Source: Gluconacetobacter diazotrophicus PA1 5
Lineage (GTDB): Bacteria; Pseudomonadota; Alphaproteobacteria; Acetobacterales; Acetobacteraceae
Length of the DNA stretch: 64,000 nt
Direction: 5' to 3'
Assembly (NCBI RefSeq): GCF_000021325.1
Contig: NC_011365.1
Coordinates: 3,252,001-3,316,000, forward strand
Of the stretch, positions 1 to 64,000 are shown piece after piece (position 1 is the stretch's first letter; the number at the start of each line of letters is the position of its first letter). The position numbers were made by a program, and so were the translations under genes. The notes below the pieces were generated by a model that did no database searches, was not told the DNA's origin, and saw nothing but the letters and a program-made list of their open reading frames with translations.

Positions 1-28
1 CGGCGTGGTTGCTTCGATCACGGCCTGA
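1..28 (+). CDS. tuf: Elongation factor Tu, C-terminal end (partial)
   Basis: Only the last eight codons are present, reading GVVASITA and ending in TGA at 26-28. This matches the usual EF-Tu C-terminus, where a GVV-containing beta strand closes domain 3. EF-Tu delivers aminoacyl-tRNA to the ribosome. tuf directly before rpsJ is the standard alphaproteobacterial order, which supports the call. With so few residues the identification rests mainly on context. Confidence 0.7.
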
Positions 29-50
29 TCGGGTTCTTACCCAAGAAACT

Positions 51-86
51 GGAGCCCCCGGCCGGAGCGATCTGGCCGGGGTCTCC
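51..86 (+). promoter_or_regulatory. GC-rich hairpin in the tuf-rpsJ spacer
   Basis: CCCCGGCC and GGCCGGGG pair around a roughly 10-base loop, and the stem extends to GGAG/CTCC with a bulge. Only TTT follows, so it is a weak intrinsic terminator at best. It could partly separate tuf from the ribosomal operon or act as an S10 leader structure. A second short hairpin (GGTTC/GAACC, 99-112) lies closer to rpsJ. Function is inferred. Confidence 0.4.
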
Positions 87-135
87 TTTGGCGGCTCGGG
101 TTCCCCCGAACCAGTAAAGTTGGACTGAACAGAAG

Positions 136-444
136 ATGGACAACCAGAACATCCGCATTCGCCTGAAGGCGTACGATCATCGGGTGCTCGACAACAGCAC
201 CAAAGAGATCGTCAACACGGCGAAGCGTACGGGTGCGCGGGTTCGGGGTCCTATCCCGCTGCCGACGCATATCGAAAAATTCACCGTCAACCGCTCTCCC
301 CATGTGGACAAGAAAAGCCGCGAGCAGTTCGAAATTCGGACCCATCGCCGGCTGCTCGACATTGTCGAGCCGACCCCGCAGACCGTGGACGCTCTCATGA
401 AGCTCGACCTCGCCGCCGGCGTGGATGTCGAGATCAAACTTTAA
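136..444 (+). CDS. rpsJ: 30S ribosomal protein S10
   Basis: The 102-residue product has the usual S10 length and the conserved [10 protein letters not shown] start, the GPIPLPT loop and RTHRRLLDI segment. S10 sits in the head of the small subunit and, as NusE, also takes part in transcription antitermination with NusB. It is the first gene of the S10 operon here, after tuf. The next start (rplC) lies 11 bases after its stop. Nothing unusual is seen. Confidence 0.98.
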
Positions 445-454
445 GGTCCAGACG

Positions 455-1138
455 ATGCGCACCGGATTGATCGCAAAGAAGCTGGGCATGACCCGGCTGT
501 TCAAGGAAGACGGCACCCACGTGCCCGTCACCGTCCTGCATGTCGATAACCTGCAGGTGGTGGATGTCCGTACCCAGGACCGCGACGGCTATACCGCCGT
601 GCAGTTGGGCTTCGGCAACGCCAAGGTGAAGAATGTCTCCAAACCGAATCGCGGCCATTTTGCTCGCGTGAAGGTCGAACCCAAGAAGAAGCTGGCCGAG
701 TTCCGCGTGGCGGACGATGCCGTGCTGGAAGCAGGCGCGACCCTGTCTGCCGCCCATTTCGTGGTCGGGCAGAAGGTCGACGTGACCTCCACCAGCAAGG
801 GCAAGGGCTTTGCCGGCGCCATGAAGCGCTGGAACTTCGCGGGTCTCGAAGCCTCGCACGGCGTGTCCATCAGCCATCGTTCGCATGGCTCGACGGGTAA
901 CCGCCAGGATCCGGGCAAGACCTTCAAGAACAAGAAAATGGCCGGCCATCTGGGCTCCGAACGCGTGACCACCCTCAATCTCGAGGTGGCGGCGGTGGAT
1001 GCCGAGAAGAATCTGCTCATGGTCCGCGGCTCCGTGCCCGGCGGCAAGAACGAGCTGGTTCTGGTTCGTGATGCGATCAAGAAGGCCCGTCATGCCGAGG
1101 CGCCGTATCCGGCGGCCCTGGTTGCGGCTGCGGGCTGA
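455..1138 (+). CDS. rplC: 50S ribosomal protein L3
   Basis: The 227-residue protein begins [14 protein letters not shown], the conserved L3 start. An upstream in-frame start overlapping rpsJ would add ten unconserved residues, so ATG 455 is chosen. The long central arm ([19 protein letters not shown] region) reaches toward the peptidyl transferase centre. L3 is an early 23S rRNA-binding assembly protein. It lies between rpsJ and rplD in the standard order. Confidence 0.97.
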
Positions 1139-1150
1139 GGATAGAGGGCA

Positions 1151-1765
1151 ATGGATTACGAAATCAAAACCCTCGACAACGGAAGCGCCGGCACGGCCGT
1201 CCTTCCGGACGAGATTTTCGGGGTGACGCCGCGGGCGGACATCATGGCGCGTGTCGTGCACTGGCAGCTGGCCAAGCGCCGCGCGGGCACGCACAAGGTC
1301 AAGGGGATGGGCGAAGTCTCCGGCACGACCAAGAAGCCGTACCGCCAGAAGGGCACCGGCAGCGCCCGCCAGGGTTCGCTGCGTGCGCCGCAGTACCGCA
1401 CCGGTGGCGCCGTGCATGGCCCGGTCGTGCGCGACCATGGCTATGACCTGCCCAAGAAGGTGCGTCGCCTGGGCCTGATTTCCGCGCTGTCGCAGAAGGC
1501 GGCGGAAGGCAAGCTGGTGGTGCTGGACGCCGCGACCGCTTCGGGCCGCACGTCCGAGCTGGCGGCGAAGGTGAAGGCGCTGGGCTGGAAGTCCGCCCTG
1601 ATCGTGGATGCCACGGTCGAGGAGAATTTCGGCCGCGCCGCGCGCAACCTGCCGAAGATCGATGCGCTGCCGACGATCGGCGCGAACGTCTATGACATCC
1701 TGAACCACGACGTGCTGGCGATCACCCGCGCCGGCGTCGAAGGCCTGAAGGAGCGCCTGGCATGA
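1151..1765 (+). CDS. rplD: 50S ribosomal protein L4
   Basis: The 204-residue protein carries the L4 signature, including the basic loop [17 protein letters not shown] that lines the exit tunnel. L4 binds domain I of 23S rRNA. In enterobacteria it also represses its own operon; no matching leader can be demonstrated here. Its stop overlaps the rplW start by four bases (ATGA), implying translational coupling. Confidence 0.97.
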
Positions 1766-2097
1766 CCAACGTGCTCGCAATCCGCAAGAAGGCGGAGCGC
1801 ATGTCGCGCGAGGCGATGTATGACATCGTCCGCGCCCCCCTGATCACCGAGAAGGCGACCGCGCTTTCCGAGAAGAATCAGGTGGCGTTCAAGGTCGCGA
1901 TCGACGCGACCAAGCCGGAGATCAAGGTCGCGGTGGAAACGCTGTTCGGCGTGAAGGTCCTGGGCGTGAACACGCTTGTCCAGAAGGGCAAGACGAAGCG
2001 CTTCAAGGGTCGCCCCGGCCAGCGTTCGGATGTGAAAAAGGCGTTTGTACAGCTTGCCGAGGGTCAGTCCATCGACCTGACCGCGAAGCTGGTCTGA
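1762..2097 (+). CDS. rplW: 50S ribosomal protein L23
   Basis: L23 borders the tunnel exit and docks trigger factor and SRP. The core ([14 protein letters not shown] through the [16 protein letters not shown] loop) is clear. The 111-residue reading starts at ATG 1762 and overlaps rplD by ATGA. A later in-frame ATG at 1801 would give the more usual length of about 98 residues, so the first 13 residues may be an extension or untranslated. Confidence 0.95.
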
Positions 2098-2114
2098 CGC
2101 GGGGTAGCAAGACA

Positions 2115-2945
2115 ATGGCACTGAAGCACTTTAATCCGGTCACCCCCAGCCTGCGCGGAACGGTCCTGATCGACCGCAAGGAGCTCTGGAAGGGTAAGCC
2201 CGTCAAGGGGCTGACCGAAGGCAAGAACAAGTCGGGCGGCCGCAACAACCATGGGCGCACCACGTCGCGCTTCATCGGTGGCGGTCACAAGCAGTCCTAT
2301 CGCTACGTCGATTTCAAGCGGCGGAAGTTCGATGTGGTCGGCACGGTCGAGCGTCTGGAATATGACCCGAACCGCACCGCCTTCATCGCGCTGGTGAAGT
2401 ACGAGGACGGCGAGCTGGCCTACATCCTGGCGCCGCAGCGCCTGAAGGCCGGCGACCAGGTCGTGGCCGGTGCGCGCGTCGACATCAAGCCGGGCAATGC
2501 GATGCCGCTGTCGGCCATTCCGGTCGGCACGATCGTGCACAACATCGAGCTGAAGCAGGGTGCTGGCGGCAAGATGGCCCGGTCCGCCGGGACCTATGCC
2601 CAGCTGGTCGGCAAGGATTCCGGCTATGCGCAGATCAAGCTGCAGTCCGGCGAACTGCGCGTCGTCCGTGGCGAATGCATGGCGACCATCGGCGCGGTGT
2701 CCAACCCGGACAACATGAACCAGCACATGGGCAAGGCGGGTCGCAGCCGCTGGCTGGGTCGTCGCCCGCACAACCGCGGCGTCGTGATGAACCCGGTCGA
2801 CCATCCGCATGGTGGTGGTGAAGGCCGCACCTCGGGCGGCCGTCATCCGGTCACGCCGTGGGGCAAGCCGACGAAGGGTTACAAGACCAGGGTCAACAAG
2901 CGTACGGACAGTCTGATTATCCGTCGCCGGAAGACCGGCAAGTAA
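2115..2945 (+). CDS. rplB: 50S ribosomal protein L2
   Basis: The 276-residue product has normal length and the C-terminal signature [13 protein letters not shown], which includes the histidine near the peptidyl transferase centre. The N-terminal half carries the OB-like RNA-binding fold and the C-terminal half the SH3-like fold. It bridges 23S rRNA and subunit association. It follows rplW and precedes rpsS as expected. Confidence 0.98.
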
Positions 2946-2957
2946 GGGGCAAAGAAG

Positions 2958-3236
2958 ATGGCACGTTCCGTCTGGAAGGGCCCGTTCGTGGACGGGTATC
3001 TACTGAACAAAGCCGATGCGTCGCGCGCGTCGGGCCGTAGCGAGGTGATCAAGATCTGGTCGCGTCGTTCGACAATCCTGCCGCAGTTCGTCGGTCTGAC
3101 GTTCGGCGTCTATAACGGGCACAAGTTCCTGCCCGTTCAGGTGTCGGAAAACATGGTGGGTCATAAGTTCGGCGAGTTCTCGCCGACGCGGACCTTCACC
3201 GGTCATTCCTCGGACAAGAAGGCGAAGCGGGGCTGA
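2958..3236 (+). CDS. rpsS: 30S ribosomal protein S19
   Basis: At 92 residues it has the canonical start [16 protein letters not shown] and the conserved [13 protein letters not shown] segment. S19 forms a complex with S13 in the head of the small subunit, near the A-site tRNA. The preceding GGGGCAAAGAAG provides a modest ribosome-binding site. rplV starts one base after its stop. Confidence 0.98.
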
Positions 3237-3237
3237 T

Positions 3238-3642
3238 ATGAGCAAGCCTAAGCATCCCCGCACGCTTGCGGAGACCGAGGCGCAGGCCCTGACGCGGAAT
3301 ATCCGCGTCAGCCCGCGCAAGCTGAACCTGGTCGCCGGCCTGATCCGCAACAAGCCCGCGTCGCAGGCGGTGGCGATCCTGACGTTCTCGAAGCGCCGGA
3401 TTGCTCAGGACGTCAGGAAGACGCTGGAGAGCGCGATCGCCAACGCCGAGAACAACCATCAGCTCGACGTCGACCAGCTGGTCGTCGTCCGGGCCGAGGT
3501 CGGCAAGTCGATCGTCATGCGCCGCTTCCACGCGCGTGGCCGTGGCCGTTCGTCGCGCATCGAGAAGTTCTTCAGCCATCTGAAGATCGTCGTGGCCGAG
3601 CGTGCGGCAGAGGCTGAGACAACCGAGCAGAAGGCGGCCTGA
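3238..3642 (+). CDS. rplV: 50S ribosomal protein L22
   Basis: The 134-residue protein shows the L22 core: [18 protein letters not shown], the [12 protein letters not shown] segment, and the long beta-hairpin ending [16 protein letters not shown]. The hairpin lines the nascent-chain tunnel together with L4. The N-terminus and the Ala/Glu-rich C-terminal tail are slightly longer than in enterobacteria, common in alphaproteobacteria. Two bases separate it from rpsC. Confidence 0.97.
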
Positions 3643-3644
3643 TC

Positions 3645-4322
3645 ATGGGACATAAAGTCAATCCGATCGGGCTGCGGCTCGGCATCAACCGCACCTGGGA
3701 CAGCCGCTGGTATGCCGGCGCCGACTATTCGCGCCTGCTGCACGACGACCTGAAGCTGCGTGCGCACCTGCGCCGCAAGCTGTCGGGTGCCGGCGTGTCC
3801 CGCGTGGTGATCGAACGTCCGGCGAAGAAGCCCCGCGTGACGATCTACGCCGCCCGCCCGGGTGTCGTGATCGGCAAGAAGGGCCAGGACATCGACGTCC
3901 TGCGCAAGGATCTGACCCGCATGGCGAAGACCGACGTTGCGCTGAACATCGTCGAGATCCGCAAGCCCGAGATCGACGCGACCCTGGTTGCCGAAAACAT
4001 CGCCCAGCAGCTGGAGCGCCGCGTGGCTTTCCGCCGTGCGATGAAGCGCGCCGTGCAGTCCGCGATGCGTCTGGGCGCCCAGGGCATCCGGATCAATTGC
4101 GGCGGCCGTCTGGGCGGCGCCGAGATCGCGCGCGTCGAATGGTATCGCGAGGGTCGGGTGCCGCTGCACACGCTGCGTGCGGACATCGATTACGGCGTGG
4201 CCACGGCGAAGACCACCTATGGCACCTGCGGTGTGAAGGTCTGGATCTTCAAGGGCGAGATCCTTGCCCACGACCCGCTGGCGCAGGATCGTCGCGCCGC
4301 CGAGCAGGCCCCGCAGCGCTAA
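3645..4322 (+). CDS. rpsC: 30S ribosomal protein S3
   Basis: The 225-residue product begins [14 protein letters not shown], has the type II KH domain with [12 protein letters not shown] (roughly residues 69-80) and the C-terminal [23 protein letters not shown] signature region. S3 lines the mRNA entry channel. Length and order are normal. A 57-base spacer with a GAGGA element leads to rplP. Confidence 0.98.
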
Positions 4323-4379
4323 GCTGGCGGGGACTTAGGACCGAGAAGGGCGCCAGGCGGCGCGTGAGGATTTAGAACA

Positions 4380-4796
4380 ATGCTTTCTCCCAAGCGGACA
4401 AAGTACCGCAAGGCCCACAAGGGCCGCATTCATGGGCTGGCAAAAGGCGGAACGACACTGAATTTCGGTGCGTTCGGCCTGAAGGCCCTGGAGCCGGAGC
4501 GGGTGACCGCCCGGCAGATCGAGGCCTCTCGCCGGGCCATTACCCGCGCGATGAAACGTGCCGGTCGCGTCTGGATTCGGATCTTTCCCGATCTTCCGGT
4601 CTCGACAAAGCCCGCCGAAGTGCGTATGGGCTCCGGCAAGGGGTCGCCGGAATACTGGGTAGCCCGTGTCAAGCCGGGTCGTATCCTGTTCGAGATCGAA
4701 GGTGTTCCGCCGGAGCTGGCGCGTCAGGCGCTGGCCCTTGGTGCTGCGAAGCTGCCGATCAAGACCAAGTTCGTGACCCGCATCGGAGAGGCGTGA
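4380..4796 (+). CDS. rplP: 50S ribosomal protein L16
   Basis: The 138-residue protein begins [16 protein letters not shown] and contains the [17 protein letters not shown] motif of L16. L16 binds near the A-site tRNA elbow and is a late assembly protein. ATG 4380 is preceded by GAGGA at suitable spacing. The stop lies one base before the rpmC start. Confidence 0.97.
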
Positions 4797-4797
4797 G

Positions 4798-5037
4798 ATG
4801 GCAAAGGCAACAAAGCCGGCCGATCTGCGTGCCAAGACCGCTGAAGAACTGGAGGCGCTTCTCATCGACCTGAAGCGCGAGCAGTTCAACCTGCGGTTCC
4901 AGCGCGCGACCGGCCAGAATGAGGGACAGGCGCGTGTTCGCACGGTGCGTCGCGAGATCGCCCGCGTGAAGACGATAGCGTCCCAGGCGCTGAAGAAGAA
5001 TGCCGCCGGCGCGGGTGCGCCGGCCGCGAAGTCCTGA
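4798..5037 (+). CDS. rpmC: 50S ribosomal protein L29
   Basis: This small helical protein (79 residues) has the typical L29 pattern: [28 protein letters not shown], here quoted in part by its core [18 protein letters not shown], then a second helix with [13 protein letters not shown]. The Ala/Gly/Pro-rich tail makes it a little longer than the usual 63-70 residues. L29 sits by the tunnel exit next to L23. Confidence 0.95.
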
Positions 5038-5050
5038 AGGGAGACGGGCG

Positions 5051-5329
5051 ATGCCGAGGCGCGTCCTGACCGGACGGGTGACCAGCGACAAGATGGACAA
5101 GACGGTCACCGTCCTTGTCGATCGTCGGGTCATCCATCCGCTGTATAAGAAGTTCATCCGGCGCTCCAAGAAGTATGCGGCGCATGATGAACTGAACGAG
5201 TGCAAGATTGGGGACATGGTGCGCATTGAAGAATGCAAGCCGATCTCCAAGCGCAAGACCTGGACCGTGGTCGTACGGAATGGTGCCCCGCTGGGCGCCG
5301 CCGACGTCGCGTCCGGCGCGCAGGCGTAA
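5051..5329 (+). CDS. rpsQ: 30S ribosomal protein S17
   Basis: The 92-residue product starting [18 protein letters not shown] is a standard S17 with an OB fold that binds 16S rRNA early in assembly. The open frame extends upstream into rpmC (to 5000) but that part is not conserved, and AGGGAGACGGGCG gives a ribosome-binding site for ATG 5051. The alanine-rich C-terminal extension is minor. Confidence 0.96.
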
Positions 5330-5343
5330 GAAGGGCATAGGCT

Positions 5344-5712
5344 ATGATCCATCCCGAGACCAACCTGGACGTCGCCGATAATTCGGGTGCGCGTCAGGTG
5401 CAGTGCATCAAGGTGCTGGGCGGTTCCAAGCGGAAGACCGCCTCGGTCGGCGACGTGATCGTCGTGTCCGTCAAGGAAGCGATCCCCCGCGGCAAGGTCA
5501 AGAAGGGCGACGTTCACCAGGCGGTGATCGTGCGTACCTCCTACCCGGTGCGCCGCGCCGATGGCAGCGCCATCCGCTTCGACCGGAACGCCGCCGTCCT
5601 GATCAACAAGCAGCAGGAACCGATCGGCACCCGTATCTTTGGCCCGGTCGTCCGTGAACTGCGCGCGCGCAAGTTCATGAAGATCATTTCGCTGGCACCG
5701 GAGGTGCTGTGA
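5344..5712 (+). CDS. rplN: 50S ribosomal protein L14
   Basis: At exactly 122 residues it matches the near-invariant L14 length. It begins [18 protein letters not shown] and has the conserved [16 protein letters not shown] and [11 protein letters not shown] stretches. L14 lies at the subunit interface with L19. Its TGA stop overlaps the rplX ATG by one base. Confidence 0.98.
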
Positions 5713-6032
5713 TGGCTGCGCGTATCAAGAAGGGCGACCAGGTCGTCGTGATCACGGGTTCGTCGAAGGGCAGCCGTGGTGAAGTGCTGTCGGTTCGGCC
5801 CGATGACAACAAGGCGGTTGTCCGTGGCGTCGCGATGGCCAAGCGCCATACGCGTCCGAACCGCATGGGTGAGCAGGGCGGCATCATCGAGAAGGAGATG
5901 CCGATCCACCTGTCGAACCTGAAGCTGGTCGATCCCAAGAGCGGCAAGCCGACGCGCGTCGGTTTCCGTATCCTGGAAGATGGCCGCAAGGTCCGCGTCG
6001 CCAAGGCGACCGGCGAAGTCGTCGAAGGCTGA
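5712..6032 (+). CDS. rplX: 50S ribosomal protein L24
   Basis: L24 initiates 50S assembly and sits near the tunnel exit. The KOW motif ([19 protein letters not shown]) is at the N-terminus. The 106-residue reading starts at ATG 5712, inside the rplN stop codon (TGATG). A GTG three bases upstream would add one residue. Length is typical. Confidence 0.97.
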
Positions 6033-6042
6033 GGAGGCGGGG

Positions 6043-6612
6043 ATGTCTGAAGTGCAAGAGACCCGCTCGGTGCCGCGTCTGCAGAAGCGTTTTCAGGACG
6101 AGCTGCGCGCGAAGCTGCGCGAGGAGTTCGGTTACAAGAACGTGATGCAGGTTCCGCATCTCGAGAAGATCGTCATCAACATGGGCGTGGGTGAAGCCGC
6201 GGGCGACCAGAAGAAGCTGGATGCCGCCCTTGGCGAAATGACGCTGATCTCGGGCCAGAAGCCGGTCAAGACGGTTGCGAAGAAGGCGATCGCCGGCTTC
6301 AAGATCCGTGCCGGCCTGCCGATCGGCTGCAAGGTGACGCTGCGTCGCGCCCGGATGTACGAATTCCTGGACCGTCTGGTGACCATCGCGCTGCCGCGCG
6401 TCCGCGATTTCCGCGGCCTGCCCGGCAACAAGGGCTTCGACGGTCGTGGCAACTTCGCCATGGGCCTGAAGGAGCAGATCATCTTCCCGGAAATCGAGTA
6501 CGACAAGGTCGACGATATCCGTGGGATGGACATCATCTTCGTCACCAGCGCGAAGACGGATGCGGAAGCGAAGGCTCTTCTGAAGGCGTTTGATCTGCCC
6601 TTCGCCGCCTGA
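6043..6612 (+). CDS. rplE: 50S ribosomal protein L5
   Basis: The 189-residue product contains the L5 signatures [18 protein letters not shown] and [18 protein letters not shown]5 binds 5S rRNA in the central protuberance. The frame is open upstream into rplX, but GAGGAGGCGGGG just before ATG 6043 is an excellent ribosome-binding site. The N-terminal extension of about ten residues is usual for alphaproteobacteria. Confidence 0.97.
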
Positions 6613-6716
6613 TTGCGGCGATTGGGGCTTCCGCCCAGAGGTCAGAAGACCTATTAGACACGTTGTTTGGAAAACCGTCGGGATGGCCCGACAGGTTCCG
6701 GAGGGTAGAACAAGGC

Positions 6717-7022
6717 ATGGCCAAGATCTCCGCCGTTAACCGGAATGCCAAGCGTGCGCGCATGGCAGGCCGGGACAAGGCTAAGCGGATTGCGCTCAAG
6801 AACATCATCATGGACCGGACGCTTCCGGTCGAGGATCGGTTCGAGGCATCCATGAAACTCGCAGAGCTTCCCCGCAATGGATCGCGCGTTCGCGTGCGCC
6901 TGCGGTGCAAGCTGACCGGGCGCGCCCGCGCCAACTACAGGAAGTTCGAACTTTGCCGCGTGGCTCTGCGCGACCTGGCCTCCAGCGGTCAGATCCCGGG
7001 CATGGTCAAGTCGAGCTGGTAA
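6717..7022 (+). CDS. rpsN: 30S ribosomal protein S14
   Basis: The 101-residue protein is the long, zinc-independent S14: it begins [15 protein letters not shown] and lacks the two CxxC pairs of the short form. It has the conserved [20 protein letters not shown] region and ends in SSW. S14 packs into the 30S head. A 104-base spacer after rplE, larger than most in this cluster, ends in GGAGGGTAGAACAAGGC before ATG 6717. Confidence 0.97.
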
Positions 7023-7034
7023 GGGCGGGAAACG

Positions 7035-7433
7035 ATGTCACTTTCTGATCCGTTGGGTGATATGCTCACCCGGATCCGCAACGCGCAGCGTGCGCGTCAT
7101 GCGGCCTGTGTCGCGCCGGCGTCGAAGCTGCGCGCGAATGTGCTCGAGGCCCTGCGCCGCGAAGGCTATATCCGCGGCTATGCGCAGGAAGACCTGCGCA
7201 AGGGCGTGGCCCAGCTTCGTATCGAGCTGAAATATCTGGATGGCGAGCCGGTCATCAAGGAGATCCACCGGGTGTCGAAGCCCGGGCGCCGGGTCTACTC
7301 GAAGATCAAGGAACTGCCGCGGGTCTATGCCGGTCTCGGCGTGTCGATCCTGTCCACGCCCCGTGGCGTCCTGTCCGATGCGGAAGCCCGCGCTGCCAAT
7401 GTTGGCGGCGAGGTCCTCTGCCGCGTGTTCTGA
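7035..7433 (+). CDS. rpsH: 30S ribosomal protein S8
   Basis: The 132-residue product begins [17 protein letters not shown] and ends with the S8 signature [22 protein letters not shown] in outline ([13 protein letters not shown] then GGEVLCRVF). S8 binds the 16S central domain and, in enterobacteria, represses the spc operon at an mRNA mimic site. AAGGGCGGGAAACG precedes the ATG. Confidence 0.98.
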
Positions 7434-7443
7434 GGAGGGATAC

Positions 7444-7977
7444 ATGTCGCGTGTAGGCAAATATCCCGTCGAGGTTCCGTCGGGCGTTCAGGTGTCCATC
7501 GTCGATGGCATCTTCGTGGCCAAGGGCAAGCTGGGCGAGCTGAAGCTGCCGCTGTCGCAGCACATCGAAGCCGAGATCGCCGACAACAAGGTCTCGGTCC
7601 GTCCGGTCGGCACCGCCGCCCCGGCGCGGATGATGTGGGGCACGACGCGGGCCCTGGTGGCCAGCATGGTCAAGGGTGTGTCCGAGGGCTTCTCCAAGAC
7701 CCTCGAAGTGACCGGCACCGGCTATCGTGCCGCGGTCCAGGGCAGCAACCTTGTCATGAACCTCGGTTATTCGCATGACATCGTCTATGCGATCCCCGCG
7801 GGCATCAAGATCACGACGCCGCGCCCGACCGCCATCGTGGTCGAGGGCGTGGACAAGCAGCGGGTCGGTCAGGTCGCTCTGGACATCCGCAGCTTCCGCA
7901 AGCCCGAGCCCTACAAGGGCAAGGGCGTCCGTTACGACACGGAGACCATCCGTCGCAAGGAAGGCAAGAAGAAGTAA
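7444..7977 (+). CDS. rplF: 50S ribosomal protein L6
   Basis: The 177-residue protein begins [17 protein letters not shown] and ends with the conserved [12 protein letters not shown] and RKEGKKK. Two related alpha/beta domains contact 23S rRNA near the sarcin-ricin loop. ATG 7444 follows GAGGAGGGATAC, a strong ribosome-binding site. The frame is open upstream across rpsH but unconserved there. The TAA stop overlaps the rplR ATG by one base. Confidence 0.97.
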
Positions 7978-8339
7978 TGAGCACGCAGCAGGATCTGCGG
8001 GAGCGTCGGCGTCAGCGTCTGCGCTTCCAGCTTCGCCGCAAGGGCGGCGGGCGTCCGCGCCTGTCCGTGTTCCGGTCAGGCAAGAACATCTATGCCCAGG
8101 TGATCGACGATGTCGCCGGGCGTACGCTTGCCGCCGCTTCGAGCCTGGACAAGGCGCTGCGCGAGCAGTTGAAGACCGGCGCGGATTCCGACGCGGCTGT
8201 CGCGGTCGGCAAGCTGGTTGCCGAGCGCGCGGTGGCGGCGGGTGTGTCGCTGGTCGTCTTCGACCGCGGTTCGTATATGTATCATGGGCGTATCAAGGCC
8301 CTGGCGGAGGCTGCCCGCGAGGGCGGTCTCGCCTTCTAA
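7977..8339 (+). CDS. rplR: 50S ribosomal protein L18
   Basis: The 120-residue product shows L18 features: [25 protein letters not shown] in outline (core [20 protein letters not shown]) and the ending [21 protein letters not shown]18 binds 5S rRNA with L5 and L25. The start overlaps the rplF stop (TAATG). Confidence 0.97.
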
Positions 8340-8354
8340 GGAAAGGGGCACGCA

Positions 8355-8933
8355 ATGGCACGTGAACCGAGAGAAGGCGGCCGGGGTGGCCGCGATCGTG
8401 AGCGCGAAGGCGACGATCTCGTCGACAAGCTGGTCACGATCAACCGTGTTGCGAAGGTCGTGAAGGGCGGCCGTCGCTTTGCTTTCGCCGCGCTGGTCGT
8501 GGTGGGGGACCAGAAGGGTCGCGTCGGCTACGGCGCCGGCAAGGCCCGCGAGGTGCCCGAGGCAATCCGCAAGGCGACCGACCGCGCCAAGCGCGCGATG
8601 ATCCGCGTCCCGATGAAGGAGGGCCGTACCCTCCATCACGACGTCGCCGGTCATTTCGGCGCCGGCAAGGTGGTGCTGCGTTCGGCCGATGCCGGCACGG
8701 GCATCATCGCGGGCGGCCCGATGCGCGCGGTGTTCGAGAGCCTGGGCATCAATGACGTGGTCGCGAAGTCACTGGGGACCCGCAACCCGCATAACATGGT
8801 CAAGGCGACCTTCGCCGCGCTGGAGCGTTGCGCCAGCCCGCGCACGGTGGCCAACCGCCGTGGCAAGAAGGTGTCGGACATCCTGGGCCGCCGCGACGTG
8901 GCCGGAACCGGGGAGGCCGCCGCCGATGTCTGA
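8355..8933 (+). CDS. rpsE: 30S ribosomal protein S5
   Basis: The 192-residue protein has the S5 double-stranded RNA-binding half ([16 protein letters not shown]) and the C-terminal half with [13 protein letters not shown] and [14 protein letters not shown]5 lies at the mRNA entry with S3 and S4 and affects accuracy. The N-terminus carries an Arg/Gly-rich extension typical of alphaproteobacteria. Its 3' end overlaps rpmD by eight bases. Confidence 0.97.
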
Positions 8934-9111
8934 GGCCAAGACGATCCGGGTCACCCAGGTGGCCTCGGGCAACGGTCGCAAGCCGGGTCAGCAGGCGACG
9001 CTGGTCGGGCTGGGCCTGAACAAGATCGGCCGCACCCGGGAACTGGAGGATACTCCTTCGGTTCGCGGCATGATCACCAAGGTGTCCCACCTCGTGAAGG
9101 TGGAGGGTTGA
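8926..9111 (+). CDS. rpmD: 50S ribosomal protein L30
   Basis: The small 61-residue protein has the L30 core [16 protein letters not shown], then [20 protein letters not shown] and [14 protein letters not shown]. It starts at ATG 8926 inside the rpsE 3' end, so the two are likely translationally coupled. L30 sits on the 50S solvent side near the 5S region. Size is normal. Confidence 0.96.
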
Positions 9112-9112
9112 A

Positions 9113-9601
9113 ATGAACCTGAACGAACTGCGCGATAACGCGGGCTCCCGCTATCGCAAGAAGCGTCTGGGTCGCGGCATCGGGTCCGGCAAGGGCAAGA
9201 CGTCGGGCAAGGGCGTGAAGGGCCAGAAGGCGCGTGAGGGCGTGTCCCTCAACGGCTTCGAGGGTGGTCAGCTTCCGCTGTATCGCCGTCTGCCGAAGCG
9301 CGGCTTCAAGAACATCTTCCGCAAGGAATATGCTCCGGTGAACCTGGGCGCGCTGGACAAGGCCATCGCGGACGGCAAGATCGATGCCGGCACCGTGGTG
9401 ACCGAGGACGTGCTGCGCACGGCCGGCCTGGTCGGGTCGGGCAAGTTCGCGGGCGTCCGCCTGCTGGCGAAGGGCGAGCTGGCCCGCGCGGTGACCATCG
9501 AGGTCTCCGGCGCGTCCGCGACCGCCGTTGCCGCGGTCGAGAAGGCCGGCGGCAGCGTCCGGACCAAGGCGGCGCGCGACGAGGCCCAGGCTCCGGCCTG
9601 A
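9113..9601 (+). CDS. rplO: 50S ribosomal protein L15
   Basis: The 162-residue product has the glycine/lysine-rich N-terminal arm ([20 protein letters not shown]) and the conserved [17 protein letters not shown]15 reaches into the 23S core late in assembly. The C-terminal globular half has the [16 protein letters not shown] segment. It is the last ribosomal gene before secY, with a 198-base spacer. Confidence 0.97.
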
Positions 9602-9628
9602 GGGCTGCGGCGGAACACGATTCGGGGT

Positions 9629-9649
9629 GGGGCGCCGGTCCGGCGCCCC
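9629..9649 (+). promoter_or_regulatory. Perfect GC hairpin between rplO and secY
   Basis: GGGGCGCCGG and CCGGCGCCCC are exact complements around a single T, so a very stable stem forms a few tens of bases after rplO. No uridine run follows. It may be an attenuator, a processing or mRNA-stabilising element setting the rplO/secY ratio, or a Rho-dependent pause. The rest of the 198-base spacer holds a short CAGCG/CGCTG stem (9751-9779) and no gene. Confidence 0.5.
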
Positions 9650-9799
9650 CCTTCCGATCGGGATATTGCCGCCCCTTGGGTGTCCTCTCCGGCCTTGTCT
9701 CTTGCGCCGGACCGAGGCGACACCCTACACTCTTTGCTGATGTGTCATGACAGCGTCCCGTTTCGTGCGGTGGCGCTGTTGTTGTGAAAGGACGGGCGC

Positions 9800-11146
9800 A
9801 TGGCCTCCGCGGCCGAGCAGCTGGCTGCCAATATGAATTTCAGTTCCTTTGCCAACGCAACGGAACTGAAGAAGCGAATCTGGTTCACCCTCGGGGCGCT
9901 GATCGTCTACCGCCTGGGAACCTACATTCCCGTTCCCGGTGTCGATGCCACGGTCATGGGCCAGCTTCTGGCCCGCCACCAGGGCGGCATCCTGGGCATG
10001 TTCGACATGTTCACCGGCGGTGCGCTGGGGCGTATGACCGTGTTCGCGCTGAACATCATGCCCTATATCAGCGCCTCGATCATCGTGCAGCTGATGTCGG
10101 CGGCGCTTCCCTCGCTGGAAAACCTGAAGAAGGAAGGCGAGGCGGGACGGCGCAAGCTGAATGAATATACCCGCTACCTGACGGTCCTGATCGCGCTGTT
10201 CCAGGCCTACGGCATTGCCGTGGGGCTCGAGAACATGCACAGCGCCGCCGGGGCCGCGGTGGTGGCGCCGGGCATGTTCTTCATCGTCTCGTGCGTGGTG
10301 ACGCTGCTGGGCGGCACGATGTTCCTGATGTGGCTGGGTGAGCAGATCACCTCGCGCGGGGTCGGGAACGGCATTTCGCTGATCATCTTCGCCGGTATCG
10401 TCGCCAACCTGCCCCATGCCCTGGCCAGCCTGTTTCAGCTTGGCTACACGGGCGCGCTGTCGCCGTTCTTCGTGCTGGTCTTCCTGGTCCTGGCCGCGAT
10501 CACGATCGCCTTCATCGTCTTCATGGAACAGGCGCAGCGCCGCGTGGTGATCCAGTATCCCAAGCGGCAGGTCGGCCAGCGCATCTATGGCGGCGACTCG
10601 ACGCACATGCCGCTGAAGGTGAATACGGCCGGGGTGATTCCGCCGATCTTCGCGTCGTCGGTGCTGCTGATCCCGGTGACGATCGCCGGCTTCATGAACA
10701 ACGCGTCCATGCCGGGCTGGCTGTCGTTCCTGGGGCAGGAACTGGGGCAGGGGCAGCCGCTGTACATGCTGTTCTATGCGGGAATGATCATCTTCTTCTC
10801 GTATTTCTACGCCGCGGTGACCTTCAATCCGCAGGAAACCGCGGACAACCTGCGCAAGCAGGGGGGCTTCATCCCCGGCATCCGTCCCGGAGCGAACACG
10901 GCGGCCTATTTCGACCGGATCCTGACGCGGCTGACCAGCATCGGCGCCGCCTATCTGGTCGCGGTGTGCCTGCTGCCGCAGATCCTGATCAGCCACTATA
11001 ATGTCCCGTTCTATTTCGGCGGCACCAGCCTGATCATCATCGTGTCGGTCACCATCGACACGGTGACGCAGATCCAGTCGCACCTGGTGGCGCACCAGTA
11101 TCAGGGCCTGATGCGCAAGGCCCGTGGGAAAGGCAGGGCGCGGTGA
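9800..11146 (+). CDS. secY: Protein translocase subunit SecY
   Basis: The 448-residue protein is the channel of the SecYEG translocon in the inner membrane. About ten hydrophobic segments are visible. The plug/early region reads [11 protein letters not shown], and the cytosolic loop has [12 protein letters not shown] and later [23 protein letters not shown], a strong SecY signature. C-terminal [13 protein letters not shown] is basic and cytosolic. It overlaps adk by four bases (GTGA). Confidence 0.98.
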
Positions 11147-11802
11147 ACGTCATCTTTCTTGGCCCCCCCGGGGCCGGCAAGGGCACCCAGTCCAAGCGGC
11201 TGGAAGCCCGGTATGGAATTGCGCAGATCTCGACCGGCGACATGCTGCGGGCCGAGGTCGCGGCGGAAAGCGCGATCGGCAAGCAGGCCAGGGCGCTGAT
11301 GGATGCCGGGCAACTGGTGCCCGATGACGTCATCGTCGCCATGCTCGAATCCCGGATCGCGCAGCCCGATTGCGCCAAGGGATTCATTCTGGACGGATTC
11401 CCGCGGACCCAGGGGCAGGCGGTAGCGCTCGATTCGATGCTGAAGCGTCGCGGAGCCCGAATCGACGTTGTCCTGTTTCTGGAAGTCGACGAGGAGGCGC
11501 TGGCGGACCGGATCGCCGGGCGTTTCACCTGCGCGACCTGCGGAGCGGGATATAACGACCTGTTCAAGAAGCCCAAGGTGGAGGGCACCTGCGACGTCTG
11601 CGGCGGCCACAGCTTCGTGCGCCGCGAGGACGACCGGCGTGAGACCGTCGCGGCCCGCCTGGTGGCCTATCGCAAGCAGACGGCCCCGATCCTGCCTTAC
11701 TACGAGGCCGAGGGGCTGCTGCGCCGGATCGATGGCATGGCGGATATCGACACGGTGACGGCGAAGGTGTTCGAAATCATGGATGCGATCACGAAGAAGT
11801 GA
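11143..11802 (+). CDS. adk: Adenylate kinase (long, zinc-finger LID form)
   Basis: It interconverts ATP + AMP and 2 ADP. The P-loop [10 protein letters not shown] is at residues 7-16, the AMP-binding DGFPRT at 84-89. The LID carries four cysteines (130, 133, 150, 153) in CATCG and CDVCG, the zinc-binding type rather than the HSDT type of E. coli. The start is GTG 11143, overlapping the secY stop. Its 219 residues fit the long bacterial form. secY-adk linkage is conserved. Confidence 0.97.
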
Positions 11803-11812
11803 TCGTTATTCA

Positions 11813-11849
11813 TTGACTCCAAAGGGCGCGCGGGTATATTGCGCGCCCT
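11813..11849 (+). promoter_or_regulatory. Promoter-like site with the -10 in a hairpin loop, upstream of rpsM
   Basis: TTGACT (11813-11818) and TATATT (11835-11840) are 16 bases apart, a good sigma-70-type promoter. A perfect 9-base inverted repeat, AGGGCGCGC (11823-11831) and GCGCGCCCT (11841-11849), brackets the -10 so that TATATT lies in the loop. It could drive rpsM-rpsK-rpoA-rplQ and be controlled by a protein bound to the repeat. An alternative is an adk terminator hairpin, but no T-run follows. Confidence 0.55.
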
Positions 11850-11870
11850 CAAGGTATCGGCTCCCGTGTC

Positions 11871-12023
11871 ATGGGATACGGAGTGCCGAGAAAACGAATC
11901 CGATTGATGATGGGGTTGACCGGCGGTGCCGGCACGTTCACGACGCTCCGGCATGGCCGGTGGTGTGGAAAAGCCCCGGCGACGATCTTTAGGGCCCGTG
12001 CGATGCGGGTGGACGAGGAGTAA
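11871..12023 (+). CDS. Possible 50-codon leader ORF upstream of rpsM
   Basis: A short frame starts ATG 11871 and ends TAA 12021-12023, five bases before the rpsM GTG. The product is Arg-rich and resembles nothing I recognise. No good ribosome-binding site precedes it, though its last codons (GAC GAG GAG) contain the GAGGAG used by rpsM. It may be a coupling leader peptide or simply a chance open frame in GC-rich DNA. Confidence 0.2.
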
Positions 12024-12028
12024 GTGGC

Positions 12029-12406
12029 GTGGCGCGTATTGCCGGCGTGAACATCCCAACCAACAAGCGGGTGACGATTGGCCTGCGTTATATCTATGGC
12101 ATCGGCGAGACGAAGGCTGAGGAAATCTGCCGTCGTCTCGAGATCCCGGCCGAGCGCCGGGTCAACGAGCTGTCCGACGACGAGATCCTTAAGATCCGCG
12201 AACTGATCGACAGCGAGTATCGGGTCGAAGGCGATCTGCGTCGCGAAGTCGCGATGAACATCAAGCGTCTGATGGACCTGGGCTGCTACCGCGGCCTGCG
12301 CCATCGTCGCGGCCTGCCGGTTCGTGGTCAGCGGACCCACACCAACGCCCGCACCCGCAAGGGCAAGGCCGTTGCGATCGCCGGCAAGAAGAAGGCTACC
12401 CGCTAA
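12029..12406 (+). CDS. rpsM: 30S ribosomal protein S13
   Basis: The 125-residue product begins [18 protein letters not shown] and contains [20 protein letters not shown], the S13 signature (GLRHRR...[11 protein letters not shown]). S13 contacts the P-site tRNA and the 50S A-site finger. The start codon is GTG 12029 with GAGGAG six to eleven bases upstream. It opens the alpha operon here; the usual rpmJ gene is absent from the spacer, as is common in alphaproteobacteria. Confidence 0.97.
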
Positions 12407-12423
12407 GCGGCTTTCGCCGCATT

Positions 12424-12468
12424 CGCGGCCCGTGTCGGGTGCCCTCGCGGTACCGGGCGCGGGCCGCG
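12424..12468 (+). promoter_or_regulatory. Hairpin in the rpsM-rpsK spacer
   Basis: CGCGGCCCG (12424-12432) pairs perfectly with CGGGCCGCG (12460-12468) around a 27-base loop that can fold further. A small GCGGC/GCCGC stem (12407-12420) precedes it. The 90-base spacer is unusual in so tight a cluster, so this is probably an attenuation, processing or stability element. Confidence 0.4.
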
Positions 12469-12496
12469 TCTTTGAACAGACAGGACCAGGAAGACT

Positions 12497-12889
12497 ATGG
12501 CGAAGGCTGCTGCTCCGCGTATTCGCAAGAAAGAGCGGAAGAACATTATCTCGGGGGTGGCGCATGTGCTCTCCACCTTCAACAACACGATGATCACGAT
12601 CTCCGACGTGCAGGGCAATGCGATCGCGTGGTCTTCCGCTGGTGCCCAGGGCTTCAAGGGTTCGCGCAAGTCGACCCCGTACGCGGCCCAGGTCGCGGCC
12701 GAGGACGCCGGGCGCAAGGCGCGCGAGCATGGGATGGAGACGCTGGAGATCGAGGTGTCCGGTCCGGGGTCGGGGCGTGAGAGCGCGCTGCGTGCCCTGC
12801 AGGCCGTCGGCTTCTCGATCACCTCGATCCGCGACATGACGCCGGTGCCGCACAACGGCTGCCGCCCGCGCAAGCGTCGTCGCGTCTGA
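12497..12889 (+). CDS. rpsK: 30S ribosomal protein S11
   Basis: The 130-residue protein carries the S11 core: [19 protein letters not shown], the [14 protein letters not shown] segment and the ending [20 protein letters not shown]11 sits on the platform by the E-site and Shine-Dalgarno helix. ACCAGGAAGACT precedes ATG 12497. Length and order are normal. Confidence 0.98.
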
Positions 12890-12912
12890 TCTCCGGGTCC
12901 GAGTTCGTTTTC

Positions 12913-12932
12913 CGTCCGCGCTGTCGCGGACG
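12913..12932 (+). promoter_or_regulatory. Tetraloop hairpin in the rpsK-rpoA spacer
   Basis: CGTCCGCG and CGCGGACG pair perfectly around CTGT. The hairpin lies about 80 bases before rpoA, in a 121-base spacer that also holds a TCTGC/GCAGA stem near 12972-12987. GGGTTGATTG follows rather than a T-run. It may tune rpoA expression relative to ribosomal genes or mark an RNA processing site. Confidence 0.4.
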
Positions 12933-13010
12933 GGGTTGATTGTCATCCGGGCGCCCGGTTACGCGGGTGCCGTCTGCCTTGGTGCAGATCAGTTTTGAAA
13001 GGCCATCACC

Positions 13011-14030
13011 TTGGTCCTCCAGAAAAACTGGCAATCTCTGATCAAGCCGGAGAAGCTGGAAGTCGAGCCGGGCGGAGAGCCGTTACGCACGGCGACCGTG
13101 GTGGCGGAGCCGCTGGAGCGCGGCTTCGGCATGACGCTCGGCAATGCCATCCGGCGCGTGCTGCTGTCCTCGCTGCAGGGCGCGGCGGTGACGGCGATCC
13201 AGATCGACGGCGTCCTGCACGAGTTCTCGTCCGTGGCCGGCGTCCGCGAGGACGTCACCGACATCGTGCTGAACGTCAAGCAGCTTGCCCTGCGGATGCA
13301 TGGCGAGGGGCCGAAGCGCATGGTGCTGACGGCCACCGGGCCGGGTGAAGTGCGGGCGGGCCAGATCCAGACCGGGCATGATATCGAAGTCATGAATCCC
13401 GACCTGGTGATCTGCACGCTGGACGAGGGCGTGAAGTTCGGCATGGAATTCACCGTGAACCTGGGCAAGGGCTACGTCCCGGCGGCGGCGAACCGTCCCG
13501 AGGACGCGCCGATCGGCCTGATTCCGGTCGATGCCATCTATTCGCCGGTGCGTCGCGTGTCCTACAAGGTCGAGCCGACCCGCGTGGGCCAGGTGACCGA
13601 TTATGACCGGCTGCTGCTGACGGTGGAAACCAACGGCGCGGTGACGCCCGAGGATGCGGTGGCCCTGGCCGCGCGTATCCTGCAGGACCAACTGCAGCTG
13701 TTCATCAATTTCGACGAGCCGCGTCCGGTCAGGACCGAAGAGCCGCAGGACGACCTGCCGTTCAACCGGAACCTGCTGCGCAAGGTCGACGAACTGGAAC
13801 TGTCGGTCCGCAGCGCGAACTGCCTGAAGAACGACAACATCGTCTATATCGGCGACCTGGTGCAGAAGACCGAGCAGGAGATGCTGCGCACTCCGAACTT
13901 CGGTCGCAAGTCGCTGAACGAGATCAAGGAAGTCCTGACTTCAATGGGGCTGTCCCTTGGTATGAATGTGCCGGCCTGGCCGCCGGAAAATATCGAAGAC
14001 CTGGCCAAGAGGCTCGACGAGCCGTTCTGA
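13011..14030 (+). CDS. rpoA: RNA polymerase alpha subunit
   Basis: The 339-residue protein has the N-terminal assembly domain ([20 protein letters not shown]) and the C-terminal DNA/activator-binding domain ([20 protein letters not shown], then [16 protein letters not shown]). It dimerises to start RNA polymerase assembly. The start is an uncommon TTG at 13011, supported by GAAAGG eight bases upstream and by the absence of a nearby in-frame ATG. Its length fits the family. Confidence 0.97.
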
Positions 14031-14054
14031 CCGGAAAGACAGGAAGACTTCATC

Positions 14055-14480
14055 ATGCGTCACGGTGTTGCCGGCCGGAAGCTCGGCGTTACCTCGTCCC
14101 ATCGCGCTGCCATGTTCCGGAACATGGCGGTCGCCCTGATCAAGCACGAGCAGATCACGACCACCCTGCCCAAGGCGAAGGAACTTCGCCCGGTGGTGGA
14201 AAAGCTGATCACGCTCGGCAAGCGGGGTGACCTGCATGCGCGCCGTCAGGCCTATGCCCAGCTCCGTGACGATGTGATCGTCTCCAAGCTGTTCTCGGCG
14301 GTGGCCGACCGCTACAAGGCCCGCAATGGCGGCTATATCCGTGTCCTCAAGGCGGGCATCCGCCATGGCGACGCGGCCGACATGGCGGTGATCGAACTGG
14401 TCGATCGCGATGTCGCGGCCAAGGGCCAGGATAGCGGCCCCCGCCCCGAAGCGGCTGCCGAAGACAGCCTGGCGGCCTGA
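14055..14480 (+). CDS. rplQ: 50S ribosomal protein L17
   Basis: The 141-residue product begins [20 protein letters not shown] and includes [18 protein letters not shown] and YIRVLKAG, the L17 pattern. L17 lies near the tunnel exit. ACAGGAAGACTTCATC precedes the ATG. It ends the ribosomal supercluster; a terminator follows about 30 bases later. Confidence 0.97.
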
Positions 14481-14507
14481 TCGGCTGCCCTTCTGGCGAA
14501 TCGAAAA

Positions 14508-14535
14508 GAAACCCGGCCTTGTGCCGGGTTTTTTC
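14508..14535 (+). terminator. Intrinsic terminator of the ribosomal supercluster
   Basis: AACCCGGC (14510-14517) pairs with GCCGGGTT (14523-14530) around a CTTGT loop, followed by TTTT. The stem, short loop and T-run are a textbook Rho-independent terminator just after rplQ. Confidence 0.92.
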
Positions 14536-14634
14536 GTCTATGGGACGGAAAGGAAAAAAGCTGCCGAGCGGCGGAAGGCGGCGTAAACTGAATCTTTTCC
14601 AATTTCAGCGACTAATCGAAAAAAACGGCTGCAT

Positions 14635-15717
14635 ATGGGTAGGACAATGCGGATTCTTGTAACGGGTGGATGCGGGTTCATCGGCTCGGCAGTGGTGCGG
14701 CACATTATCGGCGGCACGGGCCATTCGGTGGTGAATGTCGATAGCCTGACCTATGCGGCGACGCTGGAGTCCACGGCCGAAATCTCCTCGGACCCACGCT
14801 ATGTGCATGTCCGGGCGGATATCACCGACGGGGCGGCGATGCGGGCGGTGTTCGCGGCGCATCAGCCGGATGCGGTGATGCACCTGGCGGCCGAAAGCCA
14901 TGTTGACCGGTCGATCGACGGGCCGGGCGTGTTCGTGCAGACCAACGTGGTCGGCACCTATACGCTGCTGGACACGGCGCGGGAGTACTGGTCGGGGCTG
15001 GATGCGGCGGGGCGGGCGGCATTCCGCTTCCACCACGTCTCGACCGACGAGGTCTTCGGCACGCTTCAGCCGGGGGATGCCCCCTTTACCGAAAGCACGC
15101 CCTACGACCCGCGCAGCCCCTATTCGGCGTCCAAGGCGGCGTCGGACCATCTGGTGCGGGCGTGGCAGCACACATACGGGCTGCCGACCTTCGTGACCAA
15201 CACCACCAACAATTACGGTTTCTGGCATTTCCCGGAAAAGCTGATCCCGCTGGTGACGATCAACGCTATCGGCGGCCGCGCGCTGCCGGTCTATGGCGAT
15301 GGCGCCAACATGCGCGACTGGCTGTTCGTCGACGACCATGCCGAGGCCCTGGTGCTGGCGGTCGAACGCGGCCAGCCGGGTGAGACCTACGCCATCGGCG
15401 CGCGCCAGCCGCGCAGCAATCTGGACGTCGTCCGGGCGATCTGCACGGTGCTGGACGATTTGCGGCCCGACCCGGCGGGCCCGCACGCGCGGCTGATCCG
15501 CTTCGTCACGGACCGGCCAGGCCACGATTTCCGCTACGAGATCGATCCCTCGCGGGCCGAGGCCGCGCTGGGCTGGCGCGCACGCCACGATTTCGAGACC
15601 GGAATCCGCCGGACGGTGCAGTGGTACCTGGACCATCAGGATTGGTGGACGGCATTGCAGGCCCGCCATGACAGCAATCGGCGGCTGGGCGTTACCCCGG
15701 CAGGAGCCGCAGCATGA
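14635..15717 (+). CDS. rmlB: dTDP-glucose 4,6-dehydratase
   Basis: This short-chain dehydrogenase/reductase family enzyme converts dTDP-glucose to dTDP-4-keto-6-deoxyglucose, the second step to dTDP-L-rhamnose. The Rossmann motif GGCGFIGSA lies near the N-terminus, followed by [22 protein letters not shown], and the catalytic YSASK. All are diagnostic of RmlB. The 360-residue reading starts at ATG 14635; ATG 14647 would remove four residues. It opens rmlBACD and overlaps rmlA by four bases. Confidence 0.96.
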
Positions 15718-16610
15718 ATCCGCAGAAGATCGAGACCGCGATGAAGGGCATCCTGCTGGCCGGCGGGTCGGGCACGCGGCTGCACCCGATGACGCTGGCG
15801 ACCAGCAAGCAACTGCTGCCGGTCTATGACAAGCCGATGATCTACTACCCGCTTTCGACGCTGATGCTGGCGGGCATCCGGGACATCATGATCATCTCGA
15901 CGCCCGACGACCTGCCGCAGTTCCGCCGCCTGCTGGGCGACGGGACGCAGTATGGGGTGCGCTTCACCTATCGCGTCCAGCCTTCGCCGGACGGCATCGC
16001 CCAGGCTTTCCTGATCGCGGAGGACTGGCTGCAGGGCGCGGCCTGCGCGCTGGCGCTGGGCGACAACCTGATCTTCGCCGACCATCTGAGCGTGCTGCTG
16101 CAGGCGGCGGCGCGGCGCGATGTCGGCGCCACGGTGTTCGCCTACCAGGTGCAGGACCCCGAACGCTATGGCGTGGTAAGCTTCGACGCCGACGGCCGCG
16201 CCCGCGACCTGGTGGAAAAGCCCGCCCAGCCGACGTCGCGCTGGGCGGTGACGGGGCTGTATTTCTACGATTCCCGCGTCAGCGCCTTCGCCCGCGCGAT
16301 CCGCCCCTCGGCCCGGGGCGAGCTGGAGATCACGGACCTGAACCGGATCTATCTGGAAGAAGGCTCGCTGCAGGTGGAAAAGCTGGGCCGGGGCTGCGCC
16401 TGGCTGGATGCCGGAGTACCCGACGCGCTGATGCAGGCCGGGATGTTCGTGCAGACCATCCAGTCCCGCCAGGGCATGCTGGTCGGATCGCCCGCCGAGG
16501 TCGCCTTCCGCATGGGATTCATCGACGCCGCGCAACTGCGCGCGATCGCCCAGACGGTGCACAAGACCGAACTGGGACGCCTGCTGCGCGACCTGGCGGA
16601 CGGGAGATAG
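15714..16610 (+). CDS. rmlA: Glucose-1-phosphate thymidylyltransferase
   Basis: It joins glucose-1-phosphate and dTTP to give dTDP-glucose. The nucleotide-binding motif [11 protein letters not shown] is near the N-terminus, followed by [18 protein letters not shown] and the EKPAQPTS segment; ALGDN is the metal site. ATG 15714 has AGGAG upstream and overlaps rmlB by ATGA, giving 298 residues; ATG 15741 (MKGILLAGG) would match shorter homologues. It is cytosolic and typically feedback-inhibited by dTDP-rhamnose. Confidence 0.96.
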
Positions 16611-16615
16611 ACAGC

Positions 16616-17167
16616 ATGCAGATCGAACACCTTTCCATCCCCGACATCCTGCTGTTGACGCCGCGCCGCTTCGCGGATGAGCGGGGGTTCTTCTCCGAGA
16701 CCTACAACCTGCGCACCATGGCCCAAGCTGGAATCGATGTGGCGTTCGTGCAGGACAATCACAGCTTGTCGCGCCAGCGTGGCGTGATTCGCGGCCTGCA
16801 TTGCCAGTTGCCGCCCCACGCCCAGGGCAAGCTGGTGCGCTGCACGCGCGGCGCGATCTGGGACGTGGCGGTGGATGCGCGGCAGGGCTCGCCCAGCTTC
16901 GGCCGATGGGTCGCCGCCGAACTGAGCGAGGAAAACGGGTCGCAGCTCTGGATTCCGCCGGGATTCCTGCACGGGTTCTGCACCCTGACCGAGAATGCCG
17001 AGGTGCAGTATAAATGCACCGACCTGTGGGACCGCGACTGCGAACGCTCGGTGCGTTGGAATTCCCCGGACCTGGCCATCGCGTGGCCGGTGGCGCCCGA
17101 GGATGCCGTCCTGTCGGAGAAGGACGCCGCCGCGCCGGACTTTTCCACCGTGCGGGACTGGTTCTGA
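16616..17167 (+). CDS. rmlC: dTDP-4-dehydrorhamnose 3,5-epimerase
   Basis: The 183-residue cupin-fold enzyme epimerises C3 and C5 of the 4-keto-6-deoxy sugar. Signatures: FFSETYN, FVQDNHSLS, GVIRGLHCQ with the catalytic His, and WIPPGFLHGFCTL. YKCTDLWD supplies the conserved tyrosine region. Size is typical. Its TGA overlaps the rmlD ATG by one base, so the set is one transcription unit. Confidence 0.96.
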   Translation: MQIEHLSIPDILLLTPRRFADERGFFSETYNLRTMAQAGIDVAFVQDNHSLSRQRGVIRGLHCQLPPHAQGKLVRCTRGAIWDVAVDARQGSPSFGRWVAAELSEENGSQLWIPPGFLHGFCTLTENAEVQYKCTDLWDRDCERSVRWNSPDLAIAWPVAPEDAVLSEKDAAAPDFSTVRDWF

Positions 17168-18060
17168 TGGTGGGCTGCCCGATCCTGGTGATCGGCCGGT
17201 CCGGCCAGCTCGCCACCGCGCTGGGACGGTCCAACTCGCCCGGCCTGCACTGCCTCGGGCGCCCCGACCTCGATTTCGATCGGCCGGAGACGGTGGACAC
17301 CGCGATCGCAGAGGCCGCGCCCGGCCTGGTCGTCAACGCTGCCGCCTGGACGGCGGTGGATGCGGCCGAGGACGACGTGGCGGGGGCCGAGCGTGCCAAC
17401 CGAGACGGCCCGGCGCATCTGGCCCGGCTGTGCGCCGCGCGGGGCATCCCGCTGATCCATGTTTCGACCGATTACGTGTTCGACGGCACCAAGGGCGCGC
17501 CCTACGTCGAAACCGACCCGACCTCGCCCCGCACGGTCTATGGTCGCAGCAAGGCGGAAGGCGAGCAGGCGATCCTGGCGGTCCATGACCGCGCGATCAT
17601 CCTGCGGACGGCGTGGGTCTATTCCCCATATGGGCGGAACTTCGTGCGGACCATGCTGAATGCGGGGGCGAAGAACCCGGTGCTGCGGGTGGTGGGCGAC
17701 CAGCGGGGCAACCCGACCAGTGCCGACGACCTGGCCGGCGCTATCCTGTCCATTGCCGACACCATTGCCCGTGACGGCTGGCGGGATGCGTTCGCCGGGA
17801 TCACTCATGCCGCCGGCAGCGGCGACACCACCTGGCACGGCCTGGCCGTCGCCGCATTGCAGGATGCGGCCCGCCTCGGCCGCCCGATGCCCGTCGTCGA
17901 AGCCATCACCACCGCCGACTGGCCGACCCCGGCCGCCCGGCCGCAGGATTCCCGCCTGGACTGCACGCGCCTGCATGACGTGTTCGGCGTCCGCCTGCCG
18001 CACTGGCGTGACAGTGTCGCGCGGACGGTCACCACATTGTTGGCCAACCCGGCGGCGTGA
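17167..18060 (+). CDS. rmlD: dTDP-4-dehydrorhamnose reductase
   Basis: It performs the last, NADPH-dependent step to dTDP-L-rhamnose. The 297-residue protein has GRSGQLATALGR at its start (the dinucleotide site), NAAAWTAVD, STDYVFDG and the catalytic YGRSK. The frame is open upstream across rmlC, but conservation begins at ATG 17167, which overlaps the rmlC stop (TGATG). A stable hairpin lies about 40 bases downstream. Confidence 0.96.
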   Translation: MVGCPILVIGRSGQLATALGRSNSPGLHCLGRPDLDFDRPETVDTAIAEAAPGLVVNAAAWTAVDAAEDDVAGAERANRDGPAHLARLCAARGIPLIHVSTDYVFDGTKGAPYVETDPTSPRTVYGRSKAEGEQAILAVHDRAIILRTAWVYSPYGRNFVRTMLNAGAKNPVLRVVGDQRGNPTSADDLAGAILSIADTIARDGWRDAFAGITHAAGSGDTTWHGLAVAALQDAARLGRPMPVVEAITTADWPTPAARPQDSRLDCTRLHDVFGVRLPHWRDSVARTVTTLLANPAA

Positions 18061-18101
18061 GCGATACGGCGTTTGTCCCGATAATCGAAACTGAATAGGG
18101 C

Positions 18102-18129
18102 GACATTGCCGTCCCCATGACGGCATGTC
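18102..18129 (+). terminator. Hairpin after rmlD (possible attenuator or terminator)
   Basis: GACAT/ATGTC and GCCGTC/GACGGC form an 11-base-pair stem with one bulged T and a CCCAT loop. No T-run follows, so it may be Rho-assisted or an attenuator. It contains the ATG at 18125, which makes that an unlikely start for the next gene. Confidence 0.45.
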
Positions 18130-18265
18130 CGGCCGCGCTTCCTTACCGTCTGGTGTCAATGGGTGCCAGAATGGTGATGGACGTGCGTTCTTGCGTCTGG
18201 CTTATATGCGTCGGGAAAATTCCGCCCCCCTTCATTGTCGTTCCGAACGGACTCTCAGTACTCTT

Positions 18266-19171
18266 ATGAATCACGAAATATGCGCTGTTGTGGTGACTTA
18301 TAATTCCGACATCGCGGTATTTCGGGATGTGATGGCAGCTCTTCATGAGCAGGTTGGAAGAATCGTCGTCGTGGACAACCATTCGCGCAACGCTGCCGAG
18401 ATTGGCGGCGTCGTTCGAAAAGGCCCGCATGAATTTCTGGAACTTTCGGAAAATATGGGGCTGGCCCACGCACAGAATGTCGGCATTTCCCATGGGATCG
18501 GGCAGGGTGCCAAATATATTTTGCTGATGGATCAGGATACGATCCTGCCCGAAGGCTCGGTGAACCATCTCCATGATATATGCGTAAAGCTGGAACATGA
18601 GGGTGTCTGGGTCGGTGCGGTAGCAAATGCGTATCGGGACACGCAGGACGGGCAGATAAATGCTATCTGGCGAGGGGATGGACGCAGGGTCGTTCGACAG
18701 CACGTCGATCCGGAAAAAGAAAAATTAGTGGAAGTTGATTTTCTGATTGCGTCCGGTTCACTAATTCCAGCCAGAATATTGCAAAAAATAGGATTGATGG
18801 ACGAATCCCTATTTATAGACTTGGTCGATGTGGAATGGGGCCTGCGGGCGATGGCTCGCGGCTATCGGAGTTTTATAAGTTTCGAGAAAATCATGAGTCA
18901 TTCCTTGGGGAATGGAAGAATAAATGTATTGGGTCGTGTAATATCATTGCACAGTCCGTTTAGAAATTACTACATGGTGAGGAATTCTATCATTTTAGCG
19001 CGAAGGAAATATATTCCCGTATCGTGGAGGATATATTTCTTAAGAAGGGTCATTCCATTTTTTGTCATATTTGGTTTTTTTGCTGATAGAAAAATGTCCA
19101 GAATTCGCTTTATGGTCCGAGGGGCCATGGACGGTGTGTTGAATCGGGGGGGCCGATCTCCTCTGAATTGA
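18266..19171 (+). CDS. GT2 glycosyltransferase, rhamnosyltransferase-like
   Basis: The 301-residue reading has a GT-A fold: VVVTYNS (8-14), VVVDNHS (34-40), NMGLAHAQNVGI (63-74) and the metal motif DQD (89-91). MDQD and this spacing are typical of bacterial L-rhamnosyltransferases, so it probably uses the dTDP-rhamnose made by the preceding genes. An upstream ATG (18125) would add 47 residues but lies in a hairpin, and conservation starts at ATG 18266. The 3' half (from about 18700) is markedly AT-rich, unlike the rml genes, a sign of transfer. Acceptor unknown. Confidence 0.8.
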   Translation: MNHEICAVVVTYNSDIAVFRDVMAALHEQVGRIVVVDNHSRNAAEIGGVVRKGPHEFLELSENMGLAHAQNVGISHGIGQGAKYILLMDQDTILPEGSVNHLHDICVKLEHEGVWVGAVANAYRDTQDGQINAIWRGDGRRVVRQHVDPEKEKLVEVDFLIASGSLIPARILQKIGLMDESLFIDLVDVEWGLRAMARGYRSFISFEKIMSHSLGNGRINVLGRVISLHSPFRNYYMVRNSIILARRKYIPVSWRIYFLRRVIPFFVIFGFFADRKMSRIRFMVRGAMDGVLNRGGRSPLN

Positions 19172-21501
19172 ATGTTCAGGATGTGCCTGGGAAACCGGAC
19201 GCATTGCCGCCTTTCGGGAGAAAATGTTTCAATTTTGCAATGTGGGCAATAATGATCAATATCATAAAAAAAAATAAATCGGTCGATATAAATAAAAACG
19301 CCCTTTGTGTCATATTGCTGGTGTGTGCTCCACTTCTCCTGAAGTTTCCACTTCTGATCGGCCTGCTGATCGCCGATCCTGCGCTGCTCTATGCCGGGCT
19401 CCAGACCGGTCTGCATGCCGGTCCGCTAACCGGCTATCCGCCGATGCCGACCATCGACCCGAACATCGGTTTCACGAGTCATGCACTGGGGTATCGGGCG
19501 GCCGAGGATGTTCTGAGCGGACGCCTGCCGTGGTGGAATCCCTATGAGGGCGTGGGTATGCCCCTTGCCGGGGAAATGCAGTCGGCGGCGCTGTTCCCAT
19601 TGACGTTATTGCTGGCGCTGCATAATGGCCAGTTGTACATGCATCTATGCTTGCAGATCATTGCGGGCCTTTCGACCTATGCAGTACTGCGCAAGATCGG
19701 ATGCATGCGCTTCGGCGCGCTTGCCGCGGCCCTTGTATTCGAATTCGATGGCACATTCGCCTGGCTGGCCAATGCCGTTATCAATCCCATCGCCTTCCTG
19801 CCATTGACCCTCCTGGGCGTCGAAACGATACGGGAGCGGGTCGAGGCCGGACGCAGGGGAGGCGGCGCATGGGTCACGATCGGGCTCTCCGCTTCGCTCT
19901 ATGCCGGCTTTCCCGAGGTCGCCTATCTGGACGGCCTGCTGGTCCTTGCCTGGACGTTGGTGCGGCTGGGTTCACTCGCGCGTCCGATGCGCTGGGCCTT
20001 CCTGCGCCGGATCGTCGTTTCTGGCCTGGCCGCACTGGCGATTTCCGCACTGATCCTCGTTCCGTTCGGCGACTATATGCTTGTTGCCAACACGGGGGGA
20101 CACGCGAATGGTGGTTTCGCGTTCATCTCGCTGAGTCCGGCCTTCCTGTTCGCCCTGCTGGTGCCTTATGCCTTCGGCGGAATCTTCCAGATTCCGCAAT
20201 ATACGGAGTTCTGGTCATCGGTGGGGGGATACACAGGCTGCATTCTGCCTGTCCTTGCGCTGTGCGGCCTGGGAGGACAGGCGTTGCGCGGCGTGAGGGT
20301 CGCGCTGGGGCTGTGGATTGTCGTGACGATCGGCATCGCGTACGGCGCACCGGGGGCCGGCCTCCTTGCCCAGTTCTTCCCGGGGTTCAAGTTCGTGGCG
20401 CTCTACCGTTATTTGTCGCCGTCCTGGGAATTCTGCCTGTGCGTGCTCGCCGCATTCGGGTTGACGGACCTGGCACGAAACCACAGGTTCGCCCGGGTTA
20501 CCGCCGCCTGCATTGCCGTTGCGGCCGTCTGCGTCGTGACCGCCTATGTGACGCATCGACATCATCTGCCCCTGGCGCGCAACAGGCTTGCGCTGGACAG
20601 CATCGTGTTTGCCGCGATCCTGCTGATCGGTACCGGCGTGCTGGCCTGGCTGCCCCTGACGGCGGCGACACGGTCACGCGGCATGGCGGGCGTGCTCGTC
20701 GCGGAAGTCGCCGTGCTGTTTGCCTTGCCGTCACTCAGTTCTCCGTCGCATGGCGCCATCGACCTGACAGGGGTACAGTACCTGCAGCAGCATCTCGGTT
20801 TTCAGCGTTTCGCGACATTCGGGCCGGTTCAACCCAACTATGGCAGCTATTTCGGGATTGCGTCCATCAACCACAACGATCTTCCGCTCCCCAGGGACTG
20901 GACGGATTACGTTGCCCGGCACCTCGATGCCAATGCGCCGTCGATCCTCTTCACAGGCTTCAGCCGGAACGATCCGAACGGTCCGTCCGCGGCGGACAAT
21001 CTGGTGGTGAACGTCGAGGCCTATCGGAAGGCGGGCGTGCGATTTGTCCTGGTGCCTGCGGGATCACTGGACAGCCCGGGCTTCGCATCGTTCAAGCACT
21101 ATGCCGCAGCCGATCATGGCGTGCGGGAAGCATTCGGAAACGGCGTGATGCGGATTTTCGAACTGCCCGATCCGACACCCTATGCCGCGGCACCCGGCTG
21201 TGTGCTGACGCCTCGTTCCCGCGATCTCATGGACGTCGATTGCACCGGACCGTCGCAACTGACCCGCCTGGAAATGTACATGGAGGGCTGGCACGCGTCC
21301 GTCGACGGCAACCCGGTGCCGATCAGCCGGACGGGCGAGATTTTTCAGCAGATACCGGTTCGACAGGGTCGTTCCGTCGTGACGTTCCGCTTTGTGCCAC
21401 CCCATATCCAGTGGGCGTTTTTCGCCTTCATTGTCGGCTGGATCCTTTTCGCGATCGACCTTCTGGGAGGGAAGGAGCGCACGGCAAGGAAAATCCTGTA
21501 G
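19168..21501 (+). CDS. YfhO-like multi-pass membrane protein
   Basis: About 777 residues with many hydrophobic segments and an early periplasmic-type loop containing GRLPWWNPYEGVGMPLAG and SAALFPLT, resembling YfhO/GT-C-type membrane proteins that act in glycan modification. The C-terminal third is soluble-looking, with a final membrane helix near residue 755. The longest frame starts at TTG 19168, overlapping the glycosyltransferase stop; ATG 19240 or 19252 are alternatives. The first roughly 150 bases are AT-rich and the rest GC-rich. It may transfer sugars from a lipid carrier; this is inferred from family and location. Confidence 0.65.
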   Translation: MNVQDVPGKPDALPPFGRKCFNFAMWAIMINIIKKNKSVDINKNALCVILLVCAPLLLKFPLLIGLLIADPALLYAGLQTGLHAGPLTGYPPMPTIDPNIGFTSHALGYRAAEDVLSGRLPWWNPYEGVGMPLAGEMQSAALFPLTLLLALHNGQLYMHLCLQIIAGLSTYAVLRKIGCMRFGALAAALVFEFDGTFAWLANAVINPIAFLPLTLLGVETIRERVEAGRRGGGAWVTIGLSASLYAGFPEVAYLDGLLVLAWTLVRLGSLARPMRWAFLRRIVVSGLAALAISALILVPFGDYMLVANTGGHANGGFAFISLSPAFLFALLVPYAFGGIFQIPQYTEFWSSVGGYTGCILPVLALCGLGGQALRGVRVALGLWIVVTIGIAYGAPGAGLLAQFFPGFKFVALYRYLSPSWEFCLCVLAAFGLTDLARNHRFARVTAACIAVAAVCVVTAYVTHRHHLPLARNRLALDSIVFAAILLIGTGVLAWLPLTAATRSRGMAGVLVAEVAVLFALPSLSSPSHGAIDLTGVQYLQQHLGFQRFATFGPVQPNYGSYFGIASINHNDLPLPRDWTDYVARHLDANAPSILFTGFSRNDPNGPSAADNLVVNVEAYRKAGVRFVLVPAGSLDSPGFASFKHYAAADHGVREAFGNGVMRIFELPDPTPYAAAPGCVLTPRSRDLMDVDCTGPSQLTRLEMYMEGWHASVDGNPVPISRTGEIFQQIPVRQGRSVVTFRFVPPHIQWAFFAFIVGWILFAIDLLGGKERTARKIL

Positions 21502-21515
21502 GTCCGGGCGTCGGC

Positions 21516-21555
21516 GGCCCGTCGGGGGGCGCCGATGCCCGGCAGGGGACGGGCC
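21516..21555. terminator. Hairpin between convergent genes
   Basis: GGCCCGTC (21516-21523) and GACGGGCC (21548-21555) pair perfectly around a 24-base GC-rich loop. It lies between the stop of the YfhO-like gene and the opposing stop at 21561, so it could act on both strands. No clear T-run is present. Confidence 0.4.
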
Positions 21556-21560
21556 TTGCC

Positions 21561-23327
21561 TTACGGCAGGTATGTCGTCAGCGCGACGCGCTGGTTTCGC
21601 GTACTGCCCCATGCATCGAAATTTTCGACGGACGCCAGTAAGCCGCGCGTTTCCGCGTCAATCGATTCGACAAAGTCCACAACCGGCAGTGCAGTCGCCA
21701 GCGGATCGGCAACAAGGCCGATCTCGGCGCAAAGATTACGGAATGTCAGCGCGAACTGTTCGATGCCGTCCGTGATCTCCGTCGAAATTCGGGCATGGCC
21801 ATCAATGGCAATTCGCCCGGAATCCTCGATGATGGCGACATCCTTTCCAATCGCATCCTGGTAGCCGATGACGGCGTCATGGGGTGCCGAGAAGAACAGT
21901 TCGACGGCGACACGATTGGCATAAACGGCGGTTACCCGTTCCGGGCCGATTGATTCGCGCGACAGCAGGGCGTCCATCCTCAGTCTTTGCCGCCGCCGCC
22001 GGCAATCATCCGATTCGTTCAGGCACAGGTAGTAGCCGAACAGTTCGACCTGCATCAGCTTGCCGAGGGCGAGGTCGAAGGCATCCTGCGTCGTTCCGTT
22101 CCAGCCCACATCGACCATGGCGACGCGCATGCCCGGTTCAACGCCCACCTGTTTGAGGTAGTTGAGGAGGCCGCGCCGGTTGCGACGGCATACCTGCAGG
22201 ATGTCTCCGCGGAAGGCGCCCACGAAATCCCGGATGCGGCTGATATTGTCATTGCTGATGACGATTCCGGCTCCGAGGCCGAGGTCATCCATCACCCGGT
22301 CGGCCGGTGGCGTGACGCCCAGCCGCTCCAGCACCTCGATCGGCCGCAATCCATGTGCGCCCGCAAGGAAGAATTCCATCTGCGTATTGAAGTTGGACTC
22401 GTCGGTGGCGGCGAGCGTAAAGGCGACGCGCGAGCCCATGAAATAGGTGAAACGCGGCAAGGTCCCCGCGGGCATCGTGCGGGCGAGGCGTTCAAGAACA
22501 TATCCGTCTCGCGATACGAACAGCACGATGTCGATCTTGTCCTGCGCTGATTTGCGGACAATCCAGTCGAGGAAGCCCACTGCCGCCGGCCCGCCGAAAC
22601 GAAACCCGAGTTCGGTAAACGATCCCGGCGGCGGCCGATCGGCGATCGAGCGGATGAGGCTGCCGGCGATCGATGCCGACGGGGGAAAGCGACTGGATTT
22701 CTGCTGTCGTGTGGGATCGACGTAATGATAGGCGGACAGGCCTTTTTGCCTGGCCCGTTCCACGTCCGACAGCGGATTGTCCCCGATATGCAGGATGCGC
22801 CCCGGGTCTATGCCGAGTTCCTGTGACACCCGGTCGAACAGTTCACCGGTATCGCGCTTGGTTGCGTTTCGCTCCGACGAAATGAAGGTCGCGCTGGGCT
22901 GCAGCCGGTGCTTGTGGAAAAGATCGTCGAAGAAGGCTTGCGGCAGGTACATATCCGACGTGATGACGACGGGTTTATCGGCGATCGTCTGCCTGAACAC
23001 GTCCATGAGATCGGGATTGGGCAGCGTCAGGGCGAGTTCGAGCTGGTACTCGGCATCGCGCAGCACGGATGCCGGCACCGACACGGAATCGAAGCACGCA
23101 TAGATGCCGTCGAGCGTGATTTCCTTCTGTCCGTTCTCCCGCATGCGCTGGAACGCCCGTACCTGCGCTTCCTGGCGCAGGCGGCGGAAGGAGGCGATGC
23201 CGAATTTCTCGCCGATGATGTCGAAGAGGTCTTCCGGATCGGCAAGCGGGCGGACGAACAGCGTATCGAACACATCGAAAGAGACGGCGTCGGCTCGTGC
23301 GATGGACTGCTTCAGGTGGGACACCAT
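21561..23327 (-). CDS. HAD-like two-domain protein of a surface-glycan locus (COG5610-like)
   Basis: The 588-residue protein starts with a HAD fold: FDVFDTL (nucleophile Asp18), VITSDMYLP (motif II), a lysine in ATKRDTGELF, and HIGDNPLSDVERA (motif IV). The second half has LFVSRDGYVLERL, GSRVAFTLA and VDVGWNGTTQ, typical of COG5610 proteins found with glycosyltransferases. The residue two after the nucleophile is Phe, not the Asp usual in HAD phosphatases, so chemistry is uncertain. It follows the fusion gene on the same strand after 49 bases and was probably co-transcribed with it. Substrate unknown. Confidence 0.7.
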   Translation of the reverse strand: MVSHLKQSIARADAVSFDVFDTLFVRPLADPEDLFDIIGEKFGIASFRRLRQEAQVRAFQRMRENGQKEITLDGIYACFDSVSVPASVLRDAEYQLELALTLPNPDLMDVFRQTIADKPVVITSDMYLPQAFFDDLFHKHRLQPSATFISSERNATKRDTGELFDRVSQELGIDPGRILHIGDNPLSDVERARQKGLSAYHYVDPTRQQKSSRFPPSASIAGSLIRSIADRPPPGSFTELGFRFGGPAAVGFLDWIVRKSAQDKIDIVLFVSRDGYVLERLARTMPAGTLPRFTYFMGSRVAFTLAATDESNFNTQMEFFLAGAHGLRPIEVLERLGVTPPADRVMDDLGLGAGIVISNDNISRIRDFVGAFRGDILQVCRRNRRGLLNYLKQVGVEPGMRVAMVDVGWNGTTQDAFDLALGKLMQVELFGYYLCLNESDDCRRRRQRLRMDALLSRESIGPERVTAVYANRVAVELFFSAPHDAVIGYQDAIGKDVAIIEDSGRIAIDGHARISTEITDGIEQFALTFRNLCAEIGLVADPLATALPVVDFVESIDAETRGLLASVENFDAWGSTRNQRVALTTYLP

Positions 23328-23376
23328 AACTATTCCGCAAAAAATTATAGAAAAATCGAATTAAAGCGAGTCGGTT

Positions 23377-26300
23377 TCATGAAAGCGAAAAATAAAAATC
23401 ATTGGGTCCCAAATTGGGATTGTAGAAAGGATCGTGCATCAGGAAATGTGGATTTTTATAATAAAGCCGATTTTTTTCCTGATCGAGGCGTCGCCGTTTT
23501 TCTTTGTTTTTGTTGTCATTTCCTCGGCTTAGAGATTCATAATGGAAAAGCTCAGCGCCAGGACACACCACATTATAGAAGCCGTGTTCTACCAGACGGA
23601 AACACAGATCGACGTCGTTATAGGCGATCGGGAAGGACTCGTCGAACCCGCCGACAGCATCAAATTTCGTTCGCTCGATCATGAGGCAGGCTCCGGTCAC
23701 GGCGATCCAGTCATATTCGAGCAAATTGCGGGCGAAATAGCCCGGAGTGTATGCGTCGGCAGACCAAAAGGCGTGATTGGGACCATCCGCCAGATTCAGG
23801 ACGCCACTATGCTGGATTTTCCGGCTGTCTGGATACAACAGCTTGGCACCGACAGCGCCGACATGCGTAAGTTGCGCATATCCGGCCATCCGTCCGATCC
23901 AGTCAGGTGAGATCACCTGAGTGTCGTCGTTCAGGAACAGCAATAGGCTGCCCTTCGCATCGCCGACGCCGATATTGTTGATCTCGGAATAGTTGAACGG
24001 TGCGTCATGCCTTATCACCCGCACGTTCGGGTTGGCGTGAAGGGAGTCCAGGTAATTCACCGTTGCCGCGTCGGTTGAACCATTATCAAGCAGGACGATT
24101 TCGAAGTTTCGGTAATGCGAATGTCCAAAAATGGAATCGAGACAGTTTTTCAATACGGTCCCGTTGTTCTTGGTGGGAATGATGATGGATACCAGCGGGG
24201 TTCCCTGCACGTCATAATTGACGCGGAAATATCCCGCCAGTTGCGGGACGGCTTCGATCGTTCCCTTCAGTCCACGACGTTCGAGCGCCGCCATGCGGGC
24301 GCGACGGCCCGCGTCGACCGCATAAGGCTTCGCATTCAAATCTGAAGCCACTGATTGCGGGATGATACGCCAGTGATAGAGCACCTTCGGCACGTGAGAG
24401 ATGCGTTTGGCCGCTTCCGTCACGCGCAGGACGAAATCCCAATCCTGACTTCCGTCGAATTCCGATCGCAGATCGCCCACCGTTTCGAGCAGCGCGCGGC
24501 GCACGCACGACACGTGACACGTGTACATCGTGCTCATCAGCGTATCGGGCGACCAGTCGGGCTTGAAGAACGGCTGGCTGAAACGCCCGTCCGGCTCGAT
24601 CTTGTCCTCGTCGCTGTAGACGTAGTCGGGATCTTCCGCGTCGATGCATTTCGCCAGTTCGAACAGGCAGTCGTCGGTCAGTTCGTCGTCGTGATCGAGG
24701 AACACGATGTAGTCGCCGCCGGCTTCGGCCAGCCCCCGATTGGTCGCACCCGATATTCCCATGTTGCTTTCCAGCAGAATGGTCCTGATCCGGGGATCGA
24801 CGAGCTTCGACGCATTGTCGCGCACGGATTGCTGCGGACTCTTGTCGTCGACGAGGATCAGTTCCCAGTGCGGATACCATTGCGCCAGGACGGAGCCCAC
24901 CATTCGCTGGAACAGATCGTCCGGCGTGTTGTACAGCGGCACGACGATCGAGAATGCGGGGCGCTTCGCCAGGCGCGCGATCTGCGCGTCCAGATTGTCG
25001 GGGCGCCGCCGGGGTACGAAGACGTAGCCCGACGGGTCGGAGGCGAGCCGATAGGTGCCTTGCGGCATCCCGTTCGGCAGTGCGGTGCCGGATGATGCCG
25101 GCCAGGGCTGATAGGCGATGTGCGGGCAGGACGGGTCGCCTGGCGTCTCGCTGAAGACGGCGTGCTGTACCGCGCGCGCGCGGCGGAAACGGAGTCGCGC
25201 GGGCATCCGATGGGGCGTCATGGCCCACCACACCGCCTTGGCACCGCGCCGCAACTGGTGACGCACACGGGGCGAAAGGCGCGACCCCACGTCCCGGGCG
25301 ACCTTCGTGGCGCGCCAGGTCGTGCTGGCCCGGATCTGCGCGACCTCGGTATTCGTCAGCGCCAGCACGTTCTGGACGCTGGAAAGATCCCGTTGGGTAA
25401 TGGACAGTTCGCCTTGAACCGACGACAGGTCGGTACGCAGGCGCTCGTCCTCCTGGTCACGGGCATCCAACTGCTGGTTCAGGTCGTCGATATTCGCGGA
25501 AAGATCCTTCTGGATGCTGTCGCGTTCGTGCTGGATCGACGACAGATCCGCGCGCAGCCGCTCTTCGTCCTGGGCACGGGTCGCCAGTTGCTGATGCAAG
25601 GCGCCGATTTCGGCATTCAGTTCCCTGTGGGCCCGTTCCAGCACGTACTGGGTCGAAACGGCGGCGCCCAGCCGTGAGTAGGCTTCGCGTATCGCCACGC
25701 GGGCCTCGGTGCCGCTCTCCAGCAGCGGGCGCAATCCGGGCGGCACGCGCGAACCCGGACAGAGTACGCCCAGCCCGTGCCCGTGAAAGAATTCAAATGA
25801 CGGGTGTCTGGCGCGCAGTTCCTCCCACAGGCGCCAGACCCCGAAATCGCCTTCCCGAACGTTGATGTCGTGGAACAGCACCACGCCGTGTTCGGACATT
25901 TTCGGCAGCCAGGTCGTATAGTCCTCGAGGACATCTTCGTAGCGGTGTCGTCCGTCGATGTGCAGGAGATCGATCTCGCCGTCCGTGAAATGGACGAGCG
26001 CATCGTGGAAATACGCGCGGATGAGTCGCGAGAATCCCGCATAATGCTGCCCCTGAAGGCCGGACAGGGTGTTGAATACCTGTTCGCCGTAAAAGCCGGC
26101 GTGCTCGTCCCCCGCCCAGGTATCGACCGCATAGCACCGTGTCGGCAGCCTGAGCCGCTGGACCGCCTGGCAGAACGCGAGGAACGAGAACCCGGCATGC
26201 GTCCCCAGTTCGACGAAGACGGCCGGCTGAACCTTCTCCATCAGCCAGAACGCGAACGGTGCGTGCTCCAGCCATGCCGATTCCAGGATATGCTGTGGTG

Positions 26301-26403
26301 CCCAGAAGGAGGCCGGACCAACACATGGAACAGATGTGTCCATTCCCCCTTCGTGATCGGGTGCGGAGACATTTTCTGGATGATTAGACACTGGCTTTCT
26401 CAC
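23377..26403 (-). CDS. Methyltransferase / coiled-coil / double GT2 fusion protein
   Basis: The 1008-residue protein has four parts. Residues about 55-220 form a SAM-dependent methyltransferase (motif I VFVELGTHAGFS 62-73, LLHIDGRHRYEDV, LFHDIN). Residues 255-355 are a charged coiled coil with an internal repeat. GT2 domain one spans about 483-700 (FSIVVPLYNTP, FLDHDD at 568-573). GT2 domain two spans about 737-960 (VSIIIPTKNNGT, FLNDDT at 823-828). It likely methylates and extends or caps a glycan, with the coiled coil as a spacer. The 3' end (23377-23540) is AT-rich. Donor and acceptor are unknown. Confidence 0.75.
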   Translation of the reverse strand: MRKPVSNHPENVSAPDHEGGMDTSVPCVGPASFWAPQHILESAWLEHAPFAFWLMEKVQPAVFVELGTHAGFSFLAFCQAVQRLRLPTRCYAVDTWAGDEHAGFYGEQVFNTLSGLQGQHYAGFSRLIRAYFHDALVHFTDGEIDLLHIDGRHRYEDVLEDYTTWLPKMSEHGVVLFHDINVREGDFGVWRLWEELRARHPSFEFFHGHGLGVLCPGSRVPPGLRPLLESGTEARVAIREAYSRLGAAVSTQYVLERAHRELNAEIGALHQQLATRAQDEERLRADLSSIQHERDSIQKDLSANIDDLNQQLDARDQEDERLRTDLSSVQGELSITQRDLSSVQNVLALTNTEVAQIRASTTWRATKVARDVGSRLSPRVRHQLRRGAKAVWWAMTPHRMPARLRFRRARAVQHAVFSETPGDPSCPHIAYQPWPASSGTALPNGMPQGTYRLASDPSGYVFVPRRRPDNLDAQIARLAKRPAFSIVVPLYNTPDDLFQRMVGSVLAQWYPHWELILVDDKSPQQSVRDNASKLVDPRIRTILLESNMGISGATNRGLAEAGGDYIVFLDHDDELTDDCLFELAKCIDAEDPDYVYSDEDKIEPDGRFSQPFFKPDWSPDTLMSTMYTCHVSCVRRALLETVGDLRSEFDGSQDWDFVLRVTEAAKRISHVPKVLYHWRIIPQSVASDLNAKPYAVDAGRRARMAALERRGLKGTIEAVPQLAGYFRVNYDVQGTPLVSIIIPTKNNGTVLKNCLDSIFGHSHYRNFEIVLLDNGSTDAATVNYLDSLHANPNVRVIRHDAPFNYSEINNIGVGDAKGSLLLFLNDDTQVISPDWIGRMAGYAQLTHVGAVGAKLLYPDSRKIQHSGVLNLADGPNHAFWSADAYTPGYFARNLLEYDWIAVTGACLMIERTKFDAVGGFDESFPIAYNDVDLCFRLVEHGFYNVVCPGAELFHYESLSRGNDNKNKEKRRRLDQEKNRLYYKNPHFLMHDPFYNPNLGPNDFYFSLS

Positions 26404-26574
26404 AGTAAGAACGCTATGACCCGCGCCGGGTTTCCAGAGACCGGATCGTCTGTTTTTTGTGTCCTACGCGGCGGTGGGCGCGGCTTCAAGGATTGTGTCG
26501 CGCCTTTATTCCCTGGAACGGCCCCGGCGCCGACTTCATGATCGGCATCCGGCCGGGTCTCTGTTTCTTTTGGC

Positions 26575-27579
26575 ATGAGGATGGAAGTGGCAGGTTATCA
26601 GACGATACCCAGCATTCGCGACATGGCTGGCGAGGCATTTGACGTGGATGAGTGCAGGATTGCCGTCCTGGTGCCATGCCATAACGAGGAACTGGCCATC
26701 GCCCAGGTCGTGCACGATTTTCGCACGGCACTGCCGGGCGCGGTCATCTATGTCTACGACAACAACTCCACCGACCGGACGGTGGACGTCGCCGCGGCGG
26801 CCGGGGCGGTGGTGCGGACGGAACGCCTGCAGGGCAAGGGGTATGTCGTCCGGCGCATGTTCGCCGATATCGAGGCCGATTTCTATGTGATGGTCGATGG
26901 CGACGCCACCTACGATGCCGCGGCCGCGCCGGCCATGCTGGCCATGGCGCGCGACGAAGGGCTGGACATGGTCAACGGCGCCCGCGTGACGGATCGGGAG
27001 GCCGCCTATCGGCGGGGCCATGTGCTGGGCAACAAGGTCCTGACCGGCCTGGTCACGGCGGTCTTCGGCCATCGGCTTTCGGATATGCTGTCGGGCTACC
27101 GGGTCTTTTCCCGGCGCTTCGTCAAATCCTTTCCCGCCCTTTCGGCCGGTTTCGAGACCGAGACCGAACTGACGGTGCATGCGCTGGAACTCAGCATGCC
27201 GATCGGCGAAGTGGCGACGCAGTATGTCGAACGCCCCGAGGGCACGGTTTCCAAGCTGCGGACCTATCGGGACGGGATCAGGATCCTGCGGACCATCGTC
27301 AATCTGGTGAAGCAGGAGCGCCCGTTGCAGTTCTTCGTCACGCTCGGGGCGCTGCTGTTCCTGCTGGGCCTGGGGACCGGCGTGCCCGTCGTGCTGGAAT
27401 TCCTGCGCACGGGACTGGTGCCCCGGCTGCCGACGGCCGTGCTGGCGACCGGGTGCATGATGCTGGCGGGACTGGCGCTGACCTGCGGCCTGATCCTGGA
27501 CAGCGTGACCCTGGCGCGGCGGGAGGTGAAGCGGCTGGCCTATCTGGCGCTGCCGCCGCCGGCGCGGACGGCGCCCTGA
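26575..27579 (+). CDS. GT2 glycosyltransferase, GtrB/DPM1-like, membrane-anchored
   Basis: The 334-residue protein has a polyprenyl-phosphate glycosyltransferase-like catalytic part: VLVPCHNEELAIAQVV, YDNNSTDRT, the metal motif VDGDATYD, and LSGYRVFSRRF. Two C-terminal hydrophobic segments (about residues 243-265 and 281-303) anchor it in the membrane. Such enzymes load a sugar on undecaprenyl phosphate for later periplasmic transfer. The YfhO-like protein nearby could be a partner (inference). The N-terminus has several possible starts (26575, 26581); about 30 residues precede the conserved fold. Confidence 0.8.
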   Translation: MRMEVAGYQTIPSIRDMAGEAFDVDECRIAVLVPCHNEELAIAQVVHDFRTALPGAVIYVYDNNSTDRTVDVAAAAGAVVRTERLQGKGYVVRRMFADIEADFYVMVDGDATYDAAAAPAMLAMARDEGLDMVNGARVTDREAAYRRGHVLGNKVLTGLVTAVFGHRLSDMLSGYRVFSRRFVKSFPALSAGFETETELTVHALELSMPIGEVATQYVERPEGTVSKLRTYRDGIRILRTIVNLVKQERPLQFFVTLGALLFLLGLGTGVPVVLEFLRTGLVPRLPTAVLATGCMMLAGLALTCGLILDSVTLARREVKRLAYLALPPPARTAP

Positions 27580-27601
27580 ACCGGGCGGCCGATCCGGCGG
27601 G

Positions 27602-27627
27602 GGAACTTGCAAGCCAGTCGAAGCGTT
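27602..27627 (+). promoter_or_regulatory. EcfG (general stress sigma) promoter motif upstream of the DUF1328 gene
   Basis: GGAAC at 27602-27606 and CGTT at 27624-27627 are separated by exactly 17 bases, fitting the alphaproteobacterial EcfG/SigT consensus GGAAC-N16-17-CGTT. The motif ends 30 bases before the small-protein ATG at 27658, a suitable promoter position. The regulator gene is not in the window. Confidence 0.7.
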
Positions 27628-27657
27628 TGATTTCACGGAACGTTTTATGGAGTTGTG

Positions 27658-27834
27658 ATGATGTTGAAGCTGGCGCTGCTTTTTCTGGTGATTTCGATCG
27701 TGGCCGGAGTGTTCGGGTTTAGCGGTATTTCGGCCGCGTCGGCGGGAATTGCGAAGATCCTGTTTTTCATCTTCATCCTGGCCTTCGTCATCTTCCTGCT
27801 GATCGCGCTGCTGACGGCCAAGGCGATCCTGTGA
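27658..27834 (+). CDS. DUF1328 (YtjA-type) small membrane protein
   Basis: A 58-residue protein with two hydrophobic helices. [20 protein letters not shown] then [19 protein letters not shown] matches the DUF1328/YtjA family, whose members are stress-associated inner-membrane proteins of unknown function. ATG 27658 is preceded by TATGGAG; ATG 27661 is an equally possible start. The upstream EcfG-type motif supports stress regulation. It is convergent with the efflux operon. Confidence 0.85.
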
Positions 27835-27870
27835 TCGCCCCAGCCGGTTCGGGCATCGCCGGTTCCGGCC

Positions 27871-29421
27871 CTACTGGTTTTTGTCCTTCTGGATAAAGGA
27901 GGGCAGGAACGGATTGTCGGTCTGCATCGAAGCCTTCGACGGCAGGCTGGTGGCGTTCCACCCGCCGCCCAGCGCCTGCACCAGCGCCACGGAATCGACC
28001 ATGCGCTGCTGCTGGATGGACAGGGCGGATTCGGCATTGCTGAGGGCCGTGGTCTCGTTGGTGATGACCGTGGTGTAGATCTGGGTTCCGGCCTCGTACT
28101 GGTTCAGTGAGACCTGGACGGCCTGGTTGGCGAAATCCAGGGCGATCTGCTGCTGGGTTGCCTGCTGTTCAAGGATGCGCAGGTTGGACAGATTGTCCTC
28201 GGTATTCTGCAGGGCCGTCAGCACGGTCTGGCGGTAGGTCGCGACGGCGCTGTCGTACTGGGCGTTGGCGCCGTGCACCGCCGCCATGCGGGACCCGCCC
28301 TGGAACAGGACTTCCGAGGCCGAGGCGCCGAGCGACCAGATCCGGTTGACCACCTGGACCAGTTGCCCGATGGGGTCGCCGCTGTAGGAATAGTCGGCCG
28401 TCAGCGTGACGTCGGGGAAGAACGCCGCCATGTCGGCGCCGATCTGGGCGTTGTACTGTTCCATGGCCCGTTCGGCGGCGGCCACGTCGGGGCGGCGCTG
28501 CAGCAGGTCGGCGGGGACCCCGACCGGAATGGCGGGGATCTGGCGGGGCAGCGTGCCGGGCGTGATCGTCAGGTCGGCGGGCGGACGGCCCATCAGCACC
28601 GCGATGGCGTGTTCGTACTGCGCGCGGGCGATGCCGGCCTGGATCAGCGTGGCACGATTCTGTTCAAGCTGGGTGCGGGCCTGCATCACCGCCGTCGGAT
28701 CGGCGGTGCCGGCCTCGTACTGGTTCTGCGTGATCTGCAGCGCCTGGGTGTTGAAATCCACGTAGCGGCGCAGCAGCTCCTGCAGCGAATCCTGGTAGCG
28801 CAGGTTGAAATAGGCCGTGGCGAGCTGCGCCTGGTAGGACAGGGTGGCATTCGCCAGGTCGGCGGCGCTGGCCTGGGCCTCGGTCACCTGGCTTTGGATA
28901 TTGCGGCGGATGCGGCCCCACAGATCCAGGTCCCAGCTTGCGCTGGGGCCCATCGAATAGGTCGTCTCGGTCGTGTTGGTCGCCGCCCCCCCGTAGCTGA
29001 CCAGGCTGCCGGTGGACGCCGAGCGCGAGCCACGCCCCTGGCTGTTGCGGTTGAACCCCAGGCTGCCGCTGAGGGTGGGAAAAAGCTGTGCCCGCACGCT
29101 GTCGATCATGGCGCGGGCCTGGCGGTAGTTGGCCTCGTACATCCGCACGTTCTGGTTCGAGATCGCGACCTGCGATTCCAGTCGGTTCAGGACGGGATCG
29201 TTATAGATCGTCCACCAGGCGCCCTTGGGCAGTTCGGCCATGGCGGGCCGGGCGCGTTCCCAGCCTGCGGCCGGGGTCAGTTCCTTGAAGCGGGCCGAAA
29301 CCGGGGCGGCGGGGCGGTGGTAGGATGGCCCGACCATGCAGCCGGCCAGCGCCAGCGGTGCCAGAATGCCGCCCAGATGCAGGGCGCCCCGGCGGGACAT
29401 CAGGGAAAATGGCGAAGTCAT
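27871..29421 (-). CDS. Outer-membrane efflux lipoprotein (OprM/NodT family)
   Basis: The 516-residue protein is the outer-membrane channel of a tripartite pump. A lipoprotein signal ends in LAGC (about residues 24-27), followed by MVGPSYHRPAAPV, typical of the family. Two repeated helical halves carry NVRMYEANYRQARA-like and NQYEAGT motifs (NQYEAGT occurs in each half). The frame is open upstream across the permease gene, but the signal peptide fixes the start at 29421. It lies five bases after the second permease gene and is the last gene of the operon. Confidence 0.9.
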   Translation of the reverse strand: MTSPFSLMSRRGALHLGGILAPLALAGCMVGPSYHRPAAPVSARFKELTPAAGWERARPAMAELPKGAWWTIYNDPVLNRLESQVAISNQNVRMYEANYRQARAMIDSVRAQLFPTLSGSLGFNRNSQGRGSRSASTGSLVSYGGAATNTTETTYSMGPSASWDLDLWGRIRRNIQSQVTEAQASAADLANATLSYQAQLATAYFNLRYQDSLQELLRRYVDFNTQALQITQNQYEAGTADPTAVMQARTQLEQNRATLIQAGIARAQYEHAIAVLMGRPPADLTITPGTLPRQIPAIPVGVPADLLQRRPDVAAAERAMEQYNAQIGADMAAFFPDVTLTADYSYSGDPIGQLVQVVNRIWSLGASASEVLFQGGSRMAAVHGANAQYDSAVATYRQTVLTALQNTEDNLSNLRILEQQATQQQIALDFANQAVQVSLNQYEAGTQIYTTVITNETTALSNAESALSIQQQRMVDSVALVQALGGGWNATSLPSKASMQTDNPFLPSFIQKDKNQ

Positions 29422-29426
29422 CCGGT

Positions 29427-32400
29427 TCAGGCATCCTGTTGGGAGAGTGGATCGCGCCTGCCCGTCAGGGCGCGGGCGGCGGAGAGGTATCGGCCCCGGC
29501 ACCACCTGCCGAAGCGGTCGAGATAGAGATAGACGACCGGGGTGGTGTACAGCGTCAGCGCCTGGCTGACGACCAGGCCGCCGACGATGGCGATACCCAG
29601 CGGGCGCCGCAGTTCCGCCCCGTAGCCATGGCCCAGGATCAGCGGCAGCGCCCCCAGGGCGGCGGCCAGCGTCGTCATCATGATCGGGCGGAAGCGCAGC
29701 AGGCACGCGGTGCGGATGGCATCGCCCGGGCTGTGGCCGTCGCGTTCGGCCTCGATGGCGAAATCGACCAGCATGATCGCGTTCTTCTTCACGATGCCGA
29801 TCAGCAGGATCATCCCGATCATCGCGATCAGCGAGAAATCCTCGCCCGTCAGGTCCAGCGCCAGCAGCGCGCCCACCCCGGCCGAGGGCAGGGTGGACAG
29901 GATGGTCAGCGGGTGGACGTAGCTTTCGTACAGGATGCCCAGCACCATGTAGACCGCGGCCAGGGCGGCCAGGATCAGCACCGGTTCGTTATTGACCGAT
30001 TTCTGGAACTGGCCCGCATTGCCGGCGAAGCTGCCATGGATGGTGGGGGGCACGTGCAGGCGCACCATCTCGGTGTCCACGATCTGGACCGCCTGGTCCA
30101 GCGACACGCCGGTCGCGAGATTGAACGAAATCGTCGCCGCGACCGACTGGCCCTGGTGGTTGACCGAGAGCGGCGTGAGCTGCGGCGTGATGCGCGAGAC
30201 GATGTCCAGCGGCACCATGGTTTCCGAATTGGTCGAGACCGCCGAGCCGCTCGAGGCCGAATTGCCGCCGGCCAGGCTGTTGGCGATCTGGTTGCGGAAG
30301 GACTGGCTGCTGAGGCCGGCGGCGGTGCTGGCGCTGGCCGCGCTGGAGACGCGGATGGTATTCGACTGCGTGCCGCCGCTCGCGGTTCCGCCGGCGGTGC
30401 TGACCCAGACCTGCTTCAGGCTGTCGGGATTTTCCCAGAAGCGGGGTTCGACCTCCATCACCACGCGATACTGGTTCAGCGCGTTGAAGATGACCGATGC
30501 CGCGCGCTGGCCGTACGCGTCATAGAGCGTGTTGGACACGAGCTGCGGCGTGATCAGGGTCCGCGCCGAGGTTTCGCGGTCCAGCGCGACGTTCAGGGCC
30601 GAGCCGCCCTGCTGGATGTCCGACGAGATGTCGGCCAGTTGCGGATGCTTCTGCAGCGCCGCCACCAGCTTCGGCGTCCATTCGTACAGCTCGCCCGGCG
30701 AATCGGATTCCAGCGTGTACTGATAGGCCGCGTTGCTCTGGCGCGCGCCCATGCGCAGCGTGCCCGGCGCCATGGCGTAGAAATGCGCGCCGACCATGTT
30801 GCGCAGGCGCCGGCCGATGCGCGCGATCGTGGTGCTGGGCGGGTCGCCGCGCTGGGACTTGTCCTTCAGCACCACGAACAGGTTGGCCTGGTTGGCCGAA
30901 CCGCGCCCGCCCATGAAGCCGGTCACGCTGACGACGTCGCGGTCCTTCATGATCGCGCGCTGGGTCTCGTCGATCTTCTGGGTCATGGCCTGGAAGGAAA
31001 TCGACTGGTCCCCCATCAGGCGCCCCATCAGCAGGCCGGTGTCGCTGTCGGGAAAGAAGCCCTTGGGCATGTGGATGAACAGCGCGACCATCAGCGCGAT
31101 GGTGCAGGGCAGGGACAGCAGCACCAGGCGCGGATAGGCCAGCGCGCCGTCCAGCGTGCGGGCATATCCGTTCTGCAGCGCGTGGAGCATGCGTTCCAGC
31201 ACCATGGCGACGCGGGCCCATAGTCCGGTCGCCGGTTCCGCGGGCGCCGTCGTGTCGCCGCCCAGCACCTGCGCCGCCATCATCGGGGTCAGGGTCAGCG
31301 ACAGCACCATGGAGACGAGGATCGTGATCGACACCGTCATCGCGAATTCATGGAACAGCCGCCCCGCCACGCCGCCCATCAGCAGGATGGGCAGGAAGAC
31401 CGCGACCAGCGACATCGAGATCGAGAAGACGGTGAACGCCACTTCCTGCGCGCCCTGCAGGGTGGCCTGCCGCCGGTCCATGCCGGATTCCAGGTGGCGG
31501 CTGATGTTCTCGATCACCACGATGGCGTCGTCGACCACGAAGCCGGTGGAGACCGTGAGCGCCATCAGCGACAGGTTGTCCAGCGAATAGCCCAGCAGCT
31601 TCATCGCCCCGAAGGTGGCGATGATCGATGTCGGCACCACGATGGCGGGGATCAGCGTGGTGCGGCCCGACCGCAGGAACACCAGCACCACCAGCACCAC
31701 CAGCACGACCGAGATCACGAGCGTGTACTGCGTGTCGGCCAGGGCGGCGCGGATGGTGATGGAGCGGTCCAGGATGCTGTGAAGCTGGACGCTGGGCGGC
31801 AGGGCGGCGCGCAGGGCCGGGATTTCCGCGTTGATCTGGTCGATCGTGTGGATCACGTTCGCGCCGGACTGGGCGAAGATGATCGCCAGCACCGCCTGCT
31901 GGCGGTTGTAATAGCCGGCATTGCGCACGTCCTCGACCCCGTCATTGACCTGGGCGATGTCGGCCAGGCGGACCGGCCGGCTGTTGTGATAGGCGATGAT
32001 CAGGTCGCGATAGGCCTGGGCGCTGCGGGCCTGGTCGTTGGTATCCAGCGTGTAGCGCACGCCGTTCTGGTCGATGAAGCCCTTGGGCGTATGGGCGTTG
32101 GCCGACGCCAGGGCGGCGCGCACGTCCTCGAACCCGATGCCGAACTTATAGAGCGGCAGGGGATTCATCTCGACCCGCACCGCGGGCAGGGAACTGCCCC
32201 CGACCTCGACCTCGCCCACGCCGCGGATCTGCGACAGGTGCTGCTGCAGGACGTTGGTCGTCATGTCGTACAATTGCGGCATCGTGGCCGTGCGGGACGT
32301 CAGCGCCAGGATCATGATCGGCGCGCCGTTGGGGTTCGCCTTGAAATAGCTGGGATTCTGGCGCAGCGACGATGGCAGGTCGGCGCGCGCGGCCTGCAAT

Positions 32401-32732
32401 GCGGCCTCGACATCGCGGGCGGCGCCGTTGATGTCGCGGTCCAGCGAGAATTGCAGCGTGATCCGCACCTGGTTCTGCGTGGACTGGGACGTCATCTCGG
32501 TCAGGTCGGCGATCGCGCCCAGCCGGCGTTCCAGCGGGGCCGCCACCGAACTGGCGATTTCCTCGGGCGATCCGCCGGCCTGTCGGGCCTGGACCTGGAT
32601 CACCGGGAAATCGACGTTCGGCAGGTCCGCGACCGGCAGCGCCTGGTAGCCGATGACGCCCGCCAGCAGCAGCGCCACGGTCAGGAGCGTGGTCGCCACC
32701 GGTCGCAGGACGAAGAGGCGGACTGGGTTCAT
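29427..32732 (-). CDS. RND multidrug efflux permease, MdtC-like
   Basis: The 1101-residue inner-membrane proton-driven pump has the usual 12 transmembrane helices and two large periplasmic loops. The start [20 protein letters not shown] and [16 protein letters not shown] are typical of the heavy-metal-independent MdtC/HAE1 group. [18 protein letters not shown] in helix 4 carries the paired aspartates of proton relay. A Ser/Thr/Gly-rich insertion (about residues 800-855) makes it somewhat longer than relatives. It overlaps the upstream permease by four bases, suggesting a heteromeric MdtBC-type pump. Confidence 0.92.
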
Positions 32733-35700
32733 GTCGCCGTCCGGGGCGGGGCGACATCGGCGTCAGTGCGGCCGAAGCGGCGGCGCAGGCGCAGGCTGAT
32801 CCGGTCCATCAGCAGGTAGATGACCGGCGTGGTGAACAGGGTCAGCAACTGGCTGACCATCAGCCCGCCGACGATGGCGATGCCCAGCGGACGGCGCAGT
32901 TCCGAACCGGTGCCGGTGCCGATCATCATCGGCAGCGCGCCCAGCATGGCGGCCAGCGTCGTCATCAGGATCGGGCGGAAGCGCAGCAGGGCGGCGTGAT
33001 GGATGGCGTGCATGGGCTCCATCCCCTCGACCCGTTCGGCTTCCAGCGCGAAGTCGATCATCATGATCGCGTTCTTCTTCACGATGCCGATCAGCAGCAC
33101 CAGGCCGATGATGCCCATCACGTCCAGTCCCGCGCCGCTGAGCTGCAGGGCCAGCAGCGCGCCGATGCCCGCCGACGGCAGGGTCGAGAGGATGGTGATC
33201 GGGTGGATGAAGCTCTCGTACAGGATGCCCAGCACGATATAGACCGCGACCAGCGCCGCCAGGACCAGCCACAATTCGTTGCCCAGGCTGTTGCGGAAGG
33301 CCGCCGCCGTGCCCTGGAACGAGGTCTGGAAGCTGGCGGGCAGGTGCAGCGACTGTTCCACCCGTTCGATTGCGTTCGTCGCCTCGCCCAGCGAATAGCC
33401 GGGCGACACGTTGAACGAGATGGTGGTGGCCGGGAACTGGCCGACATGCGTGATCAGCAGCGGCGCCGTGCCCCGCGTCACCGTCGTGACCGAGCGCAGC
33501 GGCACCAGGCCCGAGGTGGGTGCGCGGGTCGGGCCCGAGGTGCTGCTGCCCGAATTGCCGCTGATGCCGGGCAGGTACAGCTTGTCCAGCGAGGTCAGGC
33601 TTTTCTGGAAGGCGGGATCGGCCTCCATGATCACGCGATACTGGTTGGATTGCGTGTAGATGGTCGAGATCTGGCGCTGGCCGAACGAATCATACAGCAC
33701 GTTGTCGATCGTCTGCGGCGTGATCGAGTACCGGGCGCCGGTCGTGCGGTCCAGGGTCACGTGGGCGATCAGCCCTTCGGCCTGCAGGTCGGACGTGACG
33801 TCGGCCAGGGCGGGTTCCTTCTGCAGGGCGGCGACGACGGTGGGCACCCAGGTGCGGAACTGGTCGTAGTCCGGGTTTTCCAGCAGGAACTGGTACTGGG
33901 TCGCGGCCACGGTGGTGTCCAGCGACAGGTCCTGCACCGGCTGCAGGTACAGGCTGGCGCCGGGGATGTCCGCGACCTCCTGCTGGATGCGGGCGGAGAT
34001 CTGGCTGGCGGTTTCCGACCGGTCGTCGTGCGGGCGCAGGTTGATCAGGAACCGGCCCTGGTTCAGCGTCATGTTCTGGCCGTCGACGCCGATGAAGGAC
34101 GACATGCTGACGACGTCGGGGTCCTGGAGGATGCGGTCGCCCAATGCCTGCTGGTGGGTCGACATGGCATCGAAGGACGTCGACTGCGCCATGACCGAGA
34201 TGCCCTGGACCACGCCCGTGTCCTGCACCGGAAAGAAGCCCTTGGGGATGAACCAGGCCAGCACGCCGGTCAGCACCAGGGTGCAGACGAAGACCAGCAG
34301 GGTCAGCGGCTGGTGGCGCAGCACCACGGTCAGCGCGCGGCCATAGGCCGCGATCACCGATTCGGTCCAGCGTTCGACCGTGGCCGACCACCCCTTGGCG
34401 TCCGGCCCGTGCGGCCGTTCACTGAGCAGCCGCGCGCACATCATCGGCACCAGCGTCAGCGACACGACGGCGGACAGGATGATCGTCACCGACAGGGTGA
34501 TGGCGAATTCATGGAACAGCCGCCCCACGACGTCGCCCATGAACAGGAGCGGGATCAGCACCGCGATCAGCGACACGGTCAGTGAGATGATGGTGAAGCC
34601 GATTTCGCCGGAACCCTTGAGGGATGCGGTCATGCGGTCGTCGCCGGCCTCGATGTAGCGGGAGATGTTCTCGATCATGACGATGGCGTCGTCCACGACG
34701 AAGCCGGTCGCGATCGTCAGCGACATCAGCGACAAATTGTCCAGCGAGAACCCCAGCAGGTACATCGCGGCCAGCGTGCCGACCAGCGACAGCGGAACCG
34801 ACAGGCTGGGGATGATCGTCGCGGGGACGTTGCGCAGGAAGACGAAGATAACCGCGACCACCAGCGCCATCGCCAGCACCAGTTCGAATTCCACGTCGGC
34901 GACCGAAGCGCGGATGGTCGTCGTCCGGTCGGTCAGGGGGGTGATCGAGATTCCGGGCGGCAGCGCCTGCTGCAGTTGCGGCAGGGCGTACTTGATGTTG
35001 TCCACCACGGCGATGACGTTGGCGCCGGGCTGGCGCTGGACGTTCAGCACCAGAGCCGGGGTGCGGTTGGACCACGCGGCAAGCTGGGTGTTTTCCGGCC
35101 CCTGGACGACGGTGGCGACGTCGCGGATGCGCACCGGCCCGCTGTCCTGGTAGGCGATGACCTGATTCAGGAGCTGGTCCACGCCGGAAATCTGGCCGTC
35201 CACCCGCAGGGTGGAGGCGCGCTGCGCGCCGTCGAACGTGCCGGTGGGCGAGTTGACGTTGACGTTGCCGATCGTGGTGCGCAGCGTGTCCATGTCCACG
35301 CCGAACGAGGTCAGCTTCGGCACGTTGACCCGCACGCGGATCGCCTTGCGGTTGCCGCCCGACAGCGTCACCAGCCCGACGCCGGAAATCTGGCTGATCT
35401 TCTGTGCCAGGCGGGTATAGACGTAATCCTCGACCTCGGTCAGCGGCAGGGTCTTCGAGGTGATGCCCAGCGTGAGCACGGGCGTGTCGGCCGGGTTGAC
35501 CTTGGCGTAGATCGGTGGCGCCGGCAGATCGGTGGGCAGCAGCATCTGCGCCTCGTTGATCGCGGCCTGCACCTCCTGCTCCGCCACGTCCATCGACATC
35601 GACAGCCCGAAGCGCAGGGTGACGACCGAGGCCCCCCCCGACGATTGCGACGTCATCTGGTCCAGGCCCGGCATCTGTCCGAACTGGGTTTCCAGCGGCG

Positions 35701-35893
35701 CGGTCACCGACGTGGCCATGACGTCGGGCCCGGCCCCCGGATAGAAGGTCTGGACCGTGATGGTCGGATATTCGACCTGCGGCAGGGCCGAGACCGGCAG
35801 GAAGTGATAGCCCAGCAGCCCCGCCAGCATGATGGCCAGCATCAGCAGCGTGGTCGCGACCGGGCGTTCGATGAACAGGCGGGAGGGATTCAC
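32729..35893 (-). CDS. RND multidrug efflux permease, MdtB-like
   Basis: This second, non-identical permease (about 1054 residues) has the MdtB-type start [20 protein letters not shown] and [12 protein letters not shown], and [18 protein letters not shown] in helix 4. The start is GTG 35893, with GGAGAG upstream; the frame is open further upstream but without homology. Paired with the following permease gene it probably forms a mixed trimer, as MdtB and MdtC do. Inner membrane. Confidence 0.92.
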
Positions 35894-35954
35894 GCACGGC
35901 TCTCCGGCAGGGGAAGACGGATCGGGGGATTGGCCGGGTTCATGGCCGAGGGGG

Positions 35955-37244
35955 TCATTGCCGACCCTGGGCGCCCGAACGGGACCCGTTGTCCGTGCCC
36001 GCCTTGGTATCGGCGCCCGTCTTGGTGTCGGCCGCCGCCGGGATGGTGACCTTCGACCCCGCATGCAGGCGGTCGGTGCCGTCGGTCACGACCACGTCGC
36101 CATCCTTCAGGCCCGAGGCCGCGACCACCACGTCGCCATGGGTGGCGCCGGTCTTGATGTCGCGGACCTCGACCGTGTTGTCGGGCTTGACGACATAGGT
36201 GAACGGTCCGTTGGGCCCGGTCTGGACCGCGTTGGTCGGCACCAGCAGCACGTTATGCTGGGTGTTGACCAGCAGGTGGGCGTTGACGAACTGGTTCGGG
36301 AACAGGGTTTCGTCCTGGTTGGTGAAGATCGAGCGCAGGCGCACCGTGCCGGTCGAGGTGTCGATCTGGCTGTCCAGCACGCTGACCGTGCCGTCGGCGA
36401 TCTTGCGCGTGTTGGTGCTGTCCCAGGCCGCGACCGGCAGGGCGATGCCGGTGCGCAGCCGCTCGGCCACCGCGCCCAGTTCGGTTTCGGGCAGGGTGAA
36501 GATGACCGAAATCGGCTGCATTTGCGTCAGGATGACCAGCCCGTTGGTCTGCCCGGCGGTCACGTAGTTGCCCATGTCCACCTGGCGGATGCCGACGCGC
36601 CCGTCCACGGGGGCGATGACGTGGCAGTACACGAGCTGCAGTTTTTCGTTGTCGACCATGGCCTGGTCGACCTTCACGGTGCCTTCGAGCTGCGCGACCT
36701 TGTATTGCTGGTCCTGGGCGGTCTGGGTCGCGATACTGTTCTGGCGGACCAGGCGCTGGTAGCGGTCGTTGTCCACCCGCGCCTGCTGGAGCTGCGCGAT
36801 GTCCGAGGCCAGCTGGCCCTGGTACTGCGCCAGCGCCACCTCGTACGGCCGGGTATCGATCAGCGCCAGCAGGTCGCCCTTCTTCACGTGCTGGCCCTCG
36901 GTGAACAGGACCTGCATCAGGTAGCCGTCGACGCGGGGCTGTACCGTGACGTTCGTGATCGGCACCACGGTGCCCAGTTCGGTCAGTTCGATCGGCATGT
37001 CGCCGGGATGGACCGTCGCCACGGCAACGGGCTGCGCGTCCCCGACCGCCTGGTGGCCGTGGCGGCCGCTGCCGCCGGTGGCGTCGGTATGCGGCCGCAG
37101 GAACGCCGCCGCGATCACCGCCGCGCCGACCAGCGCCGTTCCCCAGAGAAGCAGACGGCGACGTGATCCGCCCCGGGGCCCGCCCTGCCGTCCGGCTGCC
37201 TCATGCGCGGGCGCTTCGGAAGGGTCGCGTGTCGGTTTGTCCAT
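35955..37244 (-). CDS. RND periplasmic membrane-fusion protein (MdtA-like)
   Basis: The adaptor joins the permeases to the outer-membrane channel. A single N-terminal membrane anchor ([20 protein letters not shown]) is followed by a lipoyl half ([20 protein letters not shown]), an alpha-hairpin (about residues 115-180), then [15 protein letters not shown] and beta-barrel domains. ATG 37244 has GAGGAAG upstream and gives 429 residues; an in-frame start at 37322 would add 26 less likely residues. The Lys/Thr/Gly/Asp-rich tail has short repeats. First gene of the operon. Confidence 0.92.
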
Positions 37245-37607
37245 GGTCGTCGGGTCTTCCTCAATCCAGTTGGCGTCGGGCGCGTCGTGCCGCGTGAGCG
37301 GCTTCGGGGGCAGTGTTAGCATCTGCGTCGGGAATTGACGTTAAATCCTGCTTATAATCGGTGTAAAAATGTAACAGTCCTGCCGCCCGCCGCCAGCGGG
37401 GGACCGGGCTGGGATGCGGCCTGGGGCCATCCTTTTTCCCGTTCCGCGTGGTATCGTCCTGCCTCGGGGGACGTGCGGCGGCGCCTGGCTCCGGAACCCG
37501 GGGCGCGTCCCGTTCGTTCTGCCCCCGAAGGCGTGGGATGGCCCTAAGGCTGCCATCATTACAGTGGCATCCTGCCTGGCAGCGCTATCCCGATTAAGGA
37601 GGAAGAT
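37245..37607. other. Divergent spacer between the RND operon and csbD
   Basis: This 363-base region has no recognisable gene. An AT-rich island (37334-37373) sits nearer the efflux operon and contains TTGACG and TATAAT only 12 bases apart, too close for a standard promoter. The csbD side holds the EcfG motif at 37493-37518 and a short TGCCA/TGGCA repeat (37551-37569). The operator or promoter of the efflux operon is presumably here but cannot be fixed by eye. Confidence 0.6.
37493..37518 (+). promoter_or_regulatory. EcfG (general stress sigma) promoter motif upstream of csbD
   Basis: GGAAC at 37493-37497 and CGTT at 37515-37518 are 17 bases apart, the same spacing as at the DUF1328 gene. It ends 89 bases before the csbD-like start. 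CsbD-type proteins are classic general-stress proteins (SigB in Bacillus; EcfG in alphaproteobacteria), so motif and target agree. Confidence 0.7.
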
Positions 37608-37916
37608 ATGACCGAATCCACCAGCGATACCTTCGTCGAAAAGGCCAAGGGCGTGGTCGAGGAAGGCACGGGGCGGGTGAAGGACGCGGCCGGCGGCCTG
37701 ACCGGCGACGTGGGAATGCAGGCCGAAGGCAAGGCCGACCAGCTGGCCGGCATGGCCCGGCAGGAATTCGCCGAACTGTATGAGGAAGGCGAGGGCAAGC
37801 TGGAACAGGCGGTGCTGTTCGTCCAGGACCGGCCGCTGGTGTCGATCGGCATCGCGGCGGCGGTGGGCCTGCTGATGGGACTGATCTTCGCCCCGCGCCG
37901 CAAGGCGAAGGGCTGA
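37608..37916 (+). CDS. CsbD-like stress protein with a C-terminal membrane anchor
   Basis: The 102-residue protein begins with a CsbD-like charged helical repeat (EKAKGVVEEGTGRVKDAAGG, then QAEGKADQLAGMA). The C-terminus, RPLVSIGIAAAVGLLMGLIF then PRRK, resembles the ElaB/YqjD (DUF883) tail, which anchors proteins in the inner membrane. The combination suggests a membrane-tethered stress protein. AAGGAGG precedes ATG 37608 and an EcfG motif lies upstream. Molecular role unknown. Confidence 0.85.
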   Translation: MTESTSDTFVEKAKGVVEEGTGRVKDAAGGLTGDVGMQAEGKADQLAGMARQEFAELYEEGEGKLEQAVLFVQDRPLVSIGIAAAVGLLMGLIFAPRRKAKG

Positions 37917-37928
37917 TTTCGGCCGGTC

Positions 37929-38047
37929 GAGTCGCATGACGGGCAAGATTTTTCCGTTTGAAAGGACTCGGCGTGGAATCAGCATCTTGCGCAACATGGC
38001 GTAAAGGTGGTTTCCATCCTTACTGGACGTGATTCGGCGTGCGAATC
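37929..38047. promoter_or_regulatory. Cluster of five GANTC (CcrM) sites in the rnhB-ccrM leader
   Basis: GANTC occurs at 37929-37933 (GAGTC), 37965-37969 (GACTC), 37976-37980 (GAATC), 38031-38035 (GATTC) and 38043-38047 (GAATC), five in 119 bases. CcrM methylates this motif, and in Caulobacter the ccrM promoter is tuned by the methylation state of GANTC sites in its leader. This may be an equivalent feedback region. Both rnhB and ccrM lie immediately downstream. Confidence 0.65.
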
Positions 38048-38088
38048 GGGCGGTGGCGCCCGATCCGCCCCGGTTCAGGATGGGGTGG

Positions 38089-38763
38089 ATGCCGGATTAC
38101 ACACGCGAGATGCAGCATGGCGGCCGGGTCGCCGGGGTGGACGAAGTCGGTCGCGGGCCGCTGGCGGGGCCGGTGGTGGCCGCCGCGGTGATGTTCGATT
38201 CGGGCGTGCCCCGGCGCCTTGCCACCCAGCTTGACGATTCGAAGAAGCTGACCGAAGCGGCGCGGCTGCGGGCCTATGCCGCGCTGCATGCGGCGCGGGG
38301 GGTGCATATCGCGGTCGCCGCGGCCTCGGTTTCCGAAATCGCGCGGCTGAATATCCTGCGTGCCGCCTTCCTGGCGATGCGCCGCGCCGTGGCGCGGCTG
38401 CCGCACCAGCCCGACATGGTGCTGGTGGACGGCAATGCCGCGCCCGATTTCGGCTGTCCCGCGCAGTGCGTCGTCGGCGGCGACGGCGAAAGCCTGTCCA
38501 TCGCCGCGGCCTCGATCGTGGCCAAGGTGGTGCGCGACCGGCTGATGGCGCGGCTGTCCTGCCGCTGGCCGGGCTACGGGTGGGAGCGCAATGCCGGATA
38601 CGGCACCGCCGAGCATCGTGCGGCGCTGTGCCGCGCGGGCACGACCCCCCATCATCGCGAAGCGTTCGGGCTGGTTCGGCAACTGACGCTGGGGCTGGTG
38701 CCCGCGGCGGCGCCCGGGATGGCGCCGGGACTGGTCCCCGCCGTCCTGGAAGACGTGTCATGA
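38089..38763 (+). CDS. rnhB: Ribonuclease HII
   Basis: It removes ribonucleotides from DNA and RNA primers. The 224-residue reading has [19 protein letters not shown] with the first catalytic acids, [12 protein letters not shown], and [12 protein letters not shown], followed by [16 protein letters not shown] 38089 (MPDYTREM) follows GGATGGGGTGG; ATG 38080 and 38029 are in frame upstream. It overlaps ccrM by four bases (ATGA), a pairing conserved in alphaproteobacteria. Confidence 0.93.
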
Positions 38764-39872
38764 GCGGCGCGGTGATGATGGAATTGCCCCTGGACCAGAT
38801 CCTGCGCGGCGACTGCGTCGAACTGATGCAGACCCTGCCGACGGGGTCGATCGACTGCATCTTTGCCGACCCGCCCTATAATCTGCAGTTGCGCGGCGAA
38901 TTGCGGCGGCCCGACGACAGTGTCGTCGATGGGGTCGATGACGATTGGGACAAGTTCAGCGACCTGGCGGAATATGACCGCTTCACCCGGGCATGGCTGG
39001 GCGAGGCACGTCGCCTGCTGCGCAAGGACGGGACGATCTGGGTGATCGGGTCCTATCACAATATCTTCCGGATCGGCGCGATCCTGCAGGATCTGGGATT
39101 CTGGATCCTGAACGACGTGATCTGGCGCAAATCCAACCCGATGCCGAATTTCCGCGGGCGGCGGTTCACCAATGCCCATGAAACCCTGATCTGGGCGGCA
39201 CGGGGGGCGGACAGCCGCTATCGCTTCAATTACCAGGCGATGAAGGCGCTGAACGACGACGTGCAGATGCGGTCGGACTGGTACCTGCCGCTGTGCACGG
39301 GGGGCGAGCGGCTGCGCAATTCCCACGGGCTGAAGCTGCATCCGACGCAGAAGCCGGAAAGCCTGCTGCACCGGGTGCTGGTGGCCTCGACCAACGTCGA
39401 TGACATCGTGCTGGACCCGTTCGCGGGGACGGGCACGACGACGGCGATGGCCCGGCGCCTGCGCCGCCGCTTCATCGGCATCGAACGTCACCCCGATTAT
39501 GCCGAGGCCGCGATCGGCCGCGCCCGGCGCGAGCGCCCGGTGCCGCTGGACAGCGTGCTGACGACCCCCGCGAAGCGCGAGACCCCGCGCGTGCCCTTCG
39601 GCAGCCTGGTCGAACGTGGATTGCTGCCGGTCGGCACGGTGATGTACGATCGCCATCAGCGCGTGTCCGCCACCGTGGCGCCGGACGGCACGCTGGTCAG
39701 CGGCACGCAGCGCGGGTCGATCCACAAGCTGGGGGCGCTGCTGACGAACGCGCCGTCCTGCAATGGCTGGACGTTCTGGCACCTTCAGCGCGACGGGCAG
39801 ATGATCCCGCTGGATACGCTGCGCAACGAGGCGCTGTCCCTGGATGCCACCACCGAATCGCCGAAGGGCTAG
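38760..39872 (+). CDS. ccrM: Cell-cycle DNA adenine methyltransferase CcrM (GANTC)
   Basis: The 370-residue beta-class N6-adenine methyltransferase has DPPY at 37-40 and the SAM motif [10 protein letters not shown] around residue 220-230. The recognition part lies between them ([25 protein letters not shown]). The C-terminal roughly 85 residues match the RAMA/CcrM extension ([15 protein letters not shown]...). CcrM methylates GANTC late in replication in alphaproteobacteria and shapes CtrA and GcrA regulons. Linked to rnhB as usual. Confidence 0.95.
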
Positions 39873-39929
39873 GCCCTTTGGCGGTCCCGGGCCAGGGTCA
39901 GGGCCCTGGCCGTCCGATCGGGTGACGCC

Positions 39930-40097
39930 TTAGAGGCTATGTCAAAAGCCCTGCTGCTGGCGATCCGACGTGCGTTTCCTGCGCTCCGATGCTCTCGGCC
40001 CATAAGGCCGCTCCGCTTCGGTGCTCGGAAACACACGCCGGGCGCGGCCCTTCTGGCCGCTCTCGCTCAGCAGCAGGGCTTTTGACACAGCCTCTTA
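39930..40097. mobile_element. MITE-like element with 27-bp inverted ends and TTA duplication
   Basis: The 162-base core (39933-40094) starts GAGGCTATGTCAAAAGCCC and ends with its complement; the 27-base ends (39933-39959 and 40068-40094) match at 26 positions. Flanking TTA at 39930-39932 and 40095-40097 is a 3-base target duplication of the TNA type made by IS1031/ISL2-group IS5 elements, which are common in acetic acid bacteria. No transposase is encoded. Inner stems (CGGCC/GGCCG near 39997-40011; GCGGCC/GGCCGC near 40044-40060) let the element fold extensively. Confidence 0.85.
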
Positions 40098-40682
40098 GCT
40101 TCCCCCGAAGCCCAGGAACCCGATCGAAGGCTGCGGCGTGCCGCCGCTTCCCGCCACCACGACGCGCTTGCCATGGCTGCTGCCGTTGATGCTGAGATGC
40201 CCGGCACCGTTCTGGATCGAGACGCCCGAATGGGTGGTCGAGGCCGCGATGACGTGGTCGTCGTTCAGCGTGCGCAGCGACAGCAGCAGGAAGGTGATGT
40301 CGTTGCGGTTCAGGTCGATGGCCATGTCCAGCGGCGTCTGGCCCAGCACATTGTGCCCTTCGGTGTCCGCGCCGCGATTCAGGGCTTCCTTCGCCGCGCC
40401 GAGGCTGCCGCGATTGATCGCGTCGAACAGGGCGGCGGTGGGATTGAGGTCGCCGTTGGCGTGGCCGCCGATGTCCTCGGACGAGACCGCGCCCGGCAGC
40501 GCGGCCGGCGGCGCGGCGGCGCGGGCGGCGCGGCGGGCCTCGGCCTGCTTCGCGGCGTCGGCGGCCTCGGCGTCCGATTCCTCGTCATCCTGGGCGTAGG
40601 CGAAATGCATCGGAGCGATCAGCACCGCACTGCCGGCCAGCAGCGCGATGAAGAGGATGCGGATACCGGATCTGACAATCAT
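40095..40682 (-). CDS. Exported ankyrin-repeat protein
   Basis: The 195-residue reading begins with a signal peptide (MIVRSGIRILFIALLAGSAV, cleavage likely after AYA). Ankyrin-like repeats follow an acidic/Ala-rich linker: AALFDAINRGSLGAAKEAL, then GHNVLGQTPLDMAIDLN. A Gly/Ser-rich tail ends GFLGFGGS. The TAA stop (40095-40097 on the minus strand) is the TTA target duplication of the adjacent element. The frame is open upstream to ATG 40832, which overlaps the preceding gene by ATGA, but that start would put the signal sequence 50 residues inside. Confidence 0.7.
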   Translation of the reverse strand: MIVRSGIRILFIALLAGSAVLIAPMHFAYAQDDEESDAEAADAAKQAEARRAARAAAPPAALPGAVSSEDIGGHANGDLNPTAALFDAINRGSLGAAKEALNRGADTEGHNVLGQTPLDMAIDLNRNDITFLLLSLRTLNDDHVIAASTTHSGVSIQNGAGHLSINGSSHGKRVVVAGSGGTPQPSIGFLGFGGS

Positions 40683-40828
40683 CGTTGGTCTCAGTGACAC
40701 TCGTCTCGATAACAGGCGCGACCTGTTCGGGGCGGATGCGGGCCGGCGGGTGACGGGGCGGGCCGGCCTGCCGGACGCGGAACCGGCAGCCATTTCATAA
40801 TCCAGATCAGGGTCCAATGCGACGGAAA

Positions 40829-42976
40829 TCATCTTCCTTCCCGCCACCAGCCGGCCAGCAGCAGCCCGCCCGCCAGCAGCAGGACGATCCAGCCCGCCAG
40901 CAGGGGGCGGGCGGTGCGGCCGGTGACCAGCCTGGCGTCGCGCTGCGGAAAGCCGATCCAGTCCGGGCCTGACGCGGCGCCCGGGCCGGGTGCGTGCAGG
41001 GCCGGCAGGCGCGGCTGCGCCGCGTCGTCGCCCAGCCAGTAGACCCCGCCGCCGGTCCGGTCCGCCATGGGGGACAGGATCGTGGCGGTGGCGCGCAGGT
41101 CGGAAAATTCCACCGGATCGCCGGGCGCGGGGGCGGCGAAGGCACGATGGGTGCCGTCGTCGGCCATCCAGATTCCGGGCTGGGTGGCGGGCACGGCGGC
41201 CTCCGACAGGCCGATGCCGATGGGGCGCAGGGGGACCTGCCGGGTGATGCCGTCCGGCGCGGTGATGGTCACGGCCGTGGGACCGGTCTCGGCGGCGGTG
41301 CGGTGCGTCACCACCATCCGCCCGTCCGCGATGGCGGCGGTCAGTTGTTCCTCCTCCAGCTCCGGCTCCTTCATCAGCCAGTGCGAGATCCGGCGCAGCA
41401 GTTCCGATTGCGGGCCGCCGCCGCCCTCGCCATGCGACCACAGCCAGATCTGGTCCGACAGCAGGAAGGCGACGCGGCCGCGATCCACCCGGTCCAGGAT
41501 CAGCAGCGGCGTGTGGTCCGGCCCGTCCATCAGCGCCTGGCCGTGGGAAGTGTCCGCCCGCAGCGCGCGGTACCAGGGCCCCCAGTCGGCGTCATGGCCG
41601 GTATCATGGCCGTCCGGGGCAGTGCCGGCACCCGGCAGGTCGGCAGTGACGGGGTGGCGCTGGCCGGCGGCGGTCAGCGCGGGCTTGAAGCGCTGTTCCA
41701 CCATTCCGCCGTCCACCGGCACGTGGGCCGGCAGGATGTCGCCCAGCGGCGTGTCCTGCAGCGATCCGGGGCCGAGGAATTCCGGGCCGCCGATCAGCAG
41801 CAGGCCGCCCCCGTTGCGCACGTAGTCGGCGATGTTTTCCAGATAGGCCCGCGGCAGGATGGCGCGGTTCTCGAACCCGTCCAGGATGATCAGGTCGAAC
41901 TGGCCGATCTTCTGCTGGAACAGTTCGCGCACCGGGAAGGCGATCAGCGCCAGGTCCGACAGCGGCGTGCCGTCATCCTTGTCCGGCGGGCGCAGGATGG
42001 TGAAATGCACCAGGTCGACCGACGGATCGGCCTTCAGCAGCCGGCGCCAGACCCGTTCGCCCTGGTTGGGGGTGCCCGAGACCAGCAGCACCCGCAACCG
42101 GTCGCGCACGCCGTTGATGCGCACCACGTCCTGGTTGTTGGCGGTCGAGACCTCGCCCGCCAGGGGCGAGACCGACAGGCCGACCAGCATCGGGCCCGGA
42201 TGGGTGACGGGCAGGGTGATGTCCTGCGGCGTGCCGACGTGCACCATCTGGTGCAGGGGGGGCTCGCCGCCCCGGCTGAGGGTCAGTTCGGCCCGGCCGT
42301 CGGCGGCCGGATGGGGACCCAGATCGTCGATTTGCACCCGCAGGGTCGCGGTCTGGCCGACGATGGCGTAGGGCGGCGCCTGCAGGATGCGCAGGCGCCG
42401 GTCGGTTTCCTCGCCCCGCGCCGTCAGCAGCACGTGCAGCGGCAGGTTCGTACGGTGGCCGGCGGCGTCCGTGGGGCGCAGATGGTCGGGCACGGATGCG
42501 GGGACGTCGTGGTCCTGGCCGTCGGTCAGCATGATGGCGCCGGCCAGCCGGCCGGGGGGAATGTCCGCCGCCGCCTGGTCCAGCGCGGCGAAGAGCTGCG
42601 TGCCCTGGTCGTGGCCGCCGCGCACGGTGACGGTGCGCAGGGTCAGTCCGGGCAGGCGCGCGGCCTGGGCCTGGATCTGTTCCGCCGCGCGGCGCGCGAT
42701 CGCGGCGCGCTGGCCGATGCCCATCGACGGCGACTGGTCCACGATCAGCAGGCCGGTTTCGGGCAGCACCTGCCCGACCTCGCGAATCCGCTCTGGCCCC
42801 GCCAGCCACAGCAGCAGCACGCCGGCCGCCGCCGCGCGCCACAGCGTGCCGCGCGCGCGGCGCAGCAGCCCGGCCAGGGCGGCCGCGACGGCCAGGCCGG
42901 CCAGGACGAACAGCACCCAGGACGGAACCAGGGGCGCGAACCCCGTCATGTGGCGCAAGGTGTGCAGGTCGGGCAT
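40829..42976 (-). CDS. Membrane protein with a VWA-like domain, MoxR cluster
   Basis: The 715-residue protein starts with two membrane helices (about 17-38 and 45-60), then a VWA-like domain with an intact metal site DQSPS (80-84) and MLTDGQDHD. A later part (LIILDGFENRA, GGGLLLIGGPEFLG) looks like the class I glutamine-amidotransferase-like fold seen in such proteins. A last membrane helix (LLAGWIVLLLAGGLLLAGW) is at the C-terminus. It follows the BatA-DUF4159 gene by three bases. The role is likely envelope quality control or chaperone-type work with MoxR; not established. Confidence 0.7.
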   Translation of the reverse strand: MPDLHTLRHMTGFAPLVPSWVLFVLAGLAVAAALAGLLRRARGTLWRAAAAGVLLLWLAGPERIREVGQVLPETGLLIVDQSPSMGIGQRAAIARRAAEQIQAQAARLPGLTLRTVTVRGGHDQGTQLFAALDQAAADIPPGRLAGAIMLTDGQDHDVPASVPDHLRPTDAAGHRTNLPLHVLLTARGEETDRRLRILQAPPYAIVGQTATLRVQIDDLGPHPAADGRAELTLSRGGEPPLHQMVHVGTPQDITLPVTHPGPMLVGLSVSPLAGEVSTANNQDVVRINGVRDRLRVLLVSGTPNQGERVWRRLLKADPSVDLVHFTILRPPDKDDGTPLSDLALIAFPVRELFQQKIGQFDLIILDGFENRAILPRAYLENIADYVRNGGGLLLIGGPEFLGPGSLQDTPLGDILPAHVPVDGGMVEQRFKPALTAAGQRHPVTADLPGAGTAPDGHDTGHDADWGPWYRALRADTSHGQALMDGPDHTPLLILDRVDRGRVAFLLSDQIWLWSHGEGGGGPQSELLRRISHWLMKEPELEEEQLTAAIADGRMVVTHRTAAETGPTAVTITAPDGITRQVPLRPIGIGLSEAAVPATQPGIWMADDGTHRAFAAPAPGDPVEFSDLRATATILSPMADRTGGGVYWLGDDAAQPRLPALHAPGPGAASGPDWIGFPQRDARLVTGRTARPLLAGWIVLLLAGGLLLAGWWREGR

Positions 42977-42979
42977 CGG

Positions 42980-45802
42980 TTATTCCCCCAGCCGCCGCAG
43001 CAGGGCCGGGACGTGGACCTGGTCCGCCTTGTAATTGCCGGTCAGGGCGTAGAGCACGGCATTGACCCCGAACCGGTAGGCCGCCACGCGCTGGGTATTG
43101 CCGTCCGGCATGGTGGCGTAGGGCGTATCGCCCTGGGCATCCACGGCCCAGGCATGGGCCCAGTCGCTGGCGCCCACGATCACCGGGCTGACGCCGTCAT
43201 TGGCGCTGTCGCCCTCGCGCGCCACCCAGACCGGCAATCCGTCATAGCGGCCGGGGAAGCCGTGCAGCAGGTAGAAGGTGTGGGCCAGCACGTGATGGTC
43301 GGTCAGCCGGGTCAGCGGCGGGATGTCCAGCCCCTGCGTCATGCGCCGCAGTGCCGCCGCCGTGCCGGGCGCCGGGGCGGCGAAGCTGTCATGCCCGCCG
43401 CCGGGGGCGGCCGGATCGACGCCCTGGCTGTCGATCATCAGGATTCCGCCGTGGCGCATATAGGCATTCAGCGCCGCCGCGCGGGCCGGATCGGCGGTCG
43501 CGTCCGCCGTGACCGGCCAGTACAGCATCGGGTAATAGGACAGGTCGTCGCGGCCCGGCACCACGCCGTCCGGATGGCCCAGCACGGCGGAGGTGCGGGC
43601 GTTGGCGTAATCCGACAGGCCCTGCAGCCCCTGGCGCGACACGGTGTCGATATCGTCGTGCCCGGTCAGGATATAGCCCAGCCGGGTTTCCAGCGCGGCG
43701 CCCGGCACGCCGGCCGGCGGCGGATCGGCCAGGGCGGGGCGCGCGGGCGCGTGGGCGGCCAGCAGCCCGGCCACGACCAGGGCGGCGGCCCTGCGCCCGC
43801 CCGCCAGCCGCCCGGCGCGCAGCATCTGCGTCAGCAGCGCGTCCAGCACCAGCAGCAGCACCGCCGCCGCGACCAGCCACGGGCCGGGCACCAGGTCGCG
43901 GCGCTGGCCGTCCAGGCTGGCGGCCTGTCCGATCGGCTGCTGGGGGGAAAGGGGAGGCATCGCGTCGCCCAGGTTCAGGGCCCGGCGGGCGGTGCGCGGG
44001 CCGTACAGGCCCGGCGGGTGGGCGGACGAGGCCGCCTGCGTGCCGAACGCGTCCGCCGGCAGGGCGCGGGCGCCCGGCGGGGGCGGGCCAAGGATGGCGT
44101 CGGAATCCAGCGTCATGTACGGCGCGAGCAGGCTGTGGTCGGCGGGCGCTTCCACGCCGGCCGCGCGTTCGGCCAGCCGGCGCAACATCGCGACGAACAG
44201 GCCGGACAGCGGCAGGTTGGACCAGTCCGCCGTGCTGGTGACGTGGAACAGCACGACCTCGCCCGCGCCCAGCGCGGCATGGGTGACCAGCGGCGTGCCG
44301 TCGGACAGGCGCGCCCAGCTATGATCCGCCAGGTCGGCGGCCGGGCGGGCGAGGACCTGGCGCGACACCGTCACCTCGGGCGGGATCGGCAGTCCGTGAA
44401 ACGGCGAGGCGTCGGGGAAGGGGGCCAGTTGTTCCGGCTTGCCCCACGACATGGCGCCGCCCAGTTGCCGCTCGCCCTGCATCAGCGGCACCGGGAGCAG
44501 CGTGTCGGCGGGGGGGAGATGCGCGGCGTCGTCCTGGGGGGCTTCCATAGGGGCGGCGGGCATGTCGGGCGAGGCCATGTCGCGGTCCGGGCTGCCGTTC
44601 AGCAGCGGTCCGGCGAAGCGGACCAGCATGCCGCCCTTGCGCACCCAGGCGGCGACGGCGCGGCGGGTCTGCGGGCTGTCCAGCGCGCCGTCCGGGGCGA
44701 CCAGCACGGAGAGCGGGCGGGCCAGCAGGGTCGCGGCCGAGCCCTCGCGCAGTTCGGCGGTGGGGGCCAGCGCGCGCCGCAGGTAGAACAGCGGCCCGAC
44801 CAGCGGGGTATCGGTGCCGGCGACGCCGATCAGCCCGACCGGCCGCCGCCGGTCGCCTTCGTCCAGCAGGCGCATGCCGGCCGGGCCGGGCATGTCGTCC
44901 AGTACCAGCCGGTCGATGCGGTTGCGCAGTTCGGCGGGCAGCGCTACGCCGGCCGTGGCGCGGTCCGCCCCGGCGGCCAGCGAGAGCGGGACCAGCGCCA
45001 GCACCCCGCCGTCGGCGGCCTCGGCCCGCACGGTCAGGTGGCGTGGGTGGGGCTGGGGCAGGGCGGCCAGCGCGACCCGCAGCGTGTCGCCGGCCGCGCC
45101 GGGATCGTCCTTCGCAGGGGGAACCAGGGACGCGACCGTCAGGTCCGGCGCCGTCAGAGTGCGTACCGGGCCGATAGCGGCCAGCGCCGCAGCAAATGCC
45201 GGATCGTCCGGGCCGGCCAACCCGTCGGAGACATAGACCACCGGCCCCCGCCATCCGCCGGCGGCCAGCGCGCGCAGGGCCCGCGCGGCGGCGGCGCGAT
45301 CGGTCGGCCAGGGCATGGCGCGGGTGGAATCCAGCGCGCCGCGCAGCAGGGACGGCGTCATCGCCGCGCCGATGGCCGGGGTCTCGCCCGCCGGGCCGGG
45401 CGCGGTCGTCAGCAGCCGGGCGTGGCGTCCGGCGCGGCCGGCGCGGTCCAGCACGGTGTCCAGCGCGGCCAGCCGGTGGGTCCAGCCCGGCACGGCGGCC
45501 CAGCCGTTATCCAGCACCAGCAGCGGATCGCCGGAGCCCTCGGCCCGCGGACCCGTCGCCTGGTCGCGTGGCACCACCGGCCCCGCCAGCCCCACGATCA
45601 GGCCGGCCAGCGCCAGGCAGCGCAGCAGCAGCAGCCAGGGCGGCGCGGTCGCCGCGTCCGTGACCCGGGCGTGCAGTCCGCGCAGCAGCATGATGGCGGG
45701 AAAGGACTGCCGCCGGGGTGCCGGCGGCAGGGCGCGCAGCAGCAGCCAGATGACGGGCAGGACCGCCAGGGCCGCCAGCAGCCAGGGAAACTGGAAGATC
45801 AT
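42980..45802 (-). CDS. BatA-like / DUF4159 membrane protein
   Basis: About 940 residues. The N-terminal helix region (FQFPWLLAALAVLPVIWLLL, then LLLLRCLALAGLIVGLAG) matches the BatA N-terminal domain. The VWA-like middle reads VLDNGWA, so the metal motif DxSxS is missing. The C-terminus is a DUF4159 domain (TRLGYILTGHDDID, YPMLYWPVTADA, GGILMIDSQG, ending near VHVPALLRRLGE). The start at ATG 45802 overlaps the DUF58 gene by four bases; the frame is open upstream but is not homologous. Confidence 0.75.
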   Translation of the reverse strand: MIFQFPWLLAALAVLPVIWLLLRALPPAPRRQSFPAIMLLRGLHARVTDAATAPPWLLLLRCLALAGLIVGLAGPVVPRDQATGPRAEGSGDPLLVLDNGWAAVPGWTHRLAALDTVLDRAGRAGRHARLLTTAPGPAGETPAIGAAMTPSLLRGALDSTRAMPWPTDRAAAARALRALAAGGWRGPVVYVSDGLAGPDDPAFAAALAAIGPVRTLTAPDLTVASLVPPAKDDPGAAGDTLRVALAALPQPHPRHLTVRAEAADGGVLALVPLSLAAGADRATAGVALPAELRNRIDRLVLDDMPGPAGMRLLDEGDRRRPVGLIGVAGTDTPLVGPLFYLRRALAPTAELREGSAATLLARPLSVLVAPDGALDSPQTRRAVAAWVRKGGMLVRFAGPLLNGSPDRDMASPDMPAAPMEAPQDDAAHLPPADTLLPVPLMQGERQLGGAMSWGKPEQLAPFPDASPFHGLPIPPEVTVSRQVLARPAADLADHSWARLSDGTPLVTHAALGAGEVVLFHVTSTADWSNLPLSGLFVAMLRRLAERAAGVEAPADHSLLAPYMTLDSDAILGPPPPGARALPADAFGTQAASSAHPPGLYGPRTARRALNLGDAMPPLSPQQPIGQAASLDGQRRDLVPGPWLVAAAVLLLVLDALLTQMLRAGRLAGGRRAAALVVAGLLAAHAPARPALADPPPAGVPGAALETRLGYILTGHDDIDTVSRQGLQGLSDYANARTSAVLGHPDGVVPGRDDLSYYPMLYWPVTADATADPARAAALNAYMRHGGILMIDSQGVDPAAPGGGHDSFAAPAPGTAAALRRMTQGLDIPPLTRLTDHHVLAHTFYLLHGFPGRYDGLPVWVAREGDSANDGVSPVIVGASDWAHAWAVDAQGDTPYATMPDGNTQRVAAYRFGVNAVLYALTGNYKADQVHVPALLRRLGE

Positions 45803-46869
45803 CGGCCGCGCCCCCCCCGCGCTGCCCGTCCGGCCGCGCCGCCCCGATCCATCAGGGCGGCGTGCAGGGCCAGCAGCGCCGTTTCCGGCCGCTGGTCGGT
45901 GACATGGCGGATCAGGTCCAGGCCGGTGGCGCGGCACACGGATGCCAGATCGTCCTGATGGCGGGCATAGGCATCGCGATAGGCGGCGCGCAGGCCTTCG
46001 ACGCCCGACAGGGTCATCGCGGCCTCGTCCTCCAGCCCCGCGAAGCGGACGCGCCCGGCATAGGGCAGGCTGGCCTCCGCCGGGTCGTTGACCAGCAGCA
46101 GGTGCGCCCGCGCCGGGCGCGCGGCCAGGCCGCGCAGCAGGGCGTCGAGCGGCGCGATCTCGCCCAGCCCGTCGCCCAGCAGCACGACCCTTGCATGGCG
46201 GGGAACCTGGTGCGGATTGGGCAGGCCGGGATTGTCCGGTCCGCCCTCCATGATCCGCAGCAGCGCCACGGCCAGCCGGTCCAGGGCCGCCCGTCCGCCG
46301 GGGGGGATGTCGATGGGGCCGTCCGGGGCCAGCACCCGCACCCGTTCCCCCTGGCGCAGCGCCAGCGTGCCCACCGCCAGGGCCAGCAGCACCGCGCGGT
46401 CCGATTTCAGCGGCAGCGCCGCGCCCGAGCGCCAGCGCATCGACGCGCTGGGGTCGCACCACAGGCACAGCGTCTGGGCGGCCTCGGCCTCGGTCTCGCG
46501 CACATAGGCGCGGAGGCTGCGCGCGGATTGCCGCCAGTCGATCCGGGTCACCGGCTCGCCGGGCTGGGCGGGGCGGAACTGCCAGAAATCCTCGCCCGGG
46601 CCGGATTGCCGCCTGCCATGGTGGCCCACCGCCACGGTCGCGGCGATGCGCTGGGCCGCGAGGATCAGGGCCGGCATGCGGGCGGCCAGCGTTTCCGCCG
46701 CCAGGGGCAGGGGAACGGCCGCGCCGGGCGTATCGAGGGCCGCGTCCCCGCCCGCCGTGGCGCGGCCGTTCGGGGGCGGCCGGCGCAGCAGGCGGCGCAG
46801 CAGCCGGGCCGCGCGGCCCGGCCGGTCGTCAGGCCCGTGGTCAGGGAGGGAGGGAGAGGATCGCGTCAC
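45799..46869 (-). CDS. DUF58 domain protein
   Basis: The 356-residue protein has the DUF58 signature GEPVTRIDWRQSARS and a VWA-like strand with WCDPSASM (an intact DxSxS). Such proteins partner with MoxR ATPases and bind metal-dependent targets. The N-terminal ~65 residues are Arg/Pro/Gly-rich and poorly conserved. It sits between moxR (nine bases away) and the BatA-DUF4159 gene, in the usual order for this system. Confidence 0.85.
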   Translation of the reverse strand: MTRSSPSLPDHGPDDRPGRAARLLRRLLRRPPPNGRATAGGDAALDTPGAAVPLPLAAETLAARMPALILAAQRIAATVAVGHHGRRQSGPGEDFWQFRPAQPGEPVTRIDWRQSARSLRAYVRETEAEAAQTLCLWCDPSASMRWRSGAALPLKSDRAVLLALAVGTLALRQGERVRVLAPDGPIDIPPGGRAALDRLAVALLRIMEGGPDNPGLPNPHQVPRHARVVLLGDGLGEIAPLDALLRGLAARPARAHLLLVNDPAEASLPYAGRVRFAGLEDEAAMTLSGVEGLRAAYRDAYARHQDDLASVCRATGLDLIRHVTDQRPETALLALHAALMDRGGAAGRAARGGRGR

Positions 46870-46878
46870 CGCCGGCGG

Positions 46879-47931
46879 TCAGTCCAGGGTCTGGAGCAGG
46901 CCGTCGATCAGTTGCGGCAGGCTCCTGTTCTCGGCCCGGGCGGTGAAGGTCAGGGACATGCGGTGGGCCAGCACCGGCTCCGCCAGGGCCGCGATGTCGT
47001 CGATGCTGGGCGACAGGCGCCCGTCCATCAGCGCCCGCGCGCGGGTGGCCAGCATCAGGGCCTGCGCGGCGCGGGGGCCGGGCCCCCAGGCGACGGAGTC
47101 GCGGATGGTCGCGTCCTGCGTGGTTTCCGGCCGGGCGGCGCGGACCAGGCGCACGATGGCATCGACCACCTTGTCGCCGACCGGCAGGGCGCGGACCAGG
47201 CGCTGGGCGTCGATCAGTTCGCGGTCGGTCAGGACGGGGCGCGGGGTGGCGTCCTGGGTTCCGGTCGTGGCCAGCAGCATGGCGCGTTCGGCCGCGGCGT
47301 CGGGGAAGCCCAGCGGGACCTGCAGCATGAACCGGTCGAGCTGCGCCTCGGGCAGCGGGTAGGTGCCTTCCTGCTCGATCGGGTTCTGGGTGGCCAGGAC
47401 GTGGAACGGATGGGGCAGCGCGTGCTCGGTCCCGGCGATGGCCACCCGGTGTTCCTGCATAGCCTGCAGCAGGGCCGACTGGGTGCGGGGGCTGGCGCGG
47501 TTGATCTCGTCGGCCATCAGCAACTGGCAGAAGACCGGGCCGCGCACGAAGCGGAAGCTGCGGCGGCCATGCTCGTCTTCGTCCAGGATCTCGCTGCCCG
47601 TGATGTCGGAGGGCATCAGGTCGGGCGTGAACTGCACGCGCCGCGCCTCCAGCCCCAGCACGGTGCCCAGCGTCGTGACCAGCAGCGTCTTGCCCAGCCC
47701 CGGCGCGCCCACCAGCAGCGTATGGCCGCCGGCCAGGATGCTGACGAGGGTTTGATCGATGACGTCGCGCTGGCCGTGGATGATGCGCCCGATCTCGGCG
47801 CGCGCGGCCTGCAGCTTGCCGCCCAGGCGGTCCGCCAGGCCCAGGTCGGCGGCGGCTGCGTCGGGCATGGAGGTGCGCGCGGTGTCCGGTACGGTTCCGG
47901 TGGCGGAGGGCAGGGCGTCCGATATCGTCAT
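46879..47931 (-). CDS. MoxR-family AAA+ ATPase
   Basis: The 350-residue AAA+ protein has Walker A GAPGLGKT (75-82), Walker B region LLMADEINRASP, and sensor segment LATQNPIEQEGTYPLPEAQLDRF, hallmark MoxR sequence. MoxR ATPases act as chaperone-like remodellers for VWA-domain partners; the three following genes supply those. It heads the operon. The divergent spacer before it is very G-rich. Confidence 0.92.
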   Translation of the reverse strand: MTISDALPSATGTVPDTARTSMPDAAAADLGLADRLGGKLQAARAEIGRIIHGQRDVIDQTLVSILAGGHTLLVGAPGLGKTLLVTTLGTVLGLEARRVQFTPDLMPSDITGSEILDEDEHGRRSFRFVRGPVFCQLLMADEINRASPRTQSALLQAMQEHRVAIAGTEHALPHPFHVLATQNPIEQEGTYPLPEAQLDRFMLQVPLGFPDAAAERAMLLATTGTQDATPRPVLTDRELIDAQRLVRALPVGDKVVDAIVRLVRAARPETTQDATIRDSVAWGPGPRAAQALMLATRARALMDGRLSPSIDDIAALAEPVLAHRMSLTFTARAENRSLPQLIDGLLQTLD

Positions 47932-47986
47932 ACCCTTAATCTGACAGGTCCTGGGGTTTCATCAAGGTCCGGGTTCATCAAGTCCC

Positions 47987-48020
47987 GGGTTTGGTTGGGG
48001 GGTTTATCGGGGGTTGGGGG
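47987..48020 (+). promoter_or_regulatory. Potential G-quadruplex in the divergent moxR spacer
   Basis: Four G-runs lie close together on the + strand: GGG (47987-47989), GGGGGG (47997-48002), GGGGG (48009-48013), GGGGG (48016-48020), with loops of 7, 6 and 2 bases. This meets the G3+N1-7 rule. It lies between the moxR start and the DUF1285 gene, so it could affect either promoter. Nearby GGGTTTCATCA-like imperfect repeats (47953-48030) share the composition. Confidence 0.45.
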
Positions 48021-48057
48021 TTTCATCACGTCGGGTCTGATCCCTATATCGGGGAGC

Positions 48058-48723
48058 ATGGTTCAACAGGCGCGGGTAACGCAGTTGGCTGACGATCAGA
48101 ATACGCACGCCGCCTTCGATCTGGCCGGCGCGGAATGCTCCTCCCTGGCTGCCGCCGGCCCCCACGCGTCCCCTCCGGAGCGGCCGCGGGGGGCGGGGCG
48201 GTCCTGCGGGGCGTTGCCGTTCCTGGTGCAGCGCGACGGGACGTGGCTCTATCGCGGCACGCCGATCCGCCGCAAGCCGATGGTCTGCCTGTTCGCCTCG
48301 GTCCTGACGCGGGATGCCGAGGGGGCGTACTGGATGCAGACCCCGACCGAGCGTGGGACGATCACCGTCGAGGATGCGCCCTTCGTTGCCGTGGAACTGC
48401 ATTGGGCCGGGTGCGGGCGCAGCCAGGTACTGTCCTTCCGCACCAATGTGGATCTGGTGGTCTGTGCCGGGCCGGAGCATCCGATCCAGGCCGACTGGAA
48501 CGTGCCCTGCGCGGAATGCGGCAGCGGCCCCGTTCCCTACCTGCATGTGCGCGACGGCGACGGGGCCTTTCCCATCCAGGCCCGGATTGCCCGTGCCGTC
48601 TATTACGAACTGGCGGCCCTGGCGGTCCCCGGGGTCTGTTGCGGCGTGCCCTGCCTGGGGGTGTGGAGCCGCAACGTCTTCTTCCCGCTGTCGCGCCTGC
48701 CGACGCCCGACGCATCCGAATGA
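48058..48723 (+). CDS. DUF1285 domain protein
   Basis: The 221-residue protein fits the DUF1285 family: LPFLVQRDGTWLYRGTPIRR, LFASVLTRDAEGAYWMQTP, and VDLVVCAGPEHPI, ending VWSRNVFFPLSRL. The first 45 residues are a poorly conserved extension. ATG 48058 follows GGGGAGC. The frame is open far upstream, antisense to the moxR genes, but is not homologous. Function unknown; cytosolic. Confidence 0.8.
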   Translation: MVQQARVTQLADDQNTHAAFDLAGAECSSLAAAGPHASPPERPRGAGRSCGALPFLVQRDGTWLYRGTPIRRKPMVCLFASVLTRDAEGAYWMQTPTERGTITVEDAPFVAVELHWAGCGRSQVLSFRTNVDLVVCAGPEHPIQADWNVPCAECGSGPVPYLHVRDGDGAFPIQARIARAVYYELAALAVPGVCCGVPCLGVWSRNVFFPLSRLPTPDASE

Positions 48724-48763
48724 ATGGCATGCCCGGTAAAGGGTGCCGCGTGATCGGCCCGGC

Positions 48764-50026
48764 ATGACGTACGGGTGCGCCGTGGCGGCGGACGACCTGC
48801 CGTGCCGTCTGGCGACAGTGCTGCCGGACGGGCGGGCGGGGCTGGACCGCCTGTGGGCCGTGCTGCCGCGGGCGCGGTTGGTGGGCGGCGTGGTGCGCGA
48901 CCTGCTGGCGGGCCGTCCGGTCTCGGACCTCGATCTCGCCACGCCGGAGCCGCCGGACCAGGTGCTGGCGGCGCTGGAGGCGGCGGGGATCAAGGTCGTG
49001 GCCACCGGGCTGGCCCATGGAACGGTGACGGCGGTGATCGCGGGCCGCCCCTACGAGATCACGACCCTGCGCCGGGACGAACGTACCGACGGGCGCCACG
49101 CCGTCGTCGCCTGGACCGACGACTGGGCCGAGGACGCGGCCCGGCGCGATTTCACCATCAACGCGATGTCCTGCGGCCGGGACGGGGTGGTGCATGATGC
49201 GTTCGGCGGCCGGGCGGACCTGGAAGCCGGGCATGTGCGCTTCGTCGGCGATCCGGCGACCCGCATCCGCGAGGACGCGCTGCGCGTGCTGCGCTTCTTC
49301 CGCTTCCACGCCCGCTATGGCCAAGGGACACCGGATGCGGCGGCGATGGCGGCGATCGCGGATGCGGCGGCGGCCGGGGCCCTGTCGCGCCTGTCGGCCG
49401 AACGCGTCTGGTCCGAATTGCGGCGCATCCTCTCCGGCCCCGCCGTGATGGAGAGCCTGGGGCTGATGGAGCGGACGGGCGTGCTGGCGCGGCTGCTGCC
49501 TGAGGGGTACGACCTGCCGGCGCTGGCCCGGCTGGTCGCCGCCGGGGCGCCGCCCGACGCCATCCTGTTCCTCGGCGTCCTGGCCCGGGCGACGCCCGGC
49601 CTTCTGGCGGCGCGGTTGCGCCTGTCGCGGGCCGAAGCCGCGTCCCTGGCCTCCCTGGGCGTGACGGCCGATTCGGCGGCGCCCGACCCGGAGGTGCCCG
49701 AACCGGGGGCGGACGACGACGCGCGGCGCCGGATGCTGGCGAACGAGGCGGCCGAGATCCTGGTCCGGCGAAGCTGGCGGGTGCAGGCGGAGCGGGTAGG
49801 CGCGCCCTCGGCGGCATGGGACGGGCTGCGGGCCGACCTGCTGGCCCGGGCGCGGCCGGTCTTCCCCCTGGCCGGGCGCGACGTGGTGGCGGCCGGCGTG
49901 GCGGCCGGGCCGCGTGTGGGCGCAGTGCTGGAGCGGGTTCGCGACTGGTGGATGGCAGGGGGATGCCGCGCCGGGCGGCGGGCCTGCATGGCCCAGCTTG
50001 AGCGCATGGTCGCCGATACCGCCTGA
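48764..50026 (+). CDS. cca: CCA tRNA nucleotidyltransferase / polyA polymerase family
   Basis: It adds or repairs the 3' CCA of tRNAs. RLVGGVVRDLLAGRPVSDLD is the class II nucleotidyltransferase start, with DLDLAT the catalytic acids, RRDFTINAMS the conserved Arg-rich motif, and GDPATRIREDALRVLRFFRF the RNA-contact segment. No HD domain is evident. ATG 48764 gives 420 residues; GTG 48743 would add seven. It follows the DUF1285 gene, an arrangement common in alphaproteobacteria. Confidence 0.93.
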   Translation: MTYGCAVAADDLPCRLATVLPDGRAGLDRLWAVLPRARLVGGVVRDLLAGRPVSDLDLATPEPPDQVLAALEAAGIKVVATGLAHGTVTAVIAGRPYEITTLRRDERTDGRHAVVAWTDDWAEDAARRDFTINAMSCGRDGVVHDAFGGRADLEAGHVRFVGDPATRIREDALRVLRFFRFHARYGQGTPDAAAMAAIADAAAAGALSRLSAERVWSELRRILSGPAVMESLGLMERTGVLARLLPEGYDLPALARLVAAGAPPDAILFLGVLARATPGLLAARLRLSRAEAASLASLGVTADSAAPDPEVPEPGADDDARRRMLANEAAEILVRRSWRVQAERVGAPSAAWDGLRADLLARARPVFPLAGRDVVAAGVAAGPRVGAVLERVRDWWMAGGCRAGRRACMAQLERMVADTA

Positions 50027-50093
50027 CCGGGTGGGCAACCGGCGGGCGGCCCGTCGCTTTCCTTTGTTGCGAACTCCTTGTTTAAAGAGCCCC

Positions 50094-51911
50094 ATGAACG
50101 TCGTCCCGCCTCGAACCCCGTCCCCTGCCGCCGCGTCGCTGGTGCCCCCCGGGGGCGGCCCGCAGAATTCCGAGCGCAGTACCGTCCTGCTGCGCCGGCT
50201 GTGGCGGTCGGAAGTGCGCCTGCATCGCGGGCGCATCGCATCGGTGATCGGGCTGACCGTCGTGATGGCGTCGCTGACCGGCCTGTACCCGCTGGTGATC
50301 CAGCGGGCGCTGGACATGTTCGCCGCCCATGATCCGCGCATCCTCTACCAGGTGCCGGCGCTGGTGATCCTGATCACCGCCGCCAAGGCGCTGTCCCAGT
50401 ACGGCCAGACCGTGGCGGTGCAGAACCTGGTCCTGATCGTGATACGCGGGCTGCAGGCGCGCATGTTCCGGCATCTGCTGCACACCGATATCTCGCGCAT
50501 CGAGCGCGAGGCCCCGGCGCAGCTTTCGGCGCGCTTCACCACCGATGCCGTGTCGATCCGCGAGGCGATGATCCGCGCGGTCAATTCGATCGGCGACGTG
50601 GTCACGGTCGCGGGCCTGGTCGTGTCCATGTTCTACATGGATTGGGAACTCAGCCTGATCGCCGCCGTGCTGTATCCGGTCGCGGCGGTGCCGATCCAGC
50701 GCCTGGGCAAGAAGGTCCGCCGTGCCTCGGGCGGCATGCAGGAACGCATGGGCGAGACCTCGGCCCTGCTGACCGAAAGCTTCGCGCAGGCCCGCACGGT
50801 GCGCGTCTACCGGCTGGAACAGAACGAGGAGGCCCGCGTCAGCCACACGTTCGACCAGTTGCACATGGCCCTGCAGCGCATCGCCCGGGGGCGGGCCCGC
50901 GTCGATCCGGTGCTGGAGGTGCTGGGTGGCTCGGCGGTCGCCGCCGTGCTGGGGTTCGCCGGCTGGCGCGCCGCGCGGGGCGGCGCGACGCTGGGCGATT
51001 TTTCCGGCTTCGTGGCGGCCCTGCTGCTGGCCGCGCGCCCGCTGCGGGCGCTGGGATCGCTGAACGCGGCGTTGCAGGAAGGGGCGGCCGGGCTGGAACG
51101 CATCTTCGCCGTGATCGACGAGCCCGCCGACATCGTCGAATCCCCCGATGCCCGTCCGCTGCCCGCCGGCAACGGCCATCTGCGCTTCGAGGACGTGTCC
51201 TTCTTCTATCCGGACGGACGGGCCGGGCTGGACGGGCTGAGCTTCGAGGCCCGGCCCGGGCTGACCGTGGCGCTGGTCGGCCCGTCCGGGGCCGGGAAAT
51301 CCACCGCCCTGTCGCTGATCCCCCGCCTGCATGACGTCGGCGCCGGGCGCATCGTGCTGGACGGGGTCGACCTGCGGGCGCTCCGGCTGGGCGACCTGCG
51401 CGACGCCATCGCCTATGTCAGCCAGGACACGCTGCTGTTCGACCTGTCGGTGGCCGACAACATCCGCATCGGCCGCCCGGGCGCCACGGATGCCGAAATC
51501 CGCACGGCGGCGCGCGCCGCCGCGGCGGAGTCCTTCATCGACGCGCTGCCCGAGGGCTTCGCCACCCGGGTGGGGCCGGGCGGGCAGCGCCTGTCGGGCG
51601 GCCAGCGCCAGCGCGTGGCCCTGGCCCGCGCGCTGCTGCGCGACCCGCGCGTGCTGCTGCTGGACGAGGCCACCAGCGCCCTGGACAGCGAGAGCGAGGC
51701 CCTGGTCCAGCAGGCGCTGGGCCAGTTGCGCCAGGGGCGGACCACCATCGTCGTGGCCCATCGGCTGTCGACCGTACGCTCGGCCGACCTGGTGGTCGCG
51801 ATGGCGGGCGGGCAGGGGGTCGAATGCGGTACCCACGCGGCCCTGATGGAAGCCGACGGGTTGTACGCCCGGATGGTCCGGACACAGGCATTCGGCGAAG
51901 TCGGCCCGTAA
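50094..51911 (+). CDS. ABC exporter, MsbA-like half-transporter
   Basis: The 605-residue half-exporter has an N-terminal six-helix domain and a C-terminal ATPase: Walker A GPSGAGKST (396-404), Q-loop ISYVSQDTL-like AYVSQDTLLFD, signature LSGGQ (500-504), Walker B VLLLDEATSALD. Family members export lipids, peptides or drugs as dimers. ATG 50094 follows TTAAAGAGCCC and the frame starts cleanly at conserved sequence after a 25-residue Pro-rich lead. Substrate cannot be told from sequence. Confidence 0.9.
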   Translation: MNVVPPRTPSPAAASLVPPGGGPQNSERSTVLLRRLWRSEVRLHRGRIASVIGLTVVMASLTGLYPLVIQRALDMFAAHDPRILYQVPALVILITAAKALSQYGQTVAVQNLVLIVIRGLQARMFRHLLHTDISRIEREAPAQLSARFTTDAVSIREAMIRAVNSIGDVVTVAGLVVSMFYMDWELSLIAAVLYPVAAVPIQRLGKKVRRASGGMQERMGETSALLTESFAQARTVRVYRLEQNEEARVSHTFDQLHMALQRIARGRARVDPVLEVLGGSAVAAVLGFAGWRAARGGATLGDFSGFVAALLLAARPLRALGSLNAALQEGAAGLERIFAVIDEPADIVESPDARPLPAGNGHLRFEDVSFFYPDGRAGLDGLSFEARPGLTVALVGPSGAGKSTALSLIPRLHDVGAGRIVLDGVDLRALRLGDLRDAIAYVSQDTLLFDLSVADNIRIGRPGATDAEIRTAARAAAAESFIDALPEGFATRVGPGGQRLSGGQRQRVALARALLRDPRVLLLDEATSALDSESEALVQQALGQLRQGRTTIVVAHRLSTVRSADLVVAMAGGQGVECGTHAALMEADGLYARMVRTQAFGEVGP

Positions 51912-52056
51912 ACGCGGGCTGGTGGCGCGTCCTTTACGATTGCTTTAAAAAACGATTTCAAAACAACCTGATGGCCGTGAAGCGCCGCGCGGTATCGTGG
52001 CGCGTGGGTTTTTCACCTGCGGGGGCGGTTGATGGATCGGGCGCTTCGTGCCATGG

Positions 52057-52079
52057 ATTGACCGACCGGTTCGGTCAAT
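52057..52079. promoter_or_regulatory. Perfect inverted repeat, likely TetR-family operator
   Basis: ATTGACCGA (52057-52065) and TCGGTCAAT (52071-52079) are perfect complements around CCGGT. The sequence resembles TetR-family operators. It lies 41 bases upstream of the emrA start in the 209-base spacer, so repression of emrAB by a TetR-type drug sensor is likely. No regulator gene is in the window. The 5' part of the spacer (51912-52056) shows no gene. Confidence 0.75.
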
Positions 52080-52120
52080 ATGTCCGCGCTGGCGGCAGGG
52101 CTGGAAACAAGAGGAACCGT

Positions 52121-53212
52121 ATGGCCGAGCAAGACGGCGCTACGCCGGGCAAGACGCCGGACGACACGCGCAGGAAAAAATCCAATCCGATGGTGCGGAT
52201 CGGCCTGATCGCCTTCGTCGCGGTCGTCGCCGTGGGGGCGGGGGTGTACTGGTTCCTGACCCGCAACGATATCGAGACCGACGATGCCTTCACCGCCGGG
52301 CGCGCGGTGACGATCGCCCCGCATGTGCGCGGCTACGTCACCGCCCTGCTGGTGAACGACAACCAGTTCGTGCATGCCGGCGACCTGCTGGCGAAGATCG
52401 ATGACCGCGATTATCGCGCCGCGCGCGACAACGCGGCCGCGACGCTGGACATCGCCCGTGCCCAGGCGGCCGGCGCGCAGTTCGGCCTGCTGGTCGCGCA
52501 GAAGGATTTCCCCGGCCGCCTGATCGCGGCGCAGGGACAGTTGCTGTCCGCCCAGGCGCAGGAATTCAGGGCCGAGACCGATTATCGCCGCCAGCACGCG
52601 GTGGCCCGCGCGGCCACCACGCAGCAGGATATCGACTACGCCACCGCCGCGCTGCAGGCCGCCAAGGCCCAGGTGCTGCAGGCCCAGGGCAACCTGCAGG
52701 TGGCCGAGCCGGTGAAGGCCAATATCTCGAACACGCAGACGCGGGTCGGCCAGTTCGACGCGCAGGTGACGCAGGCGCAGGCGCAACTGACCCAGGCGGA
52801 ACTGAACCTGGGCTGGACCGAAATCCGGGCGCCGCATGACGGCTGGATTTCCCAGCGCAATATCGAACGCGGCAGCTTCGTCAGCGAAGGCCAGTCGATC
52901 TTCTCGATCGTCGAGCCCGAGGTCTGGGTGATCGCGAACTACAAGGAAACGCAGGTCACCCACATGCGGCCGGGGCAGAAGGTCGATATCGCGGTCGATG
53001 CCTATCCGTTCCTGAACCTGCGGGGCCATGTGGATTCGATCCAGCTCGGCACGGGTGCCACCTTCAGCGCCTTCCCGCCGGAAAACGCCACCGGCAATTA
53101 CGTGAAGATCGTCCAGCGCGTGCCGGTGAAGATCCTGATCGACGAGGGGCTGCGCGCCGACGTGCCGCTGTCGCTGGGCCTGTCGGTCGAGCCGACGGTC
53201 TACACGAAGTGA
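52121..53212 (+). CDS. emrA: Multidrug efflux adaptor EmrA-like
   Basis: The 363-residue membrane-fusion protein has one N-terminal membrane helix (about 26-47), a lipoyl half (RAVTIAPHVRGYVTALLVND), a long alpha-hairpin (about 95-200) and the second half (IRAPHDGWISQRNIERGSFV). It pairs with the following MFS pump to cross the periplasm. ATG 52121 has AAGAGGAACCGT upstream. Its GTGA overlap with the next gene indicates coupling. Confidence 0.9.
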   Translation: MAEQDGATPGKTPDDTRRKKSNPMVRIGLIAFVAVVAVGAGVYWFLTRNDIETDDAFTAGRAVTIAPHVRGYVTALLVNDNQFVHAGDLLAKIDDRDYRAARDNAAATLDIARAQAAGAQFGLLVAQKDFPGRLIAAQGQLLSAQAQEFRAETDYRRQHAVARAATTQQDIDYATAALQAAKAQVLQAQGNLQVAEPVKANISNTQTRVGQFDAQVTQAQAQLTQAELNLGWTEIRAPHDGWISQRNIERGSFVSEGQSIFSIVEPEVWVIANYKETQVTHMRPGQKVDIAVDAYPFLNLRGHVDSIQLGTGATFSAFPPENATGNYVKIVQRVPVKILIDEGLRADVPLSLGLSVEPTVYTK

Positions 53213-54807
53213 GCGGCGCGCCGCCGGGGGATGCGGGGGCGGCGGCGGATGCGCCGCAGCCCTGGAAGCCGCGGGCCAACCCGTGGCTGATCGCGGTCAT
53301 CGTGACCGTGGCGGCGTTCATGGAAATCCTGGACACGACCATCGTCAACGTCTCGCTGCCGCATATCGCCGGCAGCCTGTCCTCGACCTATGACGATGCG
53401 ACCTGGACCCTGACATCGTACCTGGTGGCGAACGGCATCGTCCTGACCATTTCCGGGTGGCTGGGAAAGCTGCTGGGGCGCAAGCGCTATTTCATCATCT
53501 GCATCTTCATGTTCTCGGTCTCGTCCTTCCTGTGCGGGATCTCGCACAGCCTGCCGCAACTGATCATGTTCCGCCTGATGCAGGGCTTCTTCGGCGGCGG
53601 GCTGCAGCCGAACCAGCAATCGATCATCCTGGACACGTTCCCGCCCGAACGGCGGGCGGCGGCGTTCGGCCTGACGGCGATCGCGACCATCGTGGCGCCG
53701 GTGATCGGGCCGTCGCTGGGCGGGTGGATCACCGACAATTATTCCTGGCGCTGGATCTTCTTCATCAACGTGCCGGTGGGCCTGCTGGCGACCTTCGCGG
53801 TGTCGATGGTCGTGGACGACCCGCCCTGGGCGCAGAAGCAGAAGGCGCCGCTCGATATCGTCGGCATCGGCCTGATCGCCATCGGCTTCGGCTGCCTGGA
53901 GGTCGCGGTCGACCGGGGCGAGGACGAGGACTGGTTCGGGTCGGGGATGATCCGCACCATGGCGGTACTGGCCGTCCTGGGCATCGGCGGGGCGGTCGCC
54001 TGGCTGCTGACCACCAAGCGGCCGGCGGTGGACCTGCGCGTGTTCAAGGACCGCAATTTCGCGACCGGCACGGCGCTGATCGGGGCGGTGGGCGCGCTGC
54101 TCTATGCCTCGGCGATCATCGTGCCGCAGTTCGCGCAGCAGGTGATGGGCTATACCGCGACGCTGTCCGGCCTGATCCTCTCGCCCGGCGGCATCGCGGT
54201 CATCATCCTGATCCCGCTGGTCGGGCGGGCGATGAAATATGTCAGCCTGCGGGTGCTGATCGCGTTCGGCTTCTTCTTCATGGGCGTGTCGCTGTTCTGG
54301 TCCGCGCATCTGGTGCCGGCGCTGGATTTCCGCCACCTGGTGTGGTTCCGCATGAGCCAGACCGCCAGCCTGGCGTTCCTGTTCGTGCCGATTTCCACCA
54401 TCACCTATGCGACCCTGCCGCGCGAGTTGAACGCCGATGCGTCCGCCCTGTTCAGCATGGCGCGCAACGTGCTGGGCTCGATCGCGATCTCCGGGTCCAC
54501 CGCCCTGCTGACGGAAATCCGGCAGGCGCACCAGACGCAGATGGTCCATTGGATGACGCCGTTCAGCCAGCCCTATGTCGATTACCTGGCGCATGCGCGC
54601 CAGGCGGCGGCGGGGCGCGGGGTGGCCTCGGCGGCGGTCAACGCCGTGGCGCAGCATCGGCTGTTCCTGGAATTCACCCGCCAGATCGCGATCCTGGCCT
54701 ATAACGAGGTCTTCATGATCCTGGGCATAGGGGCGTTCATGGTGGTGCCGTTCTGCTTCCTGCTGTCGCCCATCCGTGGCGGCGGCAAGCCGGGAGCGGC
54801 GCATTGA
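53209..54807 (+). CDS. emrB: MFS multidrug transporter EmrB-like (DHA2, 14 TM)
   Basis: The 532-residue proton antiporter carries the DHA2 motif C region (FMEILDTTIVNVSLPHIAGS) and GLQPNQQSIILDTFPPERRA, with about 14 hydrophobic helices and WRWIFFINVPVG. It starts at GTG 53209, overlapping the emrA stop. The pump works with EmrA to expel hydrophobic compounds. Its stop overlaps the following TTG of the Nudix gene. Confidence 0.93.
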   Translation: MSGAPPGDAGAAADAPQPWKPRANPWLIAVIVTVAAFMEILDTTIVNVSLPHIAGSLSSTYDDATWTLTSYLVANGIVLTISGWLGKLLGRKRYFIICIFMFSVSSFLCGISHSLPQLIMFRLMQGFFGGGLQPNQQSIILDTFPPERRAAAFGLTAIATIVAPVIGPSLGGWITDNYSWRWIFFINVPVGLLATFAVSMVVDDPPWAQKQKAPLDIVGIGLIAIGFGCLEVAVDRGEDEDWFGSGMIRTMAVLAVLGIGGAVAWLLTTKRPAVDLRVFKDRNFATGTALIGAVGALLYASAIIVPQFAQQVMGYTATLSGLILSPGGIAVIILIPLVGRAMKYVSLRVLIAFGFFFMGVSLFWSAHLVPALDFRHLVWFRMSQTASLAFLFVPISTITYATLPRELNADASALFSMARNVLGSIAISGSTALLTEIRQAHQTQMVHWMTPFSQPYVDYLAHARQAAAGRGVASAAVNAVAQHRLFLEFTRQIAILAYNEVFMILGIGAFMVVPFCFLLSPIRGGGKPGAAH

Positions 54808-55223
54808 GCCTGTCGCAGGACCTGGGGCCCGTCATTCGCGTCGTCTCGGCGGCGATCGTGCGCGAAGGGGCGTTGCTGCTGGTGCGCAAGCGCGGCACCG
54901 ATGCCTTCATGCTGCCCGGCGGCAAGGCCGAGCCGGGCGAGGACGAGGCCGCCACCCTGCGGCGCGAACTGGACGAGGAACTGGGCTGCGGCCTGCATCC
55001 GGAATCGGTCGCGCTGCTGGGCCGCTTCGCGGCGCCCGCGGCGAACGAGCCGGGATTCACCGTGCAGTCGGCGGTGTATCGCGGCCGGCTGGAGGGCCGG
55101 CCAGCCATCCGCGCGGAAATCGCGCAGATGCTGTGGTTCGACCTGCGCGCATCCCATGGGGAGGCCGTGCTGGCGCCGCTGCTGCGCCTGCACGTGCTGC
55201 CCGCCCTCAGGCAGGCTGGCTGA
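54804..55223 (+). CDS. Nudix hydrolase
   Basis: The 139-residue protein has a complete Nudix box: G40, E46, REL (54-56), EE (58-59), G61. GGKAEPGEDEAATLRRELDE shows it. The start appears to be TTG 54804 inside the emrB stop. Such small enzymes hydrolyse nucleoside diphosphates linked to another moiety; the substrate is not predictable. Its 3' end overlaps the opposing rppH by 17 bases. Confidence 0.8.
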   Translation: MSLSQDLGPVIRVVSAAIVREGALLLVRKRGTDAFMLPGGKAEPGEDEAATLRRELDEELGCGLHPESVALLGRFAAPAANEPGFTVQSAVYRGRLEGRPAIRAEIAQMLWFDLRASHGEAVLAPLLRLHVLPALRQAG

Positions 55224-55710
55224 AGCGGGCGAAGTCGCGGACCAGGGTCCGGTAGATGTCGCGCTTGAAGCCGACATTGCGCTCCGGCAGGCTGGGCAGG
55301 TCGATCCACTGCCAGGCATCGAATTCCGGCGGCTGCTGGTCGTCCAGGCGGATATCCGAATCCTGCCCGGTGAAGCGCAGGGCGAACCATTTCTGCGTCT
55401 GGCCGCGATAGCGCCCGCCCAGCGCCCGGCCGATCAGCGCGGCGGGCAGGTCGTAGGTCAGCCAGTCCGGCCGCGCGCCCATGATGACGGCCCGGTCGGT
55501 GCCGATTTCCTCGCGCAGTTCGCGCAGCACCGCCTCTTCCGGGTCCTCGTCGGCGTCGATGCCGCCCTGCGGGCACTGCCAGACGCCGCCATCCAGCGGG
55601 CCGCCGGCGCCCGGCTGGTCGGTGCGGCGGCCGATCAGGATCTTGCCCCGGGCGTTGAACAGCATGGCGCCGACATTGCGGCGATAGGGCAGGGTCGCCG
55701 CGTCAGTCAT
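55207..55710 (-). CDS. rppH: RNA pyrophosphohydrolase
   Basis: RppH converts 5'-triphosphate RNA to monophosphate, triggering decay. The 167-residue protein begins YRRNVGAMLFNARGKILIGRR and has the family-specific WQCPQGGIDADEDPEEAVLR with the Nudix acids REL (63-65) and EE (67-68). RYRGQTQKWFALRF is another RppH segment. It overlaps the neighbouring ctpA stop by eight bases and is likely in the same operon downstream of ctpA. Confidence 0.93.
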   Translation of the reverse strand: MTDAATLPYRRNVGAMLFNARGKILIGRRTDQPGAGGPLDGGVWQCPQGGIDADEDPEEAVLRELREEIGTDRAVIMGARPDWLTYDLPAALIGRALGGRYRGQTQKWFALRFTGQDSDIRLDDQQPPEFDAWQWIDLPSLPERNVGFKRDIYRTLVRDFARFSQPA

Positions 55711-57121
55711 GACGCGGCGCCGCGGGGACGGCGGCGGCGGCCGAACGCGGCCCCGTTCCCATCGCGCGGACGATCTTCAGCCCTTCCTGCAACTGGAAGT
55801 CGGTGGCCGGCTTGGTCGGGTCGAAGGACGGCCAGTTCGCCGGCGGCTCGTCGGGGATGGACGACACGATGGCGGGCAGGTCGGTGCGGGCCGGCGGCTT
55901 GGCGGTATTGCCGCCCTGGTTCTTGATGATGTGGCTGAGGTCGGCCTCGCGGATGCTGTAGGCCGGGTCCTCGCGCGTTTCGCGCACTGTCACGTCGGGC
56001 ACGATGCCCAGCCCCTGGATGGACCGGCCCGAGGGCGTGTAGTAGCGCGCCGTCGTCAGCCGCAGCGCGCCGTCGCCCGGGATGGGCAGGATGGTCTGCA
56101 CCGAGCCCTTGCCGAAGGATTTTTCGCCCACCACCACCGCGCGCTGGTGGTCCTGCAGCGCGCCGGCGACGATTTCGCTGGCCGAGGCCGAACCGCCATT
56201 GATCAGCACCACCATCGGCAGGTCGTCGGTGATGTCGGTGCCGTGCGCGTCCCACCGCTGGCTTTCCTGCGGATGGCGGGCGCGGGTCGAAACGATCTCG
56301 CCATTGCGGATGAAATCGGACCCGACCTGGATCGCCTGGTTCAGCAGCCCGCCCGGGTCGGACCGCAGGTCCAGCACCAGCCCGGTCAGGTGGCCGTGGG
56401 CTTCGTCCTTCAGCTTGCGGAACGCGGCTTCCAATCCCGGGCCGGTCTCCTCGTTGAACTGCGAGACGCGGATGTAGCCCACCGTGTCGTACAGCGCCGA
56501 TCGGATGACCTGGATATGGATGATCGCGCGGGTCATGGTCACGACGATCGGCTTGGGCGTCTTTTCCCGGATCAGGGTCAGGGTGATCTTGGTATCCGGC
56601 TTGCCGCGCATGCGCCCCACGGCCTCGTCCAGCGGCAGGCCGTCGATGTTCTTGCCGTCGATCGCGACGATGTAGTCGCCCGGCTTGATCCCGGCGCGCG
56701 CCGCCGGCGTGTCGTCGACCGGCGAGACGACGCGGATATGGCTGTCCTCGCCCTGCACCTCCAGCCCCAGCCCGCCGAATTCGCCCTTGGTCTGGACCTG
56801 CAGGTCGCCGTACTGCTTTTCGGTCATGTACGAGCTGTGCGGGTCCAGGCCGCTCAGCATGCCGTTCAGCGCGTTGATGATCAGGTCGCGATTCGAGACC
56901 GGATCGACATAGTTCGCCTTCACCTGTTCCAGCACGTGGCCGAACAGCGACAGCAGGCGGAAATTCTCGGCCGGTGAATCGCTGTCCTTCGACAGGCTGG
57001 CGGCCAGGGCGTTGGACGTCAGGTTGCCACCCCCCAGGCCGGGAAGGTGGGTGATCTGCGGACCCGCGGCGATACCTGCCAGAAAGGCGCAACCAAGCAG
57101 CAGGCCGGTGCGGAACGTCAT
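55703..57121 (-). CDS. ctpA: Carboxy-terminal processing protease (S41)
   Basis: The 472-residue periplasmic protease has an N-terminal signal/anchor (MTFRTGLLLGCAFLAGIAAG), a PDZ domain (about 112-200, LGLEVQGEDSHIRVV) and the S41 catalytic part. Ser313 in GGSASASEIV and Lys338 in KSFGKGSVQ form the dyad. C-terminal-processing proteases trim envelope proteins and adjust cell-wall hydrolases. AGGAG lies nine bases before ATG 57121. The preceding EnvC-like gene on the same strand is a plausible functional partner. Confidence 0.93.
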   Translation of the reverse strand: MTFRTGLLLGCAFLAGIAAGPQITHLPGLGGGNLTSNALAASLSKDSDSPAENFRLLSLFGHVLEQVKANYVDPVSNRDLIINALNGMLSGLDPHSSYMTEKQYGDLQVQTKGEFGGLGLEVQGEDSHIRVVSPVDDTPAARAGIKPGDYIVAIDGKNIDGLPLDEAVGRMRGKPDTKITLTLIREKTPKPIVVTMTRAIIHIQVIRSALYDTVGYIRVSQFNEETGPGLEAAFRKLKDEAHGHLTGLVLDLRSDPGGLLNQAIQVGSDFIRNGEIVSTRARHPQESQRWDAHGTDITDDLPMVVLINGGSASASEIVAGALQDHQRAVVVGEKSFGKGSVQTILPIPGDGALRLTTARYYTPSGRSIQGLGIVPDVTVRETREDPAYSIREADLSHIIKNQGGNTAKPPARTDLPAIVSSIPDEPPANWPSFDPTKPATDFQLQEGLKIVRAMGTGPRSAAAAVPAAPRHD

Positions 57122-57181
57122 GCCGTACGTCTCCTGAATGAAGCCGCCCGCCGCCCCTGGCGTGGGGCCGTGGACGGCGGT

Positions 57182-57236
57182 ACGTGCCAAAGGGCACGTG
57201 GGGAGTCATTTTCGGCAATCTTATACCGAACTCCCA
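57182..57236 (-). promoter_or_regulatory. Hairpins and possible promoter before ctpA
   Basis: ACGTGCC (57182-57188) and GGCACGT (57193-57199) form a perfect stem. A second imperfect stem (57199-57236) includes TTCGG/CCGAA. On the minus strand TATAAG lies inside it, with TTTCCG sixteen bases upstream as a weak -35. It sits between the EnvC-like stop and the ctpA start, so it may end one transcript or start another. Confidence 0.35.
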
Positions 57237-57255
57237 CGCGGCGGAAACTGCCTAC

Positions 57256-58605
57256 TCACAGGAACGGGGCGGGATCGATCGCGGTGCCGCCCCGGCGTAG
57301 CTGCACGAACAGGGTGGGCCGGCCGCCCTGGCCCGACCAGCCGGGCATGCTGCCGACGGGCGCGCCCCGGGCCAGCGCCTGGCCGGTGGAAACCGCCAGC
57401 GACCCCAGTCCCGCCAGCACGAAGCGGTAATGCCGCCCGCAATCCAGGATGGTCATCTGGCCGTACGACCGGAACGCGCCGGCGAAATCCACCTGCCCCG
57501 CGCAGGGCGCGCGGACCGTGGCGCCGGGCGGGGGGGCGTAGGTGATGCCGGTGGCGGGACCGGCCTCGGTCCCCGCGCCCCAGCCAGTGACGATGGTGCC
57601 CGGTACCGGCGCGCCGCGCCCGGCCGCCGGCCCGGGGCCCGGACCGGGCCCGGGACCCTGGGCTATGGCCTGGGCGCGGGCGTGGGCGGCGGCGGCCTCG
57701 TCGGCGTGGTGCGCGCGCATCGCCGCCTGCGCCGCGCGTTCCAGCCGGTCCTCGGCGGCCTGTTCCAGCGCCTCGATTCGCGCGACGGCGTCCTGCAGGC
57801 TGGTGGCCTGCCGCGTCGCGTCCTCGACCTGGCGCGCGGCCAGCGCCGCCGCGCCGGTCGACCGGCGCTGGGCCAGGCGCGCGGCCTGCGCGGCGCGGGC
57901 TACCTCGTCGCGTTGCGTCGCCTGCCGGCGTTGCAGATCGTCCAGCCGCGCGCCCTCGCGCGCCAGGTCGTCGTCCAGCCGGGCCAGTTCGGCGCGGCGG
58001 GTGCGGATGGCGTCGGCCCGCTGTTCCAGTTGCGCGGACAGGCCCCTGATGACCAGCAGGCCGGTGACGGCGTCGTCGGGCGGCACGGGGGCGGCCAGCA
58101 GCGTGTCGGCCGGATAGCGCGCCAGCCGTGCCGCCAGGGGCAGCATGGGCGCCATGGCGGCCGAATCCCGGTCCAGTTCGGCGCGCAGGCGTGCCTGTTC
58201 CGCTCGCAGGGCGTCCACGCGGCCGGCCAGGTCGGCGGTCTGCTGTTCGGTCTGCTGAAGCTGGGCGGTGGCGTCGACCGTCGCGGCCGACAGGGCGGCG
58301 GCGCGGGCGGTGTCCTGGCGGGCCTGCGCCTGCGCCGCGTTGCGTGCCTGGGTGCGGGCGGCCAGGTCGCTGGCCTGGCGCTGCTGCCGGGCGATCAGGG
58401 CCTGCCGCGCCAGGCGGGCCTGTTCCACCGCGCGGCGGGCCGCCGCCGCCGCGTCATCGGTCCCCCGGCCGGAATGAAGCGCATGGTGGCGGGGGGCACG
58501 GGGCGGGGCGGCATCGGCCGATCCCCCAATGGCCGGGACCCCCCAGGGGGCCGGGACCCAGGTGGCCAGCCCGGCGAGCAGGCCGGCCACCAGCGCGCGT
58601 TTCAA
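57256..58605 (-). CDS. EnvC-like murein hydrolase activator (degenerate LytM/M23)
   Basis: The 449-residue exported protein begins with a signal peptide (RALVAGLLAGLATWVP), has a long Ala/Arg/Gln-rich coiled coil (about 50-310) and a C-terminal LytM-like domain (GATVRAPCAGQVDFAGAFRS, GQMTILDCGRHYRF). The zinc ligands of active M23 peptidases are absent, as in EnvC, which activates amidases during division. A Gly-Pro repeat (GPGPGPGPGP) links the parts. It is one base from gpmI, likely co-transcribed after it. Confidence 0.85.
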   Translation of the reverse strand: MKRALVAGLLAGLATWVPAPWGVPAIGGSADAAPPRAPRHHALHSGRGTDDAAAAARRAVEQARLARQALIARQQRQASDLAARTQARNAAQAQARQDTARAAALSAATVDATAQLQQTEQQTADLAGRVDALRAEQARLRAELDRDSAAMAPMLPLAARLARYPADTLLAAPVPPDDAVTGLLVIRGLSAQLEQRADAIRTRRAELARLDDDLAREGARLDDLQRRQATQRDEVARAAQAARLAQRRSTGAAALAARQVEDATRQATSLQDAVARIEALEQAAEDRLERAAQAAMRAHHADEAAAAHARAQAIAQGPGPGPGPGPAAGRGAPVPGTIVTGWGAGTEAGPATGITYAPPPGATVRAPCAGQVDFAGAFRSYGQMTILDCGRHYRFVLAGLGSLAVSTGQALARGAPVGSMPGWSGQGGRPTLFVQLRRGGTAIDPAPFL

Positions 58606-58606
58606 G

Positions 58607-60157
58607 TTAAAAACGGTGTTTTTCGACCAGCAGCGACGTCCCGGTCATGGCGGCGGGCTGCGGCAGGCCCATCAGGGCCAGCAGGGTGGGCGCCAGGTCG
58701 GACAGGCGGCCGTCATGCAGCGTCATCTCGCGCACGCCGGTCAGCACCACCGGCACGACGTTCAGCGTGTGGGCGGTGTGCGGGCCGCCGGTCTTGGCGT
58801 CGAACATGGTTTCGGCATTGCCGTGATCGGCCGTGACCAGCAGTGCGCCGCGCTGGCGGTGCACCGCTTCCACCAGGCGTTTCAGGCCGCGATCCACCGC
58901 CTCGATCGCCTTGACGGCGGCACCGAACACGCCGGTATGGCCCACCATGTCGGCGTTGGCGTAATTCAGGACGATCAGGTCGTACTTGCCGCTTTCGATC
59001 GCCGCCACCGCCTTGTCGGTCAGTTCGGGGGCGGACATTTCCGGCTGCAGGTCATAGGTCGCGACCTTGGGCGAGGGCACCATGATCCGGTCCTCGCCCG
59101 GAAGCTGGGCTTCCTTGCCGCCGTTGAGGAAGTAGGTGACGTGGGGGTATTTCTCGGTCTCGGCCATGCGCAACTGGTGCAGGCCGGCCTTCGACACCAC
59201 CTCGCCCAGCAGGTCGTCCAGCGTCTCGGGCGGGAACAGCACCCCGATCAGCTCCGCCAGCCGGTCGCTGTAGCGCGTCATGCCGACGGCGGCGGAGAAC
59301 CGGATGACGCGCGAGCGGGCGAAGCCCTCGAAATTCTTCTCCAGCAGCGCGTCGAAAAGCTGGCGGATGCGATCGGCGCGGAAATTGAAGGACAGGATGG
59401 CGTCGCCGTCCTTCATCCCCCCATAGGTGCCCAGCACGGTCGGGGGCAGGAATTCGTCCGTGGTTCCGGCCTTGTAGGCCGCATCCAGCACCGCGAGCGG
59501 GTCCTCGCCATGCGGCCCCTGGGCCGAAACGATGGCGTCATAGGCCTTTTCCACCCGGTCCCAGCGGCGGTCGCGGTCCATGGCGTAGTAACGGCCGGAC
59601 ATCGTGGCGATGGACACGGCGTCCGGCAGGGCGGCGCGCAGGCTGGCCACGTACTCGCGGCCGGAATGCGGCGGCGTGTCGCGCCCGTCGGTGAAGGCAT
59701 GGAAGGCGACCGGAACCCCCTGGTCGGCCAGGATCTTCGCCAGCGCCACGGCATGGTCCTGGTGGGAATGCACGCCGCCCGGCGAGACCAGGCCCATCAG
59801 GTGGCAGGTGCCGCCGCTCTGCTTCAGGGTTGCGACCAGGCCCATCAGGACCGGATTGGCGGCCAGGCTGCCGTCACGGATGGCGGCGAAGATGCGCGGC
59901 AGTTCCTGCATGACCACGCGGCCGGCGCCGATATTCAGGTGCCCGACCTCGGAATTTCCCATCTGCCCTTCCGGCAGGCCGACATCCTCGCCACATGTCT
60001 TCAGGAAGGCGTGCGGGCCTTCCTGCCACAGGCGGTCGAAGGCAGGGGTATGGGCCGCGCGGACGGCGTTGTCCGTCGGGTCGTCGCGCCAGCCGAACCC
60101 GTCGAGGATGACGAGCATGACCGGGCGTCGGGGATGCAGGTGCGTCTGGGTGGTCAT
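58607..60157 (-). CDS. gpmI: 2,3-bisphosphoglycerate-independent phosphoglycerate mutase
   Basis: The 516-residue glycolytic enzyme interconverts 3- and 2-phosphoglycerate with manganese. The alkaline-phosphatase-fold start VMLVILDGFGWRDDP and the phosphoserine motif GNSEVGH (Ser69) are present, along with DGRDTPP and TADHGNAETM metal residues. Length is typical. It opens an operon with the EnvC-like gene and is divergent from msrB. Confidence 0.96.
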   Translation of the reverse strand: MTTQTHLHPRRPVMLVILDGFGWRDDPTDNAVRAAHTPAFDRLWQEGPHAFLKTCGEDVGLPEGQMGNSEVGHLNIGAGRVVMQELPRIFAAIRDGSLAANPVLMGLVATLKQSGGTCHLMGLVSPGGVHSHQDHAVALAKILADQGVPVAFHAFTDGRDTPPHSGREYVASLRAALPDAVSIATMSGRYYAMDRDRRWDRVEKAYDAIVSAQGPHGEDPLAVLDAAYKAGTTDEFLPPTVLGTYGGMKDGDAILSFNFRADRIRQLFDALLEKNFEGFARSRVIRFSAAVGMTRYSDRLAELIGVLFPPETLDDLLGEVVSKAGLHQLRMAETEKYPHVTYFLNGGKEAQLPGEDRIMVPSPKVATYDLQPEMSAPELTDKAVAAIESGKYDLIVLNYANADMVGHTGVFGAAVKAIEAVDRGLKRLVEAVHRQRGALLVTADHGNAETMFDAKTGGPHTAHTLNVVPVVLTGVREMTLHDGRLSDLAPTLLALMGLPQPAAMTGTSLLVEKHRF

Positions 60158-60259
60158 GGGTATTCTCTCCCGTAATTTTGTCGTTCATGATGGCATCAAA
60201 TTTCGGGATTGCGAATGTCCCGGCGACGGAAAGACGCCCGCCCGAATGGAGAATGCGGC

Positions 60260-60643
60260 ATGACCCAGGTAAAAACCCCCACCGTCTGCGGCGTGCTGAC
60301 GCCCGAGCAGGTCCGCGTGATGCGCGAGCATGGGACCGAGCGGCCGGGGTCCAGCCCGCTGAACCATGAAAAACGCACCGGCCTGTATCGCTGCGCGGCC
60401 TGCGGCACGCCGCTGTTCCGGTCCGATACCAAATATGACAGCGGCAGCGGCTGGCCGTCCTATTATGACGCGCTGCCCGGCGCGGTGGAAGAACAGGTCG
60501 ATACCAGCCACGGCATGGTGCGGGTGGAAATCCATTGCGCGTCCTGCAAGGGGCATCTGGGCCATCTGTTTCCCGACGGGCCGCCGCCCACCGGCCAGCG
60601 CTACTGCATCAACGGCGTGGCGCTGGAGTTCGTGCCCGCATGA
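60260..60643 (+). CDS. msrB: Peptide methionine-R-sulfoxide reductase
   Basis: The 127-residue enzyme reduces methionine-R-sulfoxide in proteins. CAAC (45, 48) and CASC (93, 96) are zinc ligands, and Cys116 in GQRYCING is catalytic. [12 protein letters not shown] is the family signature. ATG 60260 is preceded by GGAGAATGCGGC; the frame extends upstream without conservation. Its end overlaps upp by four bases. Confidence 0.95.
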
Positions 60644-61290
60644 GCGGCGAGCAGACTCCGCCCGCCCCGGTGGTGGTGCTGGACCATCCGCTGGTCCAGC
60701 ACAAGCTGACGCGCCTGCGCCAGGCGACGACCTCCACCGCCGGGTTCCGCCGCCTGACGCGCGAAATCAGCCTGCTGATGGCCTACGAGGCCACGCGCGA
60801 CCTGAAGCTGGAAGCGGTGGAGATCGAAACGCCGCTGGAGCGCATGGAAGGGCACCTGCTGTCGGGCAAGAAACTGTGCCTGGTGTCGATCCTGCGGGCC
60901 GGCAACGGCATCCTGGACGGGATGCTGGACCTGCTGCCGGCGGCGCGGGTGGGGCATATCGGCCTGTTCCGCGACCATGCGACGCTGGAGCCGGTCGAAT
61001 ATTACATGAAGCTGCCCGACGATATCGGCGAGCGTGTCTGCATCGTCGTCGATCCGATGCTGGCCACCGGCCACAGCGCGGCGGCGGCCATCGACCGGCT
61101 GAAGGGGGCGGGGGCGCGGCACGTCGTGTTCGTCTGCCTGCTGGCGGCGCCCGAGGGCGTGGCCTTCCTGTCCCGGGCGCATCCCGACGTGAAGATCATC
61201 ACCTGCGCGATCGATCGCGGGCTGGACGATCACGGCTATATCCGTCCCGGTCTGGGCGACGCCGGCGACCGGCTGTTCGGGACCAAATAG
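60640..61290 (+). CDS. upp: Uracil phosphoribosyltransferase
   Basis: It makes UMP from uracil and PRPP in pyrimidine salvage. The 216-residue protein has [33 protein letters not shown], the PRPP loop [12 protein letters not shown], and the uracil-contact end [17 protein letters not shown]. Size is normal. ATG 60640 overlaps the msrB stop. Confidence 0.96.
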
Positions 61291-61342
61291 CAACCAAGGC
61301 GTCCGGGCATCGTTTTCCCCCTACAGGACAGGGAGGAAGACG

Positions 61343-61555
61343 ATGTCCGGACATGTCTACAAGATCGTCGAACTGGTCGGTTCATCCCCCGATTCGATCG
61401 AGGGTGCCATCGCGGGCGCGCTGGCCCGCGCGTCCGACAGCCTGCATTCCATCCGCTGGTTCGAGGTCGTGGGCACGCGCGGCCACGTCGTGGACGGCAA
61501 GGTCAGCCACTATCAGGTGATGCTGAAGGTCGGCTTCACCATCGACGACACATAG
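61343..61555 (+). CDS. Dodecin (flavin-binding dodecamer)
   Basis: The 70-residue protein begins [20 protein letters not shown] and contains [13 protein letters not shown], with the Trp that stacks on flavin, and YQVMLKVGF; these are dodecin signatures. Dodecins store and shield flavins as dodecamers. ACAGGGAGGAAGACG gives a strong ribosome-binding site. A 52-base spacer separates it from upp. Confidence 0.92.
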
Positions 61556-61574
61556 GCCGGCGTCGAAGGCCATG

Positions 61575-61608
61575 CCGTGGACGCCACGGACTGCCGGATC
61601 TGTCCGGC
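61575..61608. terminator. Two hairpins between dodecin and the toxin gene
   Basis: CCGTGG/CCACGG (61575-61589) and GCCGGA/TCCGGC (61593-61608) sit in the short space between the convergent dodecin and vapC-like stops, with no T-run. They may help end transcription on either strand. Confidence 0.3.
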
Positions 61609-61610
61609 CA

Positions 61611-62033
61611 TCAGGCGCCCTGCCACGGATTCAGGATCTTCACACCGGCCGCCTCGAACGGCGACACATCCCGACTGGCCACCGCGTAACCGCGGGATGC
61701 GGCAATTGCGGCAATATAGCCGTCCGCCTGGCCGATCGCCCGTCCATCGGACCTGGCCCGCATCATCAGATCTGCATAAGCCTGGGACGCCGCCAGATCG
61801 AAGGGCAGGACACGCCCGTCGAACAGGGGCAGAACGTCCTGTTCCAGACTCTGATGCAGGATCGAACGCCGCCGGCCTGCCGGCATGGCGGCAATTCCGA
61901 ATCGCAATTCCGCCACCGTGACGGCCGACAGCCACAGCGTCTCGATCGCCTGGGCGTCGATCCATTCCAGGACACGCGGTTCAGGAACAGGCTTCCATGG
62001 CTCCGAGACCACATTGGTATCAAGAAGGATCAT
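61611..62033 (-). CDS. PIN-domain toxin (VapC/FitB type)
   Basis: The 140-residue PIN ribonuclease has the acidic set expected: Asp5 in LLDTNVVSE, Glu42 in TVAELRFG, Asp104 in QADGYIAA, and Asp122 in SRDVSPFE. FitB/VapC toxins cut tRNA or rRNA when free. It overlaps the antitoxin by four bases, as in most such operons. The pair is inserted between dodecin and ilvA. Confidence 0.9.
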   Translation of the reverse strand: MILLDTNVVSEPWKPVPEPRVLEWIDAQAIETLWLSAVTVAELRFGIAAMPAGRRRSILHQSLEQDVLPLFDGRVLPFDLAASQAYADLMMRARSDGRAIGQADGYIAAIAASRGYAVASRDVSPFEAAGVKILNPWQGA

Positions 62034-62284
62034 TCGAATGTCATCGGCTCGGCTGGGGTCTGATCCCGAACCTGCTGCAAGGCCGCGACATCCTGCTCGG
62101 TCACGTCGGCTTCACGACCTATGGACGCCAGAAGCGACCCCAGCCTGACGCGCTTCGGCGGCCGGACGACGGCTTCCAGAATGGCGCGGATTTCCGCTTC
62201 CGTGCTGTGTCCATGCAGGGCGGCCCGCGCTTTCAGCGCCCGATGCGTCTCTTCGGGAAGATTGCGGATGACGACAGAGGACAT
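62030..62284 (-). CDS. Ribbon-helix-helix antitoxin (FitA type)
   Basis: The 84-residue protein starts with a ribbon-helix-helix motif, SSVVIRNLPEETHRALKARA then HSTEAEIRAILEAVV, typical of FitA/VapB antitoxins that bind operator DNA. The C-terminal part would neutralise the toxin. It is upstream of the toxin on the minus strand, and the AT-rich inverted repeat just upstream is its likely target. Standard order and size. Confidence 0.88.
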   Translation of the reverse strand: MSSVVIRNLPEETHRALKARAALHGHSTEAEIRAILEAVVRPPKRVRLGSLLASIGREADVTEQDVAALQQVRDQTPAEPMTFE

Positions 62285-62310
62285 GATGAAAGCCCCTTCT
62301 TCATAAGGAC

Positions 62311-62337
62311 CGATATCATATTTTATTTTTGATATCG
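62311..62337 (-). promoter_or_regulatory. Inverted repeat in the toxin-antitoxin promoter
   Basis: CGATATCA (62311-62318) and TGATATCG (62330-62337) are perfect complements around an 11-base AT-rich spacer, 27 bases upstream of the antitoxin start. Its position and the ribbon-helix-helix antitoxin suggest an autoregulatory operator. Confidence 0.7.
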
Positions 62338-62343
62338 ATCCAG

Positions 62344-62368
62344 CAAAATCCTGCCGGCGGGCAGGATA
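62344..62368 (-). terminator. Intrinsic terminator of ilvA
   Basis: Read on the minus strand, ATCCTGCC pairs with GGCAGGAT (62360-62367 and 62348-62355) around a four-base loop, followed by TTTT. It starts eight bases after the ilvA stop. It also protects the toxin-antitoxin promoter from read-through. Confidence 0.85.
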
Positions 62369-62375
62369 TGAGGGG

Positions 62376-63572
62376 CTACACCCGGCGGACGATGTAGGTC
62401 TTGGCCAGTTGCCCCATGATCTCCATCGCGTGGGTGGGGTCGCGGGCTTCGATCATCACTTCCAGTTCGGCCGCCTGCACGCTGGCGGCGGTGAACAGGC
62501 GCTGGTGCGAGACCTCGATGATGTTTCCGCCGGCCTCGCCGATCATGCGCGAGATGTCGGCCAGCACGCCCGGCCGGTCCGGGATTTCCATCTTCAGGCA
62601 CAGCAGCCGCCCGTCGCGCAGCAGCGAGCGCAGCAGCGTGTTGGCCAGGATGCGGCTGTCGATATTGCCGCCCGTCACCGGCAGCGCCACCCGCTTGCCC
62701 CGGAACAGTTCGGGATAGGTCAGGACCGCCGCCAGGGCGCTGGCGCCCGCGCCCTCGCTGACCTGCTTGGCGCCCTCGGCCATCAGGGTGATCGCATCCT
62801 CGACCGCGCGTTCCGGCACCACCAGCACGCGTGAGACATGGTCGCGAATGACCGACAGCGGCTGCCGCCCGATCTGCAGCACCGCGATGCCCTCGGCGAT
62901 CGTGGCGCCGCCGGGGGGCATGATCTCGTCCCCCGGGAAGGCGGACAGCGAGGAATAGCTTTCGACCTGCACGCCCATGATGTCCATGCCGGGACGCAGC
63001 GCGCGGCCCACCACGGCGCAGCCCGACAGCAGGCCGCCGCCGCCGATCGGACCGACGAAGATGTCGAGCGGGCCCGCATCCTCGAACAGTTCCAGGGCGA
63101 AGGTGCCCTGGCCGGCCATGACCTCGGGGTCGTCGTAAGGATGGACGAAGACCCGGCCTTCCCGCGCGCACAGGGCGTTGGCATGGGCCGTGGCCTCGGC
63201 GAAATTGTCGCCTTCCAGCACCACGCGCGCGCCCCAGGCGGCGGTGCGGGTGACCTTGGCGGCCGGGGTGAAGCGCGGCATGACGATGACCGCGTCGATT
63301 TCCAGCAGCGCGGCATGGCGGGCCACGCCCTGGGCGTGGTTGCCGGCCGATACGGTGATCACTCCGCGCGCGCGTTCCTCGGGCGTCAGCAGCGCCAGCT
63401 TGTTGGCGGCCCCGCGTTCCTTGAACGAGCCCACGGCCTGGAGATTGTCCAGCTTCAGGACGATGTCCGCCCCCGTCGCCCTGGAAAGCGCGTGCGAGGG
63501 AACGGTGGGCGTGCGCAGGACACGCCCCTCGATCCGCGCGGCGGCGGCGCGAACGTCGTTGAGGGTGATCAT
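62376..63572 (-). CDS. ilvA: Threonine ammonia-lyase with ACT domain
   Basis: The 398-residue PLP enzyme deaminates threonine to 2-oxobutanoate, feeding isoleucine. The PLP lysine is Lys51 in GSFKERGAANKL; VSAGNHAQG and GPIGGGGLLSG bind substrate and phosphate. A C-terminal ACT domain (about 325-398, MEIPDRPGVLADISRMIGEAG) suggests allosteric control. The length fits the short, single-ACT type, which may be catabolic as well as biosynthetic. A terminator follows. Confidence 0.93.
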   Translation of the reverse strand: MITLNDVRAAAARIEGRVLRTPTVPSHALSRATGADIVLKLDNLQAVGSFKERGAANKLALLTPEERARGVITVSAGNHAQGVARHAALLEIDAVIVMPRFTPAAKVTRTAAWGARVVLEGDNFAEATAHANALCAREGRVFVHPYDDPEVMAGQGTFALELFEDAGPLDIFVGPIGGGGLLSGCAVVGRALRPGMDIMGVQVESYSSLSAFPGDEIMPPGGATIAEGIAVLQIGRQPLSVIRDHVSRVLVVPERAVEDAITLMAEGAKQVSEGAGASALAAVLTYPELFRGKRVALPVTGGNIDSRILANTLLRSLLRDGRLLCLKMEIPDRPGVLADISRMIGEAGGNIIEVSHQRLFTAASVQAAELEVMIEARDPTHAMEIMGQLAKTYIVRRV

Positions 63573-63582
63573 CGCATCCCGC

Positions 63583-64000
63583 CTAGCCGTAGGTGACGGC
63601 CAGGATCTCGTACGTCCGGTCGCCGCCCGGGGCGGGGACCGAGACGGAATCGCCGATCCGCTTGCCGATCAGGGACTTGGCCAGCGGCGAGGACACCGAC
63701 AGCAGCCCCTGCTTGATGTCGGCCTCGTGCACGCCGACGATCTGGTAGGTGGCTTCCTTGTCGGTTTCCTCGTCCACCAGGCTGACCTGGGCGCCGAATT
63801 TCACCTGGTCGCCCGACAGGCTCGCCGGATCGATCACCTCGGCCGACGAGATGATGTCCTCAAGTTCAAGAATCCGGCCCTCGATGAAGGACTGGCGGTC
63901 CCGCGCCGCGTGGTATTCGGCGTTTTCCGAAAGGTCGCCGTGGCTGCGGGCCTCGGCGATGGCACGTATGACGGCCGGGCGTTCTTCACTCTTGAGCTTG
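63583..64000 (-). CDS. greA: Transcription elongation factor GreA (5' end outside the window)
   Basis: The frame reads in from the window edge on the minus strand, starting [20 protein letters not shown] then [15 protein letters not shown] (the helix carrying the acidic tip), and ends with the FKBP-like domain and EILAVTYG. GreA restarts backtracked RNA polymerase. About the first 20 residues lie beyond position 64000. It is ten bases upstream of ilvA on the same strand. Confidence 0.93.

Follow-up and report, generated by a model that had tools for sequence, protein, structure and literature searches.

In Klebsiella pneumoniae O7, a single protein, ORF6, joins a methyltransferase-kinase, a coiled coil, and two dTDP-Rha GT2 modules, and has a ribofuranosyltransferase, ORF7, as its partner; the coil is regarded as a ruler, and the enzyme both extends and caps a rhamnose-containing glycan (PMC11231755). 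WbbB of K. pneumoniae O12 is likewise a single polypeptide with a terminator (a β-Kdo transferase), a coil, and two GT modules (PMC11231755). In WsaE of Geobacillus stearothermophilus NRS 2004/3a, an O-methyltransferase is combined with two rhamnosyltransferases; its 2-O-methyl cap ends chain growth, and methylation in vitro is independent of chain length (PMC2943079). The WsaE product is a pure rhamnan, made together with WsaF for an S-layer protein, and an ABC exporter is used (PMC2943079). In E. coli O8/O9a, the terminator WbdD has an N-terminal methyltransferase, set apart by a coil from the end that recruits the polymerase, and controls chain length, but its polymerase, WbdA, is a separate protein and the polymer is a mannan; the O8 enzyme adds methyl only, while that of O9a has a kinase (PMC3482155). 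All published capped O-antigen systems use a Wzt with a carbohydrate-binding module, whereas the galactan exporter lacks one (PMC11231755).

The window analysed here is a 64,000-nucleotide stretch of the Gluconacetobacter diazotrophicus PA1 5 genome (contig NC_011365.1, positions 3,252,001 to 3,316,000). One of its genes encodes a 1008-residue protein that, by published description, has an N-terminal methyltransferase, a coil, and two C-terminal GT2 modules in common with O7 ORF6 (PMC11231755), and the order of O-methyltransferase and two GT modules in common with WsaE. It resembles WbdD in its N-terminal methyltransferase, its coil, and presumably its control of chain length, and has the layout of WbbB with a methyltransferase in the terminator position. 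The O7 cluster shares with this one the rml genes, a rhamnosyltransferase, and a separate PRPP-dependent ribofuranosyltransferase. We consider it probable that the protein is a polymerase, ruler, and terminator in one polypeptide, of the O7, WsaE, or WbbB type. The original prediction had compared it to chain-length-control or capping machineries, and the analogy with WsaE and O7 ORF6, which share its domain order and extend and cap rhamnose-containing glycans, supports that comparison. Extension and capping in one polypeptide are already known from these two enzymes, and the protein is a further example, not a new principle.

Domain organisation of the 1008-residue protein

The reading frame, of 1008 codons, runs from 26403 to 23377 on the minus strand and starts with GTG; the ATG at residue 21 could be a later start. 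Stops interrupt the plus-strand reading of the same interval. The frame is not due to chance, because a protein of Burkholderia sp. Bp9143 aligns with its product across residues 15-1007 with 59% identity, and full-length relatives in unrelated groups rule out an accidental open frame or a fusion of frames. The features of the gene are as follows:

23377..26403, minus strand: putative terminator-ruler-polymerase protein (P0001), 1008 amino acids, GTG start; evidence from Pfam and the Burkholderia sp. Bp9143 full-length relative (59%)
25750..26322, minus strand: O-methyltransferase domain, residues ~28-218; Methyltransf_24, COMT/CCoAOMT-like fold, SAM motif VELGTHAG
25330..25710, minus strand: continuous helix, residues 232-358, predicted coiled coil; AlphaFold2, heptad test, self-comparison
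25150..25323, minus strand: residues 361-418, basic and amphipathic, a candidate membrane anchor where the coil meets the polymerase; hydrophobic moment, AlphaFold2 helices
24199..24963, minus strand: first GT2 (GT-A) domain, residues 481-735; LDHDD and QDWD motifs
23380..24198, minus strand: second GT2 (GT-A) domain, residues 736-1008; LNDDT and YNDVDLC motifs

From the N- to the C-terminus, the protein thus consists of a SAM O-methyltransferase, the helix at 232-358, the basic amphipathic stretch at 361-418, and two GT2 domains at 481-1008. Pfam places Methyltransf_24 at residues 64-180 (E 5e-28; 98 bits against a cut-off of 26), a first GT2-type match at 485-610, and a second, Glyco_tranf_2_3, at 738-957; over the whole protein, Glycos_transf_2 reaches an E value of 3e-48. 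An AlphaFold2 model built with 38 related sequences (mean pLDDT 85.8) shows two confident globular halves joined by a single helix of 127 residues, the methyltransferase fold extending to residue ~218, the helix spanning 232-358, short helices following at 361-418, and two GT-A domains filling the protein from 483 onward. Together with the heptad test described below, these data bear out the prediction of a methyltransferase, a coiled coil, and two GT2 domains in one protein, including the structure prediction it had called for.

A methyltransferase part without SAM-binding residues would have counted against the original prediction. In the alignment, all 22 relatives have E65-L66-G67 and G71 of SAM loop motif I, and nearly all keep D94, D150, and H178-D179; the intact, conserved motif rules out a dead methyltransferase domain. 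Because the methyltransferase sequence profile gave only one weak match in the PDB, a fold search was needed. A separate structure model of the domain (pLDDT 90) matches cation-dependent O-methyltransferases (Foldseek; structural comparison best Z 18.0, rmsd 2.7 over 175 residues), and on this model the domain is assigned their fold. Among the matches are MeT1, an enzyme of methylmannose polysaccharide synthesis (Z 17.4, rmsd 2.9 over 183 residues), and SpnH, the spinosyn rhamnosyl O-methyltransferase (Z 16.0, rmsd 3.2 over 182 residues), but the Z values of the top fifty differ by less than 2, and a common fold is no proof of substrate.

A fold this generic would also suit an enzyme that places methyl groups on rhamnose or ribose inside the growing chain, or on each repeat, with a coil that merely oligomerises it, and methylation of internal sugars is common in glycans. 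We regard such decoration as very improbable: both characterised proteins with the same domain order methylate or methyl-phosphorylate the chain end (PMC2943079, PMC11231755), and in one relative the position of the methyltransferase is occupied by a Capsule_synth (KpsC-like) domain. If the domain is a terminator, as we favour, its cap would differ from that of O7. ORF6 carries two further domains, a kinase of 223 residues and a CBM-like domain, between its methyltransferase and its coil, and makes a methyl-phosphate cap. Here the gap from residue ~218 to 232 is too short for either, which rules out an O7-like kinase domain. A plain O-methyl cap, as in E. coli O8 or WsaE, is therefore predicted.

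The helix begins ~14 residues past the methyltransferase fold and would be ~19 nm long if straight (0.15 nm per residue); its pLDDT drops from ~94 to ~55 toward its C-terminal end. Proline is absent from residues 236-370. In the heptad test of residues 230-375, the 40 best windows had a mean above that of every one of 500 shuffles, and only 3 shuffles matched or surpassed the maximum. Self-comparison revealed an imperfect 39-residue internal repeat in the protein, while Tandem Repeats Finder detected no tandem repeat in the DNA of the coil, so a DNA-level tandem repeat is ruled out. Past the coil, at residues 374-391, lies the strongest hydrophobic moment of the protein, and the net charge over residues 361-425 is +12. 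WbdD has a membrane-associated amphipathic helix at the corresponding position, just after its coil (PMC11231755).

Both GT-A domains are mostly modelled with pLDDT above 90. The pair is similar to bifunctional chondroitin and heparosan polymerases, and the consensus of its relatives retains the expected motifs for metal binding and catalysis. Its closest relatives come from Burkholderia, Caballeronia, Azotobacter, Ectothiorhodospira, Methylobacterium, and others.

Partner enzyme, rhamnose genes, and candidate exporter

The original prediction had placed the gene beside dTDP-rhamnose genes and a HAD-like protein. Both were found, the former ~5 kb from the polymerase gene (rmlBACD, 14635-18060) and the latter 49 bp downstream of it on the same strand:

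21561..23327, minus strand: predicted ribofuranosyltransferase, the putative partner enzyme; HAD phosphatase (~13-208) and PRPP-dependent transferase (~235-500)
14635..15717, plus strand: rmlB, dTDP-glucose 4,6-dehydratase; TIGR01181 above cut-off
15714..16610, plus strand: rmlA, glucose-1-phosphate thymidylyltransferase; TIGR01207 above cut-off
16616..17167, plus strand: rmlC, dTDP-4-dehydrorhamnose 3,5-epimerase; TIGR01221 above cut-off
17167..18060, plus strand: rmlD, dTDP-4-dehydrorhamnose reductase; TIGR01214 above cut-off; start taken as the ATG overlapping the rmlC stop (open frame from 17014)
18266..19171, plus strand: rhamnosyltransferase in the polE position, candidate adaptor enzyme; TIGR01556, 215 bits against a cut-off of 200.6; start set by the profile match (open frame from 18125)

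The product of 21561-23327 aligns with the Thermobacillus composti ribofuranosyltransferase 7SHG over profile positions 6-571 (E 6e-34). It has both a HAD phosphatase and a PRPP-transferase part and shares SRDG-type and DVGWxGT-type stretches with 7SHG. A match to nearly the whole of 7SHG rules out a generic hydrolase. The match to Haemophilus Bcs3 also covers both phosphatase and transferase (E 1e-30), although Bcs3, a CrpP-CriT protein, carries in addition a ribitol-phosphate transferase. By sequence, the HAD-like neighbour is identified as a PRPP-dependent ribofuranosyltransferase. Its gene directly follows that of the polymerase in ~20 loci, whichever N-terminal domain the polymerase has, and the GT2-GT2 protein of genome G005, inspected by eye, has an N-terminus resembling a HAD/ribofuranosyltransferase, an apparent fusion. 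Within the surveyed family, 20 of 200 genomes had a match at E 1e-20, with a close copy only here and in genome G028, and over parts of the cluster G+C is lower than in the flanks. The rarity of close copies and the lower G+C suggest that the cluster was acquired horizontally.

The argument that the GT2 modules use dTDP-rhamnose is circumstantial and derives from the nearby rmlBACD; the same genes lie within 10 kb of the polymerase here and at the loci from Burkholderia, Caballeronia, Azotobacter, and Amantichitinum. The block of rmlBACD and rhamnosyltransferase also resembles polABCDE of acetic acid bacteria, in which polE is required for cell-bound polysaccharide (PMC5553594). This resemblance, and the location of wzm/wzt outside the window, would fit a secreted heteropolysaccharide, an Acetobacter pol-type pellicle made by a Wzx/Wzy-like route without an ABC exporter. 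We consider this extremely unlikely, given that wzm-wzt lie directly upstream in the nearest full-length relative, that characterised GT2-GT2 polymerases with a ribofuranosyltransferase are ABC-pathway enzymes (PMC11231755), and that a search of the genome turned up only one Wzy_C-family protein.

The window has no wzm/wzt, and ABC2_membrane matches lie elsewhere; wzm/wzt are linked in O7 and unlinked here. In Burkholderia, such a pair is located directly upstream of the orthologue, and a wzt is found within 10 kb of the polymerase in at least seven close relatives. The best counterpart in this genome is an isolated pair at 3.436 Mb (C1:3435718-3437328; L113 7719-9329), whose Wzt and Wzm are 44% and 36% identical, respectively, to those of Burkholderia. 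The pair lies ~158 kb from the cluster, and its link to the glycan is therefore inferred; it probably serves as the exporter. A capsule-type cluster at ~752 kb (L112) is a less likely exporter, its ATPase scoring 112 bits to the Burkholderia Wzt, against 224 for the pair at 3.436 Mb; it is accompanied by its own KpsE-like protein, which also counts against this role. The genome also has two PF00953 proteins and one Wzy_C protein, which could fill the roles of initiating transferase and ligase.

The candidate pair is related to the galactan Wzm/Wzt families RfbD/RfbE, with scores below the equivalog cut-offs. The candidate Wzt has 249 amino acids and consists of the ATPase domain alone; the Burkholderia Wzt is likewise ~250 amino acids long and galactan-type. 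No match to the Wzt_C carbohydrate-binding domain (PF14524) was found in this genome, and no Wzt carbohydrate-binding domain was detected in that of Burkholderia. Cap-gated export is therefore not supported here, and the claim made for the 1008-residue protein is that of an architecture shared with terminator/ruler enzymes, not of full membership of a cap-gated system. A ruler could still control length without cap-gated export.

These exporter properties also suit a cap without a ruler, in which the methyl group on some chain ends would diversify the product and the ratio of exporter to polymerase would set its length, as for the O1/O2a galactans of K. pneumoniae, whose Wzt likewise has no carbohydrate-binding module. 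The terminating pyruvyltransferase of O1 has no control of length, and the length of O2a depends on exporter:polymerase stoichiometry (PMC11231755). We think this alternative unlikely, because all methyltransferase-GT2-GT2 relatives examined retain the long helix between cap and polymerase, though its length varies, and published coils mark the ruler strategy (PMC11231755).

Relatives with exchanged N-terminal domains

A search for homologues with the same four-part order, a check suggested at the outset, found at least five further genomes with methyltransferase, spacer, and both GT2 domains in one frame: Burkholderia sp. Bp9143 (59%, residues 15-1007), genome G028 (52%), Nostoc (39%), Phyllobacterium (37%), and genome G057 (32%). 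Among relatives, 159 to 364 residues separate the cap domain from the first GT2, a variation that would suit a tunable ruler but also a neutral linker.

In other relatives the N-terminus is exchanged, while the polymerase halves remain ~42-52% identical to the 1008-residue protein. A sulfotransferase takes its place in Azotobacter and one gammaproteobacterial MAG, PIG-L and GT2 in Ectothiorhodospira and Halothiobacillus, and the Capsule_synth domain, whose family includes known Kdo transferases, in Amantichitinum. In a Lysobacterales protein (L046), inspection by eye shows a sulfotransferase-like motif that has no Pfam match. These alternative domains are candidate chain terminators, and such swaps are what a terminator-coil-polymerase design predicts. 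Near relatives of the polymerase in Caballeronia and Methylobacterium have neither cap domain nor coil; the polymerase can therefore work without them.

Proposed mode of action and its meaning

In the model we favour, the C-terminal GT2 domains would work at the cytoplasmic face and lengthen a lipid-linked glycan, most likely by adding rhamnose from dTDP-rhamnose. The adjacent ribofuranosyltransferase would alternate with the GT2 pair, adding ribofuranose-5-phosphate from PRPP and then removing its phosphate. The basic amphipathic segment may keep the polymerase end at the membrane, and the coiled coil, ~19 nm long and probably dimeric or trimeric, would keep the N-terminal O-methyltransferase at a distance. 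Only chains that reach the methyltransferase would have their last sugar O-methylated and stop growing. The product would become O antigen or capsule after export by an ABC transporter, for which the Wzm/Wzt pair at 3.436 Mb is the probable candidate. Anatomy and analogy thus lend good support to the earlier proposal of a polypeptide that extends and caps a glycan with its coil as a ruler, although a Wzt without a carbohydrate-binding module does not fit the textbook capping pathway.

We tentatively raise a broader possibility, about which we have more doubt than conviction: that a chassis of GT2-GT2 polymerase and ribofuranosyltransferase swaps its capping enzyme on a coil of variable length, and that the members in the window and in Burkholderia are ruler-capped with a cap-blind exporter, a combination not described for characterised systems. 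If true, control of length would be separable from cap-gated export, and sulfation would count as a novel type of chain termination.

The protein would carry the O7/WsaE design, in which one polypeptide extends, measures, and caps, into another bacterial family. With its HAD-like partner identified as a ribofuranosyltransferase, the predicted product is a methyl-capped rhamnose/ribofuranose glycan. If the pairing with a cap-blind exporter holds, the system would test, in nature, whether a ruler needs cap recognition to control length. The N-terminal swaps in close relatives suggest modules for engineering the length and end group of glycans.

N-terminal modules on related polymerases

N-terminal domains of two further kinds precede GT2-GT2 polymerases related to that of the window:
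L087:8705-12262, sulfotransferase-coil-GT2-GT2 fusion (Pfam)
L045:8369-12436, sulfotransferase-coil-GT2-GT2 fusion (Pfam)
L046:8540-12265, sulfotransferase-like-coil-GT2-GT2 fusion (motif by eye only)
L110:9341-13048, PIG-L deacetylase and extra GT2
L050:9068-12997, PIG-L deacetylase and extra GT2

In the first three proteins, sulfate is a possible chain terminator; we know of no characterised system that has one. A wzt gene long enough to include a CBM lies immediately upstream of each. The PIG-L and GT2 N-terminus is a candidate for a further cap module.

Genes around the polymerase and other glycan loci

Two genes flanking the window's polymerase probably belong to a system that modifies side chains in the periplasm:
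19168-21501, +, YfhO-type membrane protein
26575-27579, +, polyprenyl-phosphate-sugar synthase-like GT2

Relatives of the adjoining ribofuranosyltransferase have lost the SRDG motif along with portions of the HAD motifs at L048:11875-13656 and L051:11620-13401, where the neighboring polymerase is otherwise intact. In another genome from the window's genus, the GT2-GT2 protein itself (L116:10230-13412) has an N-terminus that, on inspection of the sequence, resembles a HAD/ribofuranosyltransferase, and the gene that follows retains only the partner's C-terminal part.

The source genome also contains:
L112:8524-12644 (~752 kb), separate cluster for capsule-type export, encoding a BexC/CtrB/KpsE-like protein, an ABC permease, a short ATPase and a glycosyltransferase
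L114:7851-10790 (~2.009 Mb), second GT2-GT2 protein, 980 aa

The latter is 39% identical to the window's polymerase in the GT part, has a 428-residue N-terminus unlike that of the window protein, and is encoded beside GT61 and GT92-like genes.

A repeat within the coil

An imperfect 39-residue repeat was found within the coil (residues about 268-339, window 25387-25602). Since 39 residues equal four heptads plus 11, coil phase would be preserved, and thus duplications of this unit could lengthen the proposed ruler.

Follow-up and report, generated by a model that had tools for sequence, protein, structure and literature searches.

The leader of the rnhB-ccrM operon of Gluconacetobacter diazotrophicus PA1 5 carries five GANTC sites within 119 bp, which we regard, on balance, as a selected methylation-sensing control region through which replication-coupled negative feedback would limit the dose of CcrM. 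The sites lie in the window, i.e. the whole 64 kb stretch of DNA that was analysed, and all five, which an earlier note had placed directly before the ccrM operon, were confirmed (Table 1). The dose of CcrM is thought to require tight control, and the way in which bacteria other than Caulobacter adjust it is little known. A concrete hypothesis for ccrM leaders that lack the CtrA box of Caulobacter is provided by where the cluster lies, by how its place changes with operon structure and by the two-site promoter described below.

Table 1. Position of the GANTC sites, candidate promoter elements and genes of the rnhB-ccrM region in the window
Feature	Position	Strand	Remarks
CsbD-like gene	37608-37916		upstream neighbour of the site cluster
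GANTC site 1, GAGTC	37929..37933		flanked as CGAGTCG, matching the extended GcrA motif YGAKTCK; 12/12 congeners
Candidate -35, TTGAAA	37958..37963	+	relaxed promoter scan; 3/3 non-redundant congeners alike
GANTC site 2, GACTC	37965..37969		directly 3' of the candidate -35
GANTC site 3, GAATC	37976..37980		last base doubles as base 1 of the -10 candidate; same register in the class-wide promoter
Candidate -10, CAGCAT (rule CAnnnT)	37980..37985	+	relaxed promoter scan
Conserved block, GCATCTTGCGCAAC...TAAAGGTGGTTTCCATCC	37982..38019	+	between the site pairs; common to Komagataeibacter-like relatives
GANTC site 4, GATTC	38031..38035		flank TGATTCG fits YGAKTCK
GANTC site 5, GAATC	38043..38047		minus strand of CGAATCG matches YGAKTCK
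rnhB, ribonuclease HII	38089..38763	+	PF01351, E 3e-41; NF000595 above cut-off
ccrM, GANTC adenine methyltransferase	38760..39872	+	PF01555 and RAMA domains

The ccrM product matched the CcrM model NF050803 with 618 bits (E 3e-186), a score under the curated cut-off of 830 of this model, and the gene overlaps rnhB by 4 bp. The start of rnhB is likely to be the ATG at 38089, with ATGCCGGATTAC conserved among the congeners; with this start all five GANTC sites would be non-coding.

The window contains 113 GANTC sites in 64 kb. In a background sample of 800 kb, spread evenly over roughly two thirds of the same chromosome, we counted 1367 sites (1.71 per kb), so that 0.20 would be expected in 119 bp and the probability of five at one fixed place is approximately 2e-6. 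The sample contained no other cluster of five sites in 119 bp and a single cluster of four. The density is therefore far above expectation, as the earlier note had supposed, although its rarity is qualified by two other clusters. One of these, also in the window, lies in the coding region of adk in the secY-adk-rpsM operon and comprises five sites in 117 bp (11347-11463); the other comprises six sites within 98 bp at 3600947-3601044 of the chromosome. The leader cluster is very rare, yet not unique by density, and because the window holds the second five-site cluster in adk, density alone proves little. The adk sites are mostly retained in the 12 congeners, with up to 7 sites per approximately 195 bp and in differing codon frames.

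None of the five leader sites varied among the 12 congeneric genomes compared, a set which counts the window's own genome. Between the first and the last site, all 25 bases belonging to sites were invariant, compared with 58 of the 94 other columns (Fisher P 4e-5). The congeners are kin and the invariance of the sites is evidence from one lineage; the contrast between site bases and other columns is made inside the same sequences.

For a comparison across the class we assembled 217 partly redundant ccrM loci, from which 153 non-redundant leaders were obtained (31 acetic-type and 122 others); as the start codons follow a rule, the boundaries of some leaders may be inaccurate. Of 24 pentamers with identical composition, GANTC ranked first in either leader group, with an enrichment over composition of 5.9-fold in the acetic-type leaders and 4.2-fold in the others. 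Related ccrM-unit leaders are thus enriched, whereas background density in them was one of the outcomes that, according to the earlier note, would have refuted its proposal. Neighbouring sites were preferentially 9-11 bp apart, and a spacing of 11 bp was found 15 times in the acetic-type leaders (2.1 expected) and 30 times in the others (5.2 expected). The earlier note had spoken of a denser version in an acetic acid bacterium; the dense cluster is not confined to that group, since ccrM leaders in other lineages of the class reach 9-10 sites. At the other extreme, leaders with 0-2 sites are found in the non-acetous Acetobacteraceae and several other families, and the cluster is therefore dispensable for having ccrM. 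In the Acetobacter-type rnhB leaders L016, L019, L113 and L114 the GANTC sites form perfect inverted repeats, e.g. CGACTCGG...CCGAGTCG.

The location of the cluster depends on the structure of the operon. Where the gap between rnhB and ccrM is below 40 bp, which is mostly the case in the acetous Acetobacteraceae, the 200 bp before rnhB contain on average 4.0 GANTC sites and the region before ccrM 0.10. Where the gap is at least 40 bp the counts swap, with 2.7-2.8 sites before ccrM and 0.4-0.7 before rnhB. The cluster therefore tracks the promoter that drives the ccrM transcription unit, a relocation which is not predicted by chance, local composition or a role in rnhB. Across much of the class a GANTC cluster precedes ccrM, often within the promoter, and this suggests that the enzyme senses its own production after replication and limits it.

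In the non-fused leaders the close site pairs often share a common frame. A TTGAC element is followed by a GANTC site 2-4 nt 3' of the hexamer and by a second one over the -10 region, whose final C is the first base of a CAnnnT hexamer located 17 nt from the -35. The pattern TTGAC-N14-GANTCA occurs in 40 of the 122 non-fused leaders (about one third) as against 0.05 in shuffled sequences. When cases were picked by TTGAC-N14-GANTC alone, 41 were obtained, with A at -11 in all 41 and T at -7 in 40; these are the two most conserved bases of the -10 element and the search had imposed neither. Matches to the strict form span approximately 23 families in the class sample. The ccrM promoters of Niveispirillum and Novosphingobium are examples of a strict two-site form.

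Within genomes the strict pattern is rare (0-4 matches), and in 26 genomes 16 of 23 matches were located at ccrM. A class-wide scan covered 290 genomes, and 102 of the matches listed were scored. Among these, counting matches for which the position of ccrM is known, the form with a second GANTC in the spacer occurred 48 times at ccrM and never elsewhere. Eight two-site matches, three of which overlapped the 102 scored, were checked on fetched DNA; six were at ccrM and two had no ccrM downstream, while the other listed matches were one-site by eye. Among the matches listed, 54 of the 56 resolved two-GANTC promoters are therefore at ccrM, and by these counts the two-site form appears to be nearly confined to this gene. 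L295 and L301 carry the sole resolved two-GANTC TTGAC promoters without ccrM downstream among the matches listed. In the openly accessible literature searched we found neither the two-site promoter nor the dependence of its position on operon structure described, and we provisionally regard both as new.

The corresponding promoter of the window is a candidate with a spacer of 16 nt, in which sites 2 and 3 are in the class-wide register. The strict TTGAC promoter was found in none of the 31 acetic-type leaders. A relaxed form was found in 7 of them against 8.0 in a null of shuffled sequences with GANTC held in place, and its two-site version in 5 against 3.3; because the acetic group is not above the null, the promoter of the window is a candidate only. 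The window's own genome has no match to the TTGAC-type promoter and four to a looser TTG form, none of them at ccrM. Sites 4 and 5 lie downstream of the conserved block, and site 5 is an acetic-type site (GANTCGG) kept in many leaders. Other Acetobacteraceae carry a degenerate form of the block, CTTGC...AAAATGGTTTTCC. The block could pair with the ribosome-binding region of rnhB, one pair being broken in 2 of 12 congeners.

If the five sites sense methylation, passage of the replication fork would leave them hemimethylated and the rnhB-ccrM operon would then be transcribed. The new CcrM would re-methylate the sites and shut the promoter, so that the dose of the enzyme would limit itself. Methylation would accordingly alter promoter activity, full methylation reducing it, and its state would be read by RNA polymerase or GcrA. 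With conservation of the sites, their enrichment, their tracking of the ccrM-unit promoter and the promoter register all observed, the last in many lineages, a methylation-sensitive feedback on ccrM appears well supported comparatively. As for its sign, positive control by GcrA acting on methylated DNA would match the sequence about as well. We propose more tentatively that alphaproteobacterial ccrM may have a dedicated, near-gene-specific promoter with two CcrM sites set against its -35 and -10 elements, an intrinsic methylation sensor which would work without CtrA and make CcrM limit itself in each replication round; in acetic acid bacteria this control would precede the fused rnhB and have a reworked core.

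Known systems offer partial parallels. The ccrM promoter or leader of Caulobacter crescentus likewise contains GANTC sites, and the gene is stated to be transcribed exclusively from the hemimethylated chromosome (PMC2217572). It is, however, activated by CtrA, and the leader in the window differs from it in its many (five) sites. We searched for a CtrA box, as the full TTAA-N7-TTAA or as TTAACCAT, and found it in none of the 31 acetic-type leaders and in 4 and 3, respectively, of the 122 others, so that the arrangement differs from that of Caulobacter; instead, many lineages place GANTC sites within predicted sigma70-like promoters. Of the Caulobacter-like feedback loop suggested in the earlier note, what stands is that the sites are invariant in the genus, enriched in the class and track the promoter, whereas control by CtrA in the Caulobacter manner is unsupported. 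DnaA boxes were likewise absent from the 31 acetic-type leaders. A LexA box (GTTC-N7-GTTC, also with an 11-nt period) is absent from the leader in the window and occurs in 1 of the 31 acetic-type and 2 of the 122 other leaders.

The P1 promoter of Caulobacter ctrA has a GANTC site near -29/-28 and is active, with GcrA, when hemimethylated (PMC4287350, PMC2217572), but it serves another gene and has a single site instead of the two in the class-wide core promoter. The gcrA promoter of Agrobacterium tumefaciens is GANTC-dense, with six sites per 250 bp, and is reported to be repressed by CcrM methylation (PMC11514494), although it governs GcrA rather than the methyltransferase. A comparison published in 2010 counted GANTC upstream of cell-cycle genes and reported that methylation control was not derivable from these counts (PMC2877005).

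The sign of the loop could be the opposite if GcrA and sigma70 bind methylated GANTC and activate ccrM, so that methylation would support the synthesis of CcrM in a positive or hysteretic loop. The genome does encode gcrA alongside ccrM, and sites 1, 4 and 5 fit YGAKTCK, the extended GcrA motif (PMC7987155). In Caulobacter, promoters whose -35 and -10 elements flank a GANTC site fire at 40-60 min (PMC4287350). A site placed in this way occurs in 40 of the 122 class leaders, the window offering only a candidate promoter with a 16-nt spacer. Sites 2 and 3 of that candidate, however, do not match YGAKTCK, and a general GcrA promoter should recur widely, whereas the two-site promoter is almost restricted to ccrM among the matches listed. 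We therefore consider this explanation rather unlikely, though it is the strongest competitor of negative feedback. The gcrA leader of this genome contains one GANTC site.

It is improbable that the cluster has a non-transcriptional role, either as a local reservoir or sink of methylation which titrates or recruits CcrM or GcrA close to its own gene, or in the leader RNA. From 37986 onwards the leader has a better fold than shuffled sequences (z -4.0) and in the window sequence site 4 is able to pair with the start codon region of rnhB, but most congeners are predicted to fold otherwise, the consensus fold is without clear compensatory changes and the leader has no Rfam match. The fixed -35/-10 register in other lineages also favours transcription. 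RNA hairpins formed by complementary site pairs were rejected as a candidate, as complementarity of the middle bases of close pairs, found in 6 cases against 8.1 expected and in 23 against 18.1, did not clearly exceed expectation over the whole set. That an AT-richer leader happens to carry five GANTC sites, to which the comparable clusters at adk and at 3.60 Mb might point, is hardly credible; it is contradicted by the conservation of the sites among the 12 congeners, by an enrichment that exceeds those of 23 control pentamers and by the way the cluster moves along with the promoter.

A further GANTC site at 38236-38240 is situated inside rnhB, within the codons of the DDSKK motif, and is retained in nearly all examined Acetobacteraceae loci except those of the Roseomonas-like group.

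Follow-up and report, generated by a model that had tools for sequence, protein, structure and literature searches.

Why should a short, strongly folding piece of DNA end exactly on the stop codon of a gene, and is this the accident of a single insertion or a habit of the element? The question is raised by positions 39930-40097 of the window (the whole 64-kb stretch of Gluconacetobacter diazotrophicus PA1 5 DNA that was analysed), where 168 bases read as TTA, a 162-bp insert and TTA again. The 27 bases at each end of the insert match as inverted repeats at 26/27 positions (GAGGCTATGTCAAAAGCCCTGCTGCTG vs GAGGCTGTGTCAAAAGCCCTGCTGCTG), and the right TTA (40095-40097) reads, on the other strand, as the TAA that ends an ankyrin gene (40095-40682, minus strand). 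The first-pass annotation had described these features, and all of them were confirmed in the sequence. The strong fold that it claimed was likewise borne out, as the element strand has a folding energy of -127.2 kcal/mol against a mean of -66.3 for shuffled sequences (z = -14.5). Its picture of a plain inverted repeat was right about the matching ends but missed both the actual fold, which is a three-way junction, and the stop codon rule described below.

The features of the locus are collected in the table. A methyltransferase gene on the plus strand ends 57 nt left of the element, and the ankyrin gene on the minus strand ends at its right side; the two genes converge, and the element therefore lies between two convergent genes. 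The best NCBIfam match of the methyltransferase is CcrM with 618 bits, below the cut-off of 830 for that model. Relatives of the ankyrin gene are present in Gluconacetobacter, Acetobacter, Gluconobacter and Komagataeibacter.

Features of the element and its surroundings in the window, with tandem copies at other loci of the family
Feature	Position	Strand	Basis
CcrM-like adenine DNA methyltransferase, convergent neighbour	38760..39872	+	N6_N4_Mtase 210 bits + RAMA
Target duplication, left copy TTA	39930..39932	.	equals right copy at 40095-40097
162-bp element	39933..40094	+ (family orientation per covariance model)	sequence, blastn, covariance model
Left terminal inverted repeat = outer stem 5' arm	39933..39959	+	26/27 match to right end
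Conserved core, three-way junction with two side hairpins	39959..40067	+	alignment A1 consensus structure, columns 36-146
Long inner hairpin	39964..40042	+	A1 columns 41-119
Short inner hairpin	40044..40060	+	A1 columns 121-139
Right terminal inverted repeat = outer stem 3' arm	40068..40094	+	26/27 match to left end
Target duplication, right copy = ankyrin gene TAA stop	40095..40097	-	sequence
Small ankyrin-repeat gene, element at its stop	40095..40682	-	gene call; weak Ank_2 match below Pfam cut-off
Tandem copies behind one stop	L377:2356-2852; L353:2938-3381; also L217, L227, L229, L334		

The element is not alone. A blastn search of its own genome returned 44 stretches similar to it, with E-values down to 2e-83, which is far from chance. 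From 25 full copies we built a covariance model (R1), which found 53 matches in the same genome, some 40 of which are sense-strand matches, and scored the window copy at 191.4 bits (G000:C1:3291924-3292103, strand +). Matches were detected in 14/14 Gluconacetobacter genomes, with 11 to 140 per genome, and across the family in 57/299 sampled genomes belonging to 29/102 sampled genera. As Rfam holds no family matching the element at either gathering or relaxed thresholds, and the literature searched for the repeat contained nothing specific to it, the family seems to be unannotated. Much smaller derivatives, only about 20 bp long (GAGGCTTTTGAAACAGCCTC) and with the two ends fused without a core, occur at loci L150, L153 and L154 near base 1500; they sit at or near gene ends, and one is flanked by TTA on both sides.

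The comparisons below draw their loci in other genomes from the matches with the best scores. Where upstream flanks were similar, loci were collapsed into one, which removes part of the kinship among copies and leaves 155 distinct loci. Identical triplets flank the element at 36/155 of these. Among the first 104 loci there are 29 such cases, whereas 2,000 shuffles gave 10 on average and never more than 19, and the duplicated triplets are chiefly TGA/TGA, with TTA/TTA and TAA/TAA also present. The ankyrin locus was scanned with the covariance model in 26 relatives and gave no match in any of them, hence the empty site that the first-pass annotation had proposed to look for was found in 26/26; where it could be read, the sequence behind the ankyrin stop in these relatives is short and unrelated. 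At fabI, rlmH, cysK, cysE and an hlyD-like gene, too, some species carry the element and others have the empty site. The family thus combines dozens of copies in this genome, terminal inverted repeats, TNA target duplications and empty-site alleles, and carries no gene, so the earlier reading as a miniature inverted-repeat transposable element (MITE) holds. It is non-autonomous mobile DNA of about 160 bp, and its copies are mobile.

The same genome carries IS5-family insertion sequences that duplicate TNA. The triplet was found at 19/20 of the IS copies read, with both sides identical in most, and a DDE transposase of this family is encoded in the genome (NF033580, 234 bits). An IS5-family transposase of 274 aa lies at L052:1165-1989. 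One IS of about 885 bp has the ends GAGCCTGTTTGGAAAGTC, which resemble the least diverged ends of the element family, GAGCCTGTTTGAAAATG. From these ends and duplications, a transposase acting in trans, as the first-pass annotation had suggested, and of the IS5/IS1031 type, is a reasonable candidate for the mover of the element. The window copy itself falls into another subfamily, with the ends GAGGCTGTTTCAAAAGCC, and a search of the genome found no IS with exactly these ends that could be its parent.

We then considered where the copies lie relative to genes. The orientation of each copy was taken from the covariance model, independently of the genes, and stops were defined by a simple gene caller based on a codon-usage score trained on the window. 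A same-strand stop codon lies within 3 nt to the left of the first stem base at 101/155 loci, and at 64 of them the distance is exactly 0 nt; a stop within 3 nt of the right end occurs at 4/155 (left/right binomial p = 2e-25). The anchoring appears in the own genome (22/33), in the genus (43/62) and in other genera (36/60). At several loci with an offset of -1 or -2 the stem is longer and starts again at the base after the stop, as for CGTTTTGG...CCAAAACG behind the TGA of cysK. About one third of the copies are away from stop codons. The position directly behind stops on the sense strand is a family-wide, strand-specific regularity. The remark that the insertion had spared the stop of the ankyrin gene was therefore correct in that the gene is preserved, but this is an instance of a rule and no single event, and the window copy is exceptional in its orientation, being one of the 4 reversed loci with the stop at the right end. 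Facing the ankyrin stop the other way round from most copies, it may lack the usual effect, and statements about the family need not apply to the ankyrin gene.

An ordinary selfish MITE could produce part of this pattern, if TGA and TAA stops were hit simply as harmless TNA targets and the hairpin and its position had no function. It would leave clear TNA duplications and IS5-like ends, it would preserve a gene whenever the insertion hits the stop codon, and empty alleles would be common, all of which was found. What it does not account for is the strand, with an orientation of 101 vs 4. Random TNA sites outside genes are expected to fall at stops in about 17% of cases, both orientations together, and the control of same-class IS copies in the own genome gave 2/20 at stops, one in each orientation (Fisher p = 1e-6). 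The choice of stop codon speaks in the same direction. At offset 0 the stops are TGA 47, TAA 12 and TAG 5 of 64, compared with 42, 12 and 8 for the window genes, and among all stop-adjacent loci the share of TAG is about 17%, against 13% in the window genes. As TAG is not a TNA triplet and is used nevertheless, the stop codon itself seems to be what the copies are anchored to. A preference for TNA does not explain the rule, given that same-class IS copies do not follow it and that TAG is used about as often as in genes. The preservation of the core fold across genera is a further point against a functionless element, and we find this explanation unlikely.

A rule of this kind may arise by retention of copies that have landed at stops or by insertion directed to them. 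Copies with little-diverged, transposase-like ends are stop-anchored in 15/33 cases and those with diverged ends in 71/102 (p = 0.02); an anchoring that increases with end divergence fits retention. The bias is present even in the younger copies, and a component of insertion targeting may act alongside retention. That the transposase or another factor targets stops directly, so that the bias comes from insertion and not from retention, would be in line with the 15/33 anchored copies among those with little-diverged ends, with repeat insertion at one stop ahead of an older copy, and with tandem arrays in which a complete copy adjoins the stop. The DNA around the sites has no obvious shared feature beyond the stop codon, and the left-flank triplets of the non-stop copies are TCA and TGA equally often (6 and 6). 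Together with the increase of anchoring with divergence and the lack of anchoring of the IS copies, this makes targeting as the source of the bias quite improbable.

The tandem sets show a polarity. The stop-proximal copy matches the whole model (for example at L168, L217, L227, L229, L242, L334, L335, L361 and L377), and the distal copies are often matched over about positions 35-146 alone, with the outer stem lost. At the hlyD-like locus of genome G010, a copy of a different type stands at the stop; behind it lies the copy that corresponds to the one at the stop in G001 and G009. This polarity, along with the rise of anchoring with divergence, fits retention at the stop plus renewal from the stop side, and would also be possible with targeted insertion. 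Apart from these sets, pairs of copies were seen back to back in opposite orientation at L239, L214 (about 1005-1380) and L247 (2192-2557), in a context that is repeated in several genomes; such pairs could represent a composite mobile unit.

The family fold has an outer stem and a short closing stem, and its three-way junction bears two hairpins. Of the 60 pairs, 31 have changed on both sides, and the covariation score is 0.328, compared with 0.114 for shuffled alignments and at most 0.089 with slid partners. The outer 17 pairs vary strongly between loci and are Watson-Crick in 2406/2584 cells. Compensated changes were also seen between species at one and the same locus, for the arms at fabI (CCTGCCCGG...CCGGGCAGG vs CCTGACCGG...CCGGTCAGG), at the hlyD-like gene (TTTTGG...CCAAAA vs TTTGGG...CCCAAA) and at cysK. 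The idea that the arms are copied from the target flank was considered for cysK and dropped, as the arms agree with a single consensus at every locus. In the core, a few alternative matched blocks (e.g. GGCCC/GGGCC and GCCGC/GCGGC; A1 columns 54-56/104-106 and 121-139) are found again at unrelated loci, and orthologues differ in them, which suggests exchange between copies.

It should be noted that complementarity of this kind may be kept at the level of DNA, by cruciform formation or by arm-to-arm template switching in replication, and it would then be uninformative on RNA. Among the mismatches of the outer stem, A.C is not rarer than G.U (66 vs 27; 21 vs 15 in the length-180 subset), hence the usual mark of selection on a sense RNA is missing and we do not claim pairing at the RNA level. 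The left and right arms at L279 (cysK, G002) and L251 (fabI, G009) are of two types that are found in sister species, and look as if recombined or caught halfway between compensating changes, as upkeep in DNA might leave them. The junction gives a hint in the other direction, with a G.U at model pair 36-144 (67/69) and a U.G at 41-119 (55/69) that are conserved on the sense strand only, and which flank the junction and so may be unpaired. As DNA-level upkeep also leaves the stop anchoring and the strand without explanation, we regard it as a somewhat doubtful account of the covariation.

The reading that we prefer, with a probability of about 0.5, is that the copies are moved by an IS5-type transposase and that those placing the hairpin directly behind a stop are retained, for a function that we infer. 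An IS1031-like transposase of the IS5 family, duplicating TNA, would move the non-autonomous elements of about 160 bp. A copy landing in sense orientation on a stop codon would be kept, its transcript would presumably fold into a long hairpin from the first base after the stop, and a ribosome arriving at the stop would have to open the stem. By analogy with REPs near stops, this might modulate how the ribosome terminates and is released, how the mRNA decays, or how its 3' end is processed. If a further copy inserted at that stop, it would take over the position, and the displaced copy would lose its outer stem. E. coli REPs at most 15 nt from a stop are reported to stall ribosomes (cited in PMC12306157), which makes an action of the element on ribosomes at termination, or on the end of the mRNA, plausible. 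Going further, and with less confidence, the family may be a mobile lineage specialised in the stops of housekeeping genes, a sense-oriented, portable 3' hairpin that is coupled to translation termination and renewed in front of decaying copies.

A hairpin behind genes, often between convergent ones, might also be a vertically inherited and immobile intrinsic transcription terminator. The absence of tight operon junctions, which is also part of the evidence for the preferred reading, would suit such a role: the next co-directional gene starts less than 14 nt behind the element in 0/58 cases, against 25/52 for co-directional gene pairs of the window. The empty alleles, target duplications and tandem re-insertion are at odds with an immobile terminator, the gap between fabI and aroC is 24-43 nt in the empty alleles and thus an unlikely site for a strong one, and no U run follows the stem in the copies read. 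Terminators placed a few bases behind a stop were reported as nearly inactive in E. coli (PMC4824070), which makes a role in transcription termination less likely. With neither a U run in the flanks nor a suitable spacing, the intrinsic terminator was rejected, and we consider it very improbable.

If the retention is functional, selfish DNA has been put to use on a large scale as 3' untranslated elements whose distance to the stop is fixed to the base. Sister species then offer a natural series at the same genes, with alleles that are filled, empty, inverted or doubled, which addresses what a hairpin at zero distance does to ribosome release, to mRNA decay and to downstream expression. If it is instead the insertion that is targeted, a mobile element able to find stops would be choosing its targets in a new way.

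Among known systems, the REPs near stops in E. coli resemble the element in being palindromes that are repeated behind stop codons and may affect translation or mRNA. They differ in length (20-40 bp against about 160 bp), and the element has target duplications and an exact spacing of 0 nt. A search of the own genome for a RAYT-like Y1 transposase (Y1_Tnp) gave no match, and as the length and ends also differ from the GTAG/CGTC-tagged 20-40 bp units, a REP/RAYT origin was rejected. The CGTC-tagged REP family has been reported as missing in Acetobacteraceae (PMC3733652).

The MITEs of the IS5 family (IS1031 type, TNA duplication) are likewise short and gene-less, with inverted ends, TNA duplications and a related full-length IS in the genome. 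What sets the present family apart from them is a conserved three-way-junction core with arms that vary between loci, and its strand-specific anchoring to stops, which the IS copies do not show. Integron attC sites are also folded palindromes of variable sequence directly behind stops. In contrast to these, the element family is dispersed behind housekeeping genes and not in cassette arrays, and it has target duplications and IS5-like ends.
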